64,000 bases of DNA from an uncultured Clostridiaceae bacterium. GTDB taxonomy: Bacteria > Bacillota > Clostridia > Clostridiales > Clostridiaceae. The DNA is taken from contig CAMJGD010000018.1 of assembly GCA_946405135.1 (NCBI GenBank), positions 1-64,000 of the forward strand, read 5' to 3'. A program made the position numbers and the translations under genes. The notes beneath the pieces were generated by a model. The model had not been told where the DNA came from and did no database searches. It saw nothing but the letters and a program-made list of their open reading frames with translations. Shown piece after piece: positions 1 to 64,000 of this stretch (position 1 is the first letter of the stretch; each line of letters begins with the position of its first letter).

Positions 1-14
1 AGATAGTATTTCAT
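1..14 (-). CDS. Start of a gene cut by the window edge
   Basis: An ATG (positions 14-12) follows a GGAGT ribosome site (19-23) on the minus strand and opens a frame reading M-K-Y-Y before the window ends. It follows truncated hsdS in the same direction, so it may be another member of the restriction locus (hsdR, a second hsdS or a recombinase). Four codons cannot decide this. Confidence 0.35.
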
Positions 15-59
15 AAGACTCCAATTTAAATATTAACCATTGGATGATTATTAATTAAA

Positions 60-884
60 TTAATCATAATTCATGTAAATTACTGTCCGTAAGTCAGATT
101 TCCCATCATCAATTTTATCTTGGGTATTACTCTTTCCAGTAGATATAGAACATATATCTTTTACCTTATACAATTTCCAATCTTCAGTAAACCCCTTAAA
201 ACGTATTTCTGGACGATTAGAACCATTTTTAGGAATCATTTTTTCAAGCATAGCTTTTTTTATATTTATCAGCTTATCATACTTACGTTGATGAAGGGTG
301 ATAAGGTTGTCGAGGCTTTGAAAAAACTGTCCAATTTGTAGTTGTTCCTTTTCTGAATCTGGATAAATTATGTCCGTGTTCTGTAGTGCTGACTTTGAGA
401 TAGATGAAATTTTTATACCTTGAATCAGTGGTAATAACTGATCATGATAAGCTCTTGAATTCATATAATATCCAAGATAACCTGTTGCAAATTTCTTGCT
501 AGGTCTACAAGGTATTGTGTGCAATCCCGAAACAATACTTGTACCATCTATTGCTTTGATTTCACTGCATTTCCCAACAGTTTCATCTTCCGCAGCATCA
601 GCAATTACGACATCTCCATTTTGCAATAATGATACACTGCTAACATTGAAATCATTATTAGAAATGAACGGTATTTCCGCTTTTTCTACATCCAAAATCT
701 CGCCAAACTTTATCAATACATCCCCATAATGAACATTTTTCACCAAACCTTGCTCATAGTTTAAATCTGCTCTTGACAATGAATTGTTCTGTAAATACAT
801 AAAGGTTTCTGAGAACTTACGCTGTTCCCACTCATCAGTAAATCCTTTAAATCTAACACTTGGCTTTTTATTTTTTTCAATCAT
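60..884 (-). CDS. hsdS: Type I restriction specificity subunit HsdS, second half truncated
   Basis: HsdS gives DNA recognition to the type I complex (HsdR2M2S). I use the ATG at 884, 6 nt after AGGTG; it starts just past the hsdM stop, so the genes are coupled. The protein shows the paired repeat layout of HsdS: a segment RFKGFTDEWEQRK near the N terminus opens target recognition domain 1, a conserved helix (LDNLITLHQRK..) follows around residue 195, and a second RFKGFTEDWK near residue 230 opens domain 2. Domain 2 then runs only through STGKSNTQDKIDDGK and ends about 10 residues later, giving about 274 residues where full-length members have about 400. Either the gene is broken, or it is one state of a recombining hsdS locus whose other half lies left of the window. 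Confidence 0.88.
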   Translation of the reverse strand: MIEKNKKPSVRFKGFTDEWEQRKFSETFMYLQNNSLSRADLNYEQGLVKNVHYGDVLIKFGEILDVEKAEIPFISNNDFNVSSVSLLQNGDVVIADAAEDETVGKCSEIKAIDGTSIVSGLHTIPCRPSKKFATGYLGYYMNSRAYHDQLLPLIQGIKISSISKSALQNTDIIYPDSEKEQLQIGQFFQSLDNLITLHQRKYDKLINIKKAMLEKMIPKNGSNRPEIRFKGFTEDWKLYKVKDICSISTGKSNTQDKIDDGKSDLRTVIYMNYD

Positions 885-885
885 A

Positions 886-3645
886 CTATTCACCTTTTAA
901 TAGCAATTGAAACTCGCTAAGCCCTTTCATATCAAATTCGTCTCCAATAAGATCATCAATTAATAATGAAAGTGCCTTTTCGGCATCACTAATCTGTTCT
1001 GCAACTGAAGCATAAGTAATTGCATATTTATCTGCTAATTTCTCAATTTTATCAACTAATTCCTTTATTATTTTATCTGGTAGTTTACTAATATTAGATA
1101 CTATTGGCTTAATCCACTTTATTTCTAGAAGTTCAAGTACTTGCTCATCTGATAGATTCTCAATCGTTTCTTTTGTCAAAAGATGTAACTCCTCTGCTTC
1201 TTTTTTAACTTGTGCCTTTAGTTCTTTTTCTTCTTCCATTAACTCACTTACTCTAACCAGTTTTTCTTCGAATGATTCTTCTTGAAATGCATAATCATAC
1301 TGCAACTCTATAATATACTTATTCACTGCCGCTTTTGCATAGGTACCATCTTTACTTGCACTCATATTGTTCCATGACACCTCTATATGATTGTTTATAT
1401 ATTCATCTTTTTCTGCTTTTGTCGCTTTTGAATCAAGTAAAGAAATATAATCATTTAACGCTCTGATTTCTTCACTTTCAACATATGAATAAATTTGCTT
1501 CAGTTCTTTACTGACTTCTTTAGATACAAATGCATCTTTTGCCTCATTGACTACACTTGATTCTTTCTCTTCTTCAGAAAGAGAATCAAGAATTTGTTCA
1601 TACTCTGATGAAATCTCCAAGATACGATTTTCTTTTTGTTTCAAATTATTTGTTTGCTCTTTTAAAAGTGTTGCCTGAATTAAATCAAAAGGAATAACAT
1701 GACCTTTCCACCCATCTTGGATCTCTTGCTCCTTACCATCCTTTTTCTTCAATACCATATTAGGATCAACTTTTTTTGCTGCATCTAATCCTTCTGTTTG
1801 GATTACTTCTAAATCAATATCCACCTTTCCCCATTCATCATCTAGTACTTGATATGCCTCATATTTATCTACTAATGGTACAGATTCCAATCTTGCGAAT
1901 ATATTATCACTAATATTAGATTCTTCTTTAGAAATGTTTATAGTACTCATATTCTCAATTAATTCATTTTTTAAATAATCACCGAAATCCGAGAATATTA
2001 ACTTATAATTATTAAAAAACTCTTTTACATCTGAATTTTCCATAATAGTATTCTTAATCTTTTCTACTGCCAACTCTACATAAGGAGTACCATTATCAGT
2101 AAATATCTCACTCTTCAGATTAGGGAATGCTTCCCAGTATTTTTTCAGTTCATTAATTTCTGACTTTGGTATTCCACCAAACATTGATGCGTATATATCC
2201 CATGTTTCAGGATTTTCTGACGAATCGACATATCTAGGAATATTTAAGTTGTAATCATTTTTACGAATTTCTTCTCTCGTTATCTTTTTTGAATATTTTT
2301 CAATGTCATCTCTATTAATAACTGTATCTGCTATTTTTTTAATATCAGATGCTCTTAGTTTATTGTTCTTTCCAACCTTTATAAATCCCTTTGACGCATC
2401 CACAATTAGTACATCAGTATTATCGCGTTTTTGTCGTAGCACCATCACAATTGTTGGTATTCCTGTTCCAAAAAATATATTAGGAGGGAGTCCAATAATT
2501 GTGTCAATATGATTGTTTTCAATTAGATTTTTTCTTATCTCTCCTTCTTCTCCTCCACGGAACAACACACCATGTGGCAGAACAATTGTCATAATTCCAT
2601 CACTCTTAATATGAAACAAATCATGAAGTAAAAAAGCATAGTCTGCTTTTGTTTTTGGCGCTAACCCAAATCTAGCATAACGTGGATCAGACTCTTTATT
2701 TGAAGGATCCCACGCTTGAGAATATGGAGGATTCGAAACCACTGCATCAACATATAAAGCTTCATATGTTGATGCAGGATCATTGTCATCAAAGAATGGC
2801 CAGTCATCCTCTAAAGTATCTCCATTTCGAGTCACAATATTGTCTGGCAATATACCACGCATTACCAAATTCATACGTGTAAGATTATATGTATTTGCTT
2901 TAAGCTCCTGTGCATAGTATTTAATATTATTTTCATCATCTATATGCTTAGCAACTGAATGACCTATATTAATTAATAATGAACCTGAACCACTAGTTGG
3001 ATCATAAATTTTAATTTCTTTTTTATCTTTTAAATGATTTGCAATAATCTCCGACATTAAAAGTGAGACTTCATGAGGTGTATAGAACTCTCCTGCCTTC
3101 TTTCCAGCATTTGCAGCAAACATACTGATTAAGTACTCATAAATAAATCCTAACACGTCATAATCTTGCTTGCCATCCATTGGAATATCTTTGATTAATT
3201 GAAGTAATGCACTAATTGCTTTTGTTTGAGCTCCAGCACTATCTCCTAGTTTGCTTAATCCAGTTTGTAATGTATTAAAAATACCGTCAAATACTTTTTT
3301 ATGTGATGGACTAATTAACCTACTAAATGCTGAAAGTGCATCTCTAACATCTGAAACATCAAAATCCTTTCCCTTATTAATCCATGTAGAAAATAAATCT
3401 TCATAAGCTATAAAATAGCCTACCCCTTTTTGAATATAATCTACTGTTTCGTAATCATCCTCAACAAGTAACTTTATATCTTCATCTGTAAAATCATTTT
3501 CTCTTAAAAACTTAAGTTCTTTATCTGATAAATATTTATAAAAAATAAATCCTAAAATGTAATCCTTGTATTCATTTGCTTCTATTTTTGAACGCATTTG
3601 ATTAGCTGATTCCCAAATTTTCGCTGCAAGTTGTTGTTTATTCAT
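886..3645 (-). CDS. hsdM: Type I restriction-modification DNA methyltransferase HsdM
   Basis: N6-adenine methyltransferase subunit of a type I system, acting on hemimethylated DNA with HsdS. The N-terminal helical HsdM domain (about residues 8-140) is followed by the methyltransferase core: FYTPHEV near 187, the SAM-binding DPTSGSGSLL at 215-224 and the catalytic NPPY at 305-308. After about residue 500 there is a long charged, Glu/Lys-rich, probably coiled-coil extension to residue 919; ordinary HsdM has about 500 residues, although long forms occur in Firmicutes. Transcribed with hsdS. No hsdR is in the window. Confidence 0.93.
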   Translation of the reverse strand: MNKQQLAAKIWESANQMRSKIEANEYKDYILGFIFYKYLSDKELKFLRENDFTDEDIKLLVEDDYETVDYIQKGVGYFIAYEDLFSTWINKGKDFDVSDVRDALSAFSRLISPSHKKVFDGIFNTLQTGLSKLGDSAGAQTKAISALLQLIKDIPMDGKQDYDVLGFIYEYLISMFAANAGKKAGEFYTPHEVSLLMSEIIANHLKDKKEIKIYDPTSGSGSLLINIGHSVAKHIDDENNIKYYAQELKANTYNLTRMNLVMRGILPDNIVTRNGDTLEDDWPFFDDNDPASTYEALYVDAVVSNPPYSQAWDPSNKESDPRYARFGLAPKTKADYAFLLHDLFHIKSDGIMTIVLPHGVLFRGGEEGEIRKNLIENNHIDTIIGLPPNIFFGTGIPTIVMVLRQKRDNTDVLIVDASKGFIKVGKNNKLRASDIKKIADTVINRDDIEKYSKKITREEIRKNDYNLNIPRYVDSSENPETWDIYASMFGGIPKSEINELKKYWEAFPNLKSEIFTDNGTPYVELAVEKIKNTIMENSDVKEFFNNYKLIFSDFGDYLKNELIENMSTINISKEESNISDNIFARLESVPLVDKYEAYQVLDDEWGKVDIDLEVIQTEGLDAAKKVDPNMVLKKKDGKEQEIQDGWKGHVIPFDLIQATLLKEQTNNLKQKENRILEISSEYEQILDSLSEEEKESSVVNEAKDAFVSKEVSKELKQIYSYVESEEIRALNDYISLLDSKATKAEKDEYINNHIEVSWNNMSASKDGTYAKAAVNKYIIELQYDYAFQEESFEEKLVRVSELMEEEKELKAQVKKEAEELHLLTKETIENLSDEQVLELLEIKWIKPIVSNISKLPDKIIKELVDKIEKLADKYAITYASVAEQISDAEKALSLLIDDLIGDEFDMKGLSEFQLLLKGE

Positions 3646-3774
3646 AATTCCTCCTATATATTGCTTATATTAGTATTTAACACATCATCTTTAATGCTTA
3701 ACATTATATACAGAATATAATTGTTGTTATTCATCATTCCTATACCTGTAGCTGATATAAGCACATTTGCTAAA

Positions 3775-4578
3775 TTAAATTTGTTTTACATTATCATCAG
3801 GCTCACTATAACCGTAGTTATCTGGTGTTTCATTTATAAAACTTAGAAGTTCTGTTATCTTGCCATATGATATCTTACCATTCTCATAATTTTGTTTTGC
3901 TATTTCCAAATATTCTTTTGATACATATGATACATTGCTTGGTATTATTAGTGATATATCATAACCTTCTGTTTTCGTTATTTCTCTTAATTCTTCCTTC
4001 TTATCTAATGTTCCATAGGTAGAAAGCCTCTCATATAAACTAATATCACATAAGTCTAACTGAATAAGCCTTTTTAACATGGCTTTATAACTAACCTTTA
4101 ATGTACTATTTAGCCTTACTACATGCCTTACTTCAACTTTATCCTTATTAGTATTAACTAGTTTATAAAATAAGTCTTTTACATAATCTTCTGGCATTAA
4201 AAACTCTGATGCAAAAATATTGGTCTTTTCGTCTCCATCTCTATAAACATTATCATTGATCAATAGCTTTTCTTTTTTTAACAAATCATCATTATACAAT
4301 ATATGATAGAGTTCATGCGCTGCTGTAAACCTTTCATGACCTAAAGTGAAACTACTATTTAAAAATACAACAAACTCATTGTTAAAATAGGTTGTAAATC
4401 CAGATATATCATAGATATCTAGTGGCTTCCTTATGAAGAACGCTACATCTTCTAATATTTCAAAAATATCAACAATTCCTTTTTTAGAAAACTTATATCT
4501 TGCTTCTTCAGCTAATCCTTTAATTTTAAGTCTTAGAGGTTCATCTGGTAAGTTTAAGTCCCTTTTAGTTATACTCAT
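3775..4578 (-). CDS. ImmA/IrrE-family metallopeptidase
   Basis: The zinc-protease motif HELYH lies in AAHELYHILYND, followed further on by the glutamate-containing ASEFLMP stretch typical of the ImmA/IrrE family. Such proteases cleave or inactivate a partner XRE repressor in mobile elements and stress circuits. An upstream ATG (4596) is possible, but GGAGG lies just before the ATG at 4578, inside the last codons of the xre gene, so 4578 is the likely start and the two genes are translationally coupled. The role here (immunity control of the element, or control of the adjacent hsd genes) is inference. Confidence 0.85.
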   Translation of the reverse strand: MSITKRDLNLPDEPLRLKIKGLAEEARYKFSKKGIVDIFEILEDVAFFIRKPLDIYDISGFTTYFNNEFVVFLNSSFTLGHERFTAAHELYHILYNDDLLKKEKLLINDNVYRDGDEKTNIFASEFLMPEDYVKDLFYKLVNTNKDKVEVRHVVRLNSTLKVSYKAMLKRLIQLDLCDISLYERLSTYGTLDKKEELREITKTEGYDISLIIPSNVSYVSKEYLEIAKQNYENGKISYGKITELLSFINETPDNYGYSEPDDNVKQI

Positions 4579-4583
4579 ATAAC

Positions 4584-4967
4584 TTAACTCCTCCATAAAG
4601 GTTCTACATTATTTATAGTATTAGACTTTAAAATCTTCTTTTGATTCATAAAGCTCATAATCATCTCTTGTAGTGTTTCTACATCTTTAATTGTTTCTTC
4701 ATTCTTATTTCTCTTTCTAAATAAGGTAACTATACTATCATCTTCACTATCTTGTAATAATGTTTCTACATCTAGATCTAATACGGAACAAATAGCTTTT
4801 AGTTCAACAGCAGATACAGTTCTATTGCCATTCTCTATTTTGCTTAAGGTTTCTCTACTCATTGATATACCTAAATCTTTTAATCTATCTACCATTAACT
4901 GTTGGCTTATCTTCTTATCTTCTCTAGATTCTTTTATTCTTCCACCTATAATTACACTTGTTAGCAT
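4584..4967 (-). CDS. XRE-family helix-turn-helix regulator
   Basis: A 127-residue protein with an N-terminal HTH of the Cro/cI type (about residues 8-65: GRIKESREDKKISQQ.., then MSRETLSKIENGNR). Its C-terminal tail has no recognised domain. GGAGG lies 8 nt before the ATG. It is followed by the ImmA-type gene, the usual repressor/anti-repressor pair of integrative elements. A perfect 17-bp palindrome lies 25 bp upstream (4992-5008) and is its likely own operator. Confidence 0.88.
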   Translation of the reverse strand: MLTSVIIGGRIKESREDKKISQQLMVDRLKDLGISMSRETLSKIENGNRTVSAVELKAICSVLDLDVETLLQDSEDDSIVTLFRKRNKNEETIKDVETLQEMIMSFMNQKKILKSNTINNVEPLWRS

Positions 4968-4991
4968 AGCATATACCTCCTAACATACTAT

Positions 4992-5008
4992 TGTAATATA
5001 ATATTACA
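4992..5008. promoter_or_regulatory. Perfect palindrome, likely XRE operator
   Basis: TGTAATAT-A-ATATTACA is an exact 8+1+8 inverted repeat between the start of xre (4967) and the divergent gene at 5268. Its half site TGTAAT recurs at about 5041 and 5197 and resembles the TTGTAATC half sites in front of the cI-like gene at 12.2 kb. Binding is inferred from position and symmetry. Confidence 0.6.
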
Positions 5009-5156
5009 CCATATTATAATCAGCATCAATATGTCACTTGTAATTGTAACCATTGATCACAATCACTATACCAGTATATTGATTCCTTGATACTCATCTA
5101 CCTCTTTTAAAAGAAAAAATCACTTTCTACTTTTATTACTAGAAACTATTAGCCCC

Positions 5157-5170
5157 TGTCGGATTTGACA
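5157..5170. promoter_or_regulatory. Shared 14-bp dyad TGTCGGATTTGACA, copy 1
   Basis: An imperfect dyad (TGTC..GACA arms) identical to the site at 12147-12160 and to the reverse complement of 6924-6937. It lies about 15 bp upstream of a candidate -35 box for the gene at 5268. Probably an operator of an element-encoded regulator; which one is not known. Confidence 0.6.
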
Positions 5171-5185
5171 CATTATTTTACACCC

Positions 5186-5214
5186 TTGACTTTTATTGTA
5201 ATACATTGTATTGT
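5186..5214 (+). promoter_or_regulatory. Candidate promoter for the 5268 gene
   Basis: TTGACT (5186-5191) and TATTGT (5209-5214) are separated by 17 bp. The -35 is good and the -10 weak, which fits a regulated promoter. Confidence 0.4.
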
Positions 5215-5267
5215 TAAGCTGCTTTATAATATTCAAAATATTATTTTAATAACCTAGGAGGTGTTTG

Positions 5268-5894
5268 ATGAGCGAATGGATTTGTAATTGTGATGCAAGC
5301 AACAATGAAGCAATAGGAATGACTATAGGCATTCAAATAATGAACATAACAACATCTAAAGAGTTTCTTTTTTCTGAATGCATAGGACCTTGTGGTGATT
5401 CTAATTTTGCCGAAGGTCAAGCCATTATCAAGTCTTTAATAAAGCTTGTAGAACTTTGTAAAAAGGATGATATTATTACTATTTGTGGTGACAACCAAGA
5501 TGTAATTAATAAAGTGAATAAAATAGCAATTCGAGGTATGAAAAAGACCAAAAGAAATCCACCTGAATATGTGCTTAATATCATCGATCTTATGTCTAAT
5601 TTTGAAAATATAGAATTAAAATGGATTACCAGAAATCTTAATGGCAAAGCCCATTATCTAAGCAGGGAACCTTTCTTAGATAAATACACCGAGTATAGAT
5701 CAAAGAAAATCAATGTTAAATACATCAACGATAATATTTTTTTAGCTCAAAGTAGTAAAGATAAAAATATATATTATACTGTTGATTTAGAGCTTTGCAC
5801 ATGCACCTGCCGCTCTTTTAAGCTCCAACATTGGTGGGAAAGAAAAAAGTGCAAGCATATCATTGCTGCTGAAAGCTATATAAATAATCTTTAG
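5268..5894 (+). CDS. RNase H-like domain fused to a SWIM zinc finger
   Basis: A 208-residue protein; ATG 5268 lies 6 nt after AGGAGG. The N-terminal half resembles the RNase H / reverse-transcriptase-like fold: Asp9 in the first strand (CNCDAS), Glu49 (AEGQAII), Asp75 (ICGDNQ) and an NGKAHYLSR segment at 125-133 where the fold usually carries its fourth acidic or His residue. The C-terminal part has CxC-x13-CxH (Cys179, Cys181, Cys195, His197), the SWIM zinc-finger pattern, a DNA- or protein-binding module. It lies 28 bp upstream of the Rep-like gene, probably in one operon. Nuclease activity on RNA-DNA hybrids or R-loops during element replication is a reasonable but untested inference. Confidence 0.7.
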   Translation: MSEWICNCDASNNEAIGMTIGIQIMNITTSKEFLFSECIGPCGDSNFAEGQAIIKSLIKLVELCKKDDIITICGDNQDVINKVNKIAIRGMKKTKRNPPEYVLNIIDLMSNFENIELKWITRNLNGKAHYLSREPFLDKYTEYRSKKINVKYINDNIFLAQSSKDKNIYYTVDLELCTCTCRSFKLQHWWERKKCKHIIAAESYINNL

Positions 5895-5922
5895 ACTTCA
5901 ATATATAAAGGAGAAATATTAA

Positions 5923-6852
5923 GTGCCAAAAAGAAATGAAAATTTTGAAACAATGTTTAATGGACACAAAAGCACTACTGGCAAATCAAGAGCAATAAAA
6001 CTAAAGGCTGAAGAATCTATTATAGAAATTAATAGTATTCAACTTCCATTCATAGCTGAATATAAAGCTGAAAAGTTAAAAAGTATATACTATAAATGGA
6101 TTAATCGAACAGGAAAAACTGCTCAAAGAGGTGTCTATGTTTCTGGACATGAAGAATTAGGAGTTCCTACTTTAAGAGATTTAGACATCTTAGCTGCATT
6201 GCAAAGCATATTTATAAAAAATAAAACAAAGAACGGTATCTGCATATTAAAGACAGATTTCATCTTTGAAGAAGATCTAACCATAGATTTTACTATTAAT
6301 GCTTTAGCAAAAGAATTAGGCTATAAAAGTTTTATAAATAATAAGGTTCGTAATAATATAAAAAATAGTATAGAAACCCTCTTGGCAACAAACATTATTA
6401 ATTGTTATGATGGCGGAATATACAACATCAAAAGCAAAAATTATATTAAAGATACTTCAACAAAGTATAAATACATAGAAAGATGTCCAAATTACTATAA
6501 TTCAAATACAACAGATAACTTGAAGCTTAATAATATAAGTAAAATAAAGCTAAATAGATTCTTCTATGATATGATTATTAATGGACATTTTCTTGTATAT
6601 AATAGAGAAAATTTAAAATTAACTAATAATCTTACTGCAAGGAAACTTTATTTACTAATTTCATTGTGGATGCATAATAAAAGCTGTTTAACTATCTCAA
6701 TTGATGATTTAATAGAATTTGTCCCAGTAGCACAAAGTGAATTAAAATATCAAAGGCAATATATTAAAAAAGCTTTAAGTCTATTACATGAACAAAAAAT
6801 GTTTAATGTTTTATACTTACCTGATAATAAATATAAAATTGAAGTAATATAA
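5923..6852 (+). CDS. Putative plasmid-type replication initiator
   Basis: A 309-residue basic protein starting with GTG, with GGAG 9 nt upstream. The middle and C-terminal parts have the character of tandem winged-helix Rep proteins (LTARKLYLLISLWMH.., then a basic helix RQYIKKALSLLHEQ). No rolling-circle Tyr or HUH motif is visible. It is followed by a long hairpin and about 1.1 kb of repeat-rich non-coding DNA, a setting suited to a replication origin. The Rep assignment rests on these features and context; a generic DNA-binding protein is the alternative. Confidence 0.5.
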   Translation: MPKRNENFETMFNGHKSTTGKSRAIKLKAEESIIEINSIQLPFIAEYKAEKLKSIYYKWINRTGKTAQRGVYVSGHEELGVPTLRDLDILAALQSIFIKNKTKNGICILKTDFIFEEDLTIDFTINALAKELGYKSFINNKVRNNIKNSIETLLATNIINCYDGGIYNIKSKNYIKDTSTKYKYIERCPNYYNSNTTDNLKLNNISKIKLNRFFYDMIINGHFLVYNRENLKLTNNLTARKLYLLISLWMHNKSCLTISIDDLIEFVPVAQSELKYQRQYIKKALSLLHEQKMFNVLYLPDNKYKIEVI

Positions 6853-6871
6853 AGCATCCCCTATAGTTTTT

Positions 6872-6921
6872 AATTTACACAGGAAAGCAGTTAGCTTCTA
6901 AATGTTTTCCTGTATAAATTA
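6872..6921 (+). terminator. Long hairpin after the Rep-like gene
   Basis: AATTTACACAGGAAA pairs with TTTTCCTGTATAAATT across a 17-nt loop, 20 bp after the stop codon. There is no clear U tract, so it may be a terminator or a structural element of the following region. Confidence 0.5.
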
Positions 6922-6923
6922 AA

Positions 6924-6937
6924 TGTCAAATCCGACA
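6924..6937. promoter_or_regulatory. Shared dyad, copy 2 (inverted)
   Basis: TGTCAAATCCGACA, the exact reverse complement of the sites at 5157 and 12147. Confidence 0.55.
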
Positions 6938-7043
6938 TAACCATTTCTATAACAATTAATTACAGGTTTGGTTTCTTACATTTATTATCTGTACTAATCG
7001 GAAGAATTTCTTAAAGACATGTCCTCATATATGCTATACCCTG

Positions 7044-7057
7044 CGTCAAATTTGACA
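7044..7057. promoter_or_regulatory. Variant shared dyad, copy 3
   Basis: CGTCAAATTTGACA differs by few bases from the 14-bp dyad and contains the perfect 12-bp palindrome GTCAAATTTGAC. In the second block of the duplication the equivalent position (near 7528) reads TGAAATTTCA, again palindromic though changed on both sides. Confidence 0.45.
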
Positions 7058-7124
7058 CACCCCTTACACAATATATTCTCTAACAGCAAATATCAATATG
7101 TTTTATCTTAAGAAAGTATATAAC

Positions 7125-7195
7125 TAAAAAAACAAGTAGCTCGCAACTACTTGTTCCCATTACAGCACTGACAGAAACCAACGGCTCTACCCACT
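7125..7195 (-). ncRNA. Candidate small RNA of about 70 nt
   Basis: On the minus strand an extended -10 box TGGTATAAT (7208-7200) is followed by a short transcript ending in a textbook intrinsic terminator: AACAAGTAG (7155-7147), a 7-nt loop, CTACTTGTT (7139-7131), then about six U. No open frame fits. It lies inside the first copy of the duplicated non-coding block beside the Rep-like gene, so a copy-number or antisense-type role is conceivable. The -35 is weak. Confidence 0.45.
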
Positions 7196-8003
7196 TAATA
7201 TTATACCAAAATGCTTAAAATTATAAATATCTATCTGAATAATGTTTAGCTTCAATTAGCTTATATAGTTATAAAATTACATATATTTTTTCCTACTACC
7301 AGGTTACATCAAGCAAACTGTATTTTTTAGTTTCATGCCCTACCCCTCTAACGATATGAGTGGTTCATTTTGACCCAAATGAAAATGTATAATAAATAGT
7401 TATCAAATACCAAAAACTAATATATATTTCACCCATCTATGCTTTCTTAGAGTTAGTATCTGTAATTGTCATATAAATAATAGAAATAAATTTGAATAGA
7501 CATATTCTCTTATATGATATACCCTGCTTGAAATTTCAGGCACTCTACCTATTAAATTCTCAATCTACTCTATTATCAAATATCGCTGAATTTTGCATTA
7601 ACAAAATATATTCACTTTTGGTTTTATTATCATGAACATTATAATATTCATACTCCGCTTATATATTTATAAAATTGCACATATTTTCTCTCGGTACCAG
7701 GCTATATAAATCAAAATCCACTTCTTAGTTTCATGCCCCACCCCTCTATAGAATTACATGGTCCATTTTGACCTATCCAAAGCCTTCGGCTTAATTCAAT
7801 ACAGTTCAATGTGACTTATCTTATACCATAAAACTTTTTTTACTATTCATCTTCCTTTTGCTGATTAAAGATTTAGCCCTTAGCAGGGCACTGGTGGTTC
7901 TTTTTTAACTTTCTATAAAAGTATGCTTAAGCCTTTATAAAGCTGAACTTTATTTAAAGTATTGAATGAACCATTAATCTTTATATCTAAAGGAGGATTC
8001 ATA

Positions 8004-8483
8004 ATGAAATCAACTGAAAAATCTATTAAAACTTCTAATCTTATTAATCAGAAAGGTCTTAAAAAGATTAATCCTAAGCATGACTATAAGGCTGAATACA
8101 CAAGACTTTTCCCTACAAAGATGTCTAGTTCAAACTTCTTATCTTTCTACACCCTTCATCTATTAGACAAACAAAATAGGCCTTTATATGGCAAAGAAAT
8201 ATTAGCATTCCTGCAAGACACAATAGGATCTGCAGTTTGGAAGCCATCACATGGAACTCTCTATCCGATTTTAAACAAGCTCACAGCAAACAACCTTATT
8301 GAGAACATAAAGATAGAGGAAGATAAGAAGTATTATGCCATTACTGGGCTTGGAAGAGAAGAATTAGAAATAAAAATGAAGGAGTTTAAGCCTATGATAA
8401 TTGAATCCTATAAATTCTTCTCTAAACTTATTGAAGAAATATATGGTTTCAATGAGGATGAAAATGATACAACTATTTCTTAA
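8004..8483 (+). CDS. PadR-family transcriptional regulator
   Basis: ATG 8004 follows GGAGG by 8 nt; an upstream in-frame ATG at 7962 lacks such a site. The 159-residue protein has the PadR winged helix at about residues 45-125: LLDKQNRPLYGKEILAFL.., the signature SHGTLYPILNKL and the wing with KYYAITGLGREEL. The C-terminal helix may serve dimerisation. It stands alone within the mobile element between two long non-coding stretches; its target is unknown. Confidence 0.85.
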   Translation: MKSTEKSIKTSNLINQKGLKKINPKHDYKAEYTRLFPTKMSSSNFLSFYTLHLLDKQNRPLYGKEILAFLQDTIGSAVWKPSHGTLYPILNKLTANNLIENIKIEEDKKYYAITGLGREELEIKMKEFKPMIIESYKFFSKLIEEIYGFNEDENDTTIS

Positions 8484-8575
8484 AATACGTTTATAGCTAT
8501 TATATTGACTTAAGCAGTAAGCCCTGAAAGTACCGTTCCACTTACTATATCATAAAGCCAAATTCTTATGCTCTT

Positions 8576-8604
8576 AAAGGAATAGCAAGAATGGCTATTC
8601 CTTT
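8576..8604. terminator. Terminator after padR
   Basis: AAAGGAATAGC pairs with GCTATTCCTTT (11 bp, 7-nt loop) about 90 bp after the padR stop. There is A/T-rich sequence on both sides. Confidence 0.6.
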
Positions 8605-8618
8605 ATAATCATCTACAA

Positions 8619-8651
8619 ATGTCTATAAGGTAGACAAACATTTATAGACAT
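8619..8651. promoter_or_regulatory. Nested inverted repeat, operator-like
   Basis: ATGTCTATAA and TTATAGACAT form a 10-bp dyad with a 13-bp spacer, and TGTCTA..TAGACA (8620-8636) is a second dyad nested in it. ATGT/ACAT-type half sites are common in PadR operators, so it may be the padR target, but it lies downstream of padR. Confidence 0.4.
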
Positions 8652-8850
8652 ATATAAGCATAGACTTTACTCAAAATGACCTCTGGTGTTTTGTGATAAT
8701 GTCTTTATAGATATTCTCTTGGCAATAAGGTATACTAATGCTTACCAACAACCAATGTATCAAAATAACACATATATGCTTAATAATTATATACATTGCT
8801 ATGTAATAATTATGACCAGTTTAAAATGAGCCAAATTATATATAATACCT

Positions 8851-8930
8851 GCTTCTAATTCTATAAGTAACTTAGAAGCAATTATTAAGGTAATGACCTC
8901 CTCATGTTTATATTTGTGAGGAGGTCTTTT
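8851..8930 (+). ncRNA. Candidate small RNA with two hairpins
   Basis: TATAAT at 8841-8846 is followed by hairpin 1 (GCTTCTAA 8851-8858 with TTAGAAGC 8872-8879) and by a strong terminator hairpin (GACCTCCTCA 8895-8904 with TGAGGAGGTC 8917-8926, then TTTTCTCT). The terminator stem carries CCTCC and GGAGG strings that could interact with ribosome sites. No gene precedes it on this strand for 370 bp, so an independent RNA is more likely than read-through from padR. Confidence 0.45.
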
Positions 8931-9146
8931 CTCTAATACTCATGTTGCTTTAAGCTGTATCTAATACCGTGGCAGGTGTGGAAGCTGTGGAAGCTTAATT
9001 AACTCTTTTTTATATGTTAACTATAGATTACTATATATAAATTAGTAAAATATTAAAATTTACCCTCCACAACCTCCACTGCCTCCACTATAACCTTACC
9101 CCCTATAAAATACCTCATGGATACTTGAAGAAGGCGAGGCCTATAA

Positions 9147-10682
9147 TTAACGGGCTAATCTTCTTAAATGGATTATATTATTTGTATTAGTCCGCTTAAT
9201 CTCAAATTCTATTCCTAATCTTTCTAAGTTACTTTTTATAGATTTAAGTTTTTTGCTTACCATATTTGAGGTTGTTGGGAAATCTGAAGAACCATTGTAT
9301 ATTCTTTCTCTTTCTGCTACTGTTTCTAAAGCTACCATTAAATCACTAGCTTTTCCACTCCAAATTTGATTACTATCTAACAGAGCTACAACTGCTGAAG
9401 CAAATGAATTTGAACTAATTGCTTCTAAATTCTGTATGTTTATATTTTTATCATACCTTGATAAAAATTCACTCCCCAAGCCCCCAATGGCTTCTGCTAT
9501 TGCATATCCCCAGGAAGTGAAGTCAGCCATTCTATTTAATTTTATTGTTGATGAATCAGAATATACTCTGATTGCTTTTGATAATATGTCAAAAATGCCT
9601 CCTAATATCTCCGGCATTACAAGTCTTAATTCTTCCAACAACTTATACTCACCTTTTCTATTTGAATCTTGAATTCTATCTAATTCAAATAGAATTGATC
9701 TATCTAGTAAATCGTCTTTCTTAGGAATAACATCTATACCATTTAAGGAAACACAGCGTTTGTAAGTAAATACAACATCATCTTCATTAGTATATATTCC
9801 TCTCTTGGAATATCCTTCTCCAGTAACAGCTCTACATAAGGTATCACTTGTTGCATCTCCTATATTAGATATATTATCAAAGTTACAAAACCAATTATGC
9901 GCTAGATTCTGTATAAGTTCTTCATTGTTTTTAGGAAATGTTATTGTTGGCATAATTGAAGGATCAATTATCATCTTCATTACTTTAGAAGCGGTAGTCT
10001 TTGCAGAACCTTTTTCACCGTAAAATACTCCTATAGGATGAGCAATCTCAGGAATAAAGCAACTAATTAGGTATACCAAAAATAATAGTTTATCAGCTTC
10101 TTTAACGTTAATATATCTAAATATTGAATTTATATCTCCACCGCCTACCGGTCTTACCTGCTCATTTTGTGTCTTATATCTTTTAAAGAATGCTAATGGA
10201 TTATTATTTATTCTCCAACCAGATGCATCAATCTCAACACTCTCCCAATTCCTATTTACCAAATCATAGTATATACTTTTGTCATCACCTGCTACACGAA
10301 GATTCAGTTTATATTGAATTCCACCAAACTTTGCATGAGCTTCTATTGAATTTACTATATCTTTTACTGCCATAGTTGATATTGTTTTTTCATATGTATC
10401 CCATACTTTTTTTATTATCCAACTTGAAAAGTCTTCTCCTCTGACAACAAGTATCTCTTTATGAGCACCTACAGTTATAATAGCATGAGCCTCCTTTCTA
10501 TCATCTATAAACAAATAAGCTTCTCTCAAAATATCTTTTACTAATATATCCTTAATATTAGTTCTTTGTCTTTGATTATTATTGCTATTACTAATTACTT
10601 CACTTTTTTCATCTGTAAAAGCATATATATTTGCTAAAGCAATCTGATCTGGTGCCTGTACATGATTTATATTATTATTCAT
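9147..10682 (-). CDS. SF3/D5-like replicative ATPase of a mobile element
   Basis: A 511-residue protein with Walker A GEKGSAKT (222-229), a Walker B-like hydrophobic strand ending in NFDN, and a sensor-type strand VSLNGIDVIP. This arrangement resembles the helicase halves of phage and satellite D5-like primase-helicases. The N-terminal 200 residues lack the usual zinc and primase motifs, so a primase function is not supported. The C-terminal portion looks like a winged-helix tail. It lies downstream of the small early genes on the same strand with a hairpin between. Likely helicase for element replication. Confidence 0.68.
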   Translation of the reverse strand: MNNNINHVQAPDQIALANIYAFTDEKSEVISNSNNNQRQRTNIKDILVKDILREAYLFIDDRKEAHAIITVGAHKEILVVRGEDFSSWIIKKVWDTYEKTISTMAVKDIVNSIEAHAKFGGIQYKLNLRVAGDDKSIYYDLVNRNWESVEIDASGWRINNNPLAFFKRYKTQNEQVRPVGGGDINSIFRYINVKEADKLLFLVYLISCFIPEIAHPIGVFYGEKGSAKTTASKVMKMIIDPSIMPTITFPKNNEELIQNLAHNWFCNFDNISNIGDATSDTLCRAVTGEGYSKRGIYTNEDDVVFTYKRCVSLNGIDVIPKKDDLLDRSILFELDRIQDSNRKGEYKLLEELRLVMPEILGGIFDILSKAIRVYSDSSTIKLNRMADFTSWGYAIAEAIGGLGSEFLSRYDKNINIQNLEAISSNSFASAVVALLDSNQIWSGKASDLMVALETVAERERIYNGSSDFPTTSNMVSKKLKSIKSNLERLGIEFEIKRTNTNNIIHLRRLAR

Positions 10683-10818
10683 AAAATTATTCTCCCTTTC
10701 TCAAATCAGTATACTTCTTATTAAGTTCTTTTAATGCTTAATATTCACTGTGACTTATTTTTTTAACTATCTAAATCGCTTGTATCATTTTACAAGTTCC
10801 TTTTTCTATAATTCTACA

Positions 10819-10864
10819 AAAATATAAGACTTATCTGCAATTTTGCAGACTCGTCTTATATTTT
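10819..10864 (-). terminator. Terminator of the small-gene operon
   Basis: AAAATATAAGAC pairs with GTCTTATATTTT around an inner CTGC/GCAG stem, directly after the stop of the 10866 gene. Read-through into the ATPase gene is possible. Confidence 0.65.
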
Positions 10865-10865
10865 A

Positions 10866-11288
10866 TTATTCACAGATTCTATAACCTGTTCTTTCATATA
10901 GTAATTCATCAAAATATTCTTTAGTTATATCACCACTAACTTGAAAACAATGTTTCGTAGTATAATGGATGTCTAGCTTATCTCCATAATGTTTTGCCTC
11001 AATACCTTTTTTATCCAGAAGATCTTTTATTTCAGATAAGTTATCAAACACTCTCATATATTCCTCAAAAGTTTCATATACTCTATCTTCACATTCCTCT
11101 AAGAATAAGAATTCGTTATCTCTTCTAAAAGTATACTCACCATCTATATCATATACTCTTTTAAATCCAGTTCTACCTCCAACCTCTTCTAAAAATTTAA
11201 TTCCTTCATCTATAGTTTGAAAATTTGTTATTACTCTTTGTCCATCATTGTCCTCTTTTATAACTTGTACATAATAATTTGTTTTCAT
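10866..11288 (-). CDS. Small acidic protein, unknown
   Basis: A 140-residue protein with an N-terminal strand-rich part (YYVQVIKEDNDGQR..) and a Glu-rich middle; no motif recognised. ATG 11288 has GGAG 9-10 nt upstream. It is the last of four small genes transcribed leftward from the 12.15 kb promoter region of the mobile element, the position of early or accessory genes. Confidence 0.75.
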   Translation of the reverse strand: MKTNYYVQVIKEDNDGQRVITNFQTIDEGIKFLEEVGGRTGFKRVYDIDGEYTFRRDNEFLFLEECEDRVYETFEEYMRVFDNLSEIKDLLDKKGIEAKHYGDKLDIHYTTKHCFQVSGDITKEYFDELLYERTGYRICE

Positions 11289-11303
11289 AAAACAACACTC
11301 CTT

Positions 11304-11609
11304 TTAAGCAATTTCCTTAGTGTAATCTTCCTTAACCTTTTTTGTTATAATATATGTATTGGAAGCTTTATATTTTAATTTCTGATTATTATAGCTATAC
11401 TTTAGCCTCATAAGATTATGTCTTTCTACTATTTCTTTTAGAGCTTTTTTGGTTTCAAATTCAGAATAAGCATATCCCTCTTCTATTAACTGAAAAATAT
11501 CTAGCTCTTTTACATACCCTTGCTTTTCAATAGTACTTAGGACAATATTTTCTATCCTTTCTATTAGCACATCCTTATTAATTTCACACACGCTATTGTA
11601 AAACAACAT
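11304..11609 (-). CDS. Small protein, unknown, possible winged helix
   Basis: Reads as 101 residues from ATG 11609, which has GGAG 8 nt upstream; a GTG at 11618 is the alternative. Alternating helix-rich segments (IEKQGYVKELDIFQLIEEGY, then EFETKKALKEIVERHNLMRL) followed by a lysine-rich strand segment would suit a small DNA-binding winged helix, but no family is recognised. Spacing to both neighbours is about 15 bp (operon). Confidence 0.72.
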   Translation of the reverse strand: MLFYNSVCEINKDVLIERIENIVLSTIEKQGYVKELDIFQLIEEGYAYSEFETKKALKEIVERHNLMRLKYSYNNQKLKYKASNTYIITKKVKEDYTKEIA

Positions 11610-11623
11610 TTGAGTCACTCCAA

Positions 11624-11911
11624 TTAAAAGATTCCAGAGTTATACCTATCATATAAAATCTTTGCACTGGTTATAAGGTATTCTATCTCTTCAAAGTTTA
11701 GATACACTTCTTTGTTCCCCCAGTCTGATCTTTCAGCTCCTATAAATTTGATAAGCTTGTCTACAAAATCTGAAACCTTATCTGAATCATTATTTAATGC
11801 TTCAGGCTTAAATAAGTCACAAATATTACTAGCTCCCATAATAGAATGATTTTTTTCATCGTAGTCATAAGTTATTTTTTCATAGGTATCTCTTGTAGTT
11901 CTTAATAACAT
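11624..11911 (-). CDS. Small acidic protein, unknown
   Basis: 95 residues, ATG 11911 after AAAGGAG. Mostly helical and acidic (FVDKLIKFIGAERSDWGNKE.., then FEEIEYLITSAKILYDRY). No motif recognised. It is part of the leftward small-gene operon. Confidence 0.72.
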   Translation of the reverse strand: MLLRTTRDTYEKITYDYDEKNHSIMGASNICDLFKPEALNNDSDKVSDFVDKLIKFIGAERSDWGNKEVYLNFEEIEYLITSAKILYDRYNSGIF

Positions 11912-11925
11912 TTCTATTCTCCTTT

Positions 11926-12120
11926 CTAAGCAGCATAATCTAGTGAATGCCTTTTATTAATATCTGTTCTAAAAATAAACTTTTCTCTTAGCCCTTCAGC
12001 TAAGGTCTTAACAAACTGATTTTCAAATTCAGCCTCTACACTCTTTTGGGTCAATAACTCCTCCTTTACTCTTTCTTTAGACTTTCTATCATAGCTGATA
12101 GTAACTATTGAAACTTCCAA
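11926..12120 (-). CDS. First gene of the leftward small-gene operon, unknown
   Basis: 64 residues with a TTG start; GGAGGTGAT lies 4-5 nt upstream. A charged helical protein (RKSKERVKEELLTQKSVEAEF..). It occupies the position opposite the repressor gene that in phages holds cro/excisionase-like products, but the sequence shows no HTH I can name. Confidence 0.68.
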   Translation of the reverse strand: MEVSIVTISYDRKSKERVKEELLTQKSVEAEFENQFVKTLAEGLREKFIFRTDINKRHSLDYAA

Positions 12121-12146
12121 AATATCACCTCCTCTTACAACTTAGC

Positions 12147-12160
12147 TGTCGGATTTGACA
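12147..12160. promoter_or_regulatory. Shared dyad, copy 4, at the leftward promoter
   Basis: TGTCGGATTTGACA, identical to 5157-5170. It begins at the end of the candidate leftward -10 box (TAGAAT on the minus strand), where a bound protein would block transcription start. Confidence 0.6.
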
Positions 12161-12187
12161 TTCTAGTTTTTGTAATCCAGATTACAA
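12160..12187 (-). promoter_or_regulatory. Leftward promoter of the small-gene operon
   Basis: On the minus strand TTGTAA (12187-12182), a 16-nt spacer and TAGAAT (12165-12160). The -35 is embedded in a perfect 18-bp operator dyad and the -10 abuts the shared 14-bp dyad. Confidence 0.5.
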
Positions 12188-12275
12188 TTGCATTTATATT
12201 TCGTTCTTGTTTTACATATTAGCATATATTTTTTCACTTGTAAACCAGGATACAAAAAATATTTTATTTGTATCC
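12170..12275. promoter_or_regulatory. Operator array in front of the cI-like repressor
   Basis: Site 1 (12170-12187) is TTGTAATC-CA-GATTACAA, a perfect dyad. Site 2 (12238-12255) is TTGTAAACCAGGATACAA with the same CCAG centre. A third half site TTGTATCC (12268-12275) inverts the right half of site 2 and covers the rightward -35. This recalls the multiple operators of lysogeny switches. Confidence 0.6.
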
Positions 12276-12296
12276 TAAATTATTTTAGTATATAAT
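12268..12296 (+). promoter_or_regulatory. Rightward promoter of the repressor gene
   Basis: TTGTAT (12268-12273), a 17-bp spacer and TATAAT (12291-12296). The -35 overlaps a repressor half site, implying autoregulation. Confidence 0.65.
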
Positions 12297-12315
12297 ATAT
12301 TTCGAGGTGAATATT

Positions 12316-13077
12316 ATGTTTAATAAAGAAAAATTTAGCGAATTATTAAAATCTTCTATTGGTGCAAACAGGAGCATTACTGACTTCTCAAAGGAATGCG
12401 GGGTTGCAAGACCTTACATATCTAAATTTTTAAATTGTAAATTAGAAAAAGCCCCCTCTCCTGAAATAATAAAAAAGTTTTCTAGTGTTGCTTATAATAA
12501 TATAAAGGAGGCAGACCTTTTGGACGCTGCTGGTTACGAGATAAGTGATATTGATCACTTTAATCTAACTTTTGAGGCTGCTATTGAAGATGGTTCTCTA
12601 AATAATCCTGTTTCAGATACTAGAAGCAAAATAAACAAATTGTATCTTGAAAACAACACAAGTAGCAGTATCCCAATTAGAGTTCCTGTTTTGTCTTTTA
12701 TTGATGATAAAAACATAATTTCTAATGATGATGAGAATGTAATTAGCTATGAATATGTACCTAGTACTTTAGCTTACGATGCTTCGAAATGCTTCTACTA
12801 TATAGCAGAAGATAATAGTATGTCTAATGCACGAATTCATGATGGAGATGCTGTTTTTATAATTCCAAATATAACTTATAAGCATAATGACATTGTGCTT
12901 TTATTAAAAGATGGAGAAGCTTTCTTAAGAAGATATAAGAAATTGAGTAATGTACATTTATTCCAAGCTGAAAGCAATGATTTTGATAGCTTCGCATTAA
13001 CAAATAATGATCTAAAAAATTCTAAAATTACTATTATAGGTACTGTTGAGCATATAAAGATAAGAACAAAAATTTAG
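12316..13077 (+). CDS. cI/LexA-like repressor with S24 peptidase-type domain
   Basis: 253 residues from ATG 12316, with GAGGTG 6 nt upstream; a GTG at 12307 lies inside that site. The N-terminal HTH (about 1-70) contains ITDFSKECGVARPYISKFLN. The C-terminal S24 fold has the nucleophile Ser168 in EDNSMSNARIHDGD. In the strand that normally carries the catalytic lysine, EAFLRRYKK, the expected Lys is Arg205, and no Ala-Gly cleavage site is visible in the hinge (VPVLSFIDDKN). Self-cleavage may therefore be lost. It is followed 17 bp later by the recombinase gene, so both are probably co-transcribed and controlled by the operator array upstream. Confidence 0.85.
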   Translation: MFNKEKFSELLKSSIGANRSITDFSKECGVARPYISKFLNCKLEKAPSPEIIKKFSSVAYNNIKEADLLDAAGYEISDIDHFNLTFEAAIEDGSLNNPVSDTRSKINKLYLENNTSSSIPIRVPVLSFIDDKNIISNDDENVISYEYVPSTLAYDASKCFYYIAEDNSMSNARIHDGDAVFIIPNITYKHNDIVLLLKDGEAFLRRYKKLSNVHLFQAESNDFDSFALTNNDLKNSKITIIGTVEHIKIRTKI

Positions 13078-13093
13078 GAAGGGATGATGTTTT

Positions 13094-14650
13094 TTGAATG
13101 CAGCAATATATGCAAGATATAGTTCAGATAATCAACGTGAAGAGTCCATTGATGCGCAAATCCGTGCTATAAAAGAATATGCAGATAAAAATGGAATAAT
13201 AATTACTAAGGTATACACTGATGAAGCAAGGTCAGCAACAACAGATAATAGGCCTAAATTTCTTGAAATGATAAAAGATAGTGAGTATGGACTATTCGAT
13301 GCTGTAATAGTCCATAAGCTTGATCGTTTCTCAAGAGATAGATATGATAGCGCTCATTATAAGAGAATTCTCAAAAAGAATAATGTAAGGCTTATATCAG
13401 TGCTAGAACATTTGGATGACAGTCCTGAAAGCATAATACTTGAATCAGTTCTTCAAGGCATGGCTGAATATTATTCTAAGAACTTAGCTAGAGAAGTTAT
13501 GAAAGGTATGAAAGAAACTGCTCTTCAATGTAAGCACACAGGAGGTCTTCCCCCATTAGGTTACAATGTAGATCCTGAAACAAAGAAATATATTATAAAT
13601 GAACAAGAAGCAAAATCGGTAAAGTTAATTTTTGAGATGTATTCTGAAGGACATGGCTACAATACTATAGTAGATAAACTTAACCTATTAGGCTACAAAA
13701 CTAAAATAGGAAGAAGCTTTGGTAAAAACAGCATATCAGAAATACTAAGAAACGAAAAATACATAGGTACTTTTATATTTAATAAAGCACCTAAGTCCTT
13801 CAATGGTAAGCGCAATTCACATAGAACTAAAAGTCCTGAGGAAATTATAAAAATAGAAAATGGATTACCTGCTATTATTTCAAAGGATGTTTTTGATAAA
13901 GTTCAAAAAAGAATGCTTAACAATAAAAGAAATGCTACAAATAAGGCTAAAGAAGTTTATCTATTGTCTGGAAAGATGGTTTGTGGCTGTTGTGGAGCTT
14001 CTATGGTAGGTCATACTAGTTATTCTGGAAGGAATAAAGCAAAGTACTCTACTTATAATTGCAGTGCTAGGTACAGAACAAAACAATGTGGTATGAAAAA
14101 TATACAGAAGAACTTTGTTGAGGAGCTCGTACTAAATGAAATAAAAAGTAAAATCTTAAATCCTTCCTCAATAAGAAGACTTACGAAAAAACTTATAGAA
14201 CACTATAACAAAATGCTAGATTCTAATAATGATGAATTAAAAAGTCTCGAGAAACGCCTAAAAGAAATAGATTTTGAAATCAGAAATATTGTCAATGCTA
14301 TTTCACAAGGAATGTTTCATAACTCCTTTAAAGAAAAGATGGACAGCCTAGAAGCTGAGAAAAGCAGAATCTCCAGCTATATAAATGAAATAAAAGCTAC
14401 AATGAACAGTAGCGAACTTAATGAAAAACTTATCGAGCAGTATTTAATTAAAGATATAACTGCTATAAATGAAAAAAGTGCTAATGATCTAAAAACAATC
14501 ATTAACACTTATGTAGAATCAGTTTTAGTACATGAAGATAAGGTTGACATTAACCTTATCCTCTTTTTTGTACATATCAATGGTGGAGGCGAGCCTTCAC
14601 CATACCTCATAACATATTTATGTGATAAGAATTGTTTTATAGCAAACTAA
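13094..14650 (+). CDS. Large serine recombinase (integrase)
   Basis: 518 residues with a TTG start after AGGAAGGG. The catalytic resolvase domain (1-150) opens AAIYARYSSDNQREESIDAQ with the nucleophile Ser near residue 10, followed by KLDRFSRD and the recombinase domain (about 165-260, GYNVDPETKKYIINEQEA..). A zinc ribbon with CGCCGAS and later NCSARYRTKQCG, and a coiled-coil segment (about 375-445), come next. The last about 25 codons after NGGGE diverge from anything expected and overlap a 13-bp copy of the ssrA 3' end. It mediates site-specific integration and excision of the element. Confidence 0.93.
   Translation: MNAAIYARYSSDNQREESIDAQIRAIKEYADKNGIIITKVYTDEARSATTDNRPKFLEMIKDSEYGLFDAVIVHKLDRFSRDRYDSAHYKRILKKNNVRLISVLEHLDDSPESIILESVLQGMAEYYSKNLAREVMKGMKETALQCKHTGGLPPLGYNVDPETKKYIINEQEAKSVKLIFEMYSEGHGYNTIVDKLNLLGYKTKIGRSFGKNSISEILRNEKYIGTFIFNKAPKSFNGKRNSHRTKSPEEIIKIENGLPAIISKDVFDKVQKRMLNNKRNATNKAKEVYLLSGKMVCGCCGASMVGHTSYSGRNKAKYSTYNCSARYRTKQCGMKNIQKNFVEELVLNEIKSKILNPSSIRRLTKKLIEHYNKMLDSNNDELKSLEKRLKEIDFEIRNIVNAISQGMFHNSFKEKMDSLEAEKSRISSYINEIKATMNSSELNEKLIEQYLIKDITAINEKSANDLKTIINTYVESVLVHEDKVDINLILFFVHINGGGEPSPYLITYLCDKNCFIAN
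14581..14593 (+). repeat. 13-bp copy of the ssrA 3' end (att-like)
   Basis: TGGTGGAGGCGAG is identical to 15611-15623, which on the minus strand encodes the CCA-terminal end of tmRNA. It lies in the last codons of the recombinase gene, as is often seen when an integrase gene abuts its attachment site. Confidence 0.55.
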
Positions 14651-14731
14651 TCTCATCTTTAAATAATTCTTTAGCCTTTCTAAATTTATCTACTTATTTT
14701 CAATGTATCTACATCATATTTATTAATAAAC

Positions 14732-15034
14732 TTAATGACCCTGTCTATTGCTTCCGCCGGCATTCCCTCTTAAATCAATAATACACATCTTATCTTTAAG
14801 CTTCTTTCCACTTTCATCAAATTCATTGATTAATTTTTCATTACAATTTACACCAACCGTTTTTCTACTTTTTATTATAGGTATTGCTGAATTCTCTAAA
14901 TATCTGTATTCTTTATCCCTACTTGTATCTATAGTAGTTGCTTTATTTAAAACTACTTCCTTACTTTCTGTAGTTTTATTTCCTTTTAATTTAATATTTA
15001 TTGATTTCTCATCTGCTTGTCCTTTATCTAACAA
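14732..15034 (-). pseudogene. Remnant of an S41-type peptidase gene
   Basis: The frame ends in CIIDLRGNAGGS, the conserved region before the catalytic part of C-terminal-processing (S41) peptidases, then stops. A continuation (DRVIKFINKYDV..) lies in another frame down to about 14680. The frame also reads upstream past the annotated start as far as a stop near 15065. Both ends and the catalytic Ser/Lys region are missing, so it is a degraded fragment between the recombinase and ssrA. Confidence 0.6.
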
Positions 15035-15163
15035 TCTTAAATAATTAACAATGTTGCCTTCCTTATCTTAATATTACTTTACATCTTATCATCATTAATT
15101 TCAATATTTTACTTGCATTTATAAATTCTTATATATTTGCAAATACTAAAAATGGTGATAAAT

Positions 15164-15574
15164 ATGACTTCTGAAGAAAAAGCTTATATAGCTGGTATTA
15201 TTGATGGTGAAGGTAGCATTATGCTTTTAAAGTTTCATAATAATCAATTTCCTTCTCCTTGCATAAGCATCAGTTCAACCACTATTGAATTATTACAATG
15301 GATAAAAGATGTAACTAATATTGGCTCAATAAAAAGCAAGAAAAATTACAACCAAGAAAAGCATACTAATTCTTTTGCTTATACCATAAAGTATAACGAT
15401 GTTATAAATCTTTTGGTAGAAATCGAACCATATTTAGTAATTGAGAGTAAAAAGAAAAGAGCTAGATTAATAATTAAAAAATACAAAGAAGTTACTCCTA
15501 GAAACGGAAGATATTCTAAAGAAATGCTTGAAGCTAAAGAAAAGTTTTATGAAGAATTTATTAGTATAAAATAG
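15164..15574 (+). CDS. LAGLIDADG homing endonuclease, single motif
   Basis: 136 residues from ATG 15164 (GGTGAT just upstream; ATG 15152 and TTG 15137 are in frame). The LAGLIDADG signature reads YIAGIIDGEGS at 8-18 with the acidic catalytic residue, followed by a strand-rich domain (CISISSTTIELLQWIKDVTNIGSI) and a Lys-rich tail. One motif implies a homodimer. It is convergent with ssrA, 36 bp from the tmRNA 3' end, with a shared terminator between them. It is not inside the ssrA intron, but the proximity suggests it once served, or still serves, intron mobility. Confidence 0.85.
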   Translation: MTSEEKAYIAGIIDGEGSIMLLKFHNNQFPSPCISISSTTIELLQWIKDVTNIGSIKSKKNYNQEKHTNSFAYTIKYNDVINLLVEIEPYLVIESKKKRARLIIKKYKEVTPRNGRYSKEMLEAKEKFYEEFISIK

Positions 15575-15576
15575 GT

Positions 15577-15606
15577 AAAACCCACCACATCTCTGTGGTG
15601 GGTTTT
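15577..15606. terminator. Bidirectional terminator between endonuclease gene and ssrA
   Basis: AAAACCCACCACA pairs perfectly with TGTGGTGGGTTTT over a 4-nt loop, with U-rich tails for both strands. Confidence 0.9.
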
Positions 15607-15627
15607 CTATTGGTGGAGGCGAGGGGA

Positions 15628-15906
15628 CATGCTATTCCATTATTTATAATGGCACTGACTATGTTTTGAACTTAATATTATTAAGTCCCTTGGCGTATTA
15701 TGAAAGCCATAATATAGTTTTGTAGCTTCCATCCTAGTACTTCCTGCTAACCCTAAGAGTTAGTTTAGAAGCCTATGAGTCGATACACGGCTGTTGAATT
15801 TCTTCACATACCACTCGGCATTACCGTCACCTTTCAGTGTTACGGCTTCACCGATAAAGCCAAGTTATCACTTCTAGATCACTCTAGAAGGCGACTCTAA
15901 TTATGA
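15628..15906 (-). other. ORF-less group I intron in the T-loop of ssrA
   Basis: 279 nt between T-loop positions 59 and 60. The exon end CGAU plus intron UC pairs with GAGUCG around a 7-nt loop, putting a U-G wobble exactly at the 5' splice site, as required for group I P1. The intron ends in G (15628). A GACU (15781 region) and a late ACAUAGUC (about 15655-15662) match the two P7 halves of the core. No reading frame fits inside, so it would self-splice or need host factors. Confidence 0.82.
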
Positions 15907-16115
15907 ATCGAACCCCTGTCCGAAAGTAGATCTGCCCAGGCATCTCCGAGTGCAGTCAGTAGTTTAACATTCCCTCTATAAGGCGCTTACTGACAGGCTC
16001 CTTACTTTAGTAGCTTCATAAATTCCGTTCACACCTCAAAGCTTTGGTGCGCTCGGTTCCCCACTGTCGACGCCAGACTCTAAGCCGTGGGCCTCTTAGG
16101 CTGACGAGCCGCTAA

Positions 16116-16145
16116 CTAAGCAGCTAATGCAAAATTATCTTCTGC
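16116..16145 (-). other. tmRNA tag reading frame
   Basis: From the resume codon GCA the frame encodes AEDNFALAA followed by UAG. With the tRNA-borne alanine this is the degradation tag; the ALAA end is recognised by ClpXP-type proteases. Confidence 0.9.
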
Positions 16146-16318
16146 GTTTACATTTAATCCCTAGTTTTTTAAGGCGGGTCCAGAGTTCCCTCCACTCGCT
16201 TCCCGAACACCTCTTACCCCCGTCGAAACCATTACGCCCCCATGTTTTAAACGCAGGTTTGGGTTAGGAGATATTCTAGAACTTATATTAAGTTTTAAAA
16301 TAAATCATGTAAGACATT

Positions 16319-16347
16319 ATTATATCATCAAAAAGTACATTGGTCAA
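16319..16347 (-). promoter_or_regulatory. Strong ssrA promoter
   Basis: On the minus strand TTGACC (16347-16342), exactly 17 bp, then TATAAT (16324-16319). It lies about 75 bp before the mature 5' end, leaving a leader for RNase P removal. The rest of 16348-16584 is AT-rich and shows nothing else. Confidence 0.85.
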
Positions 16348-16584
16348 GATTTTCATTTTTTTCATTGACCATGAAATTAAATTCTTTTAAGTCCTAAATT
16401 TCTGTCCTTTCATATCTTACATTAATTATAATATAGCAAATACATAAGTTTATCAATAGGATTTTAATTTCTTTAGCATCAATATTATATATATAAGTGT
16501 AACATTACTATAATAACTAATTTGTAGATTAAAAAGTAAATCTTAAATTATCTATCTTTGCATTTATTTTTGTAAATTATAGAT

Positions 16585-16612
16585 TAAAAAGCGAATTCTC
16601 AAAAGAATCCGC
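16585..16612 (-). terminator. smpB terminator
   Basis: On the minus strand GCGGATTCT pairs with AGAATTCGC (one G-T pair) over a 4-nt loop, followed by TTTTTAA. Confidence 0.8.
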
Positions 16613-16684
16613 CTAAAATTATTTATACATGCTTTTTTGTTGTTAAAAAGATTATCTTTAGCGTAGATTATAACCTATTTACAT

Positions 16685-17152
16685 TTATCTATACTTTTCT
16701 TTCATTTGTCTTTCTATTTCCCTCTTATGTGCCTTTTCAAGCATTGCATCTCTTTTATCATAGTTTTTCTTACCTTTAGCCACTCCAATAGCAACTTTCA
16801 CTCTCCCGTTTTTTAGGTATAAAGAAAGTGGTACTAAAGTATACCCATCTTGAGCGGATCTTGCTGATAATGTATATATTTCTCCCTTATGGAGAAGAAG
16901 TTTTCTATCTCTTAAAGGGTCTACGTTAAATATGTTTCCTTGCTCATAAGGACTTACATGCATATTTCTTACATATATTTCTCCATTTCTTATCTCAGCA
17001 TAACTGTCTTTAAGATTTGCTCTTCCTGATCTTATAGATTTAACTTCTGTACCTACAAGAGCAATACCAGCTTCATAAGTATCTTCTATAAAATAATCAT
17101 GCCATGCTTTTCTATTTTCTGCTAAGGTTTTAGTATTACTGCTTTTCCCCAT
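16685..17152 (-). CDS. smpB: tmRNA-binding protein SmpB
   Basis: 155 residues, the normal family length. It shows the beta-barrel signatures [39 protein letters not shown] and HVSPYEQGN, and the basic C-terminal tail ([26 protein letters not shown]) that mimics mRNA in the ribosome. It lies upstream of ssrA on the same strand with its own terminator. Confidence 0.98.
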
Positions 17153-17244
17153 AATAACACCTACTTTTAACTTTGTTTGTAGTTAATAATTATATTATAA
17201 TAAGTAGTTTTAATCAATACAACTTAATATTTTAAAATACAATA

Positions 17245-18018
17245 TCACCCTTTATTTACCTTCATAATTATCTTATGAACAAATTTCCTGGGCAATAGTT
17301 TAGATGAATATACTAGAAACTTGTTTGAAACTCCTGGAATTATAATCTCTTTTCCTTTCATAAAGCCTTTGTACGCTTCTTCAGCTACAGCTTGTGCACT
17401 CATCATAGATTTTTTTGCTATTTCAGCTTTTTTTACTTCTGCTCTGCTTTGAAATTCTGTACTTGTAGGGCCTGGACATAATGTACTTACAGTTATATTA
17501 TATTTTTTCAGTTCCACTGCTAAGGCTTGAGATAAAGAAAGCACATAAGCTTTTGTGGCATAGTAAACAGACATCAGGGGCCCTGCCTGAAAGGCTGCAG
17601 TAGATGCTACATTCATTATCTTACCCTTTTCCCTCTTTATCATATCTGGAATAAATAATTTTAACATATGAGTAAGAGCTCTAACATTTACATCTATCAT
17701 GGTTAAATCTTTTTGATCTTCTACTTCCTGAAACCTTCCGAAACTTCCAAAGCCTGCATTATTAATAAGATTGTCTACAATAATGCCTCTATCTTTTATA
17801 GTTTTATATATAAACTCTGGTGAATCTTTTAAGCTTAAATCTGAAGATATGATACATACTTTAATATCATATTTTTCTTCAAACTCTTTTTTCATGCACT
17901 TAAGTTTTTCAATATTTCTAGCTATTAGTACAAGATTGTTACCATGTTTAGCAAATATAACAGAAAGTTCATAGCCTATACCTGAAGTTGCACCTGTAAT
18001 AACAGTATATGTATCCAT
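17245..18018 (-). CDS. Short-chain dehydrogenase/reductase
   Basis: 257 residues. The NAD(P) Rossmann motif TGATSGIGYE at 8-17, NNAGFGSFG and the catalytic YYATK (Tyr-x3-Lys) are present. The overall pattern resembles the YqjQ/DltE-like 'classical' SDR subfamily; the substrate cannot be read from sequence. It is inserted between rnr and smpB on the same strand. Confidence 0.9.
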   Translation of the reverse strand: MDTYTVITGATSGIGYELSVIFAKHGNNLVLIARNIEKLKCMKKEFEEKYDIKVCIISSDLSLKDSPEFIYKTIKDRGIIVDNLINNAGFGSFGRFQEVEDQKDLTMIDVNVRALTHMLKLFIPDMIKREKGKIMNVASTAAFQAGPLMSVYYATKAYVLSLSQALAVELKKYNITVSTLCPGPTSTEFQSRAEVKKAEIAKKSMMSAQAVAEEAYKGFMKGKEIIIPGVSNKFLVYSSKLLPRKFVHKIIMKVNKG

Positions 18019-18108
18019 AGTATCTTCCTTTACTAAATATATTAATGGGGCTGTTATCTAATGGAAAAATACATTATGTACAGCCCTCATATCATATCAT
18101 AGCTTTAG

Positions 18109-20250
18109 CTAATTTGAGTTCTCAGAATCTTTTTCTTCTTCTTTTATGAGTTCAAAATAAATATCATGATTTTCAAGGTCTACTCTATCCACTTTTACTT
18201 TTACAGTATCACCTAATCTGTAGATATTCTTTGTTCTCTCTCCTACCATGGTAAGATGTCTATCATCATATACATAATAATCATCTAGACTGCTTATATG
18301 AACTAATCCCTCAATAGTATTTGGAAGCTCTACAAAGAATCCAAAATTTGTAACAGAAGAAATCAATCCTTCATATACTTCTCCTATTCTTTCACTCATG
18401 TATTCAGCTTTCTTCAAATCATCTACTTCTCTCTCTGCATCATCTGCCAGTCTTTCCATATCAGAAGATTGTTTAGAAGCATAGTCCACTGCCTTAACCA
18501 GTGCTTTATTCCTTCCCTCATCTACCTGTCCATTTATATATTCTTTAATTATCCTATGTATAATTAAATCTGGATACCTTCTTATAGGTGAAGTAAAGTG
18601 GCAATAATACCTAGCTGCTAATCCAAAGTGTCCTACACATTCTGGTGAATATTTCGCCTGCATCATAGAACGTAAAAGCAAAGTGCTGACTACAGTCTCT
18701 TCCTTTTTACCCTGCACCTTCTCTAATATCTCCTGAAGGATTCTAGGGTGAACATCGTTGTTCCATTTTAAGGTATACCCCAGGTTATATATAAATTCGT
18801 TAAAATGAGCAAGCTTTTCTTCATCTGGATTTTCATGAATTCTATACACAAAAGGTATATTAGCCCAGTACATATGCTCTGCTATGGTTTCGTTACATAC
18901 AAGCATAAACTCTTCTATTATTCTGTTAGATATGTCTCTTTCATAGGGTTTTATTTCTACAGGTTTACCTAAATCATCTAAAATGATCTTACATTCATCA
19001 AAATTAAAATCTATAGCTCCTCTAGCTATCCTCTTTTTATGAAGTATATCTGCCAGCTCTGCCATCGCATTAAAGTCTTGGTATAAATAATCATATCGTT
19101 TTATAAGTTCTTCATCTTTATCCCTTAGTATTTTAGTTACATCCGTATAAGTCATTCTTTCACTAGTCTTAATAACGCTCTCTACAATTTCATGGTCCAA
19201 AACCTTTCCAGTTCCATCTATAATCATAAAACAGCTTAAGGCTAATCTATCTACCTTGGGATTTAATGAACATATTCCATTGGACAGTTTTTTAGGAAGC
19301 ATGGGAATAACTCTATCTATTAGATAAACTGAAGTACCTCTCTTAAGCGCTTCTTTATCTAATGGATTTTTCTCTCTTACATAGTGGGAAACATCCGCTA
19401 TATGAACTCCTAATTTGAAATTACCATTAGAAAGTCTCTCTACAGAAACTGCATCATCTAAATCTTTAGCATCTTCCCCATCAATAGTTACCATCTTTAT
19501 ATCTCTTAAATCTTTTCTTCTTTTATACTCAATATTAGGTATTTCTTCATCTATGTTCTCTGCAAATCTAGCTACTTTTTCTGGGAATTCTTCTGGAAGG
19601 CCATACTTTTTAATTATAGTTAATATATCTATGCCTTTATCGCCTTTTTTCCCTAGTACATCTACTATTTTTCCTTCGGGATTTCTTCTTCTTTCAGGCC
19701 ATTCTGTAATCTCAACTATAACTACATCATCAGTTTTGGCATCAGCTTTTTCTGATTTAGGTATAAATATATCATATTGAATTCTTTTATCTTCAGGTAC
19801 CACAAATCCAAAATTTTTACTATTTTCATAGATTCCAATGATGGTTTTGTTTGCTCTTTCAAGTATTCTTATGATTTCTCCTTCTCGCTTCTTTCCATTT
19901 AAATCTTCCCTAGTAATCTTTACAATAATTCTATCTCCATGCATAGCTCCATTCATAAAGGAAGCTGGAATAAATACATCCTTTTCCCCTTCTTCTTCAG
20001 GAATTAGAAATCCATAACCTTTTTGATGACACTGAAGTTTACCTATTATTAAACCCATTCTTTCAGGAAGTCCATACTTTTCTGCCTTTGTCCTTAAAAT
20101 TAATCCTTCCTTTTCTATAGCCTTTAAAACATTTTTAAACTCTTTATATTCGAATTTATTTATATTAAAAACTTTAGCTAACTCTTGAATATCCATAGGC
20201 TTGTAAGCCTGTTCTCTCATAAAATTTATTAATGATTCTTTAATATTCAT
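18109..20250 (-). CDS. rnr: Ribonuclease R
   Basis: 713-residue 3'-5' exoribonuclease that degrades structured RNA and works with tmRNA/SmpB in RNA quality control. Domains in order: N-terminal winged helix (1-65), two cold-shock domains (about 70-230), and the RNB catalytic domain with the metal-binding DGEDAKDLDDAVSVE near 255-270. A C-terminal S1 domain (about 625-705, GEVYEGLISSVTNFGFFVEL) follows. ATG 20250 follows GGAGG. Confidence 0.97.
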   Translation of the reverse strand: MNIKESLINFMREQAYKPMDIQELAKVFNINKFEYKEFKNVLKAIEKEGLILRTKAEKYGLPERMGLIIGKLQCHQKGYGFLIPEEEGEKDVFIPASFMNGAMHGDRIIVKITREDLNGKKREGEIIRILERANKTIIGIYENSKNFGFVVPEDKRIQYDIFIPKSEKADAKTDDVVIVEITEWPERRRNPEGKIVDVLGKKGDKGIDILTIIKKYGLPEEFPEKVARFAENIDEEIPNIEYKRRKDLRDIKMVTIDGEDAKDLDDAVSVERLSNGNFKLGVHIADVSHYVREKNPLDKEALKRGTSVYLIDRVIPMLPKKLSNGICSLNPKVDRLALSCFMIIDGTGKVLDHEIVESVIKTSERMTYTDVTKILRDKDEELIKRYDYLYQDFNAMAELADILHKKRIARGAIDFNFDECKIILDDLGKPVEIKPYERDISNRIIEEFMLVCNETIAEHMYWANIPFVYRIHENPDEEKLAHFNEFIYNLGYTLKWNNDVHPRILQEILEKVQGKKEETVVSTLLLRSMMQAKYSPECVGHFGLAARYYCHFTSPIRRYPDLIIHRIIKEYINGQVDEGRNKALVKAVDYASKQSSDMERLADDAEREVDDLKKAEYMSERIGEVYEGLISSVTNFGFFVELPNTIEGLVHISSLDDYYVYDDRHLTMVGERTKNIYRLGDTVKVKVDRVDLENHDIYFELIKEEEKDSENSN

Positions 20251-20591
20251 ATTTTCCCTCCTACTTATCAGGTAATCATCTAGTATTTAAGTTCATTTAA
20301 AAGCAGATATATAATTACAATATAACACTGTTAGAAATTATTAGAAATATATTTTATTATATTTTTTCCCTATTAACAAGATTTAATCCATAATTAGAGT
20401 AAAAAAGTTATAAAATAATAAATTATATAGTGAATAATAAAAGCACTATCAAATCTTATGGCAATCCAATAATATTGATAGTGCTATCTTTTAATTATGA
20501 AGCTAGTAATAAATCTTTTGTTTGACTGAAAAATGTGAAGTTTCAGTCTACCTTATATAAAAATAATTCTATAGGATCTATTGAATTTAAA
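20251..20591. other. Intergenic region with hppA terminator
   Basis: Contains a hairpin at 20442-20485 (AGCACTATCAA with TTGATAGTGCT, long loop, U-rich tail on the minus strand), which probably ends the hppA transcript. Nothing else is seen. Confidence 0.6.
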
Positions 20592-22613
20592 CTATTTCAT
20601 AAGATTTATAAGTATTCCACCATACTTAACTATAATAGGTGCAAATACTAAGGAAACTATAGTCATAAGCTTTATAAGTATATTCATTGAAGGACCTGAA
20701 GTATCTTTAAATGGATCTCCTACTGTATCTCCAACTACACCAGCCTTATGTGCATAACTTCCTTTACCGCCATATACACCGCCTTCAATATACTTCTTAG
20801 CATTATCCCAAGCTCCTCCAGAGTTAGACATAAGTATTGCCACTAAAACTCCTGTAGCTACTGCTCCTCCAATAAGTCCGCCTAAGGCTTCAGCCCCTAG
20901 AAGGATACCTACAGCTATAGGAATTACTATAGCTAATATACCAGGCAGTACCATCTCTTTAAGGGCAGCTTCTGTAGATATTTCTACACATCTTGCATAA
21001 TCTGGTTTAGATTTTTCTTCCATAATACCAGGTATTTCTTTAAATTGTCTTCTTACTTCCTCTACCATCTCATTTGCAGCTTTACCAACAGATTCCATAG
21101 TAAGAGCACCAAATAAAAATGGAAGCATAGCTCCTATAAGTATACCTACCAAGGTAGCTGGATTTAGTAAATCTATGCTTGGCAGCTTCACCGCTTGTGC
21201 ATAGGATGCAAATAGTGCTAGTGCTGTTAATGCTGCAGAACCTATAGCAAAGCCTTTTCCTATAGCTGCAGTGGTATTTCCTACAGAATCAAGTTTATCT
21301 GTTATTTCTCTTACTGAGGATGGTAAATGGGACATTTCTGCTATACCACCTGCATTATCTGCTATGGGTCCATAAGCATCAACTGCCACAGTTAATCCAG
21401 TTATAGACAACATTCCTACTGCAGATAAAGCTATTCCATATAGTCCCATAGAAGCATTAGTAGAACCTCCCATAACATAATAAGACACTAATATTCCTAT
21501 AACAATTAAAATAATTGGCCAAACAGTTGATTTCATTCCTACAGCCAATCCTGAAATTATAATGGTAGCAGGCCCTGTTTGAGCTTGTTCTGCTACTGAC
21601 TTAACAGGCTTATAATCTGCAGAAGTATATACTTCTGTTATCTTACCTATAATCATTCCTATAACAAGACCAATACCTACTGCAAAAAATGCTTTAAAAT
21701 CTCCAAAAACACTTTTACTTAATATAGCTGCAGCAAGTATAACAATTACTCCTCCTATATAGGTTCCTGTATTTAAGGCTCTTTGAGGACTGGAATTCTT
21801 ACTATTTCTAGCTACAACAGCTCCTATTATTGAAGCCAATATGCCAATGGCTGATAGGAGCATAGGGTATAAAACCCCTTTACCACCGCTAAATAAAGCA
21901 GCTCCTAAGGTTATAGACGAAATTATGGATCCTACATAAGATTCAAATAGGTCAGCTCCCATACCTGCTACATCGCCTACATTGTCTCCTACATTATCTG
22001 CTATAACCGCTGGATTTCTAGGGTCATCTTCTGGAATACCAGCCTCTACCTTACCAACTAGGTCTGCTCCTACATCTGCAGCCTTAGTATATATACCTCC
22101 CCCTACACGGGCAAATAGGGCTATAGAACTAGCGCCTAATCCAAATCCAGTTAAATAAATAGTATTCCCTGAAAAAATCAAAAAGAGCAAGCTTAGCCCG
22201 AGAATCCCCAGTCCAACTACACTCATTCCCATTACTGCTCCGCCAGAAAAAGCAATTTTTAAAGCTTCATTTTGTCCATGCCTTGCTGCCTCTGCAGTCC
22301 TTACATTAGCCTTTGTAGCTACTCTCATTCCAAAATATCCTGCTAAAATAGAAAAAACTGCTCCAAAAACAAAGCATATAGCTGTTTGATAGTTGATAAA
22401 AATTGATATGATTATGGCAACAATGATTATGAATATGGTAAGATACCTATATTCTTTTCTTAAAAATGCCATAGCTCCATCATGAATATATCCTCCTATC
22501 TCTTTCATCCTTTGATTGCCTGGATTTTGCTTTTTTATGTCATTTGCCAGCATAAAAGCAAAGATAAGTGCTATAACACCACTTATTGCAGATAAATAGA
22601 TATAAACATTCAT
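20592..22613 (-). CDS. hppA: Membrane-bound pyrophosphatase, K+-dependent type
   Basis: 673 residues, about 16 membrane segments. It couples pyrophosphate hydrolysis to H+ or Na+ export. The catalytic loop reads [24 protein letters not shown] followed by [10 protein letters not shown]; the C-terminal [14 protein letters not shown] is present. [10 protein letters not shown] carries Ala where K+-independent enzymes carry Lys, so this is the K+-dependent class; whether Na+ or H+ is pumped cannot be settled by eye. It sits between secG and rnr as its own unit with GGAGG before the ATG. Confidence 0.96.
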
Positions 22614-22918
22614 ATAAAAACCTCCTTATGGATTTATATTTTAATTATTTCCAGATATTATATTAAAAATCCCCCGAAAAATAATATAATTCCAAAAATA
22701 ATTATTAACTGATTAAATAATACCTATTTATTAGCACAATAGAAGTAATTCACTTAGGCAAATCCAAATAATTCCTTACATAATGTAAAAAAAACTGGCT
22801 TAATCATTGGTTTAAACTATTATCTCAAGGCACTTTTAAATTACCTTAAAATAATAACATGATAAGTCAGCATTTAAAGATACATAAATACAACATTTAG
22901 CATTGTGATTTTTTGTAA
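22614..22918. other. AT-rich intergenic stretch
   Basis: About 300 bp upstream of hppA. I see no convincing riboswitch or terminator; it should hold the hppA promoter. Confidence 0.5.
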
Positions 22919-23149
22919 TTATTTAACTATATTTAAAGCTAAAGTAGTAATTGCAAATAATACTGCAGTAACAACTGTAATTCTTGATAAAAGAGCTTCT
23001 TTTGTCCTTGATTTATTTTTACTGAAAAAAGTTTCTGAACCACCAGTTATAAATCCTTTTAATCCATCAGCCTTACTTGGCTGTAATAAAACTACTACTA
23101 TCATTGTAATAGAAAAAATAAATTCCAAAACTAATAAAAAGTTATGCAT
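22919..23149 (-). CDS. secG: Preprotein translocase subunit SecG
   Basis: 76 residues from ATG 23149 (GGGAGG 7 nt upstream). Two hydrophobic helices flank the conserved LLQPSKADGLKGFITGGSE loop of SecG. Non-essential part of the SecYEG channel. Its place between eno and rnr is conserved in Clostridia. Confidence 0.93.
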   Translation of the reverse strand: MHNFLLVLEFIFSITMIVVVLLQPSKADGLKGFITGGSETFFSKNKSRTKEALLSRITVVTAVLFAITTLALNIVK

Positions 23150-23326
23150 ACCGCAACCTCCCAAAACTCATAAAACATGAAATTTACATAAATACATTTT
23201 AGCACATATTAATATCCTTGACAACATTAATTAAGTTTGTAATTTCCAATTTATAATTTATAGTATATTTAATAGCTTACGCAGATTTTCTATACTATAC
23301 TAAACAAGCTTCAAATTTTAATTGTA

Positions 23327-23363
23327 AAAAAAGCAAATTCCAAATTTAGAATTTGCCTTTTTT
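23327..23363 (-). terminator. eno terminator
   Basis: GCAAATTC and GAATTTGC form a stem with an 8-nt loop, flanked by A and T runs, right after the eno stop. Confidence 0.8.
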
Positions 23364-23391
23364 AACGAATCTATACTTTTTATTTTAAATA

Positions 23392-24708
<1,317 letters not shown>

Positions 24709-24911
24709 TTAAAAAATATTAATATCCATATATATTATTGGTTTTAATATAGCATATAATACTCTATTTTTAATTAAAACAAATGATTTTTACTGCTTTT
24801 TTAGAACTAAATAAAATATTTGGTAACTATATTATACTTCTATTAGATACATGATTTCAATAGAAAACAATAATCATTGATTAAATTTAAATATTTAGAA
24901 AATTCTAATTA

Positions 24912-24945
24912 TAAAGCTATACACATTTTTATGTGCACAGCTTCG
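24912..24945 (-). terminator. gpmI terminator, imperfect
   Basis: AAGCTATACACAT and ATGTGCACAGCTT pair with mismatches around a short loop just after gpmI. Confidence 0.45.
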
Positions 24946-24952
24946 TGAAATA

Positions 24953-26482
24953 TTACTTTATTAATGATTTTCCTGTCATTTCTTTAGGTGCATCAAGTCC
25001 CATAACTTCTAACATAGTAGGAGCTATATCTGATAGTCTTCCATCTTCTCTCATTTCTTTTGCATGTTTTGAAACAAATACGAATGGAACCTTATTTGAA
25101 GTATGAGCTGTCATTGGAGCTCCTGTAGCATAATCTATCATCTGCTCTGAATTACCATGATCTGCAGTTATAAATACAGCAGCATCCTTTTCTAACATTT
25201 TATCTACTATCCTGCCAAGACAAATATCTACAGTCTCTACAGCCTTTTTAGCTGCTTCGAAAATTCCAGTATGTCCTACCATGTCAGGGTTTGCAAAATT
25301 TAAAATTATCATATCATACTGATCTGAATCTATTCTTTTTAAAACTTCTTCTGTTACTTCATAAGCACTCATTTCAGGTTTTAAATCATAAGTTGCTACC
25401 TTTGGAGATGGTATAAGTGCTCTATCTTCTCCTGGATTTGGTGCTTCTACTCCTCCATTAAAGAAAAATGTAACATGGGCATATTTTTCTGTTTCAGCTA
25501 TTCTTAATTGTTTTTTACCTAATTTGCTTACATATTCTCCTAAAGTATTTGAGTAACTTTCTGGTTTAAATGCTATAGAAACATTTTCTAAAGTTTTGTC
25601 ATACTGTGTCATGCATACATAAGTTAAATCTAAAGTTTCTCTTTTAAATCCATCAAATACTTTATCATTTAAAGCTCTAGTTATCTCTCTAGCTCTATCA
25701 GGTCTGAAGTTAAAGAATATTACAGAGTCCTTATTCTTTATTGTTGCTACAGCTTTTCCATCCTCTTCTATAACGCATGGAACTACGAACTCGTCAGTCT
25801 TATTGTCGTGATAAGATTTTTCCATACATTCTACTCCGCTTTTAGCTGATTCGCCTTTTCCAAGTACCATAGCATTATAAGCAAGCTCTACTCTTTCCCA
25901 TCTCTTATCCCTATCCATAGCATAGTATCTTCCGCTTATAGTAGCAATACTGCCTACTCCAAGTTCTTTCATGTAGTTATCTATTTCTTCTACAAAAGCT
26001 TTTCCAGAAGATGGTGGAACATCTCTTCCATCAGTGAATGCATGAACATAAACTTTAGTTAAACCTTTTTGCTTTGCAAGAGTTAAAAGAGCTTTTAAAT
26101 GTTCAATATGAGAATGAACTCCTCCATCAGATAGCAATCCTAATAAATGAAGTGATGAATTGTTTTCTTTCGCCTTATCCATGGCATAATTTAAAGCTTC
26201 ATTTTGAAAAAAGTCTCCATCTTTTATGGATTTAGTTATTCTTGTTAGTTCTTGATATATTATTCTTCCTGCACCTATATTTAAATGACCAACCTCAGAA
26301 TTACCCATTTGTCCTTCTGGCAATCCTACGTCTAATCCACTAGCATTTAATTGAGTATGTGGATACTTAGCCCACAATTTATCATAATTAGGCTTATTAG
26401 CTGCTTTAACAGCATTTCCATCTACATGGTCTGTGATACCAAATCCATCTAATATCATCAGCATTACAGGTTTCTTAGTCAT
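24953..26482 (-). CDS. gpmI: Cofactor-independent phosphoglycerate mutase
   Basis: 509 residues from ATG 26482 (GGAGG upstream). Interconverts 3- and 2-phosphoglycerate using two Mn2+ ions and a phosphoserine. Metal-site segments are LDGFG, GNSEVGHLNIGAGR (catalytic Ser), VHSH, DGRD and the C-terminal ADHGN and HT. The size is typical. Confidence 0.97.
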   Translation of the reverse strand: MTKKPVMLMILDGFGITDHVDGNAVKAANKPNYDKLWAKYPHTQLNASGLDVGLPEGQMGNSEVGHLNIGAGRIIYQELTRITKSIKDGDFFQNEALNYAMDKAKENNSSLHLLGLLSDGGVHSHIEHLKALLTLAKQKGLTKVYVHAFTDGRDVPPSSGKAFVEEIDNYMKELGVGSIATISGRYYAMDRDKRWERVELAYNAMVLGKGESAKSGVECMEKSYHDNKTDEFVVPCVIEEDGKAVATIKNKDSVIFFNFRPDRAREITRALNDKVFDGFKRETLDLTYVCMTQYDKTLENVSIAFKPESYSNTLGEYVSKLGKKQLRIAETEKYAHVTFFFNGGVEAPNPGEDRALIPSPKVATYDLKPEMSAYEVTEEVLKRIDSDQYDMIILNFANPDMVGHTGIFEAAKKAVETVDICLGRIVDKMLEKDAAVFITADHGNSEQMIDYATGAPMTAHTSNKVPFVFVSKHAKEMREDGRLSDIAPTMLEVMGLDAPKEMTGKSLIK

Positions 26483-26607
26483 AATATTCCTCCAATATAT
26501 AATAATTTTTATCACTATTACCTGGTATATAATAGCTGTATCTATGTTTCTATATATAAAACAATAAAATTACTATTTAATTTGCTATTCTGTTATCTAA
26601 AACTTAA

Positions 26608-26654
26608 AAAGACAATAGCATAGAATTTTATAATGGTCTCAAGCTATTGTCTCT
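26608..26654 (-). terminator. tpiA terminator
   Basis: AGACAATAGC pairs with GCTATTGTCT over a long loop, after the tpiA stop. Confidence 0.6.
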
Positions 26655-26662
26655 TTATGTCA

Positions 26663-27409
26663 TTAATAATTAACTATAGCTGCAAAATCAGTTGCTACCA
26701 AGCTTGCCCCGCCTACTAAGGCACCATCAATATCTGATTTAGACATCTGTTCTTTTATAGTAGCTGGCTTAACAGAACCACCATACTGTATTCTTACTTT
26801 ATCTGCTACTTCATTGCCATATAGTTCTCCTACAACTTTTCTTATAGCAGCAATAGTTTCATTTGCTTGATCAGATGTAGCTGTCTTTCCTGTTCCTATA
26901 GCCCATATTGGTTCATAAGCTATTATAAGTTTTTCTACTTGATCAACTGTCAATCCCATAAGATCCAATTTTACCTGTCTTCTTAGAACTTCTTCTGTGA
27001 TATTAGCTTCTCTTTCCTCTAAAGCTTCTCCAACACAAAGTATAGGAATTAAATTATGAGTATAAGCTGCTTTAAGCTTTTTATTTACAGTTTCATCTGT
27101 TTCATTAAAATATTGTCTTCTTTCGCTGTGGCCTAGGATAACATAATGAGCTCCCATAGCTTCAAGCATTCCTGGAGCAACTTCTCCTGTAAAAGCTCCT
27201 TTTTCTTCAAAATGCATGTTTTGAGCACCAACTTTAATATTACTTCCCTGTGCTGCTTTTAATACAGCATCAAGTGAAACAAATGGTACACAAACCACTA
27301 CTTCACATTTTGCATCCTTTACTAATGGCTTTAATTCCTCTATAACTTTAACTGATTCTGCTGGAGTATAATGCATCTTCCAGTTTCCTGCAATAATAGC
27401 TTTTCTCAT
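26663..27409 (-). CDS. tpiA: Triosephosphate isomerase
   Basis: 248 residues. AGNWKMH holds the catalytic Lys, GHSERR the electrophilic His, [11 protein letters not shown] the catalytic Glu and phosphate loop, and GGSVKP closes the barrel. Central glycolysis gene between pgk and gpmI. Confidence 0.98.
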
Positions 27410-27513
27410 TATAAAACACCCTTTCTTTAATTAACAACTTCTACTAAGCTGTATGTATATGTTTAAGAATTAAGAATTGAAAAATCAATCCTTAACTCTT
27501 TATTTTATTGTTA

Positions 27514-28707
27514 TTATTTATCATTAAGTGCAGCTATTCCTGGTAGTTCTTTTCCTTCTAAGAATTCAAGTGAAGCTCCACCACCAGTGGAAATATGAGT
27601 CATCTTATCTCCAAATCCTAAAGTATTAACAGCTGCAGCGGAGTCTCCTCCTCCTATTATAGTAGTAGCCTTTGAATCAGCCATAGCTTTAGCTACTTCA
27701 ATAGTTCCTTTTGCAAAGTTTTCAAATTCGAATACTCCCATAGGTCCATTCCAAATTACAGTTTTAGCATCTTTAACTGCATCGCTATATAATTTTGCTG
27801 TCTTTGGTCCGATATCTAATCCCATGTAGCCTTCTGGTATATTTTGATCTTCTGTAACTACTGGTGCAGCTTCAGCTGAGAATTTATCTCCTACTACATT
27901 ATCTAAAGGTAATAGTAATCTAACTCCTTTAGCCTTTGCTTTATCCATCATTTCTTTTGCATATTCTACTTTATCTTCTTCAAGAAGTGAAGTTCCGATT
28001 GTAAATCCTTGAGCTTTTAAGAATGTATAAGCCATTCCTCCGCCTATTATTAAAGTATCTACTTTTTCTAATAAGTTATTTATAACATTTATCTTATCAG
28101 AAACTTTAGCTCCGCCAAGTATAGCTACAAAAGGTCTCTCTGGATTTTCTACTGCACTTCCTAAGAACTTTAATTCTTTTTGAATTAAATATCCGCATAC
28201 TGCAGTATCTACAAATTTAGTTACTCCTACAGTAGAGCAGTGTGCTCTATGCGCTGTTCCAAAGGCATCATTAACATATACATCTGCTAAAGATGCTAAA
28301 TCTTTTGAAAAACTGTCTTCATTTTTTCCTTCTTCTGGTCTAAATCTTGTATTTTCAAGAAGAACTACATCTCCTTCATTCATAGCAGCTACAGCTTTTT
28401 TAGCGTTTTCTCCTACTACTATATCATCAGCAGCAAAAACTACTTCTTTTCCTAGCATTTCACTCAATCTTTTAGCTACTGGTGCCAAAGTCTTTGATGA
28501 ATCTGGTCCTTTTGCTTTTCCTAAATGTGAACAAAGTATAACTTTGGCTCCCTTTTCCATTAAATATTTGATGGTTGGAAGTGCTCCATTTAATCTATTT
28601 TCATCAGTTATAACTCCATCTTTTAAAGGCACATTGAAATCACATCTTACAAGTACTCTTTTTCCTTTAACTTCTATATCTTCTATAGTTTTTTTATTTA
28701 ATTTCAT
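27514..28707 (-). CDS. pgk: Phosphoglycerate kinase
   Basis: 397 residues from ATG 28707 (GAGGTG 6 nt upstream; an in-frame GTG at 28716 overlaps that site). Makes ATP from 1,3-bisphosphoglycerate. [24 protein letters not shown] and GGGDSAAAV are the substrate- and nucleotide-binding segments. Confidence 0.98.
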
Positions 28708-28734
28708 ACTCTTCACCTCTTATCATTAATTAAA

Positions 28735-28786
28735 AAAGAGATCGGCCTTATAGCCTTAATTAACTACAAAACCAGACCTCTTTTTT
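28735..28786 (-). terminator. Hairpin between gap and pgk
   Basis: AAAAAAGAG and CTCTTTTTT arms enclose a partly paired loop upstream of pgk. It probably acts as a partial terminator or processing site between gap and pgk. Confidence 0.5.
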
Positions 28787-28840
28787 CTAAATTAGCTATA
28801 TTAAAGCTACTATTACTTTATAAGTGATATTCAACTTAAA

Positions 28841-29857
<1,017 letters not shown>

Positions 29858-29905
29858 TTACCTCCTAAAATATAATTTTATATTAAATATTTTATATAAA
29901 AATAT

Positions 29906-30949
29906 TTAGATACCTATTTTGTTGTTTTTTAATAAATTAACTATTTCCCTGGCTGCTCCTTCATCTGTTATAAGAGTACCGTTTTTGTTATTATACTCTG
30001 TAGATATTATAGCTTCAGCCTTGTTCTTTCCTCCTGCCACTGCAATAAGATTTTTAACATTTCTGGCTTCATTTAAATTAATACCTAAAGCAGAAGTTGA
30101 ACATACTGCAGAGCCATTCATACTGAAATAGCATCCAAAAGCCTCTCCCACAGCTCCTGATTCCATAAGTTTTTTTACTTTTTCTATGGGCATGCCCCTT
30201 TTTACAGCCATTTCATCAGCTCTTCCTATACCATATATGAGCATATCTGCATTTTTTATATTATCTATTACTTCTTTTATATCTTTTTCAGCCAGCATGC
30301 TTTTAACTAAATTATCACTTAAGTTATCAGGTACATGAAGCATCTTATATGCACCTCCAACTTTTTTAGAAAGAACTGCTGCCAAAGAATTTGCTTGAGT
30401 CTCTACATTTCTTCCCATACCACCCCTTGCAGGCACTATGAGCATATTTTCTAAATTACTTACTTTAGGGAAGTTATCTACCACTTCTTTTATAGTACTT
30501 CCTCCTGTAAGTGCAATAGTGTAGCCACTTTTCATTATAGCTTTAATATAATTAGCTGCGGCTCTGCCTATTTCTTTAAGTACAGTTTTATCTTCATCTG
30601 TATCACCTGGAACAACTATTACATCTTTAAGACCTAAAGAAATTTTTATTGTGCTTTCAATTTCAGATAACCCTTTTATCTCATGGATAAAACTTTTAAG
30701 CTTATCTATAATTTCTTCCCCTTCCTCAGTAACAGTCATGCCTGGTGTATTTATTTCTATCAGGTTCTGAGATTTTAGAAAGTTTATTTCTGTTCTTACT
30801 ATTCTTTCTCCCATATCCAATCGATTGGCCAATATTCTCCTGCCAATAGGCTCATTGTAGTATATAGTTCTTAAAATATTATATCTCTTTTCAAGAACTT
30901 CTATAAGTTCTGGTACAATCTTCTGTTGCAGTTTAAGAATTTCCTCCAA
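29906..30949 (-). CDS. cggR: Central glycolytic regulator CggR (SorC family)
   Basis: 347 residues from TTG 30949 (AAAGGAG about 10 nt upstream), reading MEEILKLQQKIVPELIEVL. An ATG at 31006 opens the frame, but it lies at the predicted transcription start and the CggR operator would fall inside the added codons, so I reject it. N-terminal HTH (IGRRILANRLDMGERIVRTEINFL) is followed by the sugar-phosphate-binding domain with ALTGGSTIKEV. CggR represses the glycolytic operon until fructose-1,6-bisphosphate rises. Confidence 0.93.
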   Translation of the reverse strand: MEEILKLQQKIVPELIEVLEKRYNILRTIYYNEPIGRRILANRLDMGERIVRTEINFLKSQNLIEINTPGMTVTEEGEEIIDKLKSFIHEIKGLSEIESTIKISLGLKDVIVVPGDTDEDKTVLKEIGRAAANYIKAIMKSGYTIALTGGSTIKEVVDNFPKVSNLENMLIVPARGGMGRNVETQANSLAAVLSKKVGGAYKMLHVPDNLSDNLVKSMLAEKDIKEVIDNIKNADMLIYGIGRADEMAVKRGMPIEKVKKLMESGAVGEAFGCYFSMNGSAVCSTSALGINLNEARNVKNLIAVAGGKNKAEAIISTEYNNKNGTLITDEGAAREIVNLLKNNKIGI

Positions 30950-30967
30950 TGAAAAAACACTCCTTTG

Positions 30968-31017
30968 GTCGTTCGATGTCCCAGCTAAAAATATTATGTC
31001 CCACAACTCTTATTATA
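30968..31017 (-). promoter_or_regulatory. cggR-gap operon promoter and CggR operator
   Basis: On the minus strand TATAAT (31017-31012) is followed by TGGGAC (31003-30998) and, exactly 20 bp on, TGGGAC again (30983-30978), then CGAC. This fits the published B. subtilis operator layout CGGGAC-N6-TGTC-N4-CGGGAC-N6-TGTC in spacing, with degenerate TGTC parts. Confidence 0.7.
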
Positions 31018-31060
31018 AATTATTTCCTTTGATTTTTAAATAGTCTTTTTTAAAAACATG

Positions 31061-31075
31061 TTAACAAAATGTTAA
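31061..31075. promoter_or_regulatory. Palindrome between rpoN and cggR
   Basis: TTAACA-AAA-TGTTAA is a perfect dyad about 45 bp upstream of the cggR -10 box; it may bind a second regulator. Confidence 0.35.
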
Positions 31076-31082
31076 TTCCCAT

Positions 31083-31121
31083 GATTTTAATAGCCACCTA
31101 GCAAGGTGGTTATTAAAATCT
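31083..31121 (-). terminator. Hairpin overlapping the rpoN stop
   Basis: GATTTTAATAGCCACC pairs with GGTGGTTATTAAAATC over a 6-nt loop. The stem includes the rpoN stop region and lacks a U tract. Confidence 0.6.
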
Positions 31122-32483
31122 CTTTCTTTTACTGGAAGATTTAATTCCTAATTCCTCTCTGTATTTTGCCACAGTACGCCTTGAAATATTCATACCAAGC
31201 TTACTTAATTCATCACATATAAATTGATCTGAAAGCGGTTTACTTTTATCTTCTTCATCAATTAATTTCTTTATATGATTTTTTATATTGTTTACGGAAA
31301 CATCCTCTCCAGAATTTTTAGACTTTATTCCTGTAGTGAATAAATTCTTTATTTTTACTGTTCCTCTACTAGTATATATATATTTATCACGAATGGCTCT
31401 GCTTATGGTAGATTCATGCATTTCTAATCTTTCAGCTATTTCCTTTAGAGTCATAGGCTTAAGATAATCTTCTCCTTTTTCAAAATAATCATATTGTATT
31501 TCAATGATATTTTCTAGTACTCTATATATAGTATTTTTTCTGTTTTCCACACTTTTTATAAGAAACATTGCACTACTAATCTTATCTTTAACATAATCTG
31601 CCGCATATTTATCCTTATCATTATTTATTATTTCTTTATACATATTGTTAATAGAAAGCTTTGGCAAAAGATTATCATTCATTATTATATGATATTTATT
31701 ATCTATTTTCTTTATATAAGCATCTGGAATTATATACTTAACTTCATCTCCCGTAAAAAATCCCCGGGAGGGTTTAGGTTCAAGTGATTTTATAATATCA
31801 CCATACTGTTGAGCATCTTTTGGAGTTATATCTAAATCTTTAGCTATGATTAAAAATTTATTTTCAGCCAAATTTTGGAGATGATTATCTATAATATAAA
31901 ATAGAGCTTCATCTTCTATTCCTTTTTTATTTAACTGTATTTTTAGACATTCTTTTAAGTCTCTGGCTCCAATGCCATCTGGTTCTAATCCCTGAACTAT
32001 CCCTAATGCCTTTTCTACCACAGATACCTCTGTCTTTAACTCTCTTGCAATATCGCATACTTCTACATCCAAGTAACCTTTATTATCTAAATTCTCTATT
32101 ATGTAATCACAAAGAACCTTCGTGTAATCATTTTCATTTAATTCTAAAATCTGCTCATGTAAATATTCTTTTAGAGATTTTTTATTGGATATGAAATTAA
32201 ATGGAGAAACTTCTTCCTCATCATAATTTCCTAGGCTTTGAGAACCATAATTATCAAATTCAAAATATTTTATAAGCTCTTTATAATCTATATTGTCTCT
32301 ATCAGATTTTTCATTATTCTCTTCGTATTTAGCTTCCAGTACAGGATTTTCCTGAAATTCTTTATTGATGAACTCTTGAAGGTCATAACTAGACATCTGA
32401 AGCAATTTAACTGATAACTGCATTTGCTGCGTCATTACTAATTTTTGTTCTTGGGTTAGATTTAGTGTAAAATCCATCTTCAT
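31113..32483 (-). CDS. rpoN: RNA polymerase sigma-54 factor
   Basis: 456 residues. The Gln-rich activator-contact region I (LTQEQKLVMTQQMQLSVKLLQMSS) is followed by the core-binding domain. An HTH (MTLKEIAERLEMHESTISRAI) and the RpoN box SRRTVAKYREELGI near the C terminus bind the -24/-12 promoter. No activator gene is in the window. It precedes the cggR-gap operon, with a separate promoter between. Confidence 0.97.
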   Translation of the reverse strand: MKMDFTLNLTQEQKLVMTQQMQLSVKLLQMSSYDLQEFINKEFQENPVLEAKYEENNEKSDRDNIDYKELIKYFEFDNYGSQSLGNYDEEEVSPFNFISNKKSLKEYLHEQILELNENDYTKVLCDYIIENLDNKGYLDVEVCDIARELKTEVSVVEKALGIVQGLEPDGIGARDLKECLKIQLNKKGIEDEALFYIIDNHLQNLAENKFLIIAKDLDITPKDAQQYGDIIKSLEPKPSRGFFTGDEVKYIIPDAYIKKIDNKYHIIMNDNLLPKLSINNMYKEIINNDKDKYAADYVKDKISSAMFLIKSVENRKNTIYRVLENIIEIQYDYFEKGEDYLKPMTLKEIAERLEMHESTISRAIRDKYIYTSRGTVKIKNLFTTGIKSKNSGEDVSVNNIKNHIKKLIDEEDKSKPLSDQFICDELSKLGMNISRRTVAKYREELGIKSSSKRKRF

Positions 32484-32551
32484 AAGTATGCCACCTTCAA
32501 ATTCGTATTTTAGAGTTATTATATCATATTTTTATTATTTTTTTAAATAAT

Positions 32552-32574
32552 AAAAAAAGCCCGAAGGCTTTTTT
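32552..32574. terminator. Terminator of the BMP transporter operon
   Basis: AAAAAGCC-CGAA-GGCTTTTT, flanked by A/T runs and usable from both sides. Confidence 0.85.
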
Positions 32575-32590
32575 ATACTATAATTTATTA

Positions 32591-32823
32591 TCGAAGATTT
32601 TGGCTCTGATTGTTTAAAGTAACTCCTCCTCGTAACCTCGGAGGAGTAAGCGATTCGCACAAAATCGAAGATTTTGGCTCTGATTTTAGAGAAACTCCTC
32701 CTCGTAACTCGGAAGAGTAAGCGATTCGCACAAAATCGAAGATTTTGGCTCTCATTTTAGAGAAACTCCTCCTCGTAACTCGGAGGAGTAAGCGATTCGC
32801 ACAAAATCGAAGATTTTGGCTCT
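32591..32823 (-). repeat. Three tandem copies of a double-hairpin repeat in a 3' UTR
   Basis: Units start at 32591, 32665 and 32736 (74, 71 and 71 bp), with a partial fourth start at 32807-32823, 5 nt after the stop of the last transporter gene. Each full unit, read on the minus strand, holds CAAAATC-TTC-GATTTTG and ACTCCTCC-9 nt-GGAGGAGT hairpins. Units differ at few positions. They lie between the stop codon and the terminator, so all would be in the transcript. I do not recognise a named family. Confidence 0.85.
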
Positions 32824-32827
32824 CTGC

Positions 32828-33763
32828 TTATCTTTCACCTTTTCTGTAAGGGACTCCATCTGCTAAAGGTGCTTGAGTTTTTCCTACAAATCCTGCTAAT
32901 ACAATCATTGTAAGTAAGTATGGAAATGCTGCATAGAATTCTCCTGGTATCTTCCATCCAAATCCTTTTGCATATAGCTCTAACGTTTCTGCAAATCCAA
33001 ATAATAAACAAGCAAGCATAGCATTTTTAGGTTTCCAATTTCCAAATATCATAGCTGCTAAGGCAATAAATCCTCTACCACTTACCATATTCTCTCTGTA
33101 AAGATTCATAATACCTATGGAAAGAGTAGCTCCACCTAATCCTCCTAAAACACCTGATAATATTACAGATAAATAACGTATTTTATAAACACTTATTCCT
33201 AAAGTATCAGCTGCCTTAGGATGTTCTCCTACAGCCCTTATTCTAAGTCCTATTGGTGTCTTAAATAGCACGTAATGTGAAACAAACACTAAAACTATGG
33301 CTAACCATACAAACCAATTTAATTCTGCTAAAAACGGTCCTATTAGAGGAATTTTGGCAAACATAGCAGAAGGGTATGGCAATGATGCAACGGTGCTTGT
33401 TTGTGATGGTGTTCCAAAGAATATGAAAATTAGAAAGCTTATGAATGCTGCTGAAAATACATTTATACCAGTACCAGAAATAACTTGATCTGCTTGAAGA
33501 TGTACACTCAAATAAGCATGTAAAGCAGCAAATGCTGCGCCTCCAAGTATAGCAAATATTACCCCCATCCAAGGGTTTCCTGTCACATAGGAACCCAATA
33601 CTGCGAAGAAGGCTCCAGCAGTCATAATTCCTTCTAATGCAATGTTAACTACTCCAGACCTTTCTGAAAAAACTCCGCCTAAGCTGGCAAAAATTAGAGG
33701 CGTTGCAAGTCTCAAAGTAGCTGACACTATTCCAACAATAGCTAAAAAAACTGGATTACTCAT
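32828..33763 (-). CDS. Nucleoside-type ABC transporter permease 2
   Basis: 311 residues, about 8-9 hydrophobic segments, of the BPD_transp_2 family (RbsC/YufQ-like). It has the permease signature GGLGGATLSIG and GRGFIALAAMIFGNW. It overlaps the upstream permease gene by 4 bp (ATGA), so they are translationally coupled. It forms the channel with the permease at 33760. Confidence 0.92.
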   Translation of the reverse strand: MSNPVFLAIVGIVSATLRLATPLIFASLGGVFSERSGVVNIALEGIMTAGAFFAVLGSYVTGNPWMGVIFAILGGAAFAALHAYLSVHLQADQVISGTGINVFSAAFISFLIFIFFGTPSQTSTVASLPYPSAMFAKIPLIGPFLAELNWFVWLAIVLVFVSHYVLFKTPIGLRIRAVGEHPKAADTLGISVYKIRYLSVILSGVLGGLGGATLSIGIMNLYRENMVSGRGFIALAAMIFGNWKPKNAMLACLLFGFAETLELYAKGFGWKIPGEFYAAFPYLLTMIVLAGFVGKTQAPLADGVPYRKGER

Positions 33764-34836
33764 TTTATTACAGCCTCCTTCTTTCTTTTTTCAGCAATTA
33801 TCTTAAATATATATTCTGCTGCTATAAATATAATTACGATACCCTGAATTAAGTTAGATATAGTTTTTGGAATTCCATAAAGCATAAGTGTTCCTGAACT
33901 TAAGTTTAATGCTCCAAATAGTATAGCTGAGAATATAACACCTATTGGGTTACTCTTAGCAACTAAAGCTACAGCGATTCCATCAAATCCGAAGTTAGGG
34001 AATGAGAATAACTGCATAGATTGATGCTGAATACCAGCTACATGTATTGCTCCACCCAATCCTGCTATAGCACCTGAAATAGCCATAGCTAAAATTATAT
34101 TTTTCTTAATATCTATTCCGCCATATTCTGCTGCATGTTGATTTAATCCTACCGCACGAATTTCATATCCTATAGTCGTCTTCCAGAATAATATATATAC
34201 AAGAACTACTAAAATTAATGCGATGAAAATTCCTGTATTTAATCTATAATTTTGTCCTAAAAATCTTGTAAGCTGTGCACTACTCTTTATCGCTTCTGTA
34301 CTAGCACTATCAGGCTTATGGAATGGTCCCATAGTAAAATAGTTAGATAAATGCATTGCTATAAAATTCATCATTATAGTATTAACAACTTCATTAGTTC
34401 CTATTTTAGCTTTTAGATAACCAGGAATTGCAGCCCATAATGCACCACTAGCTATTCCACCTAATATTATAATAATTAGATGAATTGGTCTTGGAATTCC
34501 AGGTATCAATCCTAAAAGCGATGCTGATAACATACCTATTATAAATTGTCCTTCAACACCTATGTTGAAAAGCCCTGTTTTAAATGCTACCGCATGAGCT
34601 AATCCTGTAAATATTAAAGGAGTAGTAAATACAAAAGTCTCTACTAAATGAGATTTTTCCCCAAAACTTCCTGCCCATATAGAAGAGAAAAGAGTGCTTG
34701 CTGAGGAAGCAAATCCTGCTTTAAGAGCCCACATTACAAAGAAAACTGAAATAAATAAGGCTACAATTATTGAAAATATTGACATAGAAAACTCTTTTAT
34801 AAAGTCTGGCATTGCCTTTTTCTTCGCATTACTCAT
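33760..34836 (-). CDS. Nucleoside-type ABC transporter permease 1
   Basis: 358 residues, multi-spanning, YufP/NupP-like. Conserved GLAHAVAFKTGLFNIGVEGQF and GIDIKKNIILAMAISGAIAGLGG are seen. It overlaps the ATPase gene by 8 bp and the second permease by 4 bp. Confidence 0.92.
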   Translation of the reverse strand: MSNAKKKAMPDFIKEFSMSIFSIIVALFISVFFVMWALKAGFASSASTLFSSIWAGSFGEKSHLVETFVFTTPLIFTGLAHAVAFKTGLFNIGVEGQFIIGMLSASLLGLIPGIPRPIHLIIIILGGIASGALWAAIPGYLKAKIGTNEVVNTIMMNFIAMHLSNYFTMGPFHKPDSASTEAIKSSAQLTRFLGQNYRLNTGIFIALILVVLVYILFWKTTIGYEIRAVGLNQHAAEYGGIDIKKNIILAMAISGAIAGLGGAIHVAGIQHQSMQLFSFPNFGFDGIAVALVAKSNPIGVIFSAILFGALNLSSGTLMLYGIPKTISNLIQGIVIIFIAAEYIFKIIAEKRKKEAVIK

Positions 34837-36373
34837 GTTTTACCCCTCCTTGCTCGTCTTTCTTTAGTGTGCCTCCAGCCATCAATATTCCAAGCTTTTG
34901 CTCTGTAGCATCTTTTGCATCAAGTATATCAACAATTTCACCATCATAAATAACCGCAATTCTATCTGCTAAAGAAAGTACCTCATCTAATTCTAGAGAA
35001 ACAAGAAGAACTGCTCTTCCATTATCTCTTTCTTCTACTAGTCTTTTGTGTATATATTCTATAGCACCAACATCCAATCCTCTTGTAGGCTGAGCTGCTA
35101 TTAAAAGTTCTGGATTTTTCTCTATTTCTCTTGCAATTACCATTTTCTGCTGATTACCACCAGAAAGCCCTACTGCCAAAGCATCTTCACCAGGAGTTCT
35201 TACATCATAGTTTTCTATTAAAGCTTTCGCATGTTCTTTTACCTTTCCATAATCCATTATGATTCCTTTTGCAAAAGGTTCTTTATAATGGATACCTAGT
35301 ATAGAATTTTCTGCTAGAGAATATTTCAAAACCAATCCTCTCTTATGCCTATCTTCAGGAATATGTCCTAGTCCTGCTTCAATAGCATCTCTTGGAGATT
35401 TAGCTGTAATGTCTTTTCCATTTAAAATTACTTTTCCTTCTACAGGTTTTCTAAGACCTGCTATTGCTTCTATAAGCTCTGTCTGTCCATTTCCATCTAC
35501 ACCTGCAATAGCAAGAATTTCTCCTCTTTTAACTTCTAAATCTACTTTTTTAACTGCAGGCAAATTTCTGTGATCTAACACTTTTAAATTTTCTATTTTT
35601 AATACAGTTTCTCCTATTTTAGGAGCTTTTTTCTCAACTACTAGGTTAACTTTTCTTCCAACCATCATTTCTGCTAATTCATCTATATTAGTCTCTTTTG
35701 TCTTAACTATATCTATAACTTTACCTCTACGAACAATGGTTACTCTATCACTCATATTCATAACTTCTTTTAATTTATGAGTAATAAGTATAATGGATTT
35801 TCCTTCTTTCACCAAATTCCTTAATATAACACCAAGTTCATCTATTTCCTGTGGTGTTAAAACCGCTGTAGGTTCATCTAGAATTAATATCTCAGCTCCT
35901 CTATATAGAGCCTTTAATATTTCTACTTTTTGCTGTTGTCCTACAGTCATATCTTCTATAATAGCCTCTGGTTCTATGTTAAAACCATATTTTTCAGAAA
36001 GCTCTTTAGTATCCTTTATAGCCTTTTCAATGTCTATATTCATACCTTTTGTAGGTTCCTGACCTAGTATCATATTCTGAGCTACAGTAAAATTATGAAC
36101 AAGCATAAAATGCTGATGAACCATACCAATCCCCAATTTTATTGCATCTTTAGGACTCTTTATATCTACTTTATTCCCATTTATTAAGATGTCCCCTGCT
36201 TCTTGTTGATATAAACCGTATAAAACATTCATTAATGTGGTTTTTCCTGCGCCATTTTCCCCTAATAGCACATGAATTTCTCCTTGTTCCAGATCAAAAT
36301 TCACATCTTCATTAGCAATTACTCCTGGAAAAACCTTAGTAATGCCTTTCATTTCAACAACTTTTTTTCCCAT
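34829..36373 (-). CDS. Nucleoside-type ABC transporter ATP-binding protein
   Basis: 514 residues with two ABC domains. Domain 1 has Walker A GENGAGKTT and Walker B LILDEPTAVLT, with a diverged signature (DMTVGQQQKVEI). Domain 2 has GVDGNGQTELIEA (degenerate Walker A), LSGGNQQKM and IAAQPTRGLD (Walker B without the usual Glu). This asymmetric pattern is typical of the RbsA/YufO class of carbohydrate and nucleoside importers. In the BMP operon. Confidence 0.94.
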   Translation of the reverse strand: MGKKVVEMKGITKVFPGVIANEDVNFDLEQGEIHVLLGENGAGKTTLMNVLYGLYQQEAGDILINGNKVDIKSPKDAIKLGIGMVHQHFMLVHNFTVAQNMILGQEPTKGMNIDIEKAIKDTKELSEKYGFNIEPEAIIEDMTVGQQQKVEILKALYRGAEILILDEPTAVLTPQEIDELGVILRNLVKEGKSIILITHKLKEVMNMSDRVTIVRRGKVIDIVKTKETNIDELAEMMVGRKVNLVVEKKAPKIGETVLKIENLKVLDHRNLPAVKKVDLEVKRGEILAIAGVDGNGQTELIEAIAGLRKPVEGKVILNGKDITAKSPRDAIEAGLGHIPEDRHKRGLVLKYSLAENSILGIHYKEPFAKGIIMDYGKVKEHAKALIENYDVRTPGEDALAVGLSGGNQQKMVIAREIEKNPELLIAAQPTRGLDVGAIEYIHKRLVEERDNGRAVLLVSLELDEVLSLADRIAVIYDGEIVDILDAKDATEQKLGILMAGGTLKKDEQGGVKHE

Positions 36374-36468
36374 CTACTTTCTCCTTTCTTTTGCTTGAAA
36401 TAGGCTAGATGCTTGGCATCTAGCCTATGGTTATTTATTTAATTTAAGGAGTAAAACTTAATTGTCAA

Positions 36469-37554
36469 CTATTTAAGTTCAGGAGCTTTGAATTCTAACA
36501 ATTCTTTACGAGTTCCTGGAACATTTATCTTACCAGATTTTATATCATCTTCTGCTTTCTTTGAAAGGTCAAGAGCATCCTTTGGAACATCTTTATGAAT
36601 TGTTGGAGCTATTCCTACTGCTCCTTCTTTTATTCCTAGAACTTTATGAGTACCACCCTTAAAGCTTCCATCCTGTACAGCTTTAATAGTATCTATAGCA
36701 GCTACGTCAACTCTCTTTTCCATGGAGTAAAGTATTACATCTTTATAGTCTTTTGCAGTAACTGCTTGGTCTGAGTCAACACCTATAGCATATTTTCCCA
36801 TATCTTTAGCAGCCTTGAATACTCCAAGTCCTGCTCCACCAGCTGCATGATATACTATATCAGCACCTGCATTATATAAAAGTTTTGCAGCTTCATATCC
36901 TTTTCCTTGGTCACCAAATGAATCTACATATTTAACCATTTGTCCTGGAGTCTTTTCATCTTTTGGCATTAATAACTTACCAGCTTCCGGATTTACAGTC
37001 ATAACTCCAGCTACAAAACCACATTCAAATCTGTTTATAACGTCTCCTTCTTTTCCGCCTACAAATCCTATTTTATTTGTTTTTGTCATCTTTCCAGCTA
37101 TAACTCCAGCTAGGAATGATCCTTCATGTTCTTTGTATGTTATGGATAATACATTTGGCTGATTAACAACAGCATCTACAATAAGGAACTTCTTATCTGT
37201 TACCTGTTTTGATACATTTTCCATTGCCTGCATCATCATGAATCCACAGCCAATAGTTAAATCTGCTGTACCAGACATAGTCTTTAAGTTTGGTTCATAA
37301 GCATCCTGTTGTTTTGATTCAATAGGATTTAGTTTTTCAATTCCTAAATCTTTAACAGCTTTAGTGATTCCTTCGTTAGCTGATTGGTTAAATGAACCAT
37401 CATTAACTCCACCTTGGTCTGTAACAAGACCTACTTTAATTTTTTTAGCCTTATTATCACCTGCTGGAGTCTCGTTTTTACCTGCACAACCTGCAAATAA
37501 TGAAGCAACTACAGCTACTGAGGCTAAAGTAGCAATCAATCTTTTTTTGTTCAT
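36469..37554 (-). CDS. BMP-family substrate-binding lipoprotein
   Basis: 361 residues. The signal peptide has the lipobox LFAGC (Cys22), then VGLVTDQGGVNDGSFNQSANEG and GVDSDQA, hallmarks of the Bmp/PnrA/MedA family that binds purine nucleosides. It is anchored on the outer face and feeds the two permeases. First gene of the operon, as expected for a binding protein needed in excess. Confidence 0.95.
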   Translation of the reverse strand: MNKKRLIATLASVAVVASLFAGCAGKNETPAGDNKAKKIKVGLVTDQGGVNDGSFNQSANEGITKAVKDLGIEKLNPIESKQQDAYEPNLKTMSGTADLTIGCGFMMMQAMENVSKQVTDKKFLIVDAVVNQPNVLSITYKEHEGSFLAGVIAGKMTKTNKIGFVGGKEGDVINRFECGFVAGVMTVNPEAGKLLMPKDEKTPGQMVKYVDSFGDQGKGYEAAKLLYNAGADIVYHAAGGAGLGVFKAAKDMGKYAIGVDSDQAVTAKDYKDVILYSMEKRVDVAAIDTIKAVQDGSFKGGTHKVLGIKEGAVGIAPTIHKDVPKDALDLSKKAEDDIKSGKINVPGTRKELLEFKAPELK

Positions 37555-37656
37555 TTTTATTCCCTCCTAAATTTTTATACTTTTCAAAGCAACATAAAAT
37601 TCTATAAATCTCTAAGAAATCCTTCTTACATAATAGATTTAATCAAAAAGATAATT

Positions 37657-37749
37657 TTTATACGTTTACAGATGTTTTTATAATACTATTGGATATTAAA
37701 CCGCTTACATATTATTTAAAAACAAAAGAATCCCTATAAAACGTATAAA
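37657..37749 (-). promoter_or_regulatory. Candidate structured leader of the BMP operon
   Basis: TTTATACGTTT (37749 side) and AAACGTATAAA (37667 side) close an 11-bp outer stem. Inside, GTTTTT..ATAATA pairs with TATTATAAAAAC. The fold ends about 100 nt before the lipoprotein start. It lacks the purine-riboswitch core, so I cannot assign a ligand; nested stems suggest an RNA regulator or a terminator-like element. Confidence 0.4.
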
Positions 37750-37942
37750 CTATAGAATTATTAGAGATTCATTATGTATTAACAATGTTGCTTTATCATT
37801 ATAACATAAAATTTTTGTAAATGGAATAGCCAATTTTTATATAAAAATTAACTACCACTATCAGAAGACTAAATTACTTCTTATTAACATTATAAATTCA
37901 ATTAACTAAAAAATCAATATAAAAAAAATATTATTATTTTTT

Positions 37943-37974
37943 CTGACCAGCTATAGATAATTACAGCTGGTCAG
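37943..37974 (-). terminator. Hairpin after grdD
   Basis: CTGACCAGCT pairs perfectly with AGCTGGTCAG over a 12-nt loop just past the grdD stop. There is no U tract on the minus strand, so it may stabilise the mRNA end. Confidence 0.55.
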
Positions 37975-37991
37975 AAGTGTTAAATTTATAT

Positions 37992-39149
37992 TTAGGACTT
38001 AAAGCCTGATTTAATCAATACTTCTTCTGCCTTTTTACTATCTTCCTCTGCTACTAGTACTATAGGTCCTGTACATCCCATTCCGCTCTCTGAATATATG
38101 CCTTCCTTCCAAAGAGCCTTACAAGCATCTTCTAATTCTAATATATCAATACCTGCAATGGCAAAGGTAACTACTTTTTTAGGAGGCATTTTTACTTCTT
38201 CTTCTGTTTTAACTTTTTCTTTAGTATTTTTTGCAATTATTTCTTTCAATCCAGCTTTATTAGCTTTTTCAAATTCACTTTCAGCTATGTCCATTAATCT
38301 GTTTTCTGCGCAGGTTGCACAATATCTCAAGGCTTCACAGATTAGAGGAGCTCCTGAAGCTCTTGATACTATATTTACAAGCTTCCTATATCCTTCGCCT
38401 ACACCCGGACCATACCCAGCTCCTAAAGTTTCATAATTTCCTCCAGTAGTAAAGGATGAAAATATTTTCACTAATAGATTCCCTGTAAGTGAATCACAAA
38501 CCATCACATCTGGTGTGCCTGCCAAAAGATCGTTTCCTCTCATTACAGCGCCACCATCAGCTCTTAAAGAATCGCTAAATTCAAAATCATATCCACTGGA
38601 TTTTAATTCTCTTAGTATTCGTTCTACTTGTCTTGCTCCATCCACATTTAATATACCTAATTTAGGATTTTTTATGCCAAGAGCTTTTGCAACTGACAAT
38701 CCTGAAATAGCATTTATAACCATACCTTCTACTCTATTGGTAGAAGTGGTTCCTGTGGTAGTAGATATTATCATATCTCTGCCTCTGCCTGGAGTAGATA
38801 CTCTTCCCACAGTTGAAACTCCTATAGGAAAATCAAAATGCTGAGTAACACAGCCATCTATATCCCCATTATCTAGCATATCTACCATCTTTTTATGGCC
38901 TTCTTCTGCATCCTTAACTTCTACCACTTTAAAATCGCCTTGAACTTTAGGTCCAATAAGAATTATTTCAAAATCATTATATTTTGACCTTGCCAGCTCT
39001 GCAGCCTTAACCATTTCTTCTATACCATGCTCACTTCCAAAAGTAGTTAAGCCTATTTTAACTTTTCTTTTAAAGCTACCGCTCTTAATTCCATCAGATA
39101 TTTCATTAAAAACTTCTGCTATCATAGAATTTACTTGTTTCTGTTCCAT
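37992..39149 (-). CDS. grdD: Glycine reductase complex component C subunit alpha
   Basis: 385 residues. With GrdC it converts the Se-carboxymethyl group handed over by GrdA into acetyl phosphate, which acetate kinase turns into ATP. The fold resembles phosphate acyltransferases (PlsX-like), with GRGRDMIISTTTGTT and GAGYGPGVGEGYRK segments. A conserved cysteine lies in CAEN and in ESGMGCTGP. Last gene of the operon, 13 bp after grdC. Confidence 0.95.
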   Translation of the reverse strand: MEQKQVNSMIAEVFNEISDGIKSGSFKRKVKIGLTTFGSEHGIEEMVKAAELARSKYNDFEIILIGPKVQGDFKVVEVKDAEEGHKKMVDMLDNGDIDGCVTQHFDFPIGVSTVGRVSTPGRGRDMIISTTTGTTSTNRVEGMVINAISGLSVAKALGIKNPKLGILNVDGARQVERILRELKSSGYDFEFSDSLRADGGAVMRGNDLLAGTPDVMVCDSLTGNLLVKIFSSFTTGGNYETLGAGYGPGVGEGYRKLVNIVSRASGAPLICEALRYCATCAENRLMDIAESEFEKANKAGLKEIIAKNTKEKVKTEEEVKMPPKKVVTFAIAGIDILELEDACKALWKEGIYSESGMGCTGPIVLVAEEDSKKAEEVLIKSGFKS

Positions 39150-39162
39150 ATTATCACGCCCC

Positions 39163-40698
39163 TTAATTATTCATTAAGTAAGCTGCAAAATCTTTCATTG
39201 CATCTGCTACCATTGATTTAATTTCCTCTTTTGATACTCCCTGTGACTCTTCTTTTTTGCCTTGATTCTTTTCTACCACTATGGATACACCATCAAATAG
39301 ATTAGTCATTCTTCCTAAGAAAAGACTTCCTTTTCCTATAACCATAAAGTTATTAAGATTGCCATCTAATATATGCTGCCTAGCATGGCCTACTACTGGA
39401 ACTCCTGAAGGTATATGACCTTGAGTTGGTGCAAATCCAGGATAACCATGTTCTATTACAAAAGAAGGTAATTCTTTTCTGTCTAATTGTCCTTTTTTAA
39501 CAGCTAGAGCACCTATCATCTTGTAGTTTTGAGTTGGTACATCTCCTGCTCCTGCAGGTTCTGTTATATCTGGTGTCTGCATTTCTGGAGCAAACTTATC
39601 TATGTCAGTAATCTTAAGACCTGCTTTTTCAAGTGGTTCTAATACTAAAGCTTCTAAAACAGCTTGTGGAGAAGCTCCATGACCTATAGTATGTCTTCCT
39701 ATTATATCTGTTCTCAATACTGGATTTACTCCATCATTTTCACTTATTAATATAGCAAAGCCTCCTAAACAGTCTTCTAATATTGGAAGACCTTTCTTTA
39801 CATGATCTCTTCCATTCATTCCAAGTTTAGCGGTAGCTCCTCCTCCAACAATTACAACATTTTTATAAATGCCGGACTTAACTAAAGCTGAAGCAGTTAT
39901 TAGAGCATGAGTTGGTCCTGCACAGAATCCTCTCATATCAGCACCAGTAGCTCCTGTAAATCCTGCTACTTCTCCTAATGATTTTGCTATATTTCCGCCG
40001 CCTCTTTGATTCATATCTCCTATAGCTTCTTCTGAACATTCAATGATATAATCTATATCTTCTGCTTTTATTTCTGATTCATTTACTAAATGCATTAATG
40101 CTAGTGCTCCTGAAGCCTTAACTGCTAAATTTTCAACTATAACATGAGCTGCTAGATTTTTATCAAATTCATGAGCTCTTTTAACACAGCCTACAAGATT
40201 GGTGCCCTCATATAATCCTTCTGCAATTCCATTATCTACCAACTTCTTTATTTCCTCAAGCTCTGCTCCTTCTTTTAGATCATTAACTTTTTTAGCTAAT
40301 ACAGGATGAGCGGAAAACTTTTCTCTTACCCTTTCTGTAAATCCTTTTTCTAATATAACTAGATCAAATACATCTGATAATTTCATAAGTCCATAGAATT
40401 CATCCTGAGGCATTATCTCCCCAAACTTTCCAAACCTGCTTGCATTTTCTATATTTTCCCCATGCCAAGGTCTTTTCCTCTGTGTTAATTCTTCTGGAGT
40501 CATATTTCCTATATAGGTTTGGTTAGGTGCATAAGCTACTACATCTTCAAAGCTTCTCAAATGATCCTTTATTACCTTTAAATATTCTGAATCAGGATTT
40601 GTCTCTTTCTCTAGAGTTTGAGTAGTACCATTATGTAATACCATATCCGGAGTGTTAACTAAAATATAAGATGCTTTTTTTATTACGGGAAAATCCAT
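39163..40698 (-). CDS. grdC: Glycine reductase complex component C subunit beta
   Basis: 511 residues from ATG 40698 (AAGGAGG upstream; a remote start at 40746 lacks one). It has the thiolase/KAS-III-like fold, with the likely nucleophile Cys in DMRGFCAGPTH and later GHGASPQAV. It works with GrdD to release acetyl phosphate. Confidence 0.95.
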   Translation of the reverse strand: MDFPVIKKASYILVNTPDMVLHNGTTQTLEKETNPDSEYLKVIKDHLRSFEDVVAYAPNQTYIGNMTPEELTQRKRPWHGENIENASRFGKFGEIMPQDEFYGLMKLSDVFDLVILEKGFTERVREKFSAHPVLAKKVNDLKEGAELEEIKKLVDNGIAEGLYEGTNLVGCVKRAHEFDKNLAAHVIVENLAVKASGALALMHLVNESEIKAEDIDYIIECSEEAIGDMNQRGGGNIAKSLGEVAGFTGATGADMRGFCAGPTHALITASALVKSGIYKNVVIVGGGATAKLGMNGRDHVKKGLPILEDCLGGFAILISENDGVNPVLRTDIIGRHTIGHGASPQAVLEALVLEPLEKAGLKITDIDKFAPEMQTPDITEPAGAGDVPTQNYKMIGALAVKKGQLDRKELPSFVIEHGYPGFAPTQGHIPSGVPVVGHARQHILDGNLNNFMVIGKGSLFLGRMTNLFDGVSIVVEKNQGKKEESQGVSKEEIKSMVADAMKDFAAYLMNN

Positions 40699-40806
40699 TA
40701 TAAAAACCTCCTTAATTATCTTTAAGATTATTTTAGTCAATTTCAATTAACAATTAAAAATATATAAAATTCATTTATTCTTAATTCTTAATTGAAATTT
40801 TTATGG

Positions 40807-40833
40807 GAACAGGCTTTTAAAATAAGCCTGTTC
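40807..40833 (-). promoter_or_regulatory. Intra-operon hairpin between grdB and grdC
   Basis: GAACAGGCTT pairs perfectly with AAGCCTGTTC over 7 nt. No U tract follows; it may set segmental stability or act as a processing site. Confidence 0.6.
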
Positions 40834-40869
40834 TCATATAATTAACTCTATAAGTTGTTTCTTAAGTTT

Positions 40870-42171
40870 TTATTCAAAAACTTTTTGTCCCTCCACTGGT
40901 GTTTCTAGGGCATTTAATGCTTTTTCCACCAATTTATATCTTAATTCATACTCATCTTTAGGATCCAAAGCAGGATTACCTAATGGGTGAGGTATGGCTA
41001 CAGTTGGAACTATTCTGTTGGCTCCTACTGTAAGAGATATTGGAACTACTGTACACATATGAACAACTGGAAGACCAGCTCTTTCAATTTCTTTAACTAG
41101 CGTTGCACCGCAACGTGTACAAGTTCCTCAAGTAGAGGTTAATATAACTGCAGTTACTCCATCTGCTAATAGCTTTTTAGCTATTTCTTCACCATATTTT
41201 TTAGAAGATGCAACAGCTGTTCCATTTCCTACTGTAGTATAGAAATATTTGTGAATGGAACCTATCTTTCCTTCCTTCTCCATATCTCTCAAAACATCTA
41301 CAGGTAATACTCTATTTGGATCAGTATTAGCATAAGTTGGGTCATATCCGCCATGAGCAGTTTCATGAGTTTCAGAAGTTAATTTCATTACTCCTTCTAT
41401 AGAATATTCACCATATTTTGAAGCACTGGAAGATTCTATATGATCAGGATTTCCTTTAGGAACTATACCTCCTGATGTAACTAACGCAATCTTTGCCTTT
41501 TTTATATCTACTACTGGAGCATTAGGTTCTACCCTATCAAATACAGGCATTTTAAACTCTGTAACAAACTCTTCGCCTTTTAACTTTTTAACTAGCATAT
41601 CTACGGCTCTTTTTGAACCTCTTTGATCAGCAAAGTAATTCTTTCTTATACCTCTTTCTATATATCCTTCTTCCTTTGGTGATAGCACTTCTTCACCTTT
41701 ACCAAGTTTTAAGGCTAATTTAGCTATTTTAGGTAGAGCATCTCTCATACCTACAGCACTATTTTTAGTCTCTACAATGTAAAGGAACTTTTTGTACATA
41801 TCTGCACCAGGATTTTCTGGATACATAGCAGTAAGAACTGGTATATTTAACTTTTCCTCAACTTCTTTTGCTATAGTACCACAAGCAACTCCATATCTTC
41901 CTGCATTAAATGCAGGTCCAGCTATAAACAAATCAGGATTATATTTTTTCACCATTTCAATAACTTCTGCTTTTGCCTCTTCTATGTTTTCATTGAAATA
42001 GGAATCACCGCATATAACTGTGGCTACTATTTGAGCCTCGCCTTTAAATAATCCATTAAGACCCATTCCAGGTCCTACAAAACCTTCTCTTACTTCTGGT
42101 TTTATATCAGCTTTTTCTTCTCCGCCAATACCAGCATAGAATTGATTTATATAATGCACTACACGTATCAA
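40870..42171 (-). CDS. grdB: Glycine reductase component B, selenoprotein subunit
   Basis: About 433 residues with an in-frame UGA at 41130-41128 read as selenocysteine 348: ILTST-Sec-GTCTRCGATL, the conserved GrdB site. Start chosen at TTG 42171, 5 nt after GGGGGGAG, giving MIRVVHYINQFYAGIGGEEKAD; an upstream ATG at 42189 lies before that site. It binds glycine as a Schiff base with the GrdE pyruvoyl group and passes the carboxymethyl group to GrdA. A gene caller without recoding splits this gene into two at 41128. Confidence 0.95.
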
Positions 42172-42208
42172 AAGTTCTCCCCCCTTCATGGAGTTTTTCT
42201 TTATTTAA

Positions 42209-42679
42209 CTATTTATTATATTGAGAAAATTGTTCTCTTACATTCTTAACTTCTTCAATAATAGCATCTACATCAAGAACCATTTCCATCATTCCACACT
42301 GTTCATCATATACAGCTGCATCACATTCATCTTTTATTTCTGGTTCTACAACGTGATATACTCCAAGTCCTAAAGCAATTCCTGCTAAAGGTCCTGCATA
42401 AGTTGGATCTCCTGCTGCTACAGTTTCAGCTGAAAGCCCTGAAGCTTCTGATTCTGCTCCACCTAATACTACTACTAAATTTTCTGGACCAAACTTTTCT
42501 GTAAGGTCTTTTACTCTTTGTTGGATCTCCAGATCCATAGCTCCTGCAGCTGTTCAAACAAAGCATTCTGTTGAAGCAAATACTACTTCTCCACCAGCGG
42601 ATTTTACACAAGCTTCTATAGCTGGTCCTGGTATTCCATCTCTATCGCCTATAGCAATAACCTTTTTCCCTTCTAACAT
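42209..42679 (-). CDS. grdA: Glycine reductase selenoprotein A
   Basis: 156 residues. The UGA at 42556-42554 encodes selenocysteine 42 in ECFV[12 protein letters not shown], the signature redox site of GrdA. Start ATG 42679 ([20 protein letters not shown]) after AGGA. It carries the carboxymethyl group as a selenoether from GrdB to GrdC/GrdD and is re-reduced by thioredoxin. AGCT-GCAGG-AGCT just past the UGA could be part of a bacterial SECIS. Conventional ORF calling sees only the part after the UGA. Confidence 0.96.
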
Positions 42680-42789
42680 TCTATCCTTCCTTTCATAAAT
42701 ATTAATAATATTATTACCTTTTTGATTTTATTTAATTTCAACTATAAAAAGTAATTTTGTATTTACTGCGTTTATTTTTTTTTAATTGA

Positions 42790-44076
42790 TTAATATCCTT
42801 TTGCAGTTAAATAGTTAAAGCCTACTTCTGAAGTTGCTCCAGTTATAACTTGAATTTCTGCATTTATGGAACCATCTTCTCTTAAGCTTCCTACATATCC
42901 ACCAGCTATAACGTTAGCTGCTTCAGGATGCCCTATAACTTTTTTCATTGCAGGTAGTGTTATAACCTGGTTAGCATTTCCTCCAGTAACCACAGCATCT
43001 CCTTTAGGGGTTGAATCTGCAAGAGATTGTGAACTTCCATCCTGTCCTGCATATTCATCTGTTATAAGCACTGTCTTTATTCCTTTGTCTGATATCTTAT
43101 TACAGTTCATAACAAGGTCAGCATCTGGATTACCAAAGCCTTCTTCTGAAATTATAACTGCTTCAGCTCCTAAAAACTCTACAAGTTTAGCTGTCATATT
43201 TGAGGATCTCTCTTTATCAGCTAAATATACATTTTCATTGGTTATTACACAGCCTAAAAAGTTTATGTCTTTTCCATGTCTTTCATATAAATCTTCTATT
43301 ACAGGATGATTCATATGAACATAGGATGGGTTCTTATCACAAGCTGAAACACAATTTCCGCTCACAATAGCTCCATCAAATACTTCTGTTGGATAAATAA
43401 ATGTAGGTATTATTTTTTTAGCATCTACTCCATATACATAGGTATCATGCAATAATCCTTGAGTCTGAAGCATATAAACATATATAACCTTTGGAAGCTC
43501 TGGATATTGTTTTACCTGCTGAAGTAATGGAAGTGTTTCATAAGTTTTTACTTCATCAGGAGTTAAATCTTTCCCTGCTTTTCCTAAATAGGTTGCTGCC
43601 TTAAAGCCTATAAGCCTTACAGCTTCTTCATGGTCATGTTGAAGAACTCCTTCTTTTGGTTCTGCAATCACTACCAAATTATTTGTTTTGGAGAAAGGTG
43701 TGTATTTAGCGCCTTCTCCACACATGTCTATGATTCCTTCCTGGAATCCTACTATCTTACCTGTAGTTACTACAGCAGCTCCTTTTAAAACATGTGTTCT
43801 TCCAGAACCAACTGTATCAACCTTGCTTATGAAGCCAGGGAATATACCGCCTTTTCCTTCAACCTTAACTCTTGGCTCAATTACGTCTTTAACCGGAATT
43901 ATTCTTACTTCTTCTCCAGGTCTTGCAATGTCGAAGTCTATACTTTTTACTCTTTCATCACCAGCTACTTCTTTTAGCAGCTCTTCTTTGTTTACATAAA
44001 GCACACCATTTTGAACCTTTGTTTCTGGTCCAAATTGAATGTCTTTAATAAATATATTACCAACTTCTAGACGCAA
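42790..44076 (-). CDS. grdE: Glycine reductase component B proprotein
   Basis: 428 residues from TTG 44076, 7 nt after GGAGGTG, giving MRLEVGNIFIKDIQFG; a GTG at 44085 overlaps the ribosome site. The protein is cleaved before Cys242 in VSGNCVSACDKNP, where the cysteine becomes the pyruvoyl group that binds glycine, producing about 25- and 20-kDa subunits. Trailing regions show GGNANQVITLPAMKKVIGHPEA. Confidence 0.95.
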   Translation of the reverse strand: MRLEVGNIFIKDIQFGPETKVQNGVLYVNKEELLKEVAGDERVKSIDFDIARPGEEVRIIPVKDVIEPRVKVEGKGGIFPGFISKVDTVGSGRTHVLKGAAVVTTGKIVGFQEGIIDMCGEGAKYTPFSKTNNLVVIAEPKEGVLQHDHEEAVRLIGFKAATYLGKAGKDLTPDEVKTYETLPLLQQVKQYPELPKVIYVYMLQTQGLLHDTYVYGVDAKKIIPTFIYPTEVFDGAIVSGNCVSACDKNPSYVHMNHPVIEDLYERHGKDINFLGCVITNENVYLADKERSSNMTAKLVEFLGAEAVIISEEGFGNPDADLVMNCNKISDKGIKTVLITDEYAGQDGSSQSLADSTPKGDAVVTGGNANQVITLPAMKKVIGHPEAANVIAGGYVGSLREDGSINAEIQVITGATSEVGFNYLTAKGY

Positions 44077-44159
44077 AGCGTTCACCTCCTAAATATACTT
44101 TTATATCAACTAGAGCACATACTTTAAATTTGTATACGCCCTAGTTTAATATCTAACTG

Positions 44160-44492
44160 TTATAGTGTTTCATATACTTCTTTTATGAAGTTTTCCACAT
44201 CATCTAAAGTACTTATTTTATCTGGAGTTACAGTAGATAATTTTTCTCCATTTTTATATATGATCATAGTTGGAAGTCCTAAAACTTTTTGACCTATAGC
44301 AAGTCTTCTAGCAGTACTTATATTTAAACTAGCAAATTTTATCTTATCTCCATATTTTTCTTCTAATCCATGAACTCCTGGCATAAGTTCCTTGCATATT
44401 TCACACTTATCGCCCCAGAAATCTACAAATACAGGTCTTTCTGTATACTGAAGTACTTCAGCCTCAAAATTTTCCTTATTTAATTCTACCAT
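44160..44492 (-). CDS. trxA: Thioredoxin with unusual CEIC active site
   Basis: 110 residues from ATG 44492 (GGAGG upstream). Thioredoxin fold with cis-Pro in GLPTM. The active site is FWGDKCEICKEL (Cys30, Cys33) instead of WCGPC. Glycine-reductase-linked thioredoxins are known to vary here. Together with TrxB it delivers NADPH-derived electrons to GrdA. Confidence 0.93.
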   Translation of the reverse strand: MVELNKENFEAEVLQYTERPVFVDFWGDKCEICKELMPGVHGLEEKYGDKIKFASLNISTARRLAIGQKVLGLPTMIIYKNGEKLSTVTPDKISTLDDVENFIKEVYETL

Positions 44493-44521
44493 CTTACATA
44501 CCTCCATATTTTAAAATATAA

Positions 44522-45451
44522 TTATTCACTAAAATTTTCTTCTATATATTTTTCAGCAGTAGTAGCTGCTATAGCTCCATCTGCTGCAGCAGTAATAACC
44601 TGTCTTAATGATTTTTCTCTTATATCACCAGCTGCAAAAACTCCAGGCACATCGCATCTCATATCTTCATCTGTTACGATGTCTCCTCTTTCATTCATTC
44701 TTACCTTGCCTTTAAAAAGCTCTGAAATTGGTAAATATCCTACAAATACAAAACATCCATCAACTCTAAGGTCACTTAATTCACCAGTCTTAACATTTTT
44801 TATAACTAACCCTTCAAGTATTTCATCACCTTTAGCTTCTTCTACTACGCTGTCTAATATAAATTTAATTTTAGGATTCCTTTCAGCCTTTTCTACCAAA
44901 GATTTAGCTGCCCTAAATTCATTTCTTCTGTGTATTACTGTTACACTTTCTGCAAATTTTGTTAGATATACTGCTTCTGTTAGAGCAGAATCTCCTCCAC
45001 CTATTACTGCTACATCTAAATCAGTAAAGAAATCTGCATCACAAGTTGCACAATAAGAAATTCCTCTTCCTCTTAATTCAATTTCATTTTTGAAGCCTCC
45101 AAGTCTTGGATAAGCTCCTGTAGCTATAATTAAAGTTTTTGCCTCATAAGTTTCTTTTTTACAAACTATCTTTTTTATCTTTCCCTGTAAATCTACTTCT
45201 AAAACCTCATCCTTTACAAATTTGGTGCCAAATTCTTCTGCTTGATTTCTCATTCTTTCTATCAAACTAGGTCCTGTGCAGTTTTCTATAGATCCTGGAT
45301 AATTATCTAATTCTTCAGTAGTAGCGGTTTGTCCACCAAACTTTCCTCTTTCTATCAATAAAGTATCCATTCTTGACCTTGCTGCATAAAGTCCTGCTGC
45401 TAGACCTGCTGGACCTCCGCCTATGATAATAGTGTCATAAATATGTGCCAT
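44522..45451 (-). CDS. trxB: Thioredoxin reductase
   Basis: 309 residues. FAD site GGGPAGLAAGLYAARS (11-26), redox pair C134-A-T-C137, NADPH site GGGDSALTEA and C-terminal GVFAAGDI are present. Located 14-30 bp upstream of the dedicated thioredoxin gene, in the grd operon. Confidence 0.97.
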   Translation of the reverse strand: MAHIYDTIIIGGGPAGLAAGLYAARSRMDTLLIERGKFGGQTATTEELDNYPGSIENCTGPSLIERMRNQAEEFGTKFVKDEVLEVDLQGKIKKIVCKKETYEAKTLIIATGAYPRLGGFKNEIELRGRGISYCATCDADFFTDLDVAVIGGGDSALTEAVYLTKFAESVTVIHRRNEFRAAKSLVEKAERNPKIKFILDSVVEEAKGDEILEGLVIKNVKTGELSDLRVDGCFVFVGYLPISELFKGKVRMNERGDIVTDEDMRCDVPGVFAAGDIREKSLRQVITAAADGAIAATTAEKYIEENFSE

Positions 45452-45542
45452 AAACTTTCCTCCTCACTTTACTAATTATTTTAAATTGTTTACTATATTT
45501 TTTTAGATTGACTCTTTTCATCAACAAAGGATGAATTTTCTT

Positions 45543-45920
45543 TTAATTTATAGCATGATATATTAAATCATAATCTATAAGCTTAAAATCTTCTAAGATG
45601 CTTTCATCCCAATTAGGTATTTTAAACATCTTAATAAACTTTTCCGTAGTCATGATACCGTTTTCGATAATGTTTAAAGAATCTATATCCACAAAATCAT
45701 TCTTATCTCTAGAGATAAGAATAGTTCTATAAGGAGTCTCATTAGGTTTAATGCTGCTCATAAGGGGATGAGTAAGTAACCTGTGACCTTTATGAATATA
45801 ATCCCTTACCTCTTTTAAAACAGAAATGGTATCTCCACTTACAAACTGAGTATCATATTTCTCTCCAAGCTTATCTCTGCTTAAAGTATTATTAGTAATA
45901 ACTATAAATCTTTCAATCAT
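45543..45920 (-). CDS. grdX: GrdX family protein
   Basis: 125 residues, first gene of the glycine reductase operon. GrdX is conserved at this place in Stickland Clostridia but its function is unknown. No catalytic motif is apparent. ATG 45920 lies about 100 nt after the riboswitch terminator. Confidence 0.9.
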   Translation of the reverse strand: MIERFIVITNNTLSRDKLGEKYDTQFVSGDTISVLKEVRDYIHKGHRLLTHPLMSSIKPNETPYRTILISRDKNDFVDIDSLNIIENGIMTTEKFIKMFKIPNWDESILEDFKLIDYDLIYHAIN

Positions 45921-46029
45921 AAACTATCAATCCTTTATAGTATTAAGAAAGAAATCATTCTTAATAATATTTTGTGAATTTTTTTACTCTATATTCTAAA
46001 AATTTAGTCTTTTTTAAGGTACAAAAAAA

Positions 46030-46066
46030 ACAGAGAATAAAGCCCTTAAATGTCTTTATGCTCTGT
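46030..46066 (-). terminator. Riboswitch expression-platform terminator
   Basis: On the minus strand ACAGAGCATAAAG pairs with CTTTATTCTCTGT and is followed by eight U. Its 5' arm begins directly after the second aptamer, so ligand binding can prevent its formation. Confidence 0.88.
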
Positions 46067-46222
46067 CTTTTAACCTGAGAGAATTACTCCTTCGGTGCTT
46101 GCGCTTTCCAGAGTTGTGTCCTACTTCGGTTCTTTTGCCTGAGAGATTCATAGTATATGGGCTATACTACTTATTCCTTCGGCTATCATCATTAATTATA
46201 AGATGATCATCTCCCGAAATTA
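46067..46222 (-). promoter_or_regulatory. Tandem glycine riboswitch
   Basis: Aptamer 1 (about 46222-46140) shows CGGGAGAU.., GCCGAAGGAAUAAG and AAUCUCUCAGGCAAAAGAACCG. Aptamer 2 follows with CCGAAGUAGGACACAACUCUGG, AGCACCGAAGGAGUAA and UUCUCUCAGGUAAAAGAC. Both carry the conserved GCCGAAGGA-type and CUCAGGYAAAAG elements. Followed by a terminator, so glycine most likely switches the grd operon on. Confidence 0.93.
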
Positions 46223-46370
46223 TCATCCACACCATATTTGTTATAATTTTCACTTTTATTATACAATAAAAGTCGAAAAACTTCTATCTATTTTTCATCA
46301 GGATACTATTTCATTTATTAATAGCTGCTATTTGAAATAAATATAATAATATATAATTCCTAAATAATCA

Positions 46371-47207
46371 TTATTTTTCTATAAAAAATACTCCGCAGGC
46401 TTTAGGCCCTGCATGTGTACCTACCCCACATCCTACTTCAGCTTCTATAAAATCGATATTTTCTTCTTCTAGTTTTTCTTTTAAAGTATCTATAATATCT
46501 TCATTAGCTGCATCCAATAGTATAAAAGGTTCTTCTTTATCTATACCTATGTTATCCATTTCTTCAAGTATGTATTTTAAAGCTTTTTTGCTTCCTCTAA
46601 CCTTATCTATTACAGCCATTTCCCCATCTTTCACCGCTAAAATAGGTTTTATGCCTAGTATATTTCCTATAACTCCTGCTGTTTTAGATAGCCTTCCTCC
46701 TTTTACTAAGTGATCTAAAACTTCAAAAGCTAGGACACTTCTTACCTTAGGTATTGTAGTTATTATTTCTTTTTCTATTTCTTTTATATCTAAACCTTTT
46801 TCTCTAAGATTGCAGGCCTTTATAGTTAGGATACCAAGACCTGAAGTTACATTTTTTCCGTCTATAACTACTATGTCTTCAGTTTCAAGCATATCTTTTG
46901 CTATGCAAGCTGATTGATAAGTTCCACTCATTTTAGAAGATAAGTGAATAGAAACTATCTTATACCCTTCATTAATATACTTTTTATAACATTCCATAAA
47001 TCTTTGTGGATTTACTTGGGATGTTATTGGAAATGGCGCCCCTTCTTCTATTTTTTTTAAAAGGGTTTTAAAATTCATATCTACCCCATCCATGTAGCAT
47101 TCCTCTCCAAAGTATACAAGAAGAGGTAATACTTCTATATCATATTTTTCTATAATATACTTAGGTAAATCTGCTGAACTATCCGTTATTATTTTTATTT
47201 TATCCAT
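46371..47207 (-). CDS. DegV family fatty-acid-binding protein
   Basis: 278 residues. DSSADLP at the N terminus, SHLSSKMSGTYQSA, RGSKKALKYI and the C-terminal GPKACGVFF are DegV-family features. Such proteins bind fatty acids and, in Firmicutes, feed fatty acid kinase (FakB). Which substrate applies here is not known. Confidence 0.92.
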   Translation of the reverse strand: MDKIKIITDSSADLPKYIIEKYDIEVLPLLVYFGEECYMDGVDMNFKTLLKKIEEGAPFPITSQVNPQRFMECYKKYINEGYKIVSIHLSSKMSGTYQSACIAKDMLETEDIVVIDGKNVTSGLGILTIKACNLREKGLDIKEIEKEIITTIPKVRSVLAFEVLDHLVKGGRLSKTAGVIGNILGIKPILAVKDGEMAVIDKVRGSKKALKYILEEMDNIGIDKEEPFILLDAANEDIIDTLKEKLEEENIDFIEAEVGCGVGTHAGPKACGVFFIEK

Positions 47208-47229
47208 GTTCCTCCAATCCCCTTCTCCT

Positions 47230-47697
47230 TTATTTCATATTGGGAAAATCTAGCTGCCTCATTGCTTCATAAGCTACTACAGCTACTGTGTTAGATAGAT
47301 TAAGTGATCTAGTAGTAGTTTTAATCATGGGAACTCTAACACATCTTGCTGGATCACTATCTCTAATATAATCAGGTAATCCAGAGGATTCTCTGCCAAA
47401 TACTATAAAATCACCTTGTTTAAAATTTACTTCATGATAAAAGTTATTACCTTTAGTGGTAGAAAAATAAAAAGTTCCATCTTTATATTTTTCTCTTAAC
47501 GCTTCATAACTTTCATGAACCTCTAAATCAAGATATTGCCAATAATCAAGTCCTGCTCTCTTTAACTGCTTTTCATCTAAACTAAAACCTAAAGGCTTTA
47601 TAAGATGCAACTTACAATCAGTTAAGACACAAGTTCTTGCTATATTACCTGTATTTTGAGGAATTTCTGGTTGAAATAAAACTATATTTAGATTCAA
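47230..47697 (-). CDS. trmL: tRNA (cytidine/uridine-34-2'-O)-methyltransferase TrmL
   Basis: 155 residues from TTG 47697, 6 nt after GGAGGT; an ATG at 47712 precedes that site. SPOUT methyltransferase with QPEIPQNTGNIARTC, FGRESSGLPD and IKTTTRSLNLSNTVAVVAYE (deep knot binding SAM). Methylates the wobble base of tRNA-Leu. Confidence 0.92.
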   Translation of the reverse strand: MNLNIVLFQPEIPQNTGNIARTCVLTDCKLHLIKPLGFSLDEKQLKRAGLDYWQYLDLEVHESYEALREKYKDGTFYFSTTKGNNFYHEVNFKQGDFIVFGRESSGLPDYIRDSDPARCVRVPMIKTTTRSLNLSNTVAVVAYEAMRQLDFPNMK

Positions 47698-47858
47698 ATA
47701 AATTACCTCCAATTGCCTAATTCATAAACCTTGGGTTTGAAGCATACTAACCCTAAAGATAATTTTATATTAAACTATTTATAAATGCTAGTAAAAACAT
47801 TATTAATTTTTATACTGCAGGGTTTATACTTCATTACAAGGTAACAAGTCCGATTACT

Positions 47859-48680
47859 TTAAAGAATAAATTTTTCTATGACTTTAGCTACTCCATCCTC
47901 ATTATTTGTATCTGCCACATAATCAGCTTTATCTTTTATATGTTCAGGAGCATTCTTCATAGCCACTCCTAGTCCTGCATATTCTATCATAGAAAGATCA
48001 TTTTCATTATCCCCTATGCATATGATTTCTTCAGGTTTTAATCCATAAAATTTAGCTAGTATCTCTACTCCTCTGCCTTTTGAAGCACCCTCAGCCATTA
48101 TTTCAATATTATTTATATAGGAACTTACTACCTCAATACCTTCTATATTTTGCATATGTTTTTTTGCTTTTTGTACTTTTTCCACATCATCATCAATAGC
48201 TATACATTTTACAATAAAATCTTCATTCTCTTTAAATACTTTTTCCCAATCTTCTACTATATTTATAGAAATCTGCTGATCTTCAGGTAATTGTTTATTA
48301 AGCTCTGAATACACTTTAGCAGAATAAACTAACTTTTCAGAAAATATGCTATTAGGAGTATGAAAATGAGCAATTATTCCAAATTCATTCAATACTTTTA
48401 ATATTTCGCTGCATTTTTCTTTTCCAATCACATTTTTATATATAACTTCATCTCTATCCTTTTCTCTTATAAAAGCTCCATTAGCAGATATTATAGGAGT
48501 TTTTACTCCCAACATATCTGCATAGAAGTTTGCAGAGCTAAACATTCTTCCTGTGCATACTACTATTTTTACTCCTTTTTCATAAGCTAGCTTTATAGCT
48601 TTTTTGCTCCTTTCACTTATCCTTTTATCATCAGTAAGTAAGGTTCCATCCATATCTGTGCATAATAATTTATACTGCAT
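47859..48680 (-). CDS. Cof-type HAD-family hydrolase
   Basis: 273 residues. HAD motif I DMDGTLLTDD, motif II CTGR, motif III Lys (SKGRGVEIL) and motif IV GDNENDLSM. Cof-type cap. Likely a sugar-phosphate or FMN/PLP-related phosphatase; substrate not predictable. Confidence 0.93.
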   Translation of the reverse strand: MQYKLLCTDMDGTLLTDDKRISERSKKAIKLAYEKGVKIVVCTGRMFSSANFYADMLGVKTPIISANGAFIREKDRDEVIYKNVIGKEKCSEILKVLNEFGIIAHFHTPNSIFSEKLVYSAKVYSELNKQLPEDQQISINIVEDWEKVFKENEDFIVKCIAIDDDVEKVQKAKKHMQNIEGIEVVSSYINNIEIMAEGASKGRGVEILAKFYGLKPEEIICIGDNENDLSMIEYAGLGVAMKNAPEHIKDKADYVADTNNEDGVAKVIEKFIL

Positions 48681-48723
48681 TTTAGCTCCTCCTTAGTTTA
48701 GCTTTAAATAACTCTGTGTATTT

Positions 48724-50925
48724 CTAAAATATTAAGTATCTTTTTAAATAATATTTTATAGGGCTGTACGATTTTATATGCTTTTCTATAAAACCGTAAA
48801 AACTCTTTTTATTAAAGACTTGGTCTATTTCACCTCCATAGAACTCTCTATAAACAGCATCTACCAAGCTTATCATATTTTTTCTTAAATCTTCATCATA
48901 AATTCTGCTTACAAAATCCATATCCGTTTCTATATCAGATTTTACCATGCCTATAGCTTTAAGTCTATTTTGAACATATAAATATAAAGCTATTACACCT
49001 TCAGTTTTTATAACTTTTCTCTTAATGAAATTGTTAATGGTTATCCTTATAGCCACATAGATCAATAATAAGCTGACTACTATTATAAAAATAACTTTAG
49101 ACATATCTATTCTCTTATTATTGTTACTACCCTTTTCATTTTCATCTATAGGTTTTTGCTTTTGTCTATCCTTTCTTGGATCAATATTTTCATTATCCTG
49201 GGATGTAATATTATTGTTTCTTTGTGCATTCCTTTGAATCTCTTCCTGCTCAGAAGGTGTAGCAGAAGTATCTACAATAGTCCATATCAATCCTCTTTCA
49301 TCAAAACACACTTCAGTCCATGCATGAGCATCTTGATTAGTTACAGCATAGAATCCATCTTCTTTTGACTTTTGAGGCATCTTAAACCCTTCCACATAAC
49401 GCGCAGGTATACCAGCAATTCTACACATAATAGTAGTAGCTGTAGCAAAATAAACACAATAGCCTTTCTTTTCTTCAAATAAAAAGTAGTCTACAAAATC
49501 TTTATCTTCCGGCACTTCAGAAACGTCTAAAGAATATTTGTAGTTATTTTTTAGATAATCCTGTATTTTTCTCACTTTTTCAACATCATTTTTAGAACCT
49601 CTGGTTATTTCATTAACAAGCACCCGAGTTCTGTCTGTAACACTGTTTGGAATCTGCTCATATCTTTTTTCAAAATCCTTTGAAAAAATTTTTTTATTAT
49701 ACAAATCTTCAATATTATACATTCTAGATTCTATCCAGTCATTTTCATAGTACTCCACTGAATAACCTCTGCTTACAGGCTTTGAATTTATAAAAATACC
49801 ACTGGCTTCATTTTTATATATCTCCCCTTCTTCTAGGTATATTTTTACGGGAATATCAGGAGTAAATATACTATAGGCTTTAAGGTTTTGAGGAAATATA
49901 AATATACGTTTTGGTTCCCCTATATCATAAGTATAGTCCTTTATACCATTTATAACTTCTTTATTGCCATCCCCAGGTTTAAAATCTTTATTATAATGTA
50001 ACCAGCTATGGCCTGTATATACATCTTTTACATTCCCTTTAAGATGATAAGGTTTGTCTGAGTTTACTCTTAAGGCTAGTTGGTCATTTAATACTATTCT
50101 GCCTCCTAAGTTTTTTTCACTGTCACTATATCCTGATTGTTCTAATTTATATTGCTTTAGCTTACTGGTTTTAACATTTGAATTACTACTAAAAGAATTA
50201 TTAAACTTATCTGTAAGCAATTTTCCATACTTACCTTCAAAATCTTTTGGAAGAATCCATATAAATAAAGACATTAAAAGAGAACACACTATCACTTGAT
50301 AGATTATCTTATTATTTTTTATACTCAATTTTACATTATACTTATTAAAATTTTTATTTAACCTATTATTTATGCTGACAGCATAAGTAATAATACTAAT
50401 AAATGTAAACCTAAACAAACTATTTATTATAGCTTCTGTATATCCTAAGTACCATAAAAATATAAGTATTATTAAATTAAAAATTAGTACTATAGTTATT
50501 AAGCCTTTAGAATCAAAATATAAAAATAAAATAGAGGCTATAGTTATAGAAAGAATAAATATATTTAAATACTGCGTAAAGTAGGTTACTTTTCCATCAT
50601 AAAGATTTTTATTAATGTTTTCAACATTCTTTATAATTCCCTCTACAAAAAAGTTTACTATAAATCCTTTATTAAAGAAATAAATGTAAATACCAAATGC
50701 CGCCATTATGCATATGATAAAAATAAGCCTCTGTCTTACATTATGAAGAACTATATTGTAAAACCAATAAATAAAAACTGATATAATATATAAAAATGTT
50801 ACAAACAAATAATTAAAATATAATATTTCATAGCTTCTTCTAAATACACCCAATATAAACATTATATTTAAATATATTAAAAAAATGTTCAATTTTTTAC
50901 TTTTTAACCATATCACTTTTATCAC
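48724..50925 (-). CDS. Membrane transglutaminase-like protein
   Basis: 733 residues. About six N-terminal membrane helices (DUF3488-type), an extracytoplasmic transglutaminase-like domain with the triad in KKGYCVYFAT (Cys), DAHAWTEV (His) and DTSATP (Asp), a further helix (about 615-635) and a C-terminal DUF4129-like tail. GTG start. Lies 5 bp after the DUF58 gene. MoxR-DUF58-transglutaminase modules are common and poorly understood; a role in protein or envelope maturation is inferred. Confidence 0.88.
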   Translation of the reverse strand: MIKVIWLKSKKLNIFLIYLNIMFILGVFRRSYEILYFNYLFVTFLYIISVFIYWFYNIVLHNVRQRLIFIICIMAAFGIYIYFFNKGFIVNFFVEGIIKNVENINKNLYDGKVTYFTQYLNIFILSITIASILFLYFDSKGLITIVLIFNLIILIFLWYLGYTEAIINSLFRFTFISIITYAVSINNRLNKNFNKYNVKLSIKNNKIIYQVIVCSLLMSLFIWILPKDFEGKYGKLLTDKFNNSFSSNSNVKTSKLKQYKLEQSGYSDSEKNLGGRIVLNDQLALRVNSDKPYHLKGNVKDVYTGHSWLHYNKDFKPGDGNKEVINGIKDYTYDIGEPKRIFIFPQNLKAYSIFTPDIPVKIYLEEGEIYKNEASGIFINSKPVSRGYSVEYYENDWIESRMYNIEDLYNKKIFSKDFEKRYEQIPNSVTDRTRVLVNEITRGSKNDVEKVRKIQDYLKNNYKYSLDVSEVPEDKDFVDYFLFEEKKGYCVYFATATTIMCRIAGIPARYVEGFKMPQKSKEDGFYAVTNQDAHAWTEVCFDERGLIWTIVDTSATPSEQEEIQRNAQRNNNITSQDNENIDPRKDRQKQKPIDENEKGSNNNKRIDMSKVIFIIVVSLLLIYVAIRITINNFIKRKVIKTEGVIALYLYVQNRLKAIGMVKSDIETDMDFVSRIYDEDLRKNMISLVDAVYREFYGGEIDQVFNKKSFYGFIEKHIKSYSPIKYYLKRYLIF

Positions 50926-50930
50926 CTATC

Positions 50931-52130
50931 TTACAATATATCTTCTTTATCCTTATCTGATGAAGTTTTTTCAATACACTTTATCATATCACATATATTA
51001 AAGCATTCTACACTAATTCTGTTTAGGTAATCTCTATTGATTAAAGTCTCTGAATTAATATCAATATAAAACACCATAACACTGTATCCTTTATCTGCCA
51101 TAATGCTTATCAAATCTGAAAGAGATTTTTTTATTTTTCCAGTTATTATGCATATGGTACTTGTGGCAGGCACCTTACAAATATTAAAATTTATAAATTT
51201 ACTAAATTCAAATCCACCATCACTTTTTTGCTCAACAAAAAATTCTAATAAATTTTGAAAACCTTCTTTATCTTCTACGATGAATTCACTAAATTTTTGG
51301 CAATCGATAAACAGCTTAGTTCTAATATTTTTATTAACCATATTATTTACAACGGAAGAGCAAAAATCAATCATATTTTCTTCTAATATTCCTTCTGAGT
51401 CCATTTCATAATTTCCCATACTCATATCTAAAAATATATTAAATTCTTGACCAGAAACTGTATCAAAATTTTTCACAAAAAGTTCATTGCATTTAGCACT
51501 AACCTTCCAGTTTATTCTTTTTAAATTATCTCCATCTCTATATCTTCTCATGTCTTTTATAGAATACATATCTTCTATACTACTGCTATTATTTAATGAA
51601 CTTTTAAACAGATCTCTTCCTCTAAGTGAAAATGTTTCTAGAGGATATATCTTAGGGTAAACTTTTATTAAGAATTCATCATTTACATTTTTAGTTATAC
51701 AGAAAATAGAAAATAGATCCCTCATTATAAGTTGAGTCTTTCCAAAGTTATAAATACCTCTTTTTTTAAAATTAATATTGTAATCTAATACTTCATAATC
51801 ATTTGCATTTAAACTTATAACTTCTCCTTTAAATTTTGAATTATAAATAGAAACAAGTTCTCCCTTAATTATGACATAAGCTGCTGGTAATATGCTTCTA
51901 TTAGAAATATTCATTGATATGTTTACGTCATCTCCAGAATTATATATTTTTTCTCCTATATCTACCTGAACTTTTATTAAAAACTTATGCATCATAATAG
52001 AAATAAAAGCAAATATAAAAGTTATAAGCAATAAATAAAAAATTGTATAAGGCAGGTTGCCTCCTTGAGCATAAGCAAATATAAAAGAAACTATTAGAAG
52101 TATCACAAACTTAATATCAATTTTAATCAT
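50931..52130 (-). CDS. DUF58 domain protein
   Basis: About 399 residues from ATG 52130 (AGGTGG upstream), within the end of the moxR-like gene. Two N-terminal membrane helices are followed by an extended domain and the DUF58 core with KDMRRYRDGDNLKRINWKVSA. The fold is von Willebrand A-like, with FLDMS as the metal-site strand. Partner of the MoxR ATPase. Confidence 0.88.
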   Translation of the reverse strand: MIKIDIKFVILLIVSFIFAYAQGGNLPYTIFYLLLITFIFAFISIMMHKFLIKVQVDIGEKIYNSGDDVNISMNISNRSILPAAYVIIKGELVSIYNSKFKGEVISLNANDYEVLDYNINFKKRGIYNFGKTQLIMRDLFSIFCITKNVNDEFLIKVYPKIYPLETFSLRGRDLFKSSLNNSSSIEDMYSIKDMRRYRDGDNLKRINWKVSAKCNELFVKNFDTVSGQEFNIFLDMSMGNYEMDSEGILEENMIDFCSSVVNNMVNKNIRTKLFIDCQKFSEFIVEDKEGFQNLLEFFVEQKSDGGFEFSKFINFNICKVPATSTICIITGKIKKSLSDLISIMADKGYSVMVFYIDINSETLINRDYLNRISVECFNICDMIKCIEKTSSDKDKEDIL

Positions 52131-53070
52131 TATAATCCACCTTTGGCACAGGAACATTTTTTATTAAATCTTTTATCATACCTTCTTTATTATAGCTATT
52201 AGCTCTTGCTAAAGATGTAAGAGCTATCCTATGAGAAAGTACTAATACCGCATTGTTTCTTACATCTTCTGGTAAAACAAAATTTCTGCCATTAATAAGG
52301 GCAGCAGCTTGGGAAACTCTTTGAAGGGCTAAGGCAGCTCTTGTACTTATGCCTAAATTTAAATATCCGCTTTTTCTTGTAGTATTAGCTATATCAACTA
52401 TATATCTATTTACGCTTCCTGATACTTTAACTTTTCTCACAGATTGCTGAAGAAATAATATATCTTCTATAGATGCCACACTGCTAATTTCATTTAAAGG
52501 ATTCCTTTCTCTATAAACATCTAGTATTTCTGCTTCACTTTCAGAAGAAGGGTGCCCCAGGCTTACCATCATAATAAATCTATCTAATTGAGCTTCTGGC
52601 AATGAAAAAGTACCTTCATACTCTATAGGATTTTGTGTGGCTAGCACAAAAAAAGGTTCTTCTAATTTGTAGGTATTATTCCCTTCTGAAACCTGATGTT
52701 CCTCCATAACTTCAAGAAGGGCTGACTGAGTTTTAGGTGAGGTTCTATTTATCTCATCTGCTAAAACTATATTAGAAAATATAGGCCCCTTTTTAAAATC
52801 AAAAGTCATATCTTTTTGATTATATACAGATATACCCGTTATATCTGAGGGTAATAAATCCGGAGTAAACTGAATCCTGCTATAGGATAGATTAATAGAT
52901 TTAGCTAATGCCTTTACAAGAGTAGTTTTACCAACTCCTGGCACATCTTCAATAAGTATATGTCCATTAGATATGATGCCTTTTATTATGTCATATATCT
53001 GTTCTCTTTTACCTATTATAACCTTTTCCATATTATCCACTATGTTTTTTATTATCTCACTTTCTCTCAT
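52123..53070 (-). CDS. MoxR-family AAA+ ATPase
   Basis: 315 residues with Walker A EDVPGVGKTTLVKA, Walker B LADEINRTSPKTQSALLEVMEE, sensor 1 ATQNPIEYEGTF and sensor 2 STRAALALQR. A chaperone-like ATPase that acts with DUF58/VWA proteins. The best ribosome site, AAGGAG (53096-53101), is 25 nt from the ATG, with a hairpin AGCGC-TTTA-GCGCT between them that could bring it close. Confidence 0.95.
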   Translation of the reverse strand: MRESEIIKNIVDNMEKVIIGKREQIYDIIKGIISNGHILIEDVPGVGKTTLVKALAKSINLSYSRIQFTPDLLPSDITGISVYNQKDMTFDFKKGPIFSNIVLADEINRTSPKTQSALLEVMEEHQVSEGNNTYKLEEPFFVLATQNPIEYEGTFSLPEAQLDRFIMMVSLGHPSSESEAEILDVYRERNPLNEISSVASIEDILFLQQSVRKVKVSGSVNRYIVDIANTTRKSGYLNLGISTRAALALQRVSQAAALINGRNFVLPEDVRNNAVLVLSHRIALTSLARANSYNKEGMIKDLIKNVPVPKVDYND

Positions 53071-53154
53071 ACCATGTAGCAGCGCTAAAGCGCTTCTCCT
53101 TCCATAAAAAATCTAAATTTTCTAATATATTATACCATATATTGATAGTATTTT

Positions 53155-53187
53155 TAAAAAAATCTGTGAGTTATTAGCTCACAGATT
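53155..53187 (-). terminator. Terminator of the VanW-family gene
   Basis: AATCTGTGAG pairs with CTCACAGATT over 7 nt, followed on the minus strand by a U7 tract. Confidence 0.9.
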
Positions 53188-53196
53188 TAATAATTT

Positions 53197-54576
53197 TCAA
53201 GATTTTTTAGTACCTTTTCTAATTCTACCCTCTGTAGGTCTGTAATAATCATTAGATATAAATTCTGTATTTACTAGCTTGCCATTTTCGTAAGTTTTTC
53301 TATATACCTTAACTTTATAGCCATTAGAGCCATACTTTTCTACCACCTGCTGACCTTCTGCTAGATTTGGATCATTTATTATCTTAACTTCTGGAGGTAC
53401 AGTCTCATATACCTCTGTAGCTATTTCATAGGTTCTGTCTTTAGCATTTGAGCTTCCGTATAAGTTAAAATATAACATCCTGTTCTGCGTTATACTCTCA
53501 ATGTATATTGGAAAATCATAAGTATTTTTGAATTTGTAATCTAAGTTTCCATAAACTACAGTAGCATCAAGTCCAATAGGTAAATAACTTGTAGGTAAAG
53601 AATGATTATTTCTTTCAACAGACTTTAGACCTGTTCTTAATACTGCCTGATAAAGAGTACTAGATACTTGGCAGATTCCACCGCCTAATCCTGATTCCAC
53701 TTTGTTCCCAACTATAATAGGAGCATCTTTATAACCTTTATCATAGGTTCTTTCTCCCACCACACCATTGTAGCTAAATACATCTCCCGGCATTAACACT
53801 GTACCATTTATAGCTTTTGCAGCTAATTCTACATTGTAAGCTCTCTCATTAGAAGATTTGCTGTAGTTAGTAGAAAAGGAAGCAATTTTAGTATTTATCT
53901 TTTTTAGCTCATAACTAGTAGTTTTAGCTTTAAGTTTATCAACTTTAGCGTTTATTTCAATGTCTTCTCCTAGCTTGCCATTTATTTTTTCAGTAATTTC
54001 TTTTTCTAAATTTTCATTTTGAAGCTTGTACCCTATTTTATCCTCCGTTATTTTAAAGTTTCCCTCAGATACTGCCTTTATAGAAGCATTCACAGGATTT
54101 CTATTAGTAGCTTTAGCTATATCAGATACAAATTCATTAATATATTTAGGATCATAAGCAAATTTTAGGTCTACTGATTTTTTATTAGGATTTTTTATTA
54201 GATGATGCTTTGAAAACATATTTCCCTCTTTACCGTAAGCCATAGCTTCATTTACTACCTCTTCTATATTATATCTTGCATTTAATTTTGAATAATCCAT
54301 ATCATAAGACTTATCAAGAACTTTCACAGTTATTTTTTTCTTTAATATGGCATTACCATACTTGTTAGTTAAAATATTAGTAGCCTCTTGCTTGTTCTTA
54401 CCTGTAAGGTCTATTTCCCCTACAGAAACTCCTGGATAAATTACATCATCCCACTTAACTGTTTTATTATAAACCTGTGAAATGTATGATAAACTCAAAA
54501 TACCTATTAGCAAAGCTACGGCTACTATAACTATTTTAAGTGTTTTATTTTTTCTCTTTCTTTTTGAACTGCTCAT
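53197..54576 (-). CDS. VanW family membrane-anchored protein (YoaR-like)
   Basis: 459 residues from ATG 54576 (AAGGAG upstream). A basic N terminus (SSSKRKRKNK), one membrane helix, two tandem PG_binding_4-like domains (about 50-250) and a VanW domain with LPTSYLPIGLDATV and GGGICQVSSTLYQAV. A G5-like C-terminal segment follows (EKYGSNGYKVKVYRKTYENG). Cell-wall-associated; exact role unknown. Confidence 0.9.
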   Translation of the reverse strand: MSSSKRKRKNKTLKIVIVAVALLIGILSLSYISQVYNKTVKWDDVIYPGVSVGEIDLTGKNKQEATNILTNKYGNAILKKKITVKVLDKSYDMDYSKLNARYNIEEVVNEAMAYGKEGNMFSKHHLIKNPNKKSVDLKFAYDPKYINEFVSDIAKATNRNPVNASIKAVSEGNFKITEDKIGYKLQNENLEKEITEKINGKLGEDIEINAKVDKLKAKTTSYELKKINTKIASFSTNYSKSSNERAYNVELAAKAINGTVLMPGDVFSYNGVVGERTYDKGYKDAPIIVGNKVESGLGGGICQVSSTLYQAVLRTGLKSVERNNHSLPTSYLPIGLDATVVYGNLDYKFKNTYDFPIYIESITQNRMLYFNLYGSSNAKDRTYEIATEVYETVPPEVKIINDPNLAEGQQVVEKYGSNGYKVKVYRKTYENGKLVNTEFISNDYYRPTEGRIRKGTKKS

Positions 54577-54807
54577 TAAATATCTCCTTTCCTGTGCATA
54601 AATATTATAAAACATACGTATAAACATTATACTATAAAATAATGGTAAACAATATGATTTTTTATATAATAATTATACTTTGCTAATGACAATTAAACTT
54701 AACTAGAAAAATTTTGCTAAATATACTGCATATTATCTTTAAAATTGTTTATGCAAACTATTGATTATGTTAAAATGTATCTATAATAATTCAAAGGAGG
54801 ACTTGCC

Positions 54808-55854
54808 ATGAGCGGTGTTTATGACAAAGAAAAAATTAAATACTATTTAAAAAATATTCTTTCTATATCCAGTCCTACAGGTTATACGGGTAATATAATG
54901 AGCTATATAAAAAAAGAGTTATCTAACATGAATGCTTCTTTTATAGAAACAAATAAAGGAGCAGTTATAGTATCCATAAAAGGTAAAAATTCTGATTATC
55001 AAAGAACTTTTTCTGCTCACGTAGATACTCTTGGTGCTATGGTTAAAGAAATAAAATCTAATGGTGCTCTCTCTCTTACTCCTATAGGAGGATACATGAT
55101 GACAGCTATTGATGGAGAAAATTGTACTGTAGAAACTCTAGATGGGAAAAAAATTGGCGGTACAGTGCAGACTATAAAACCTTCAGTGCATATAAGTGGA
55201 GATGAAGCAAGAGAATTAAAGAGGATTCCAGAAAATATGGAAGTAATTCTAGATGAAAAAGTATTTTCAAAAGAAGATACTGAAAAACTTGGAATAAATG
55301 TTGGTGACTTTATCTGCCTAGATACAAGAACTACTTTAACTGAAACAGATTTTGTAAAGAGCAGATATCTTGATGACAAGGCCAGTGTAGCCATATTGCT
55401 CTATGCAGTAGAATATATGATAAAAAATCAAGTACAACTCCCTTATACTACTAACTTCTTCATTAGCAATTATGAAGAAGTAGGTCATGGAGCAAAAGCT
55501 GCATTACCTGATAATACAAAAGAGTTTATAGCTGTAGACATGGGTGCCCCAGGACCTGGACAAAATTCTTCAGAATATGCAGTATGCATATGTGCAAAAG
55601 ATTCTTCAGGACCTTATGATTATGACTTAAGAAAGAATCTTATAAATTTATGCAAAAAAGAGAATATACCTTATAAAATAGATATATATCCTCATTATGG
55701 CTCAGATGCCTCTGCTGCTTTAGGTGCTGGCTGGGATATAAAAGCAGCCCTTATAGGACCTGGAGTTTTTGCTTCCCACGCTTATGAGAGGACTCATATG
55801 GACGCTGTGTTAGCTACCCTTGACTTAGTAATAAAGTATAGTCTTATAGATTAA
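54808..55854 (+). CDS. M42-family metallopeptidase/aminopeptidase
   Basis: 348 residues. Metal ligands and catalytic residues are in SAHVDTLG (His, Asp), the catalytic Glu pair in NYEEVGHGA, a metal Asp in AVDMGAPGPG, and His in YERTHMDAV. A PDZ-like insertion follows the first motif. Forms tetrahedral aminopeptidases or glucanase-like enzymes. It is one of few plus-strand genes here; GGAGG before the ATG. Confidence 0.92.
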   Translation: MSGVYDKEKIKYYLKNILSISSPTGYTGNIMSYIKKELSNMNASFIETNKGAVIVSIKGKNSDYQRTFSAHVDTLGAMVKEIKSNGALSLTPIGGYMMTAIDGENCTVETLDGKKIGGTVQTIKPSVHISGDEARELKRIPENMEVILDEKVFSKEDTEKLGINVGDFICLDTRTTLTETDFVKSRYLDDKASVAILLYAVEYMIKNQVQLPYTTNFFISNYEEVGHGAKAALPDNTKEFIAVDMGAPGPGQNSSEYAVCICAKDSSGPYDYDLRKNLINLCKKENIPYKIDIYPHYGSDASAALGAGWDIKAALIGPGVFASHAYERTHMDAVLATLDLVIKYSLID

Positions 55855-55857
55855 AAT

Positions 55858-55896
55858 AAAAGCGAATCCTTACACCTTGGCCTTGGGATTCGCTTT
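55858..55896. terminator. Bidirectional terminator
   Basis: AAAGCGAATCC pairs with GGATTCGCTTT between the convergent M42 and ddl genes, with A and T runs on both sides. Confidence 0.88.
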
Positions 55897-55900
55897 ATTT

Positions 55901-56803
55901 TTATCTATTTTCTTTTAATGAATACTCTATAATTGTATCAAGAAGTTGACTAAAAGATATGTGAGCTCCTCTGGCACTCTTTGGAAATAGGCTGTTTTTA
56001 GTCATTCCTGGCAAAGTATTTATTTCTAATACATAAGGATCGCCATCTTTAACAATCATGTCCACTCTAGAATAAACACTGCATTTTAATTCTTTCCAAC
56101 AGTCTAATGCTAGCTTTTCTACTTTATCATGTAAATCCTTATGAAGTTCTACTACAATTTCATCCGCTCCGCCATCCGCATATTTAGAAGTATAATCAAA
56201 AAATGAGGACTTAGGCTTTATAGCAATTACAGGAAGCATCTTTCCATTTAGAATACAGCAGGTTATTTCATCACCTTTTATATATTGTTCTATCATTACC
56301 TCTTCATCATATTTTAATGCCTCTAAAACAGATTTTTTAATATCTTCTTTTGAATAAACTATAGTTGTAGCTACACTAGAACCTCCATTATTAGGTTTTA
56401 CTACTACAGGATATTTCATTTCTTCAATTCTTTCATAATCTATAGAATTTTCATCCATGACCATGATCCAGTCTGCAGTTTTTATTTCAGCTGCCTTTAA
56501 TATCTTTTTTGTCATATCCTTGTCCATACAAATAGCACTACTTAAAGGTCCACAACCTGAATAAGGTATATTTAATGTCTGAAGTACTGATTGTACAGTA
56601 CCATCCTCACCAAACATACCATGAAGAGCAAGAAGAGCAAAATCAATATCTTTCACTTTTTCAAAAAGTTCTTCTTTATTGTCTATTACAATTTTTTCCA
56701 CTTCGTACTTGTTCTTGTCCAAATTAGCTGCAATTTCTTCTCCTGTTTTAAGAGAAATCTCTCTCTCAGAAGAAATCCCCCCCATTATAACGCCTACTTT
56801 CAT
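55901..56803 (-). CDS. ddl: D-alanine-D-alanine ligase
   Basis: 300 residues from ATG 56803 (GGGAGG upstream). ATP-grasp enzyme: [49 protein letters not shown], and [18 protein letters not shown] near the C terminus. Makes the D-Ala-D-Ala dipeptide for peptidoglycan. Confidence 0.97.
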
Positions 56804-56992
56804 TCTTTGACCTCCCTTAGTTGTATTTATTTTTATTATATACAATCTATGATAATTTGATATCTATAATTAAATAAAGACTTGCATAAAACAAGTCTTT
56901 AATGAGGCTTTGCTATTAATGTTGACTAAAGTACAAATCCTTACTTATTATATCACTTAACCCTTTTCTTTAATAGAGTATATTAAAAAAAT

Positions 56993-58579
56993 TTATTCAT
57001 TGTTAACATTTAAAACACTTAAACTGATATAAAATCTTATATTATTATTTAAACAAGAAGCCCATATCTTTCCTCCATGGATCTCCATTATGCTTTTAGC
57101 TATAGCAAGTCCTAATCCACTTCCTCCTCCTGAAGCCGATCTGGATTCATCCAGCCTATAGAACCTGTCAAATAATTTATCCAATTTTTCTTTAGAAATA
57201 TTATCTCCTTTATTCTCAATGCATACTATAGCTTCTTCTTTTTCTTTTGTAAGATAAATATTTATTGTTCCAGGTTTATAACTATATTTTACTGCATTAA
57301 TAATCAGATTTTCAAAAACCCTTACCATCTTATTGCTATCTACATAAGCATATATACTTTCCTGGGGCATGGACTTGAAAACTTCCACATTGTTTTCATC
57401 ACATATAGGAATTATTTCATCTACTACTTGAGCAATAAATTCATTTAAATTAATTTGAGATTTTATCAGTCTTACACCTTCATTATTTAATTTTGTATAT
57501 TCAAAAAGATCTTCTATAAGTACCTTTAATTTTTCTGCTTTATTAAAAGCTATATCAAGGTATTCATTCATTACATCTTCATTATCATATTTACCGTCTT
57601 TTACAAGACCTATATATCCCATAACAGAAGTAAGTGGAGTTCTTAAATCATGAGATACATTAGTTATCAGTTCACTTTTTGTTTTTTCTGCTTTTCTTTC
57701 AGATTCAATCTTATTTTCAATTTCTTCAGCCATATGGTTTATGTTACATGCCAGAAGACTTAATTCATCTTTTCCTTTTTTACCTATTCTAAAAGAAAAT
57801 TTTCCTTTAGAGATCTCATCTACTCCCTTTGAAATTTCCTGAATATATTTCATCTTCTTATTAGTTATAAACATAAAACTTAATATAAATGCTGAAACTG
57901 CAATAAGTAATGCTAAAAATTGATTTTGAGACCTATAATATTCATACACTATCCTTGCATCTGGAATCCCTTTTACTATGAGATAGGTCCTAGTATCTTT
58001 TAACTTTAAAGGATAGAATACCGTAACTTCTTTTCTATCTTTATTCCCATCAGAATAATTAACCTGTTTAAGATTAGAAGCATTTTTTATGAGATTATAT
58101 ATGTCTATTTCCGTCTCTGACACATTTACCGTTTTGAATATTATCTTACCTTCTAAATCTGTTATGATTATCTTTTCATCGCTATAATCTCCATTGTCAT
58201 GAATAAATTCATTTAGGCTGGTTAAATTTTTGCTATCAATCTTTCTTTGCGTTATCTCGTTTAATAAAAAATCTGCTCTATTATATATACTATTTACCCC
58301 TGCACTATAATCTATTGTTGCTCCTTGCCGCTCTCTTGAAAAATAGTTATCACTGATAGCAAATACCATTAAAGCTACAAAAAAGCATACTCCAAAAGCT
58401 ATTATTAACTCAAATCTAATGCTTTCTTTAACTTTATTCCTTATAAAATTAAAAATTAATGTTCCTGGCTTGAAAAGCATAGATATACATTTATGAGGAA
58501 ATCTTATTATTCTTTTAAATAAGCTTGCTTTCTTCTTGCCATCTTCTTTTTCTTTATCACTTTTCAATTTTATATCCAA
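56993..58579 (-). CDS. Sensor histidine kinase
   Basis: 528 residues. Membrane helices near 56-75 and 221-239 flank an extracytoplasmic sensor domain; a HAMP domain follows and the HisKA site is His310 in NVSHDLRTPLTSVMGY. The HATPase boxes are ENLIINAVKYS, DRFYRLDESRSASGG and GLGLAIAKSI. It overlaps the response-regulator gene by 23 bp. Confidence 0.95.
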   Translation of the reverse strand: MDIKLKSDKEKEDGKKKASLFKRIIRFPHKCISMLFKPGTLIFNFIRNKVKESIRFELIIAFGVCFFVALMVFAISDNYFSRERQGATIDYSAGVNSIYNRADFLLNEITQRKIDSKNLTSLNEFIHDNGDYSDEKIIITDLEGKIIFKTVNVSETEIDIYNLIKNASNLKQVNYSDGNKDRKEVTVFYPLKLKDTRTYLIVKGIPDARIVYEYYRSQNQFLALLIAVSAFILSFMFITNKKMKYIQEISKGVDEISKGKFSFRIGKKGKDELSLLACNINHMAEEIENKIESERKAEKTKSELITNVSHDLRTPLTSVMGYIGLVKDGKYDNEDVMNEYLDIAFNKAEKLKVLIEDLFEYTKLNNEGVRLIKSQINLNEFIAQVVDEIIPICDENNVEVFKSMPQESIYAYVDSNKMVRVFENLIINAVKYSYKPGTINIYLTKEKEEAIVCIENKGDNISKEKLDKLFDRFYRLDESRSASGGGSGLGLAIAKSIMEIHGGKIWASCLNNNIRFYISLSVLNVNNE

Positions 58580-59258
58580 CTCCCCACACTGTCTTTATAA
58601 ACCTAGGTTTACGTGGATTTTCTTCTATCTTTTCTCTTATCTTTCTTATATGAACCATAACTGTATTATCTGATTGAATAAATTCTTCCTTCCACACACT
58701 TTCATAAATCTTCTCTATACTAAATACTATGCCCCTATTTCTAGAAAGAAGTTCTAAAATATTAAATTCCCTAGGGGTAAGCTTTATATTTTTCCCATCC
58801 AAATATACTTCATGAGTCTCAGTATTCATAGTCAAATCATCTATTTCAATTAAAGAGGATCTATCTACACTGTTCCCTCCATTATTTAATTTTATATATC
58901 TTCTAAGCTGGGATTTAACTCTTGCAATTAGTTCAAGAGGATTAAAGGGCTTTGTTATATAATCATCCGCCCCGGTGGTAAGTCCCATAATCTTATCCAT
59001 ATCTTCAGTTTTTGCTGAAAGCATAATGATAGGCATGTTTTTTCCTTCTCTTATTTTCATACATGCTTGAATTCCATCTAATTCTGGCATCATTATATCT
59101 AATATTATTAAATGAACTTCTTCTTTCTCTAATACATTAAGAGCCTCAATTCCATTTTCAGCCTTTAAAGTTCTGTATCCTTCATTCTTAAGATAGATAT
59201 CAATTAAATCTCTAATTTCTTTCTCATCGTCCACAATGAGTATAGTTTCTTTATCCAT
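58557..59258 (-). CDS. OmpR-family response regulator
   Basis: 233 residues. Receiver with the phospho-acceptor Asp54 (ILDIMMPELDG) and the C-terminal winged helix (LTPREFNILELLSRN, VMVHIRKIREK, VWGVGYKIEK). It overlaps the PAP2 gene upstream by 55 bp, so the three genes form a tight unit. Direct repeats upstream of the PAP2 gene may be its own binding site. Confidence 0.95.
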   Translation of the reverse strand: MDKETILIVDDEKEIRDLIDIYLKNEGYRTLKAENGIEALNVLEKEEVHLIILDIMMPELDGIQACMKIREGKNMPIIMLSAKTEDMDKIMGLTTGADDYITKPFNPLELIARVKSQLRRYIKLNNGGNSVDRSSLIEIDDLTMNTETHEVYLDGKNIKLTPREFNILELLSRNRGIVFSIEKIYESVWKEEFIQSDNTVMVHIRKIREKIEENPRKPRFIKTVWGVGYKIEK

Positions 59259-59896
59259 CCTACTACTTTCTCCTCCTCTATTCTTCTAACTGCATAATAC
59301 ATAGCTGTACTTAGAGCAATTCCTCCCACCACATCCATTACCACATGCTGTTTTACAAATAATGTAGATAATATTATAAGCACACCTATTATAAGCGTAG
59401 ATCTTCTCATTATTTTTCCTGTTTTATCGCTGGTAAATATGGATATCATCATAGTGCTGGTAGTAAAAACATGGATGCTTGGGAAACAATTAAAAGGTCT
59501 ATCTGAACTATAAGTTAACCTTACTATCTTTGTAAAAAAATCATTACCTACCAATTCAGGCCTTTGAACCGTAGTCTGGAAAAAAATAAATGTAATGTAG
59601 CATATTATAATCCCTATATCCAGTCCAATTATAGTTCTGTAATAAACATCCCTATGAACTATAAGTAAATAAAACATACAGAATACTATAAATGGATACC
59701 ATATATGATAGGGTATTATAAATGCTGATATATATGGGGTTTTTATGTCAAAAGCAGTAGTCAGATTATGAACTGTTCCTATGGGTTGATTTATAAAATT
59801 ATACCCTATTACTACTAAAAGATAAGATAACATAAGCAGCCCATGCTTCCAATTTTCCTTAAACTTTATCTTAAACACTTCTTTAAAATTTTCCAT
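59204..59896 (-). CDS. PAP2-family membrane phosphatase
   Basis: 230 residues, about six membrane helices. The phosphatase signature is CFPSIHVFTTSTM with His, and a later HVVMDVVGG with the third-motif His and Asp. Acts on lipid phosphates such as undecaprenyl pyrophosphate or phosphatidate in the envelope. First gene of the two-component operon, overlapping the regulator by 55 bp. Confidence 0.88.
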   Translation of the reverse strand: MENFKEVFKIKFKENWKHGLLMLSYLLVVIGYNFINQPIGTVHNLTTAFDIKTPYISAFIIPYHIWYPFIVFCMFYLLIVHRDVYYRTIIGLDIGIIICYITFIFFQTTVQRPELVGNDFFTKIVRLTYSSDRPFNCFPSIHVFTTSTMMISIFTSDKTGKIMRRSTLIIGVLIILSTLFVKQHVVMDVVGGIALSTAMYYAVRRIEEEKVVGWIKKLYSLWTMRKKLEI

Positions 59897-59933
59897 GTTA
59901 ACCCCCTCCTACTCAACTATTATAATACAATAT

Positions 59934-59976
59934 AAATCTTAATAATACTGTAATGTAAATCTTAAAAAAATCTTAA
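59934..59976 (-). promoter_or_regulatory. Three direct TTAAGATTT repeats
   Basis: TTAAGATTT occurs on the minus strand at 59976-59968, 59965-59957 and 59942-59934, i.e. spaced 11 and 23 bp (one and two helical turns). This is the usual layout of OmpR/PhoB-type binding boxes, about 40-80 bp before the PAP2 start. Confidence 0.55.
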
Positions 59977-60089
59977 TAATATCATTAATATTAATTATAT
60001 GCTTCACTAATTCCTTAATACTTCATTCATTGGTGCAAAAGATTAAGGAAGCAAGCCGAGAGTAATTTAGAATGGCAAACAGCACTAAA

Positions 60090-60123
60090 AAATAAAACCC
60101 CTGAACTTGGGATTTTTATTTTG
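60090..60123 (-). terminator. nth terminator
   Basis: AAAATAAAACCCC and GGGATTTTTATTTT form a stem overlapping the nth stop. Confidence 0.65.
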
Positions 60124-60751
60124 TCTTAATACTATTGTTATAGTCACAATATTCACTTATAACGCAAAGCTCACATTTAGGATTTCTAGCCATGCAGCAC
60201 CTTCTTCCATGAAATATAAGAAGATGGTGGGCTAAAGACCAATCCTTTTTAGGTATTATTTTTTTTAACTGATTTTCTGTATCTAAAACATTATCTGACT
60301 TTGCAATTCCAATTCTATTGGAAACTCTAAACACGTGAGTATCCACTGCGATAGCAGGAACACCAAAAGCATTTGAAAGAACTACATTAGCAGTTTTTCT
60401 TCCTGCTCCTGCTAAAGAAGTTATCTCTTCCATAGTATCTGGTACCTGCCCATGAAAATTTTCCTTTAGCTGCCTGCACATCATTAAAATATTTTTAGCT
60501 TTATTTCTATATAGTCCTATAGTTTTTATTTTCTGCTCTAATTCTTCCTGACTAATCTTTAAAAAGTCATCCACTGTAGGATATTCTTTAAATAGCTTTT
60601 CTGTTACTTCATTCACCTTTTTGTCTGTGGTTTGTGCTGATAATATAGTAGCCACAAGGAGCTGAAAAGGCGTTTCATAGTTTAATTCACATTTTGCATC
60701 TGGATATTGCTTTTTTAAAGATTCTAATATAATTTTCATATCTTTTTTCAC
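60116..60751 (-). CDS. nth: Endonuclease III
   Basis: 211 residues. Base-excision DNA glycosylase/AP lyase for oxidised pyrimidines. The helix-hairpin-helix LAGAGRKTANVVL includes the catalytic Lys, VDTHVFRVSNRIG the catalytic Asp, and the C-terminal C-x6-C-x2-C-x5-C motif (CCMARNPKCELCVISEYC) binds a 4Fe-4S cluster. Confidence 0.97.
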   Translation of the reverse strand: MKKDMKIILESLKKQYPDAKCELNYETPFQLLVATILSAQTTDKKVNEVTEKLFKEYPTVDDFLKISQEELEQKIKTIGLYRNKAKNILMMCRQLKENFHGQVPDTMEEITSLAGAGRKTANVVLSNAFGVPAIAVDTHVFRVSNRIGIAKSDNVLDTENQLKKIIPKKDWSLAHHLLIFHGRRCCMARNPKCELCVISEYCDYNNSIKTK

Positions 60752-60951
60752 ACTATCACCCTTTGTTAGTTCACTATTTCAGCTTAAAGTGCACAACTGA
60801 GTTAAAGTTATGATTTTCAATAAGCCTATTAGTCTTTGACATTATATCTATTATATTATAAAATGAAATTGTATATAAATTGTAAACATTAATAATTAAT
60901 ATTTTTCGACAATGATATTTTCTTAATCATTATAACATGGTTTTTTATAAT

Positions 60952-61051
60952 GTTAAAGGGGAGTAACTTACAGTATCATATATTAAGTACTGTGAATAAA
61001 GCCAACAACCGGTAATTACCTGGTTTATTCTTAAAAAGTGAGACCTTTAGC
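60952..61051 (+). promoter_or_regulatory. yybP-ykoY-like (Mn2+) riboswitch
   Basis: GTTAAAGG (60952-60959) pairs with CCTTTAGC (61044-61051) as P1, starting the conserved GGGGAGTA and ending GAGACCTTTA. TTACAGTA/TACTGTGA forms P2, and GAATAAAGCC with GGTTTATTC forms P3 around AACAACCGG. These are the hallmarks of the yybP-ykoY class as I know it. The P1 3' strand also forms the terminator at 61042, so ligand binding would favour read-through. Confidence 0.72.
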
Positions 61052-61080
61052 GTAGTTTTTACTATGCTAAAGGTCTTTTT
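61042..61080 (+). terminator. Riboswitch-controlled terminator
   Basis: GACCTTTAGC (61042-61051) pairs perfectly with GCTAAAGGTC (61066-61075), followed by TTTTT. The 5' arm is shared with riboswitch P1. Confidence 0.88.
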
Positions 61081-61115
61081 AAATTAAAATCTAAAATTAC
61101 TAAGGAGGTACTAAA

Positions 61116-62237
61116 ATGGATGTGTTAATTCAAGGTTTAATGGCTATAAGCTTTAAACAGTTTATCATGTGGATTATAGGGGGAGGACTTATATATCTTG
61201 CTATAGCTAAAGATTTCGAACCAGCACTTCTTCTTCCCATGGGCTTTGGAGCTATTATGGTGAATTTACCTTTATCTGGTGCCATAACTCAAGTAATAGA
61301 TGGCACTCCTGTAGAAGGGATACTAAATTTTTTATTTAATACAGGTATAACTACAGAGTTATTTCCCCTTCTTATATTTATAGGCATAGGAGCCATGATA
61401 GATTTTGGACCCATACTTCAAAATCCATCTATGCTGCTATTTGGAGCAGCTGCCCAATTTGGAATATTTTTTACTATTTGTGCCGCTTCTCTCTTTGGGT
61501 TTCCATTAAGACAAGCTGCTGCCATAGGTATTATAGGTGCTGCAGATGGCCCTACATCTATATATGTGGCAAACAAGTTTGCAAAAGAACTACTTGGACC
61601 AATTTCTATTGCTGCTTATTCTTACATGGCTTTGGTACCAGTAATTCAACCCTTTGCCATAAAATTAGTAACTACAAAAAAAGAACGCTGCATAAGAATG
61701 TCTTATAAGGCTGAAGATGTTTCTAAAACCACAAGGATTCTTTTTCCAATCATAATAACTATTATCTCTGGAATCATAGCTCCAAATTCAGTGCCTTTAA
61801 TAGGTTTCTTAATGTTTGGTAATCTTTTAAGAGAATGTGGTGTTTTAGATAGATTAGCATCCTCTGCTCAAAATGAACTTGTAAATGTAACAACTATACT
61901 TTTAGGCATAACCATAGCTACTACTATGGAAGCAGAAAAATTTATAACTGCTCAAACTGGAATTATAATATTAATGGGATTAATTGCATTTATATTTGAC
62001 ACCATAGGTGGGGTTCTTTTTGCTAAATTTATAAATTTATTCAAAAAAGAAAAAATTAATCCAATGATAGGTGCTGCAGGTATATCAGCTTTTCCTATGT
62101 CTGCTAGAGTAATACAAAAAATGGCACAAAAAGAAGACAATCAAAATTTTATTCTTATGTATGCTGTAGGTGCTAATGTAGGCGGGCAAATAGCTTCTGT
62201 TATAGCAGGAGGGCTTGTATTAATGCTTGTTCATTAA
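61116..62237 (+). CDS. Sodium-translocating decarboxylase beta subunit-like pump (orphan)
   Basis: 373 residues, about nine to eleven membrane segments. Family signatures are GAMIDFGPILQNPSMLLFGAA, IIGAADGPTSIYVA (the Asp-containing sodium site), GNLLRECGVLDRL and NPMIGAAGISAFPMSARV. OadB/MmdB/GcdB proteins export Na+ when a carboxylated biotin protein is decarboxylated. No carboxyltransferase or biotin-carrier gene lies nearby, so its energy source is unclear. GGAGG before ATG; preceded by the riboswitch. Confidence 0.93.
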   Translation: MDVLIQGLMAISFKQFIMWIIGGGLIYLAIAKDFEPALLLPMGFGAIMVNLPLSGAITQVIDGTPVEGILNFLFNTGITTELFPLLIFIGIGAMIDFGPILQNPSMLLFGAAAQFGIFFTICAASLFGFPLRQAAAIGIIGAADGPTSIYVANKFAKELLGPISIAAYSYMALVPVIQPFAIKLVTTKKERCIRMSYKAEDVSKTTRILFPIIITIISGIIAPNSVPLIGFLMFGNLLRECGVLDRLASSAQNELVNVTTILLGITIATTMEAEKFITAQTGIIILMGLIAFIFDTIGGVLFAKFINLFKKEKINPMIGAAGISAFPMSARVIQKMAQKEDNQNFILMYAVGANVGGQIASVIAGGLVLMLVH

Positions 62238-62264
62238 TACTATCATAAAAAGGAGGTAACAATT

Positions 62265-62414
62265 TTGAATAATATAGATACCTTTTATGCTTCACTTAAA
62301 CTTATGGGTCAGGGAATGCTTGGCATATTTATAGTTATATTTATAATATACTTTATGATAAAATTATTATTAAAGGTTTTCCCGCCAAAAAATTAAAACT
62401 TAAAACAATTTTAA
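62265..62414 (+). pseudogene. OadG-like small membrane subunit with an apparent frameshift
   Basis: A TTG start after AGGAGG (5-6 nt) 27 bp past the oadB-like stop encodes MNNIDTFYASLKLMGQGMLG then IFIVIF, the pattern of small OadG-related subunits. At about 62340 a TTTT run shifts the frame: the expected continuation IIYFMIKLLLKVFPPKN lies one frame over and ends at 62397, while the start frame runs to 62414 (49 aa). Either a recent frameshift, a sequencing error or programmed slippage. Confidence 0.6.
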
Positions 62415-62421
62415 AAAGAGG

Positions 62422-62456
62422 CTGTCGCACTAAATAATTAGTGCGACAGTTTTTTG
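62422..62456 (+). terminator. Strong terminator of the pump operon
   Basis: CTGTCGCACTAA pairs perfectly with TTAGTGCGACAG over 4 nt, followed by T6. Confidence 0.92.
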
Positions 62457-62568
62457 CGTAAAAAAATAAATCTCCAACTCGAAAGAGTGAAAGATTTATA
62501 GTAAAATTAACGTATGACAAAATGCATTAATTTACATAGAGGAAAATCAGACTACGCCTCGTAGACAA

Positions 62569-63267
62569 TTACTTATATACTCCTCTATACTTTTCAGGCA
62601 AAAGTTCTGCTACATTTTTCATAAGATACAAAACTGCTCTTTCTTCATATTCATGCTTATCCTCATCTCTGTCCTTTTTAGGCAGCTTTATAGGTTTTCC
62701 TATATTTATATAAACCTCTGCATAATTAAACTTTTCAGAAGACATATTTCCATCTTTACTTATAGGTAAAAGATTTTCAGTACCGCACATTCCTATAGGA
62801 ACTATATTGGCTCCAGTGAGTTTAGCTATGAGTATTATACCCTTTTTAGCTTCAATCATGCTTCCTTCTCTGCTTCTAGTTCCCTCTGGAAATATTAAAA
62901 TATTGTTTCCTTCTTTTAAAGTTTTTACTACTTTTGTTATAGCTTCTTTATCCGCAGTATTAGGCTTAATGGGAATAGTTTTTACCATATTTATTCCCAT
63001 GCTGGTAATAGGATCGCCAGATAACTTAATTCCTGCTACAAAAGTTGGATCATAATCTTTTAAAACTTTATTTAAAACTAACCCATCTGAATTACTTAAA
63101 TGATTACATATAAAAATAATTGGCTTATCGCAATCTATGTTTTCCATCCCATTTATGTGTATATCAGCATATTTATCTATATAATGATTCAATAACTTTT
63201 TGCACACAAAGTTAACAAATCCTTTTGGCATGTGTGATATAAATTTAGCCATTTTAGGTGATATCAT
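62569..63267 (-). CDS. plsC: 1-acyl-sn-glycerol-3-phosphate acyltransferase
   Basis: 232 residues. Acyltransferase motif I NHLSNSDG (H-x4-D type), motif III FPEGTRSREGS, and an AKLTGANIVPIGMCG block. Makes phosphatidic acid at the membrane. Start ATG 63267. Confidence 0.92.
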   Translation of the reverse strand: MISPKMAKFISHMPKGFVNFVCKKLLNHYIDKYADIHINGMENIDCDKPIIFICNHLSNSDGLVLNKVLKDYDPTFVAGIKLSGDPITSMGINMVKTIPIKPNTADKEAITKVVKTLKEGNNILIFPEGTRSREGSMIEAKKGIILIAKLTGANIVPIGMCGTENLLPISKDGNMSSEKFNYAEVYINIGKPIKLPKKDRDEDKHEYEERAVLYLMKNVAELLPEKYRGVYK

Positions 63268-63333
63268 ATTATCTCAACCTTTCCTTAAACTAAAATATAT
63301 AAAAAAATACTGTAGATTATATACTACAGTATA

Positions 63334-64000
63334 TTATATTTCTTTAGATTTTAAAAGTCTATAATAGTAATCTTTTACATAAGGTGAATTAATTTTATTT
63401 ATATTGATATCATCTTTTTTACCTAAATAAAAATATCTTAGAAGGGCATTCCTCTGAAGAAGGCTCTTTCCCCTCCATGCACTAGCTGTTAAATTATATT
63501 TTTCTTTAAAGTTTTTATTGTCTAAGTATATAAGTTCTTCTATATCTGCATTTTTCATAAAGTTATAAGGCTTAAACTCTTCTATTTTAGATAAATTTGT
63601 TTTTTTATTAAAAGGACAAAATTTTTGACAGCTGTCGCATCCAAAAATTCTACCTTCTAATTTATTAACCCATATATCCTCTATATGTTTTTTTTGTGTA
63701 ATATAGGACAAACAAATATTAGAATTTCTAATATTATTATTTATAGCCTTTGTAGGACAGCTATTTAAACAAATACTGCACTCTCCACATTCTTTAAATA
63801 AATTAATAGTCTCCAAATGATTTTCATGTCCTTTAGATATATTTATATTTAAATCTGTTATTATCTCTCCCAAAAATACATAAGATCCATACTTTTTTGT
63901 TATAAGCATATTATTCTTTCCAATAAAGCCTATGCCACTTAAGCAGGCTATATATCTTTCAGGCAGGGTATTATTATCCACAAAAGCCATAGACTTTCCA
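63334..64000 (-). CDS. queG: Epoxyqueuosine reductase, 5' end beyond window
   Basis: The frame is open to the window edge (reading GKSMAFVDNNTLPERYIA..), so the gene continues right of 64000. It shows GIGFIGKNNMLI (cobalamin/substrate region) and two 4Fe-4S clusters, C-x2-C-x2-C-x3-CP in CGECSICLNSCP and CDSCQKFCPFN. Last step of queuosine biosynthesis. The visible part is the C-terminal two thirds. Confidence 0.94.
   Translation of the reverse strand, partial: GKSMAFVDNNTLPERYIACLSGIGFIGKNNMLITKKYGSYVFLGEIITDLNINISKGHENHLETINLFKECGECSICLNSCPTKAINNNIRNSNICLSYITQKKHIEDIWVNKLEGRIFGCDSCQKFCPFNKKTNLSKIEEFKPYNFMKNADIEELIYLDNKNFKEKYNLTASAWRGKSLLQRNALLRYFYLGKKDDININKINSPYVKDYYYRLLKSKEI

Follow-up and report, generated by a model that had tools for sequence, protein, structure and literature searches.

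A group I intron splits ssrA next to a free-standing LAGLIDADG gene: a probable case of homing in trans in an uncultured Clostridiaceae bacterium

The ssrA gene of an uncultured Clostridiaceae bacterium is interrupted in its T-loop by an ORF-less group I intron, and a gene for a LAGLIDADG protein, convergent with ssrA and outside the intron, ends 36 bp from ssrA. We consider it probable that the two work together: the intron would splice itself out of the ssrA transcript, and the free-standing enzyme would mobilise it in trans. The split ssrA is a further example of an already known form; the neighbouring gene is the new part. It fell outside both the interval and the feature list of the original prediction. 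An ORF past the tmRNA end was first noticed in another locus (L070), and its counterpart was then found in the window, by which we mean the whole 64,000-nt stretch analysed.

Structure of the split ssrA gene

All parts of ssrA lie on the reverse (-) strand. Exon 1 (15907..16241, 335 nt) reaches T-loop nucleotide 6 and has the 3′ end GGGGTTCGAT. It is followed by a 279-nt intron (15628..15906), which starts with UCAUAAUU and whose last nucleotide, at 15628, is the predicted G. Exon 2 (15611..15627) supplies the final 17 nt (UCCCCUCGCCUCCACCA) and reads TCCCCTCGCCTCCACCA. The intron boundary is unambiguous, since with any shift the 5′ splice site no longer has its U.G pair, or the intron no longer ends in G.

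Joining the exons yields the T-arm AGGGG-UUCGAUU-CCCCU and the acceptor stem GGGGGCG/CGCCUCC, as the original prediction had claimed. ARAGORN recognises the joined exons as a complete tmRNA with the tag AEDNFALAA, and found no tmRNA in the window or in the unjoined ssrA stretch. The tag reading frame, which ends in a stop codon, occupies 16116..16145 (-), nucleotides 97-126 of the spliced RNA. The joined molecule thus has paired ends that form a tRNA-like domain, a resume frame with a tag ending in ALAA, and a 3′ CCA. The Rfam tmRNA model (RF00023), one of the checks proposed at the outset, matched 16233..15904 with 114.9 bits and left the last nucleotides of the gene unplaced.

Immediately upstream of ssrA lies smpB, which encodes the protein partner of tmRNA (16685..17152, -; PF01668, 210 bits). 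On the other side, the inverted repeat AAACCCACCACA/TGTGGTGGGTTT (15579..15606) separates ssrA from the convergent LAGLIDADG gene; it resembles a terminator and may act as one.

In the draft genome (3.69 Mb, 71 contigs, 99.98% complete), the RF00023 search found no second tmRNA above the cut-off; the weaker matches were short stretches below it. An intact second ssrA, beside which this copy might be silent, had been raised as a possibility in the original prediction and was not found. Because exon 2 holds the 3′ strands of both the T-stem and the acceptor stem, tmRNA function, and with it ribosome rescue, can fairly be expected to depend on splicing.

Elsewhere in the window are the specificity and methylase genes of a Type I restriction-modification system (60-3645, -), a tandem glycine riboswitch (46061-46226, -) and a bacterial selenocysteine insertion element (SECIS_4; 41090-41127, -). 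The latter two suggest glycine metabolism and a selenoprotein.

Fold and homologues of the intron

In a first comparison, a homologous insertion of 266-315 nt was present at the same place in 10 relatives, and in 9 others, which are intron-less, the T-arm was continuous with the 3′ end, giving an exact empty site. These continuous relatives, together with covarying homologous introns at the same site, show that the split is not a product of chance.

We aligned 11 homologous introns with MAFFT without a structural reference and drew the fold by hand. It comprises P1, P2, P3, P4, P5, P6/P6a, P7, P7.1, P7.2, P8 and P9, and 98.2% of its cells are paired in the 11 introns, versus 32-42% in slid controls. 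Two-sided changes occur in 33 of the 73 pairs, some of them in P3. P3-P9 are conserved and P7 pairs across P3, in the P3/P7 pseudoknot geometry of the group I core. In our reading, P7.1 and P7.2 suggest an IA2-like subgroup.

In P1 (15892..15910, -), exon CGAU and intron UC pair with GAGUCG and place the U.G at the 5′ splice site. This hairpin had been proposed from the start and is paired in 11/11 aligned introns. The T-G is kept in 49/52 members of a wider set of matches, and one locus (L060) has C-A instead. The predicted P7-like pairing held in outline: the 5′ strand is GACU(C)AU, with one bulged base (15775..15781, -), and the 3′ strand AUAGUC (15657..15662, -). P7 is invariant or nearly so across the 52 matches, so it is supported by conservation and shows no covariation. 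With exact exon boundaries, the splice-site pair, the terminal G and covarying P1-P9, the central claim of an ORF-less group I intron in the ssrA T-loop is borne out.

The second proposed check, against the Rfam model Intron_gpI (RF00028), gave no match in the genome as a whole, none in the window when run at the gathering cut-off, and none at the locus even at E <= 10, though the intron is real. We therefore built our own covariance model, R1. It scored the window intron at 317.7 bits as its one match in the genome, and no second intron copy was found by this search. For a 2025 survey and tmRNA database, a separate tmRNA_intron model had to be built as well (PMC11915505), so we regard the Intron_gpI miss as a limit of that model and not as evidence against the fold. 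Across 226 genomes of the order, R1 detected 50 clear cases, a count that leaves out two further matches of ~37 bits. The intron form, which had been called rare, is thus not very rare in this group.

Some R1 matches stood apart. At five loci (L064, L065, L067, L068 and L069) the matches were weaker, and a pattern search found no tmRNA signature with a T-arm; they are possibly related introns elsewhere, or divergent or cut tmRNA genes. A metagenome-assembled Gracilibacteraceae bacterium (G491; L070/L170) carries the intron twice, at a distance of 2.35 kb: one copy sits in a complete tmRNA gene, and the other, which has a 3′ exon but no recognisable exon 1, is followed by the endonuclease gene.

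It might be asked whether the gene is inactive here, or the insertion a decayed, non-functional ribozyme. We regard this as extremely improbable, as the genome search gave no other tmRNA, smpB lies alongside, the window intron has all of its core helices intact, and the joined exons are perfect.

Relation to known intron-form tmRNA genes

Intron-form tmRNA genes were reportedly described by Williams in 2002. The 2025 survey counts 883 unique genes of this kind in 21 phyla, mostly Bacillota, and places most of the introns at T-loop position 7 (PMC11915505). On our reading of its numbering, the window intron sits at this very position. It also shares the features by which such genes are recognised there (a site in the T-loop, a -1 U with G in P1, a terminal G and a loop restored by joining) and the length of ~280 nt, and the window gene itself differs in nothing from this form. 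The C-A at L060 is a recurrence of the rare variant with -1 C and A in P1 that the same source reports.

The tmRNA intron of Clostridium botulinum, 287 nt long, self-splices in vitro and has been studied with the substrate 5′-CGAU-3′ (PMC2729099). It interrupts the same gene after the same 5′ exon CGAU and is of similar length (287 vs 279 nt). Self-splicing has been demonstrated for that intron; by analogy, the window intron would also be expected to self-splice with guanosine as cofactor.

The neighbouring LAGLIDADG gene

The free-standing gene (15164..15574, +) encodes 136 aa from ATG 15164, in a frame open from TTG 15137. Its product matches Pfam LAGLIDADG_1 (PF00961) with 25.4 bits against a cut-off of 23.1 and carries the motif IAGIIDGEG, with its acid. 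The AlphaFold model has a pLDDT of 95.8 and, among solved structures, most resembles those of I-CreI and I-MsoI (Z 14.4, with an rmsd of 2.0-2.3 for 124 residues). We therefore predict that the protein is a homing endonuclease that would cleave DNA sequence-specifically. Compared with its intact relatives, the window gene gives pN/pS values from 0.15 to 0.38, and these sequence comparisons indicate purifying selection.

The likeness to these two single-motif LAGLIDADG enzymes covers fold, length class and 20-27% identity. I-CreI and I-MsoI are encoded inside rRNA introns, whereas the window gene lies outside its presumed partner intron. Both act as homodimers on near-palindromic sites. The ssrA T-arm, AGGGG TTCGATT CCCCT, is an inverted repeat, which would fit an enzyme of this kind.

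The PHROGs label for this enzyme family is HNH endonuclease, and the predicted fold of the window protein is LAGLIDADG. Just past the gene lie, on the forward strand, an S24 repressor-like gene and a large serine integrase (phrog_95; 12307-14650), which are probably what is left of a prophage or integrative element beside ssrA.

Linkage of intron and enzyme within the order

We searched the same 226 genomes for the enzyme at E <= 1e-8, a threshold that may miss decayed copies, and obtained matches in 47. The enzyme was present in 31/50 intron-bearing and 16/176 intron-less genomes. When only intact copies were counted (at least 130 aligned residues and no stop), the figures were 23/50 and 3/176 (p 1e-14). 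Many of these genomes are drafts and those of one genus are not independent; stratified by genus, the association persisted (p 4e-8), and in the largest genus the counts were 7/15 vs 0/53. Chance adjacency of enzyme and ssrA is excluded by these counts.

At the same threshold, 19/50 intron-bearing genomes had no enzyme match, so the pairing is not obligatory. Such gaps are expected if the enzyme decays once the intron is fixed, yet they also weaken the link. They bear further on whether the protein might be a maturase that aids splicing, as in some fungal mitochondrial introns, and no homing enzyme. LAGLIDADG maturases do exist, the fold matches include 1p8k, a bifunctional enzyme/splicing factor, as well as the bI3 maturase, and a role in splicing would likewise yield conservation and linkage. 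The 19 intron-bearing genomes without a copy speak against it, as does self-splicing of the C. botulinum intron in vitro (PMC2729099). In addition, all aligned copies but that of one genome, G208, retain the motif acid E16, for which a pure maturase would have no use. We consider a maturase very improbable and retain the homing enzyme as the preferred reading.

Wherever an enzyme copy shared a contig with a located ssrA, it lay downstream and convergent, at distances from 41 bp to 55 kb. In several displaced cases (L140, L163, L194), part of the 3′ end of ssrA persists near the enzyme gene. In G208 (L131), where ssrA is intact and lacks the intron, a tyrosine-recombinase-like ORF (4266-5234, -) directly follows it, and a displaced 3′ end of ssrA, GGAGTTCGATTCTCCTCGCCTCCACCA, lies ~2.9 kb further on (~2480-2520, -). 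Between this displaced end and a mutated enzyme gene is a 437-aa ORF with the LAGLIDADG-like motifs WLGLLYADGCV and IRGYMDGDGCI. The arrangement is that of an island integrated at ssrA. The displaced genes with their 3′-end remnants and the integrase-like gene of G208 are what would be expected if islands integrate at ssrA and displace the enzyme gene.

Target site and co-inheritance

We defined a splice-permissive T-loop as TTCGAT[TA]. Among genomes with this loop, the enzyme was intact in 23/50 with the intron and 0/27 without it (p 5e-6), the 27 being a sample of such genomes; this tends to favour a target shared by enzyme and intron. The contrast should not be over-read, since the intron itself requires the -1 U and most intron-less loops in the order are TTCGACA or TTCGACT. 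The sole intron-less genome with TTCGAT[TA] and a full-length enzyme ORF is G208, in which IIDGEGS has become IIDSKGS, with loss of the motif acid.

Two intron-less genomes, G152 and G153, have an intact enzyme and the T-loop TTCGACA. Together with G208, they suggest that without the intron the enzyme stays intact only where its target has escaped; this is weakly supported, because TTCGAT[TA] is also absent in 43/60 enzyme-less, intron-less relatives, a baseline that weakens arguments from single cases.

Intron and enzyme distances show a partial correlation, given exon 1, of 0.51 over 42 loci and a modest 0.27 in Bacillota. These values are compatible with joint descent and do not prove co-transfer.

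Wider relatives of the enzyme

From a scan of GTDB genomes we kept the best 80 relatives of the enzyme. Among these, 57 adjoin the ssrA intron family, 9 more adjoin intron-less tmRNAs with intact 3′ ends, and Rfam detected one further tmRNA beside a relative (L188). Their hosts include Clostridium, Tissierella and Bacillus as well as Gammaproteobacteria, Nitrospira and others. Where the host belongs to Proteobacteria or Nitrospirota, the enzyme gene also lies just downstream of ssrA, but co-directionally, so that the pairing must have arisen, or been rearranged, repeatedly. At the non-Bacillota loci with an intron match, the co-directional gene is roughly 90-220 bp downstream. On two putative viral contigs (L219 and L228), a relative of the enzyme gene has an intron-less tmRNA as its neighbour.

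The LAGLIDADG gene could also be an independent selfish gene with its target in the ssrA 3′ end or terminator, whose association with the intron is indirect and reflects the same locus and hosts. The nine relatives next to tmRNAs without the intron agree with this, as does the fact that ssrA is well known as a landing site of mobile elements. Such a gene is harder to reconcile with the strong association with the intron within genera, with the 0/27 intact enzymes next to permissive intron-less loops, and with a position always on the 3′ side of ssrA, yet in both orientations. We therefore regard it as unlikely, and favour an enzyme that serves the intron. With somewhat less confidence than for the window pair itself, we think it rather likely that one ssrA-specific endonuclease family, encoded beside the intron, mobilises the tmRNA introns of several phyla in trans.

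Proposed mechanism of homing in trans

In the mechanism that we propose, the intron would excise itself with a guanosine cofactor and the exons would join, a step without which the tRNA-like domain could not form. No endonuclease is encoded within the intron. Most likely, the LAGLIDADG enzyme would cut ssrA copies that lack the intron, in or close to the T-arm, and repair from the donor chromosome would copy the intron together with the endonuclease gene, which could be carried along because it is only about 50-460 bp away. By breaking the target of the enzyme, the intron would protect the chromosome of the host.

In phages, collaborative homing pairs a free-standing endonuclease with an ORF-less intron that shares one target site with it (reviewed in PMC3984707). 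The present locus likewise combines an ORF-less group I intron with a linked, nearby free-standing endonuclease gene; here, however, the pair resides in cellular chromosomes, in a gene for a structural RNA, the enzyme is of the LAGLIDADG type, and the shared target is presumed.

The 2025 survey counts only endonuclease genes inside introns (36/883, 4.1% of tmRNA introns vs 54% of archaeal rRNA introns), and its accessible part makes no mention of a gene beside ssrA (PMC11915505). Our literature search, in which this survey was the one relevant source listed, likewise found no published description of an ssrA-adjacent LAGLIDADG or homing endonuclease gene, although an earlier mention in the older key literature is possible.

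If the proposed mechanism is correct, the pair would be a chromosomal collaborative-homing system that explains why few tmRNA introns carry endonuclease genes, and an enzyme encoded outside the intron would offer a testable explanation of the gap between 4.1% and 54% seen in the survey (PMC11915505). Homing in trans, of which we know descriptions only in phages so far, would then reach a highly conserved gene of bacterial chromosomes in several phyla, and the neighbouring homing gene may explain how tmRNA introns spread.
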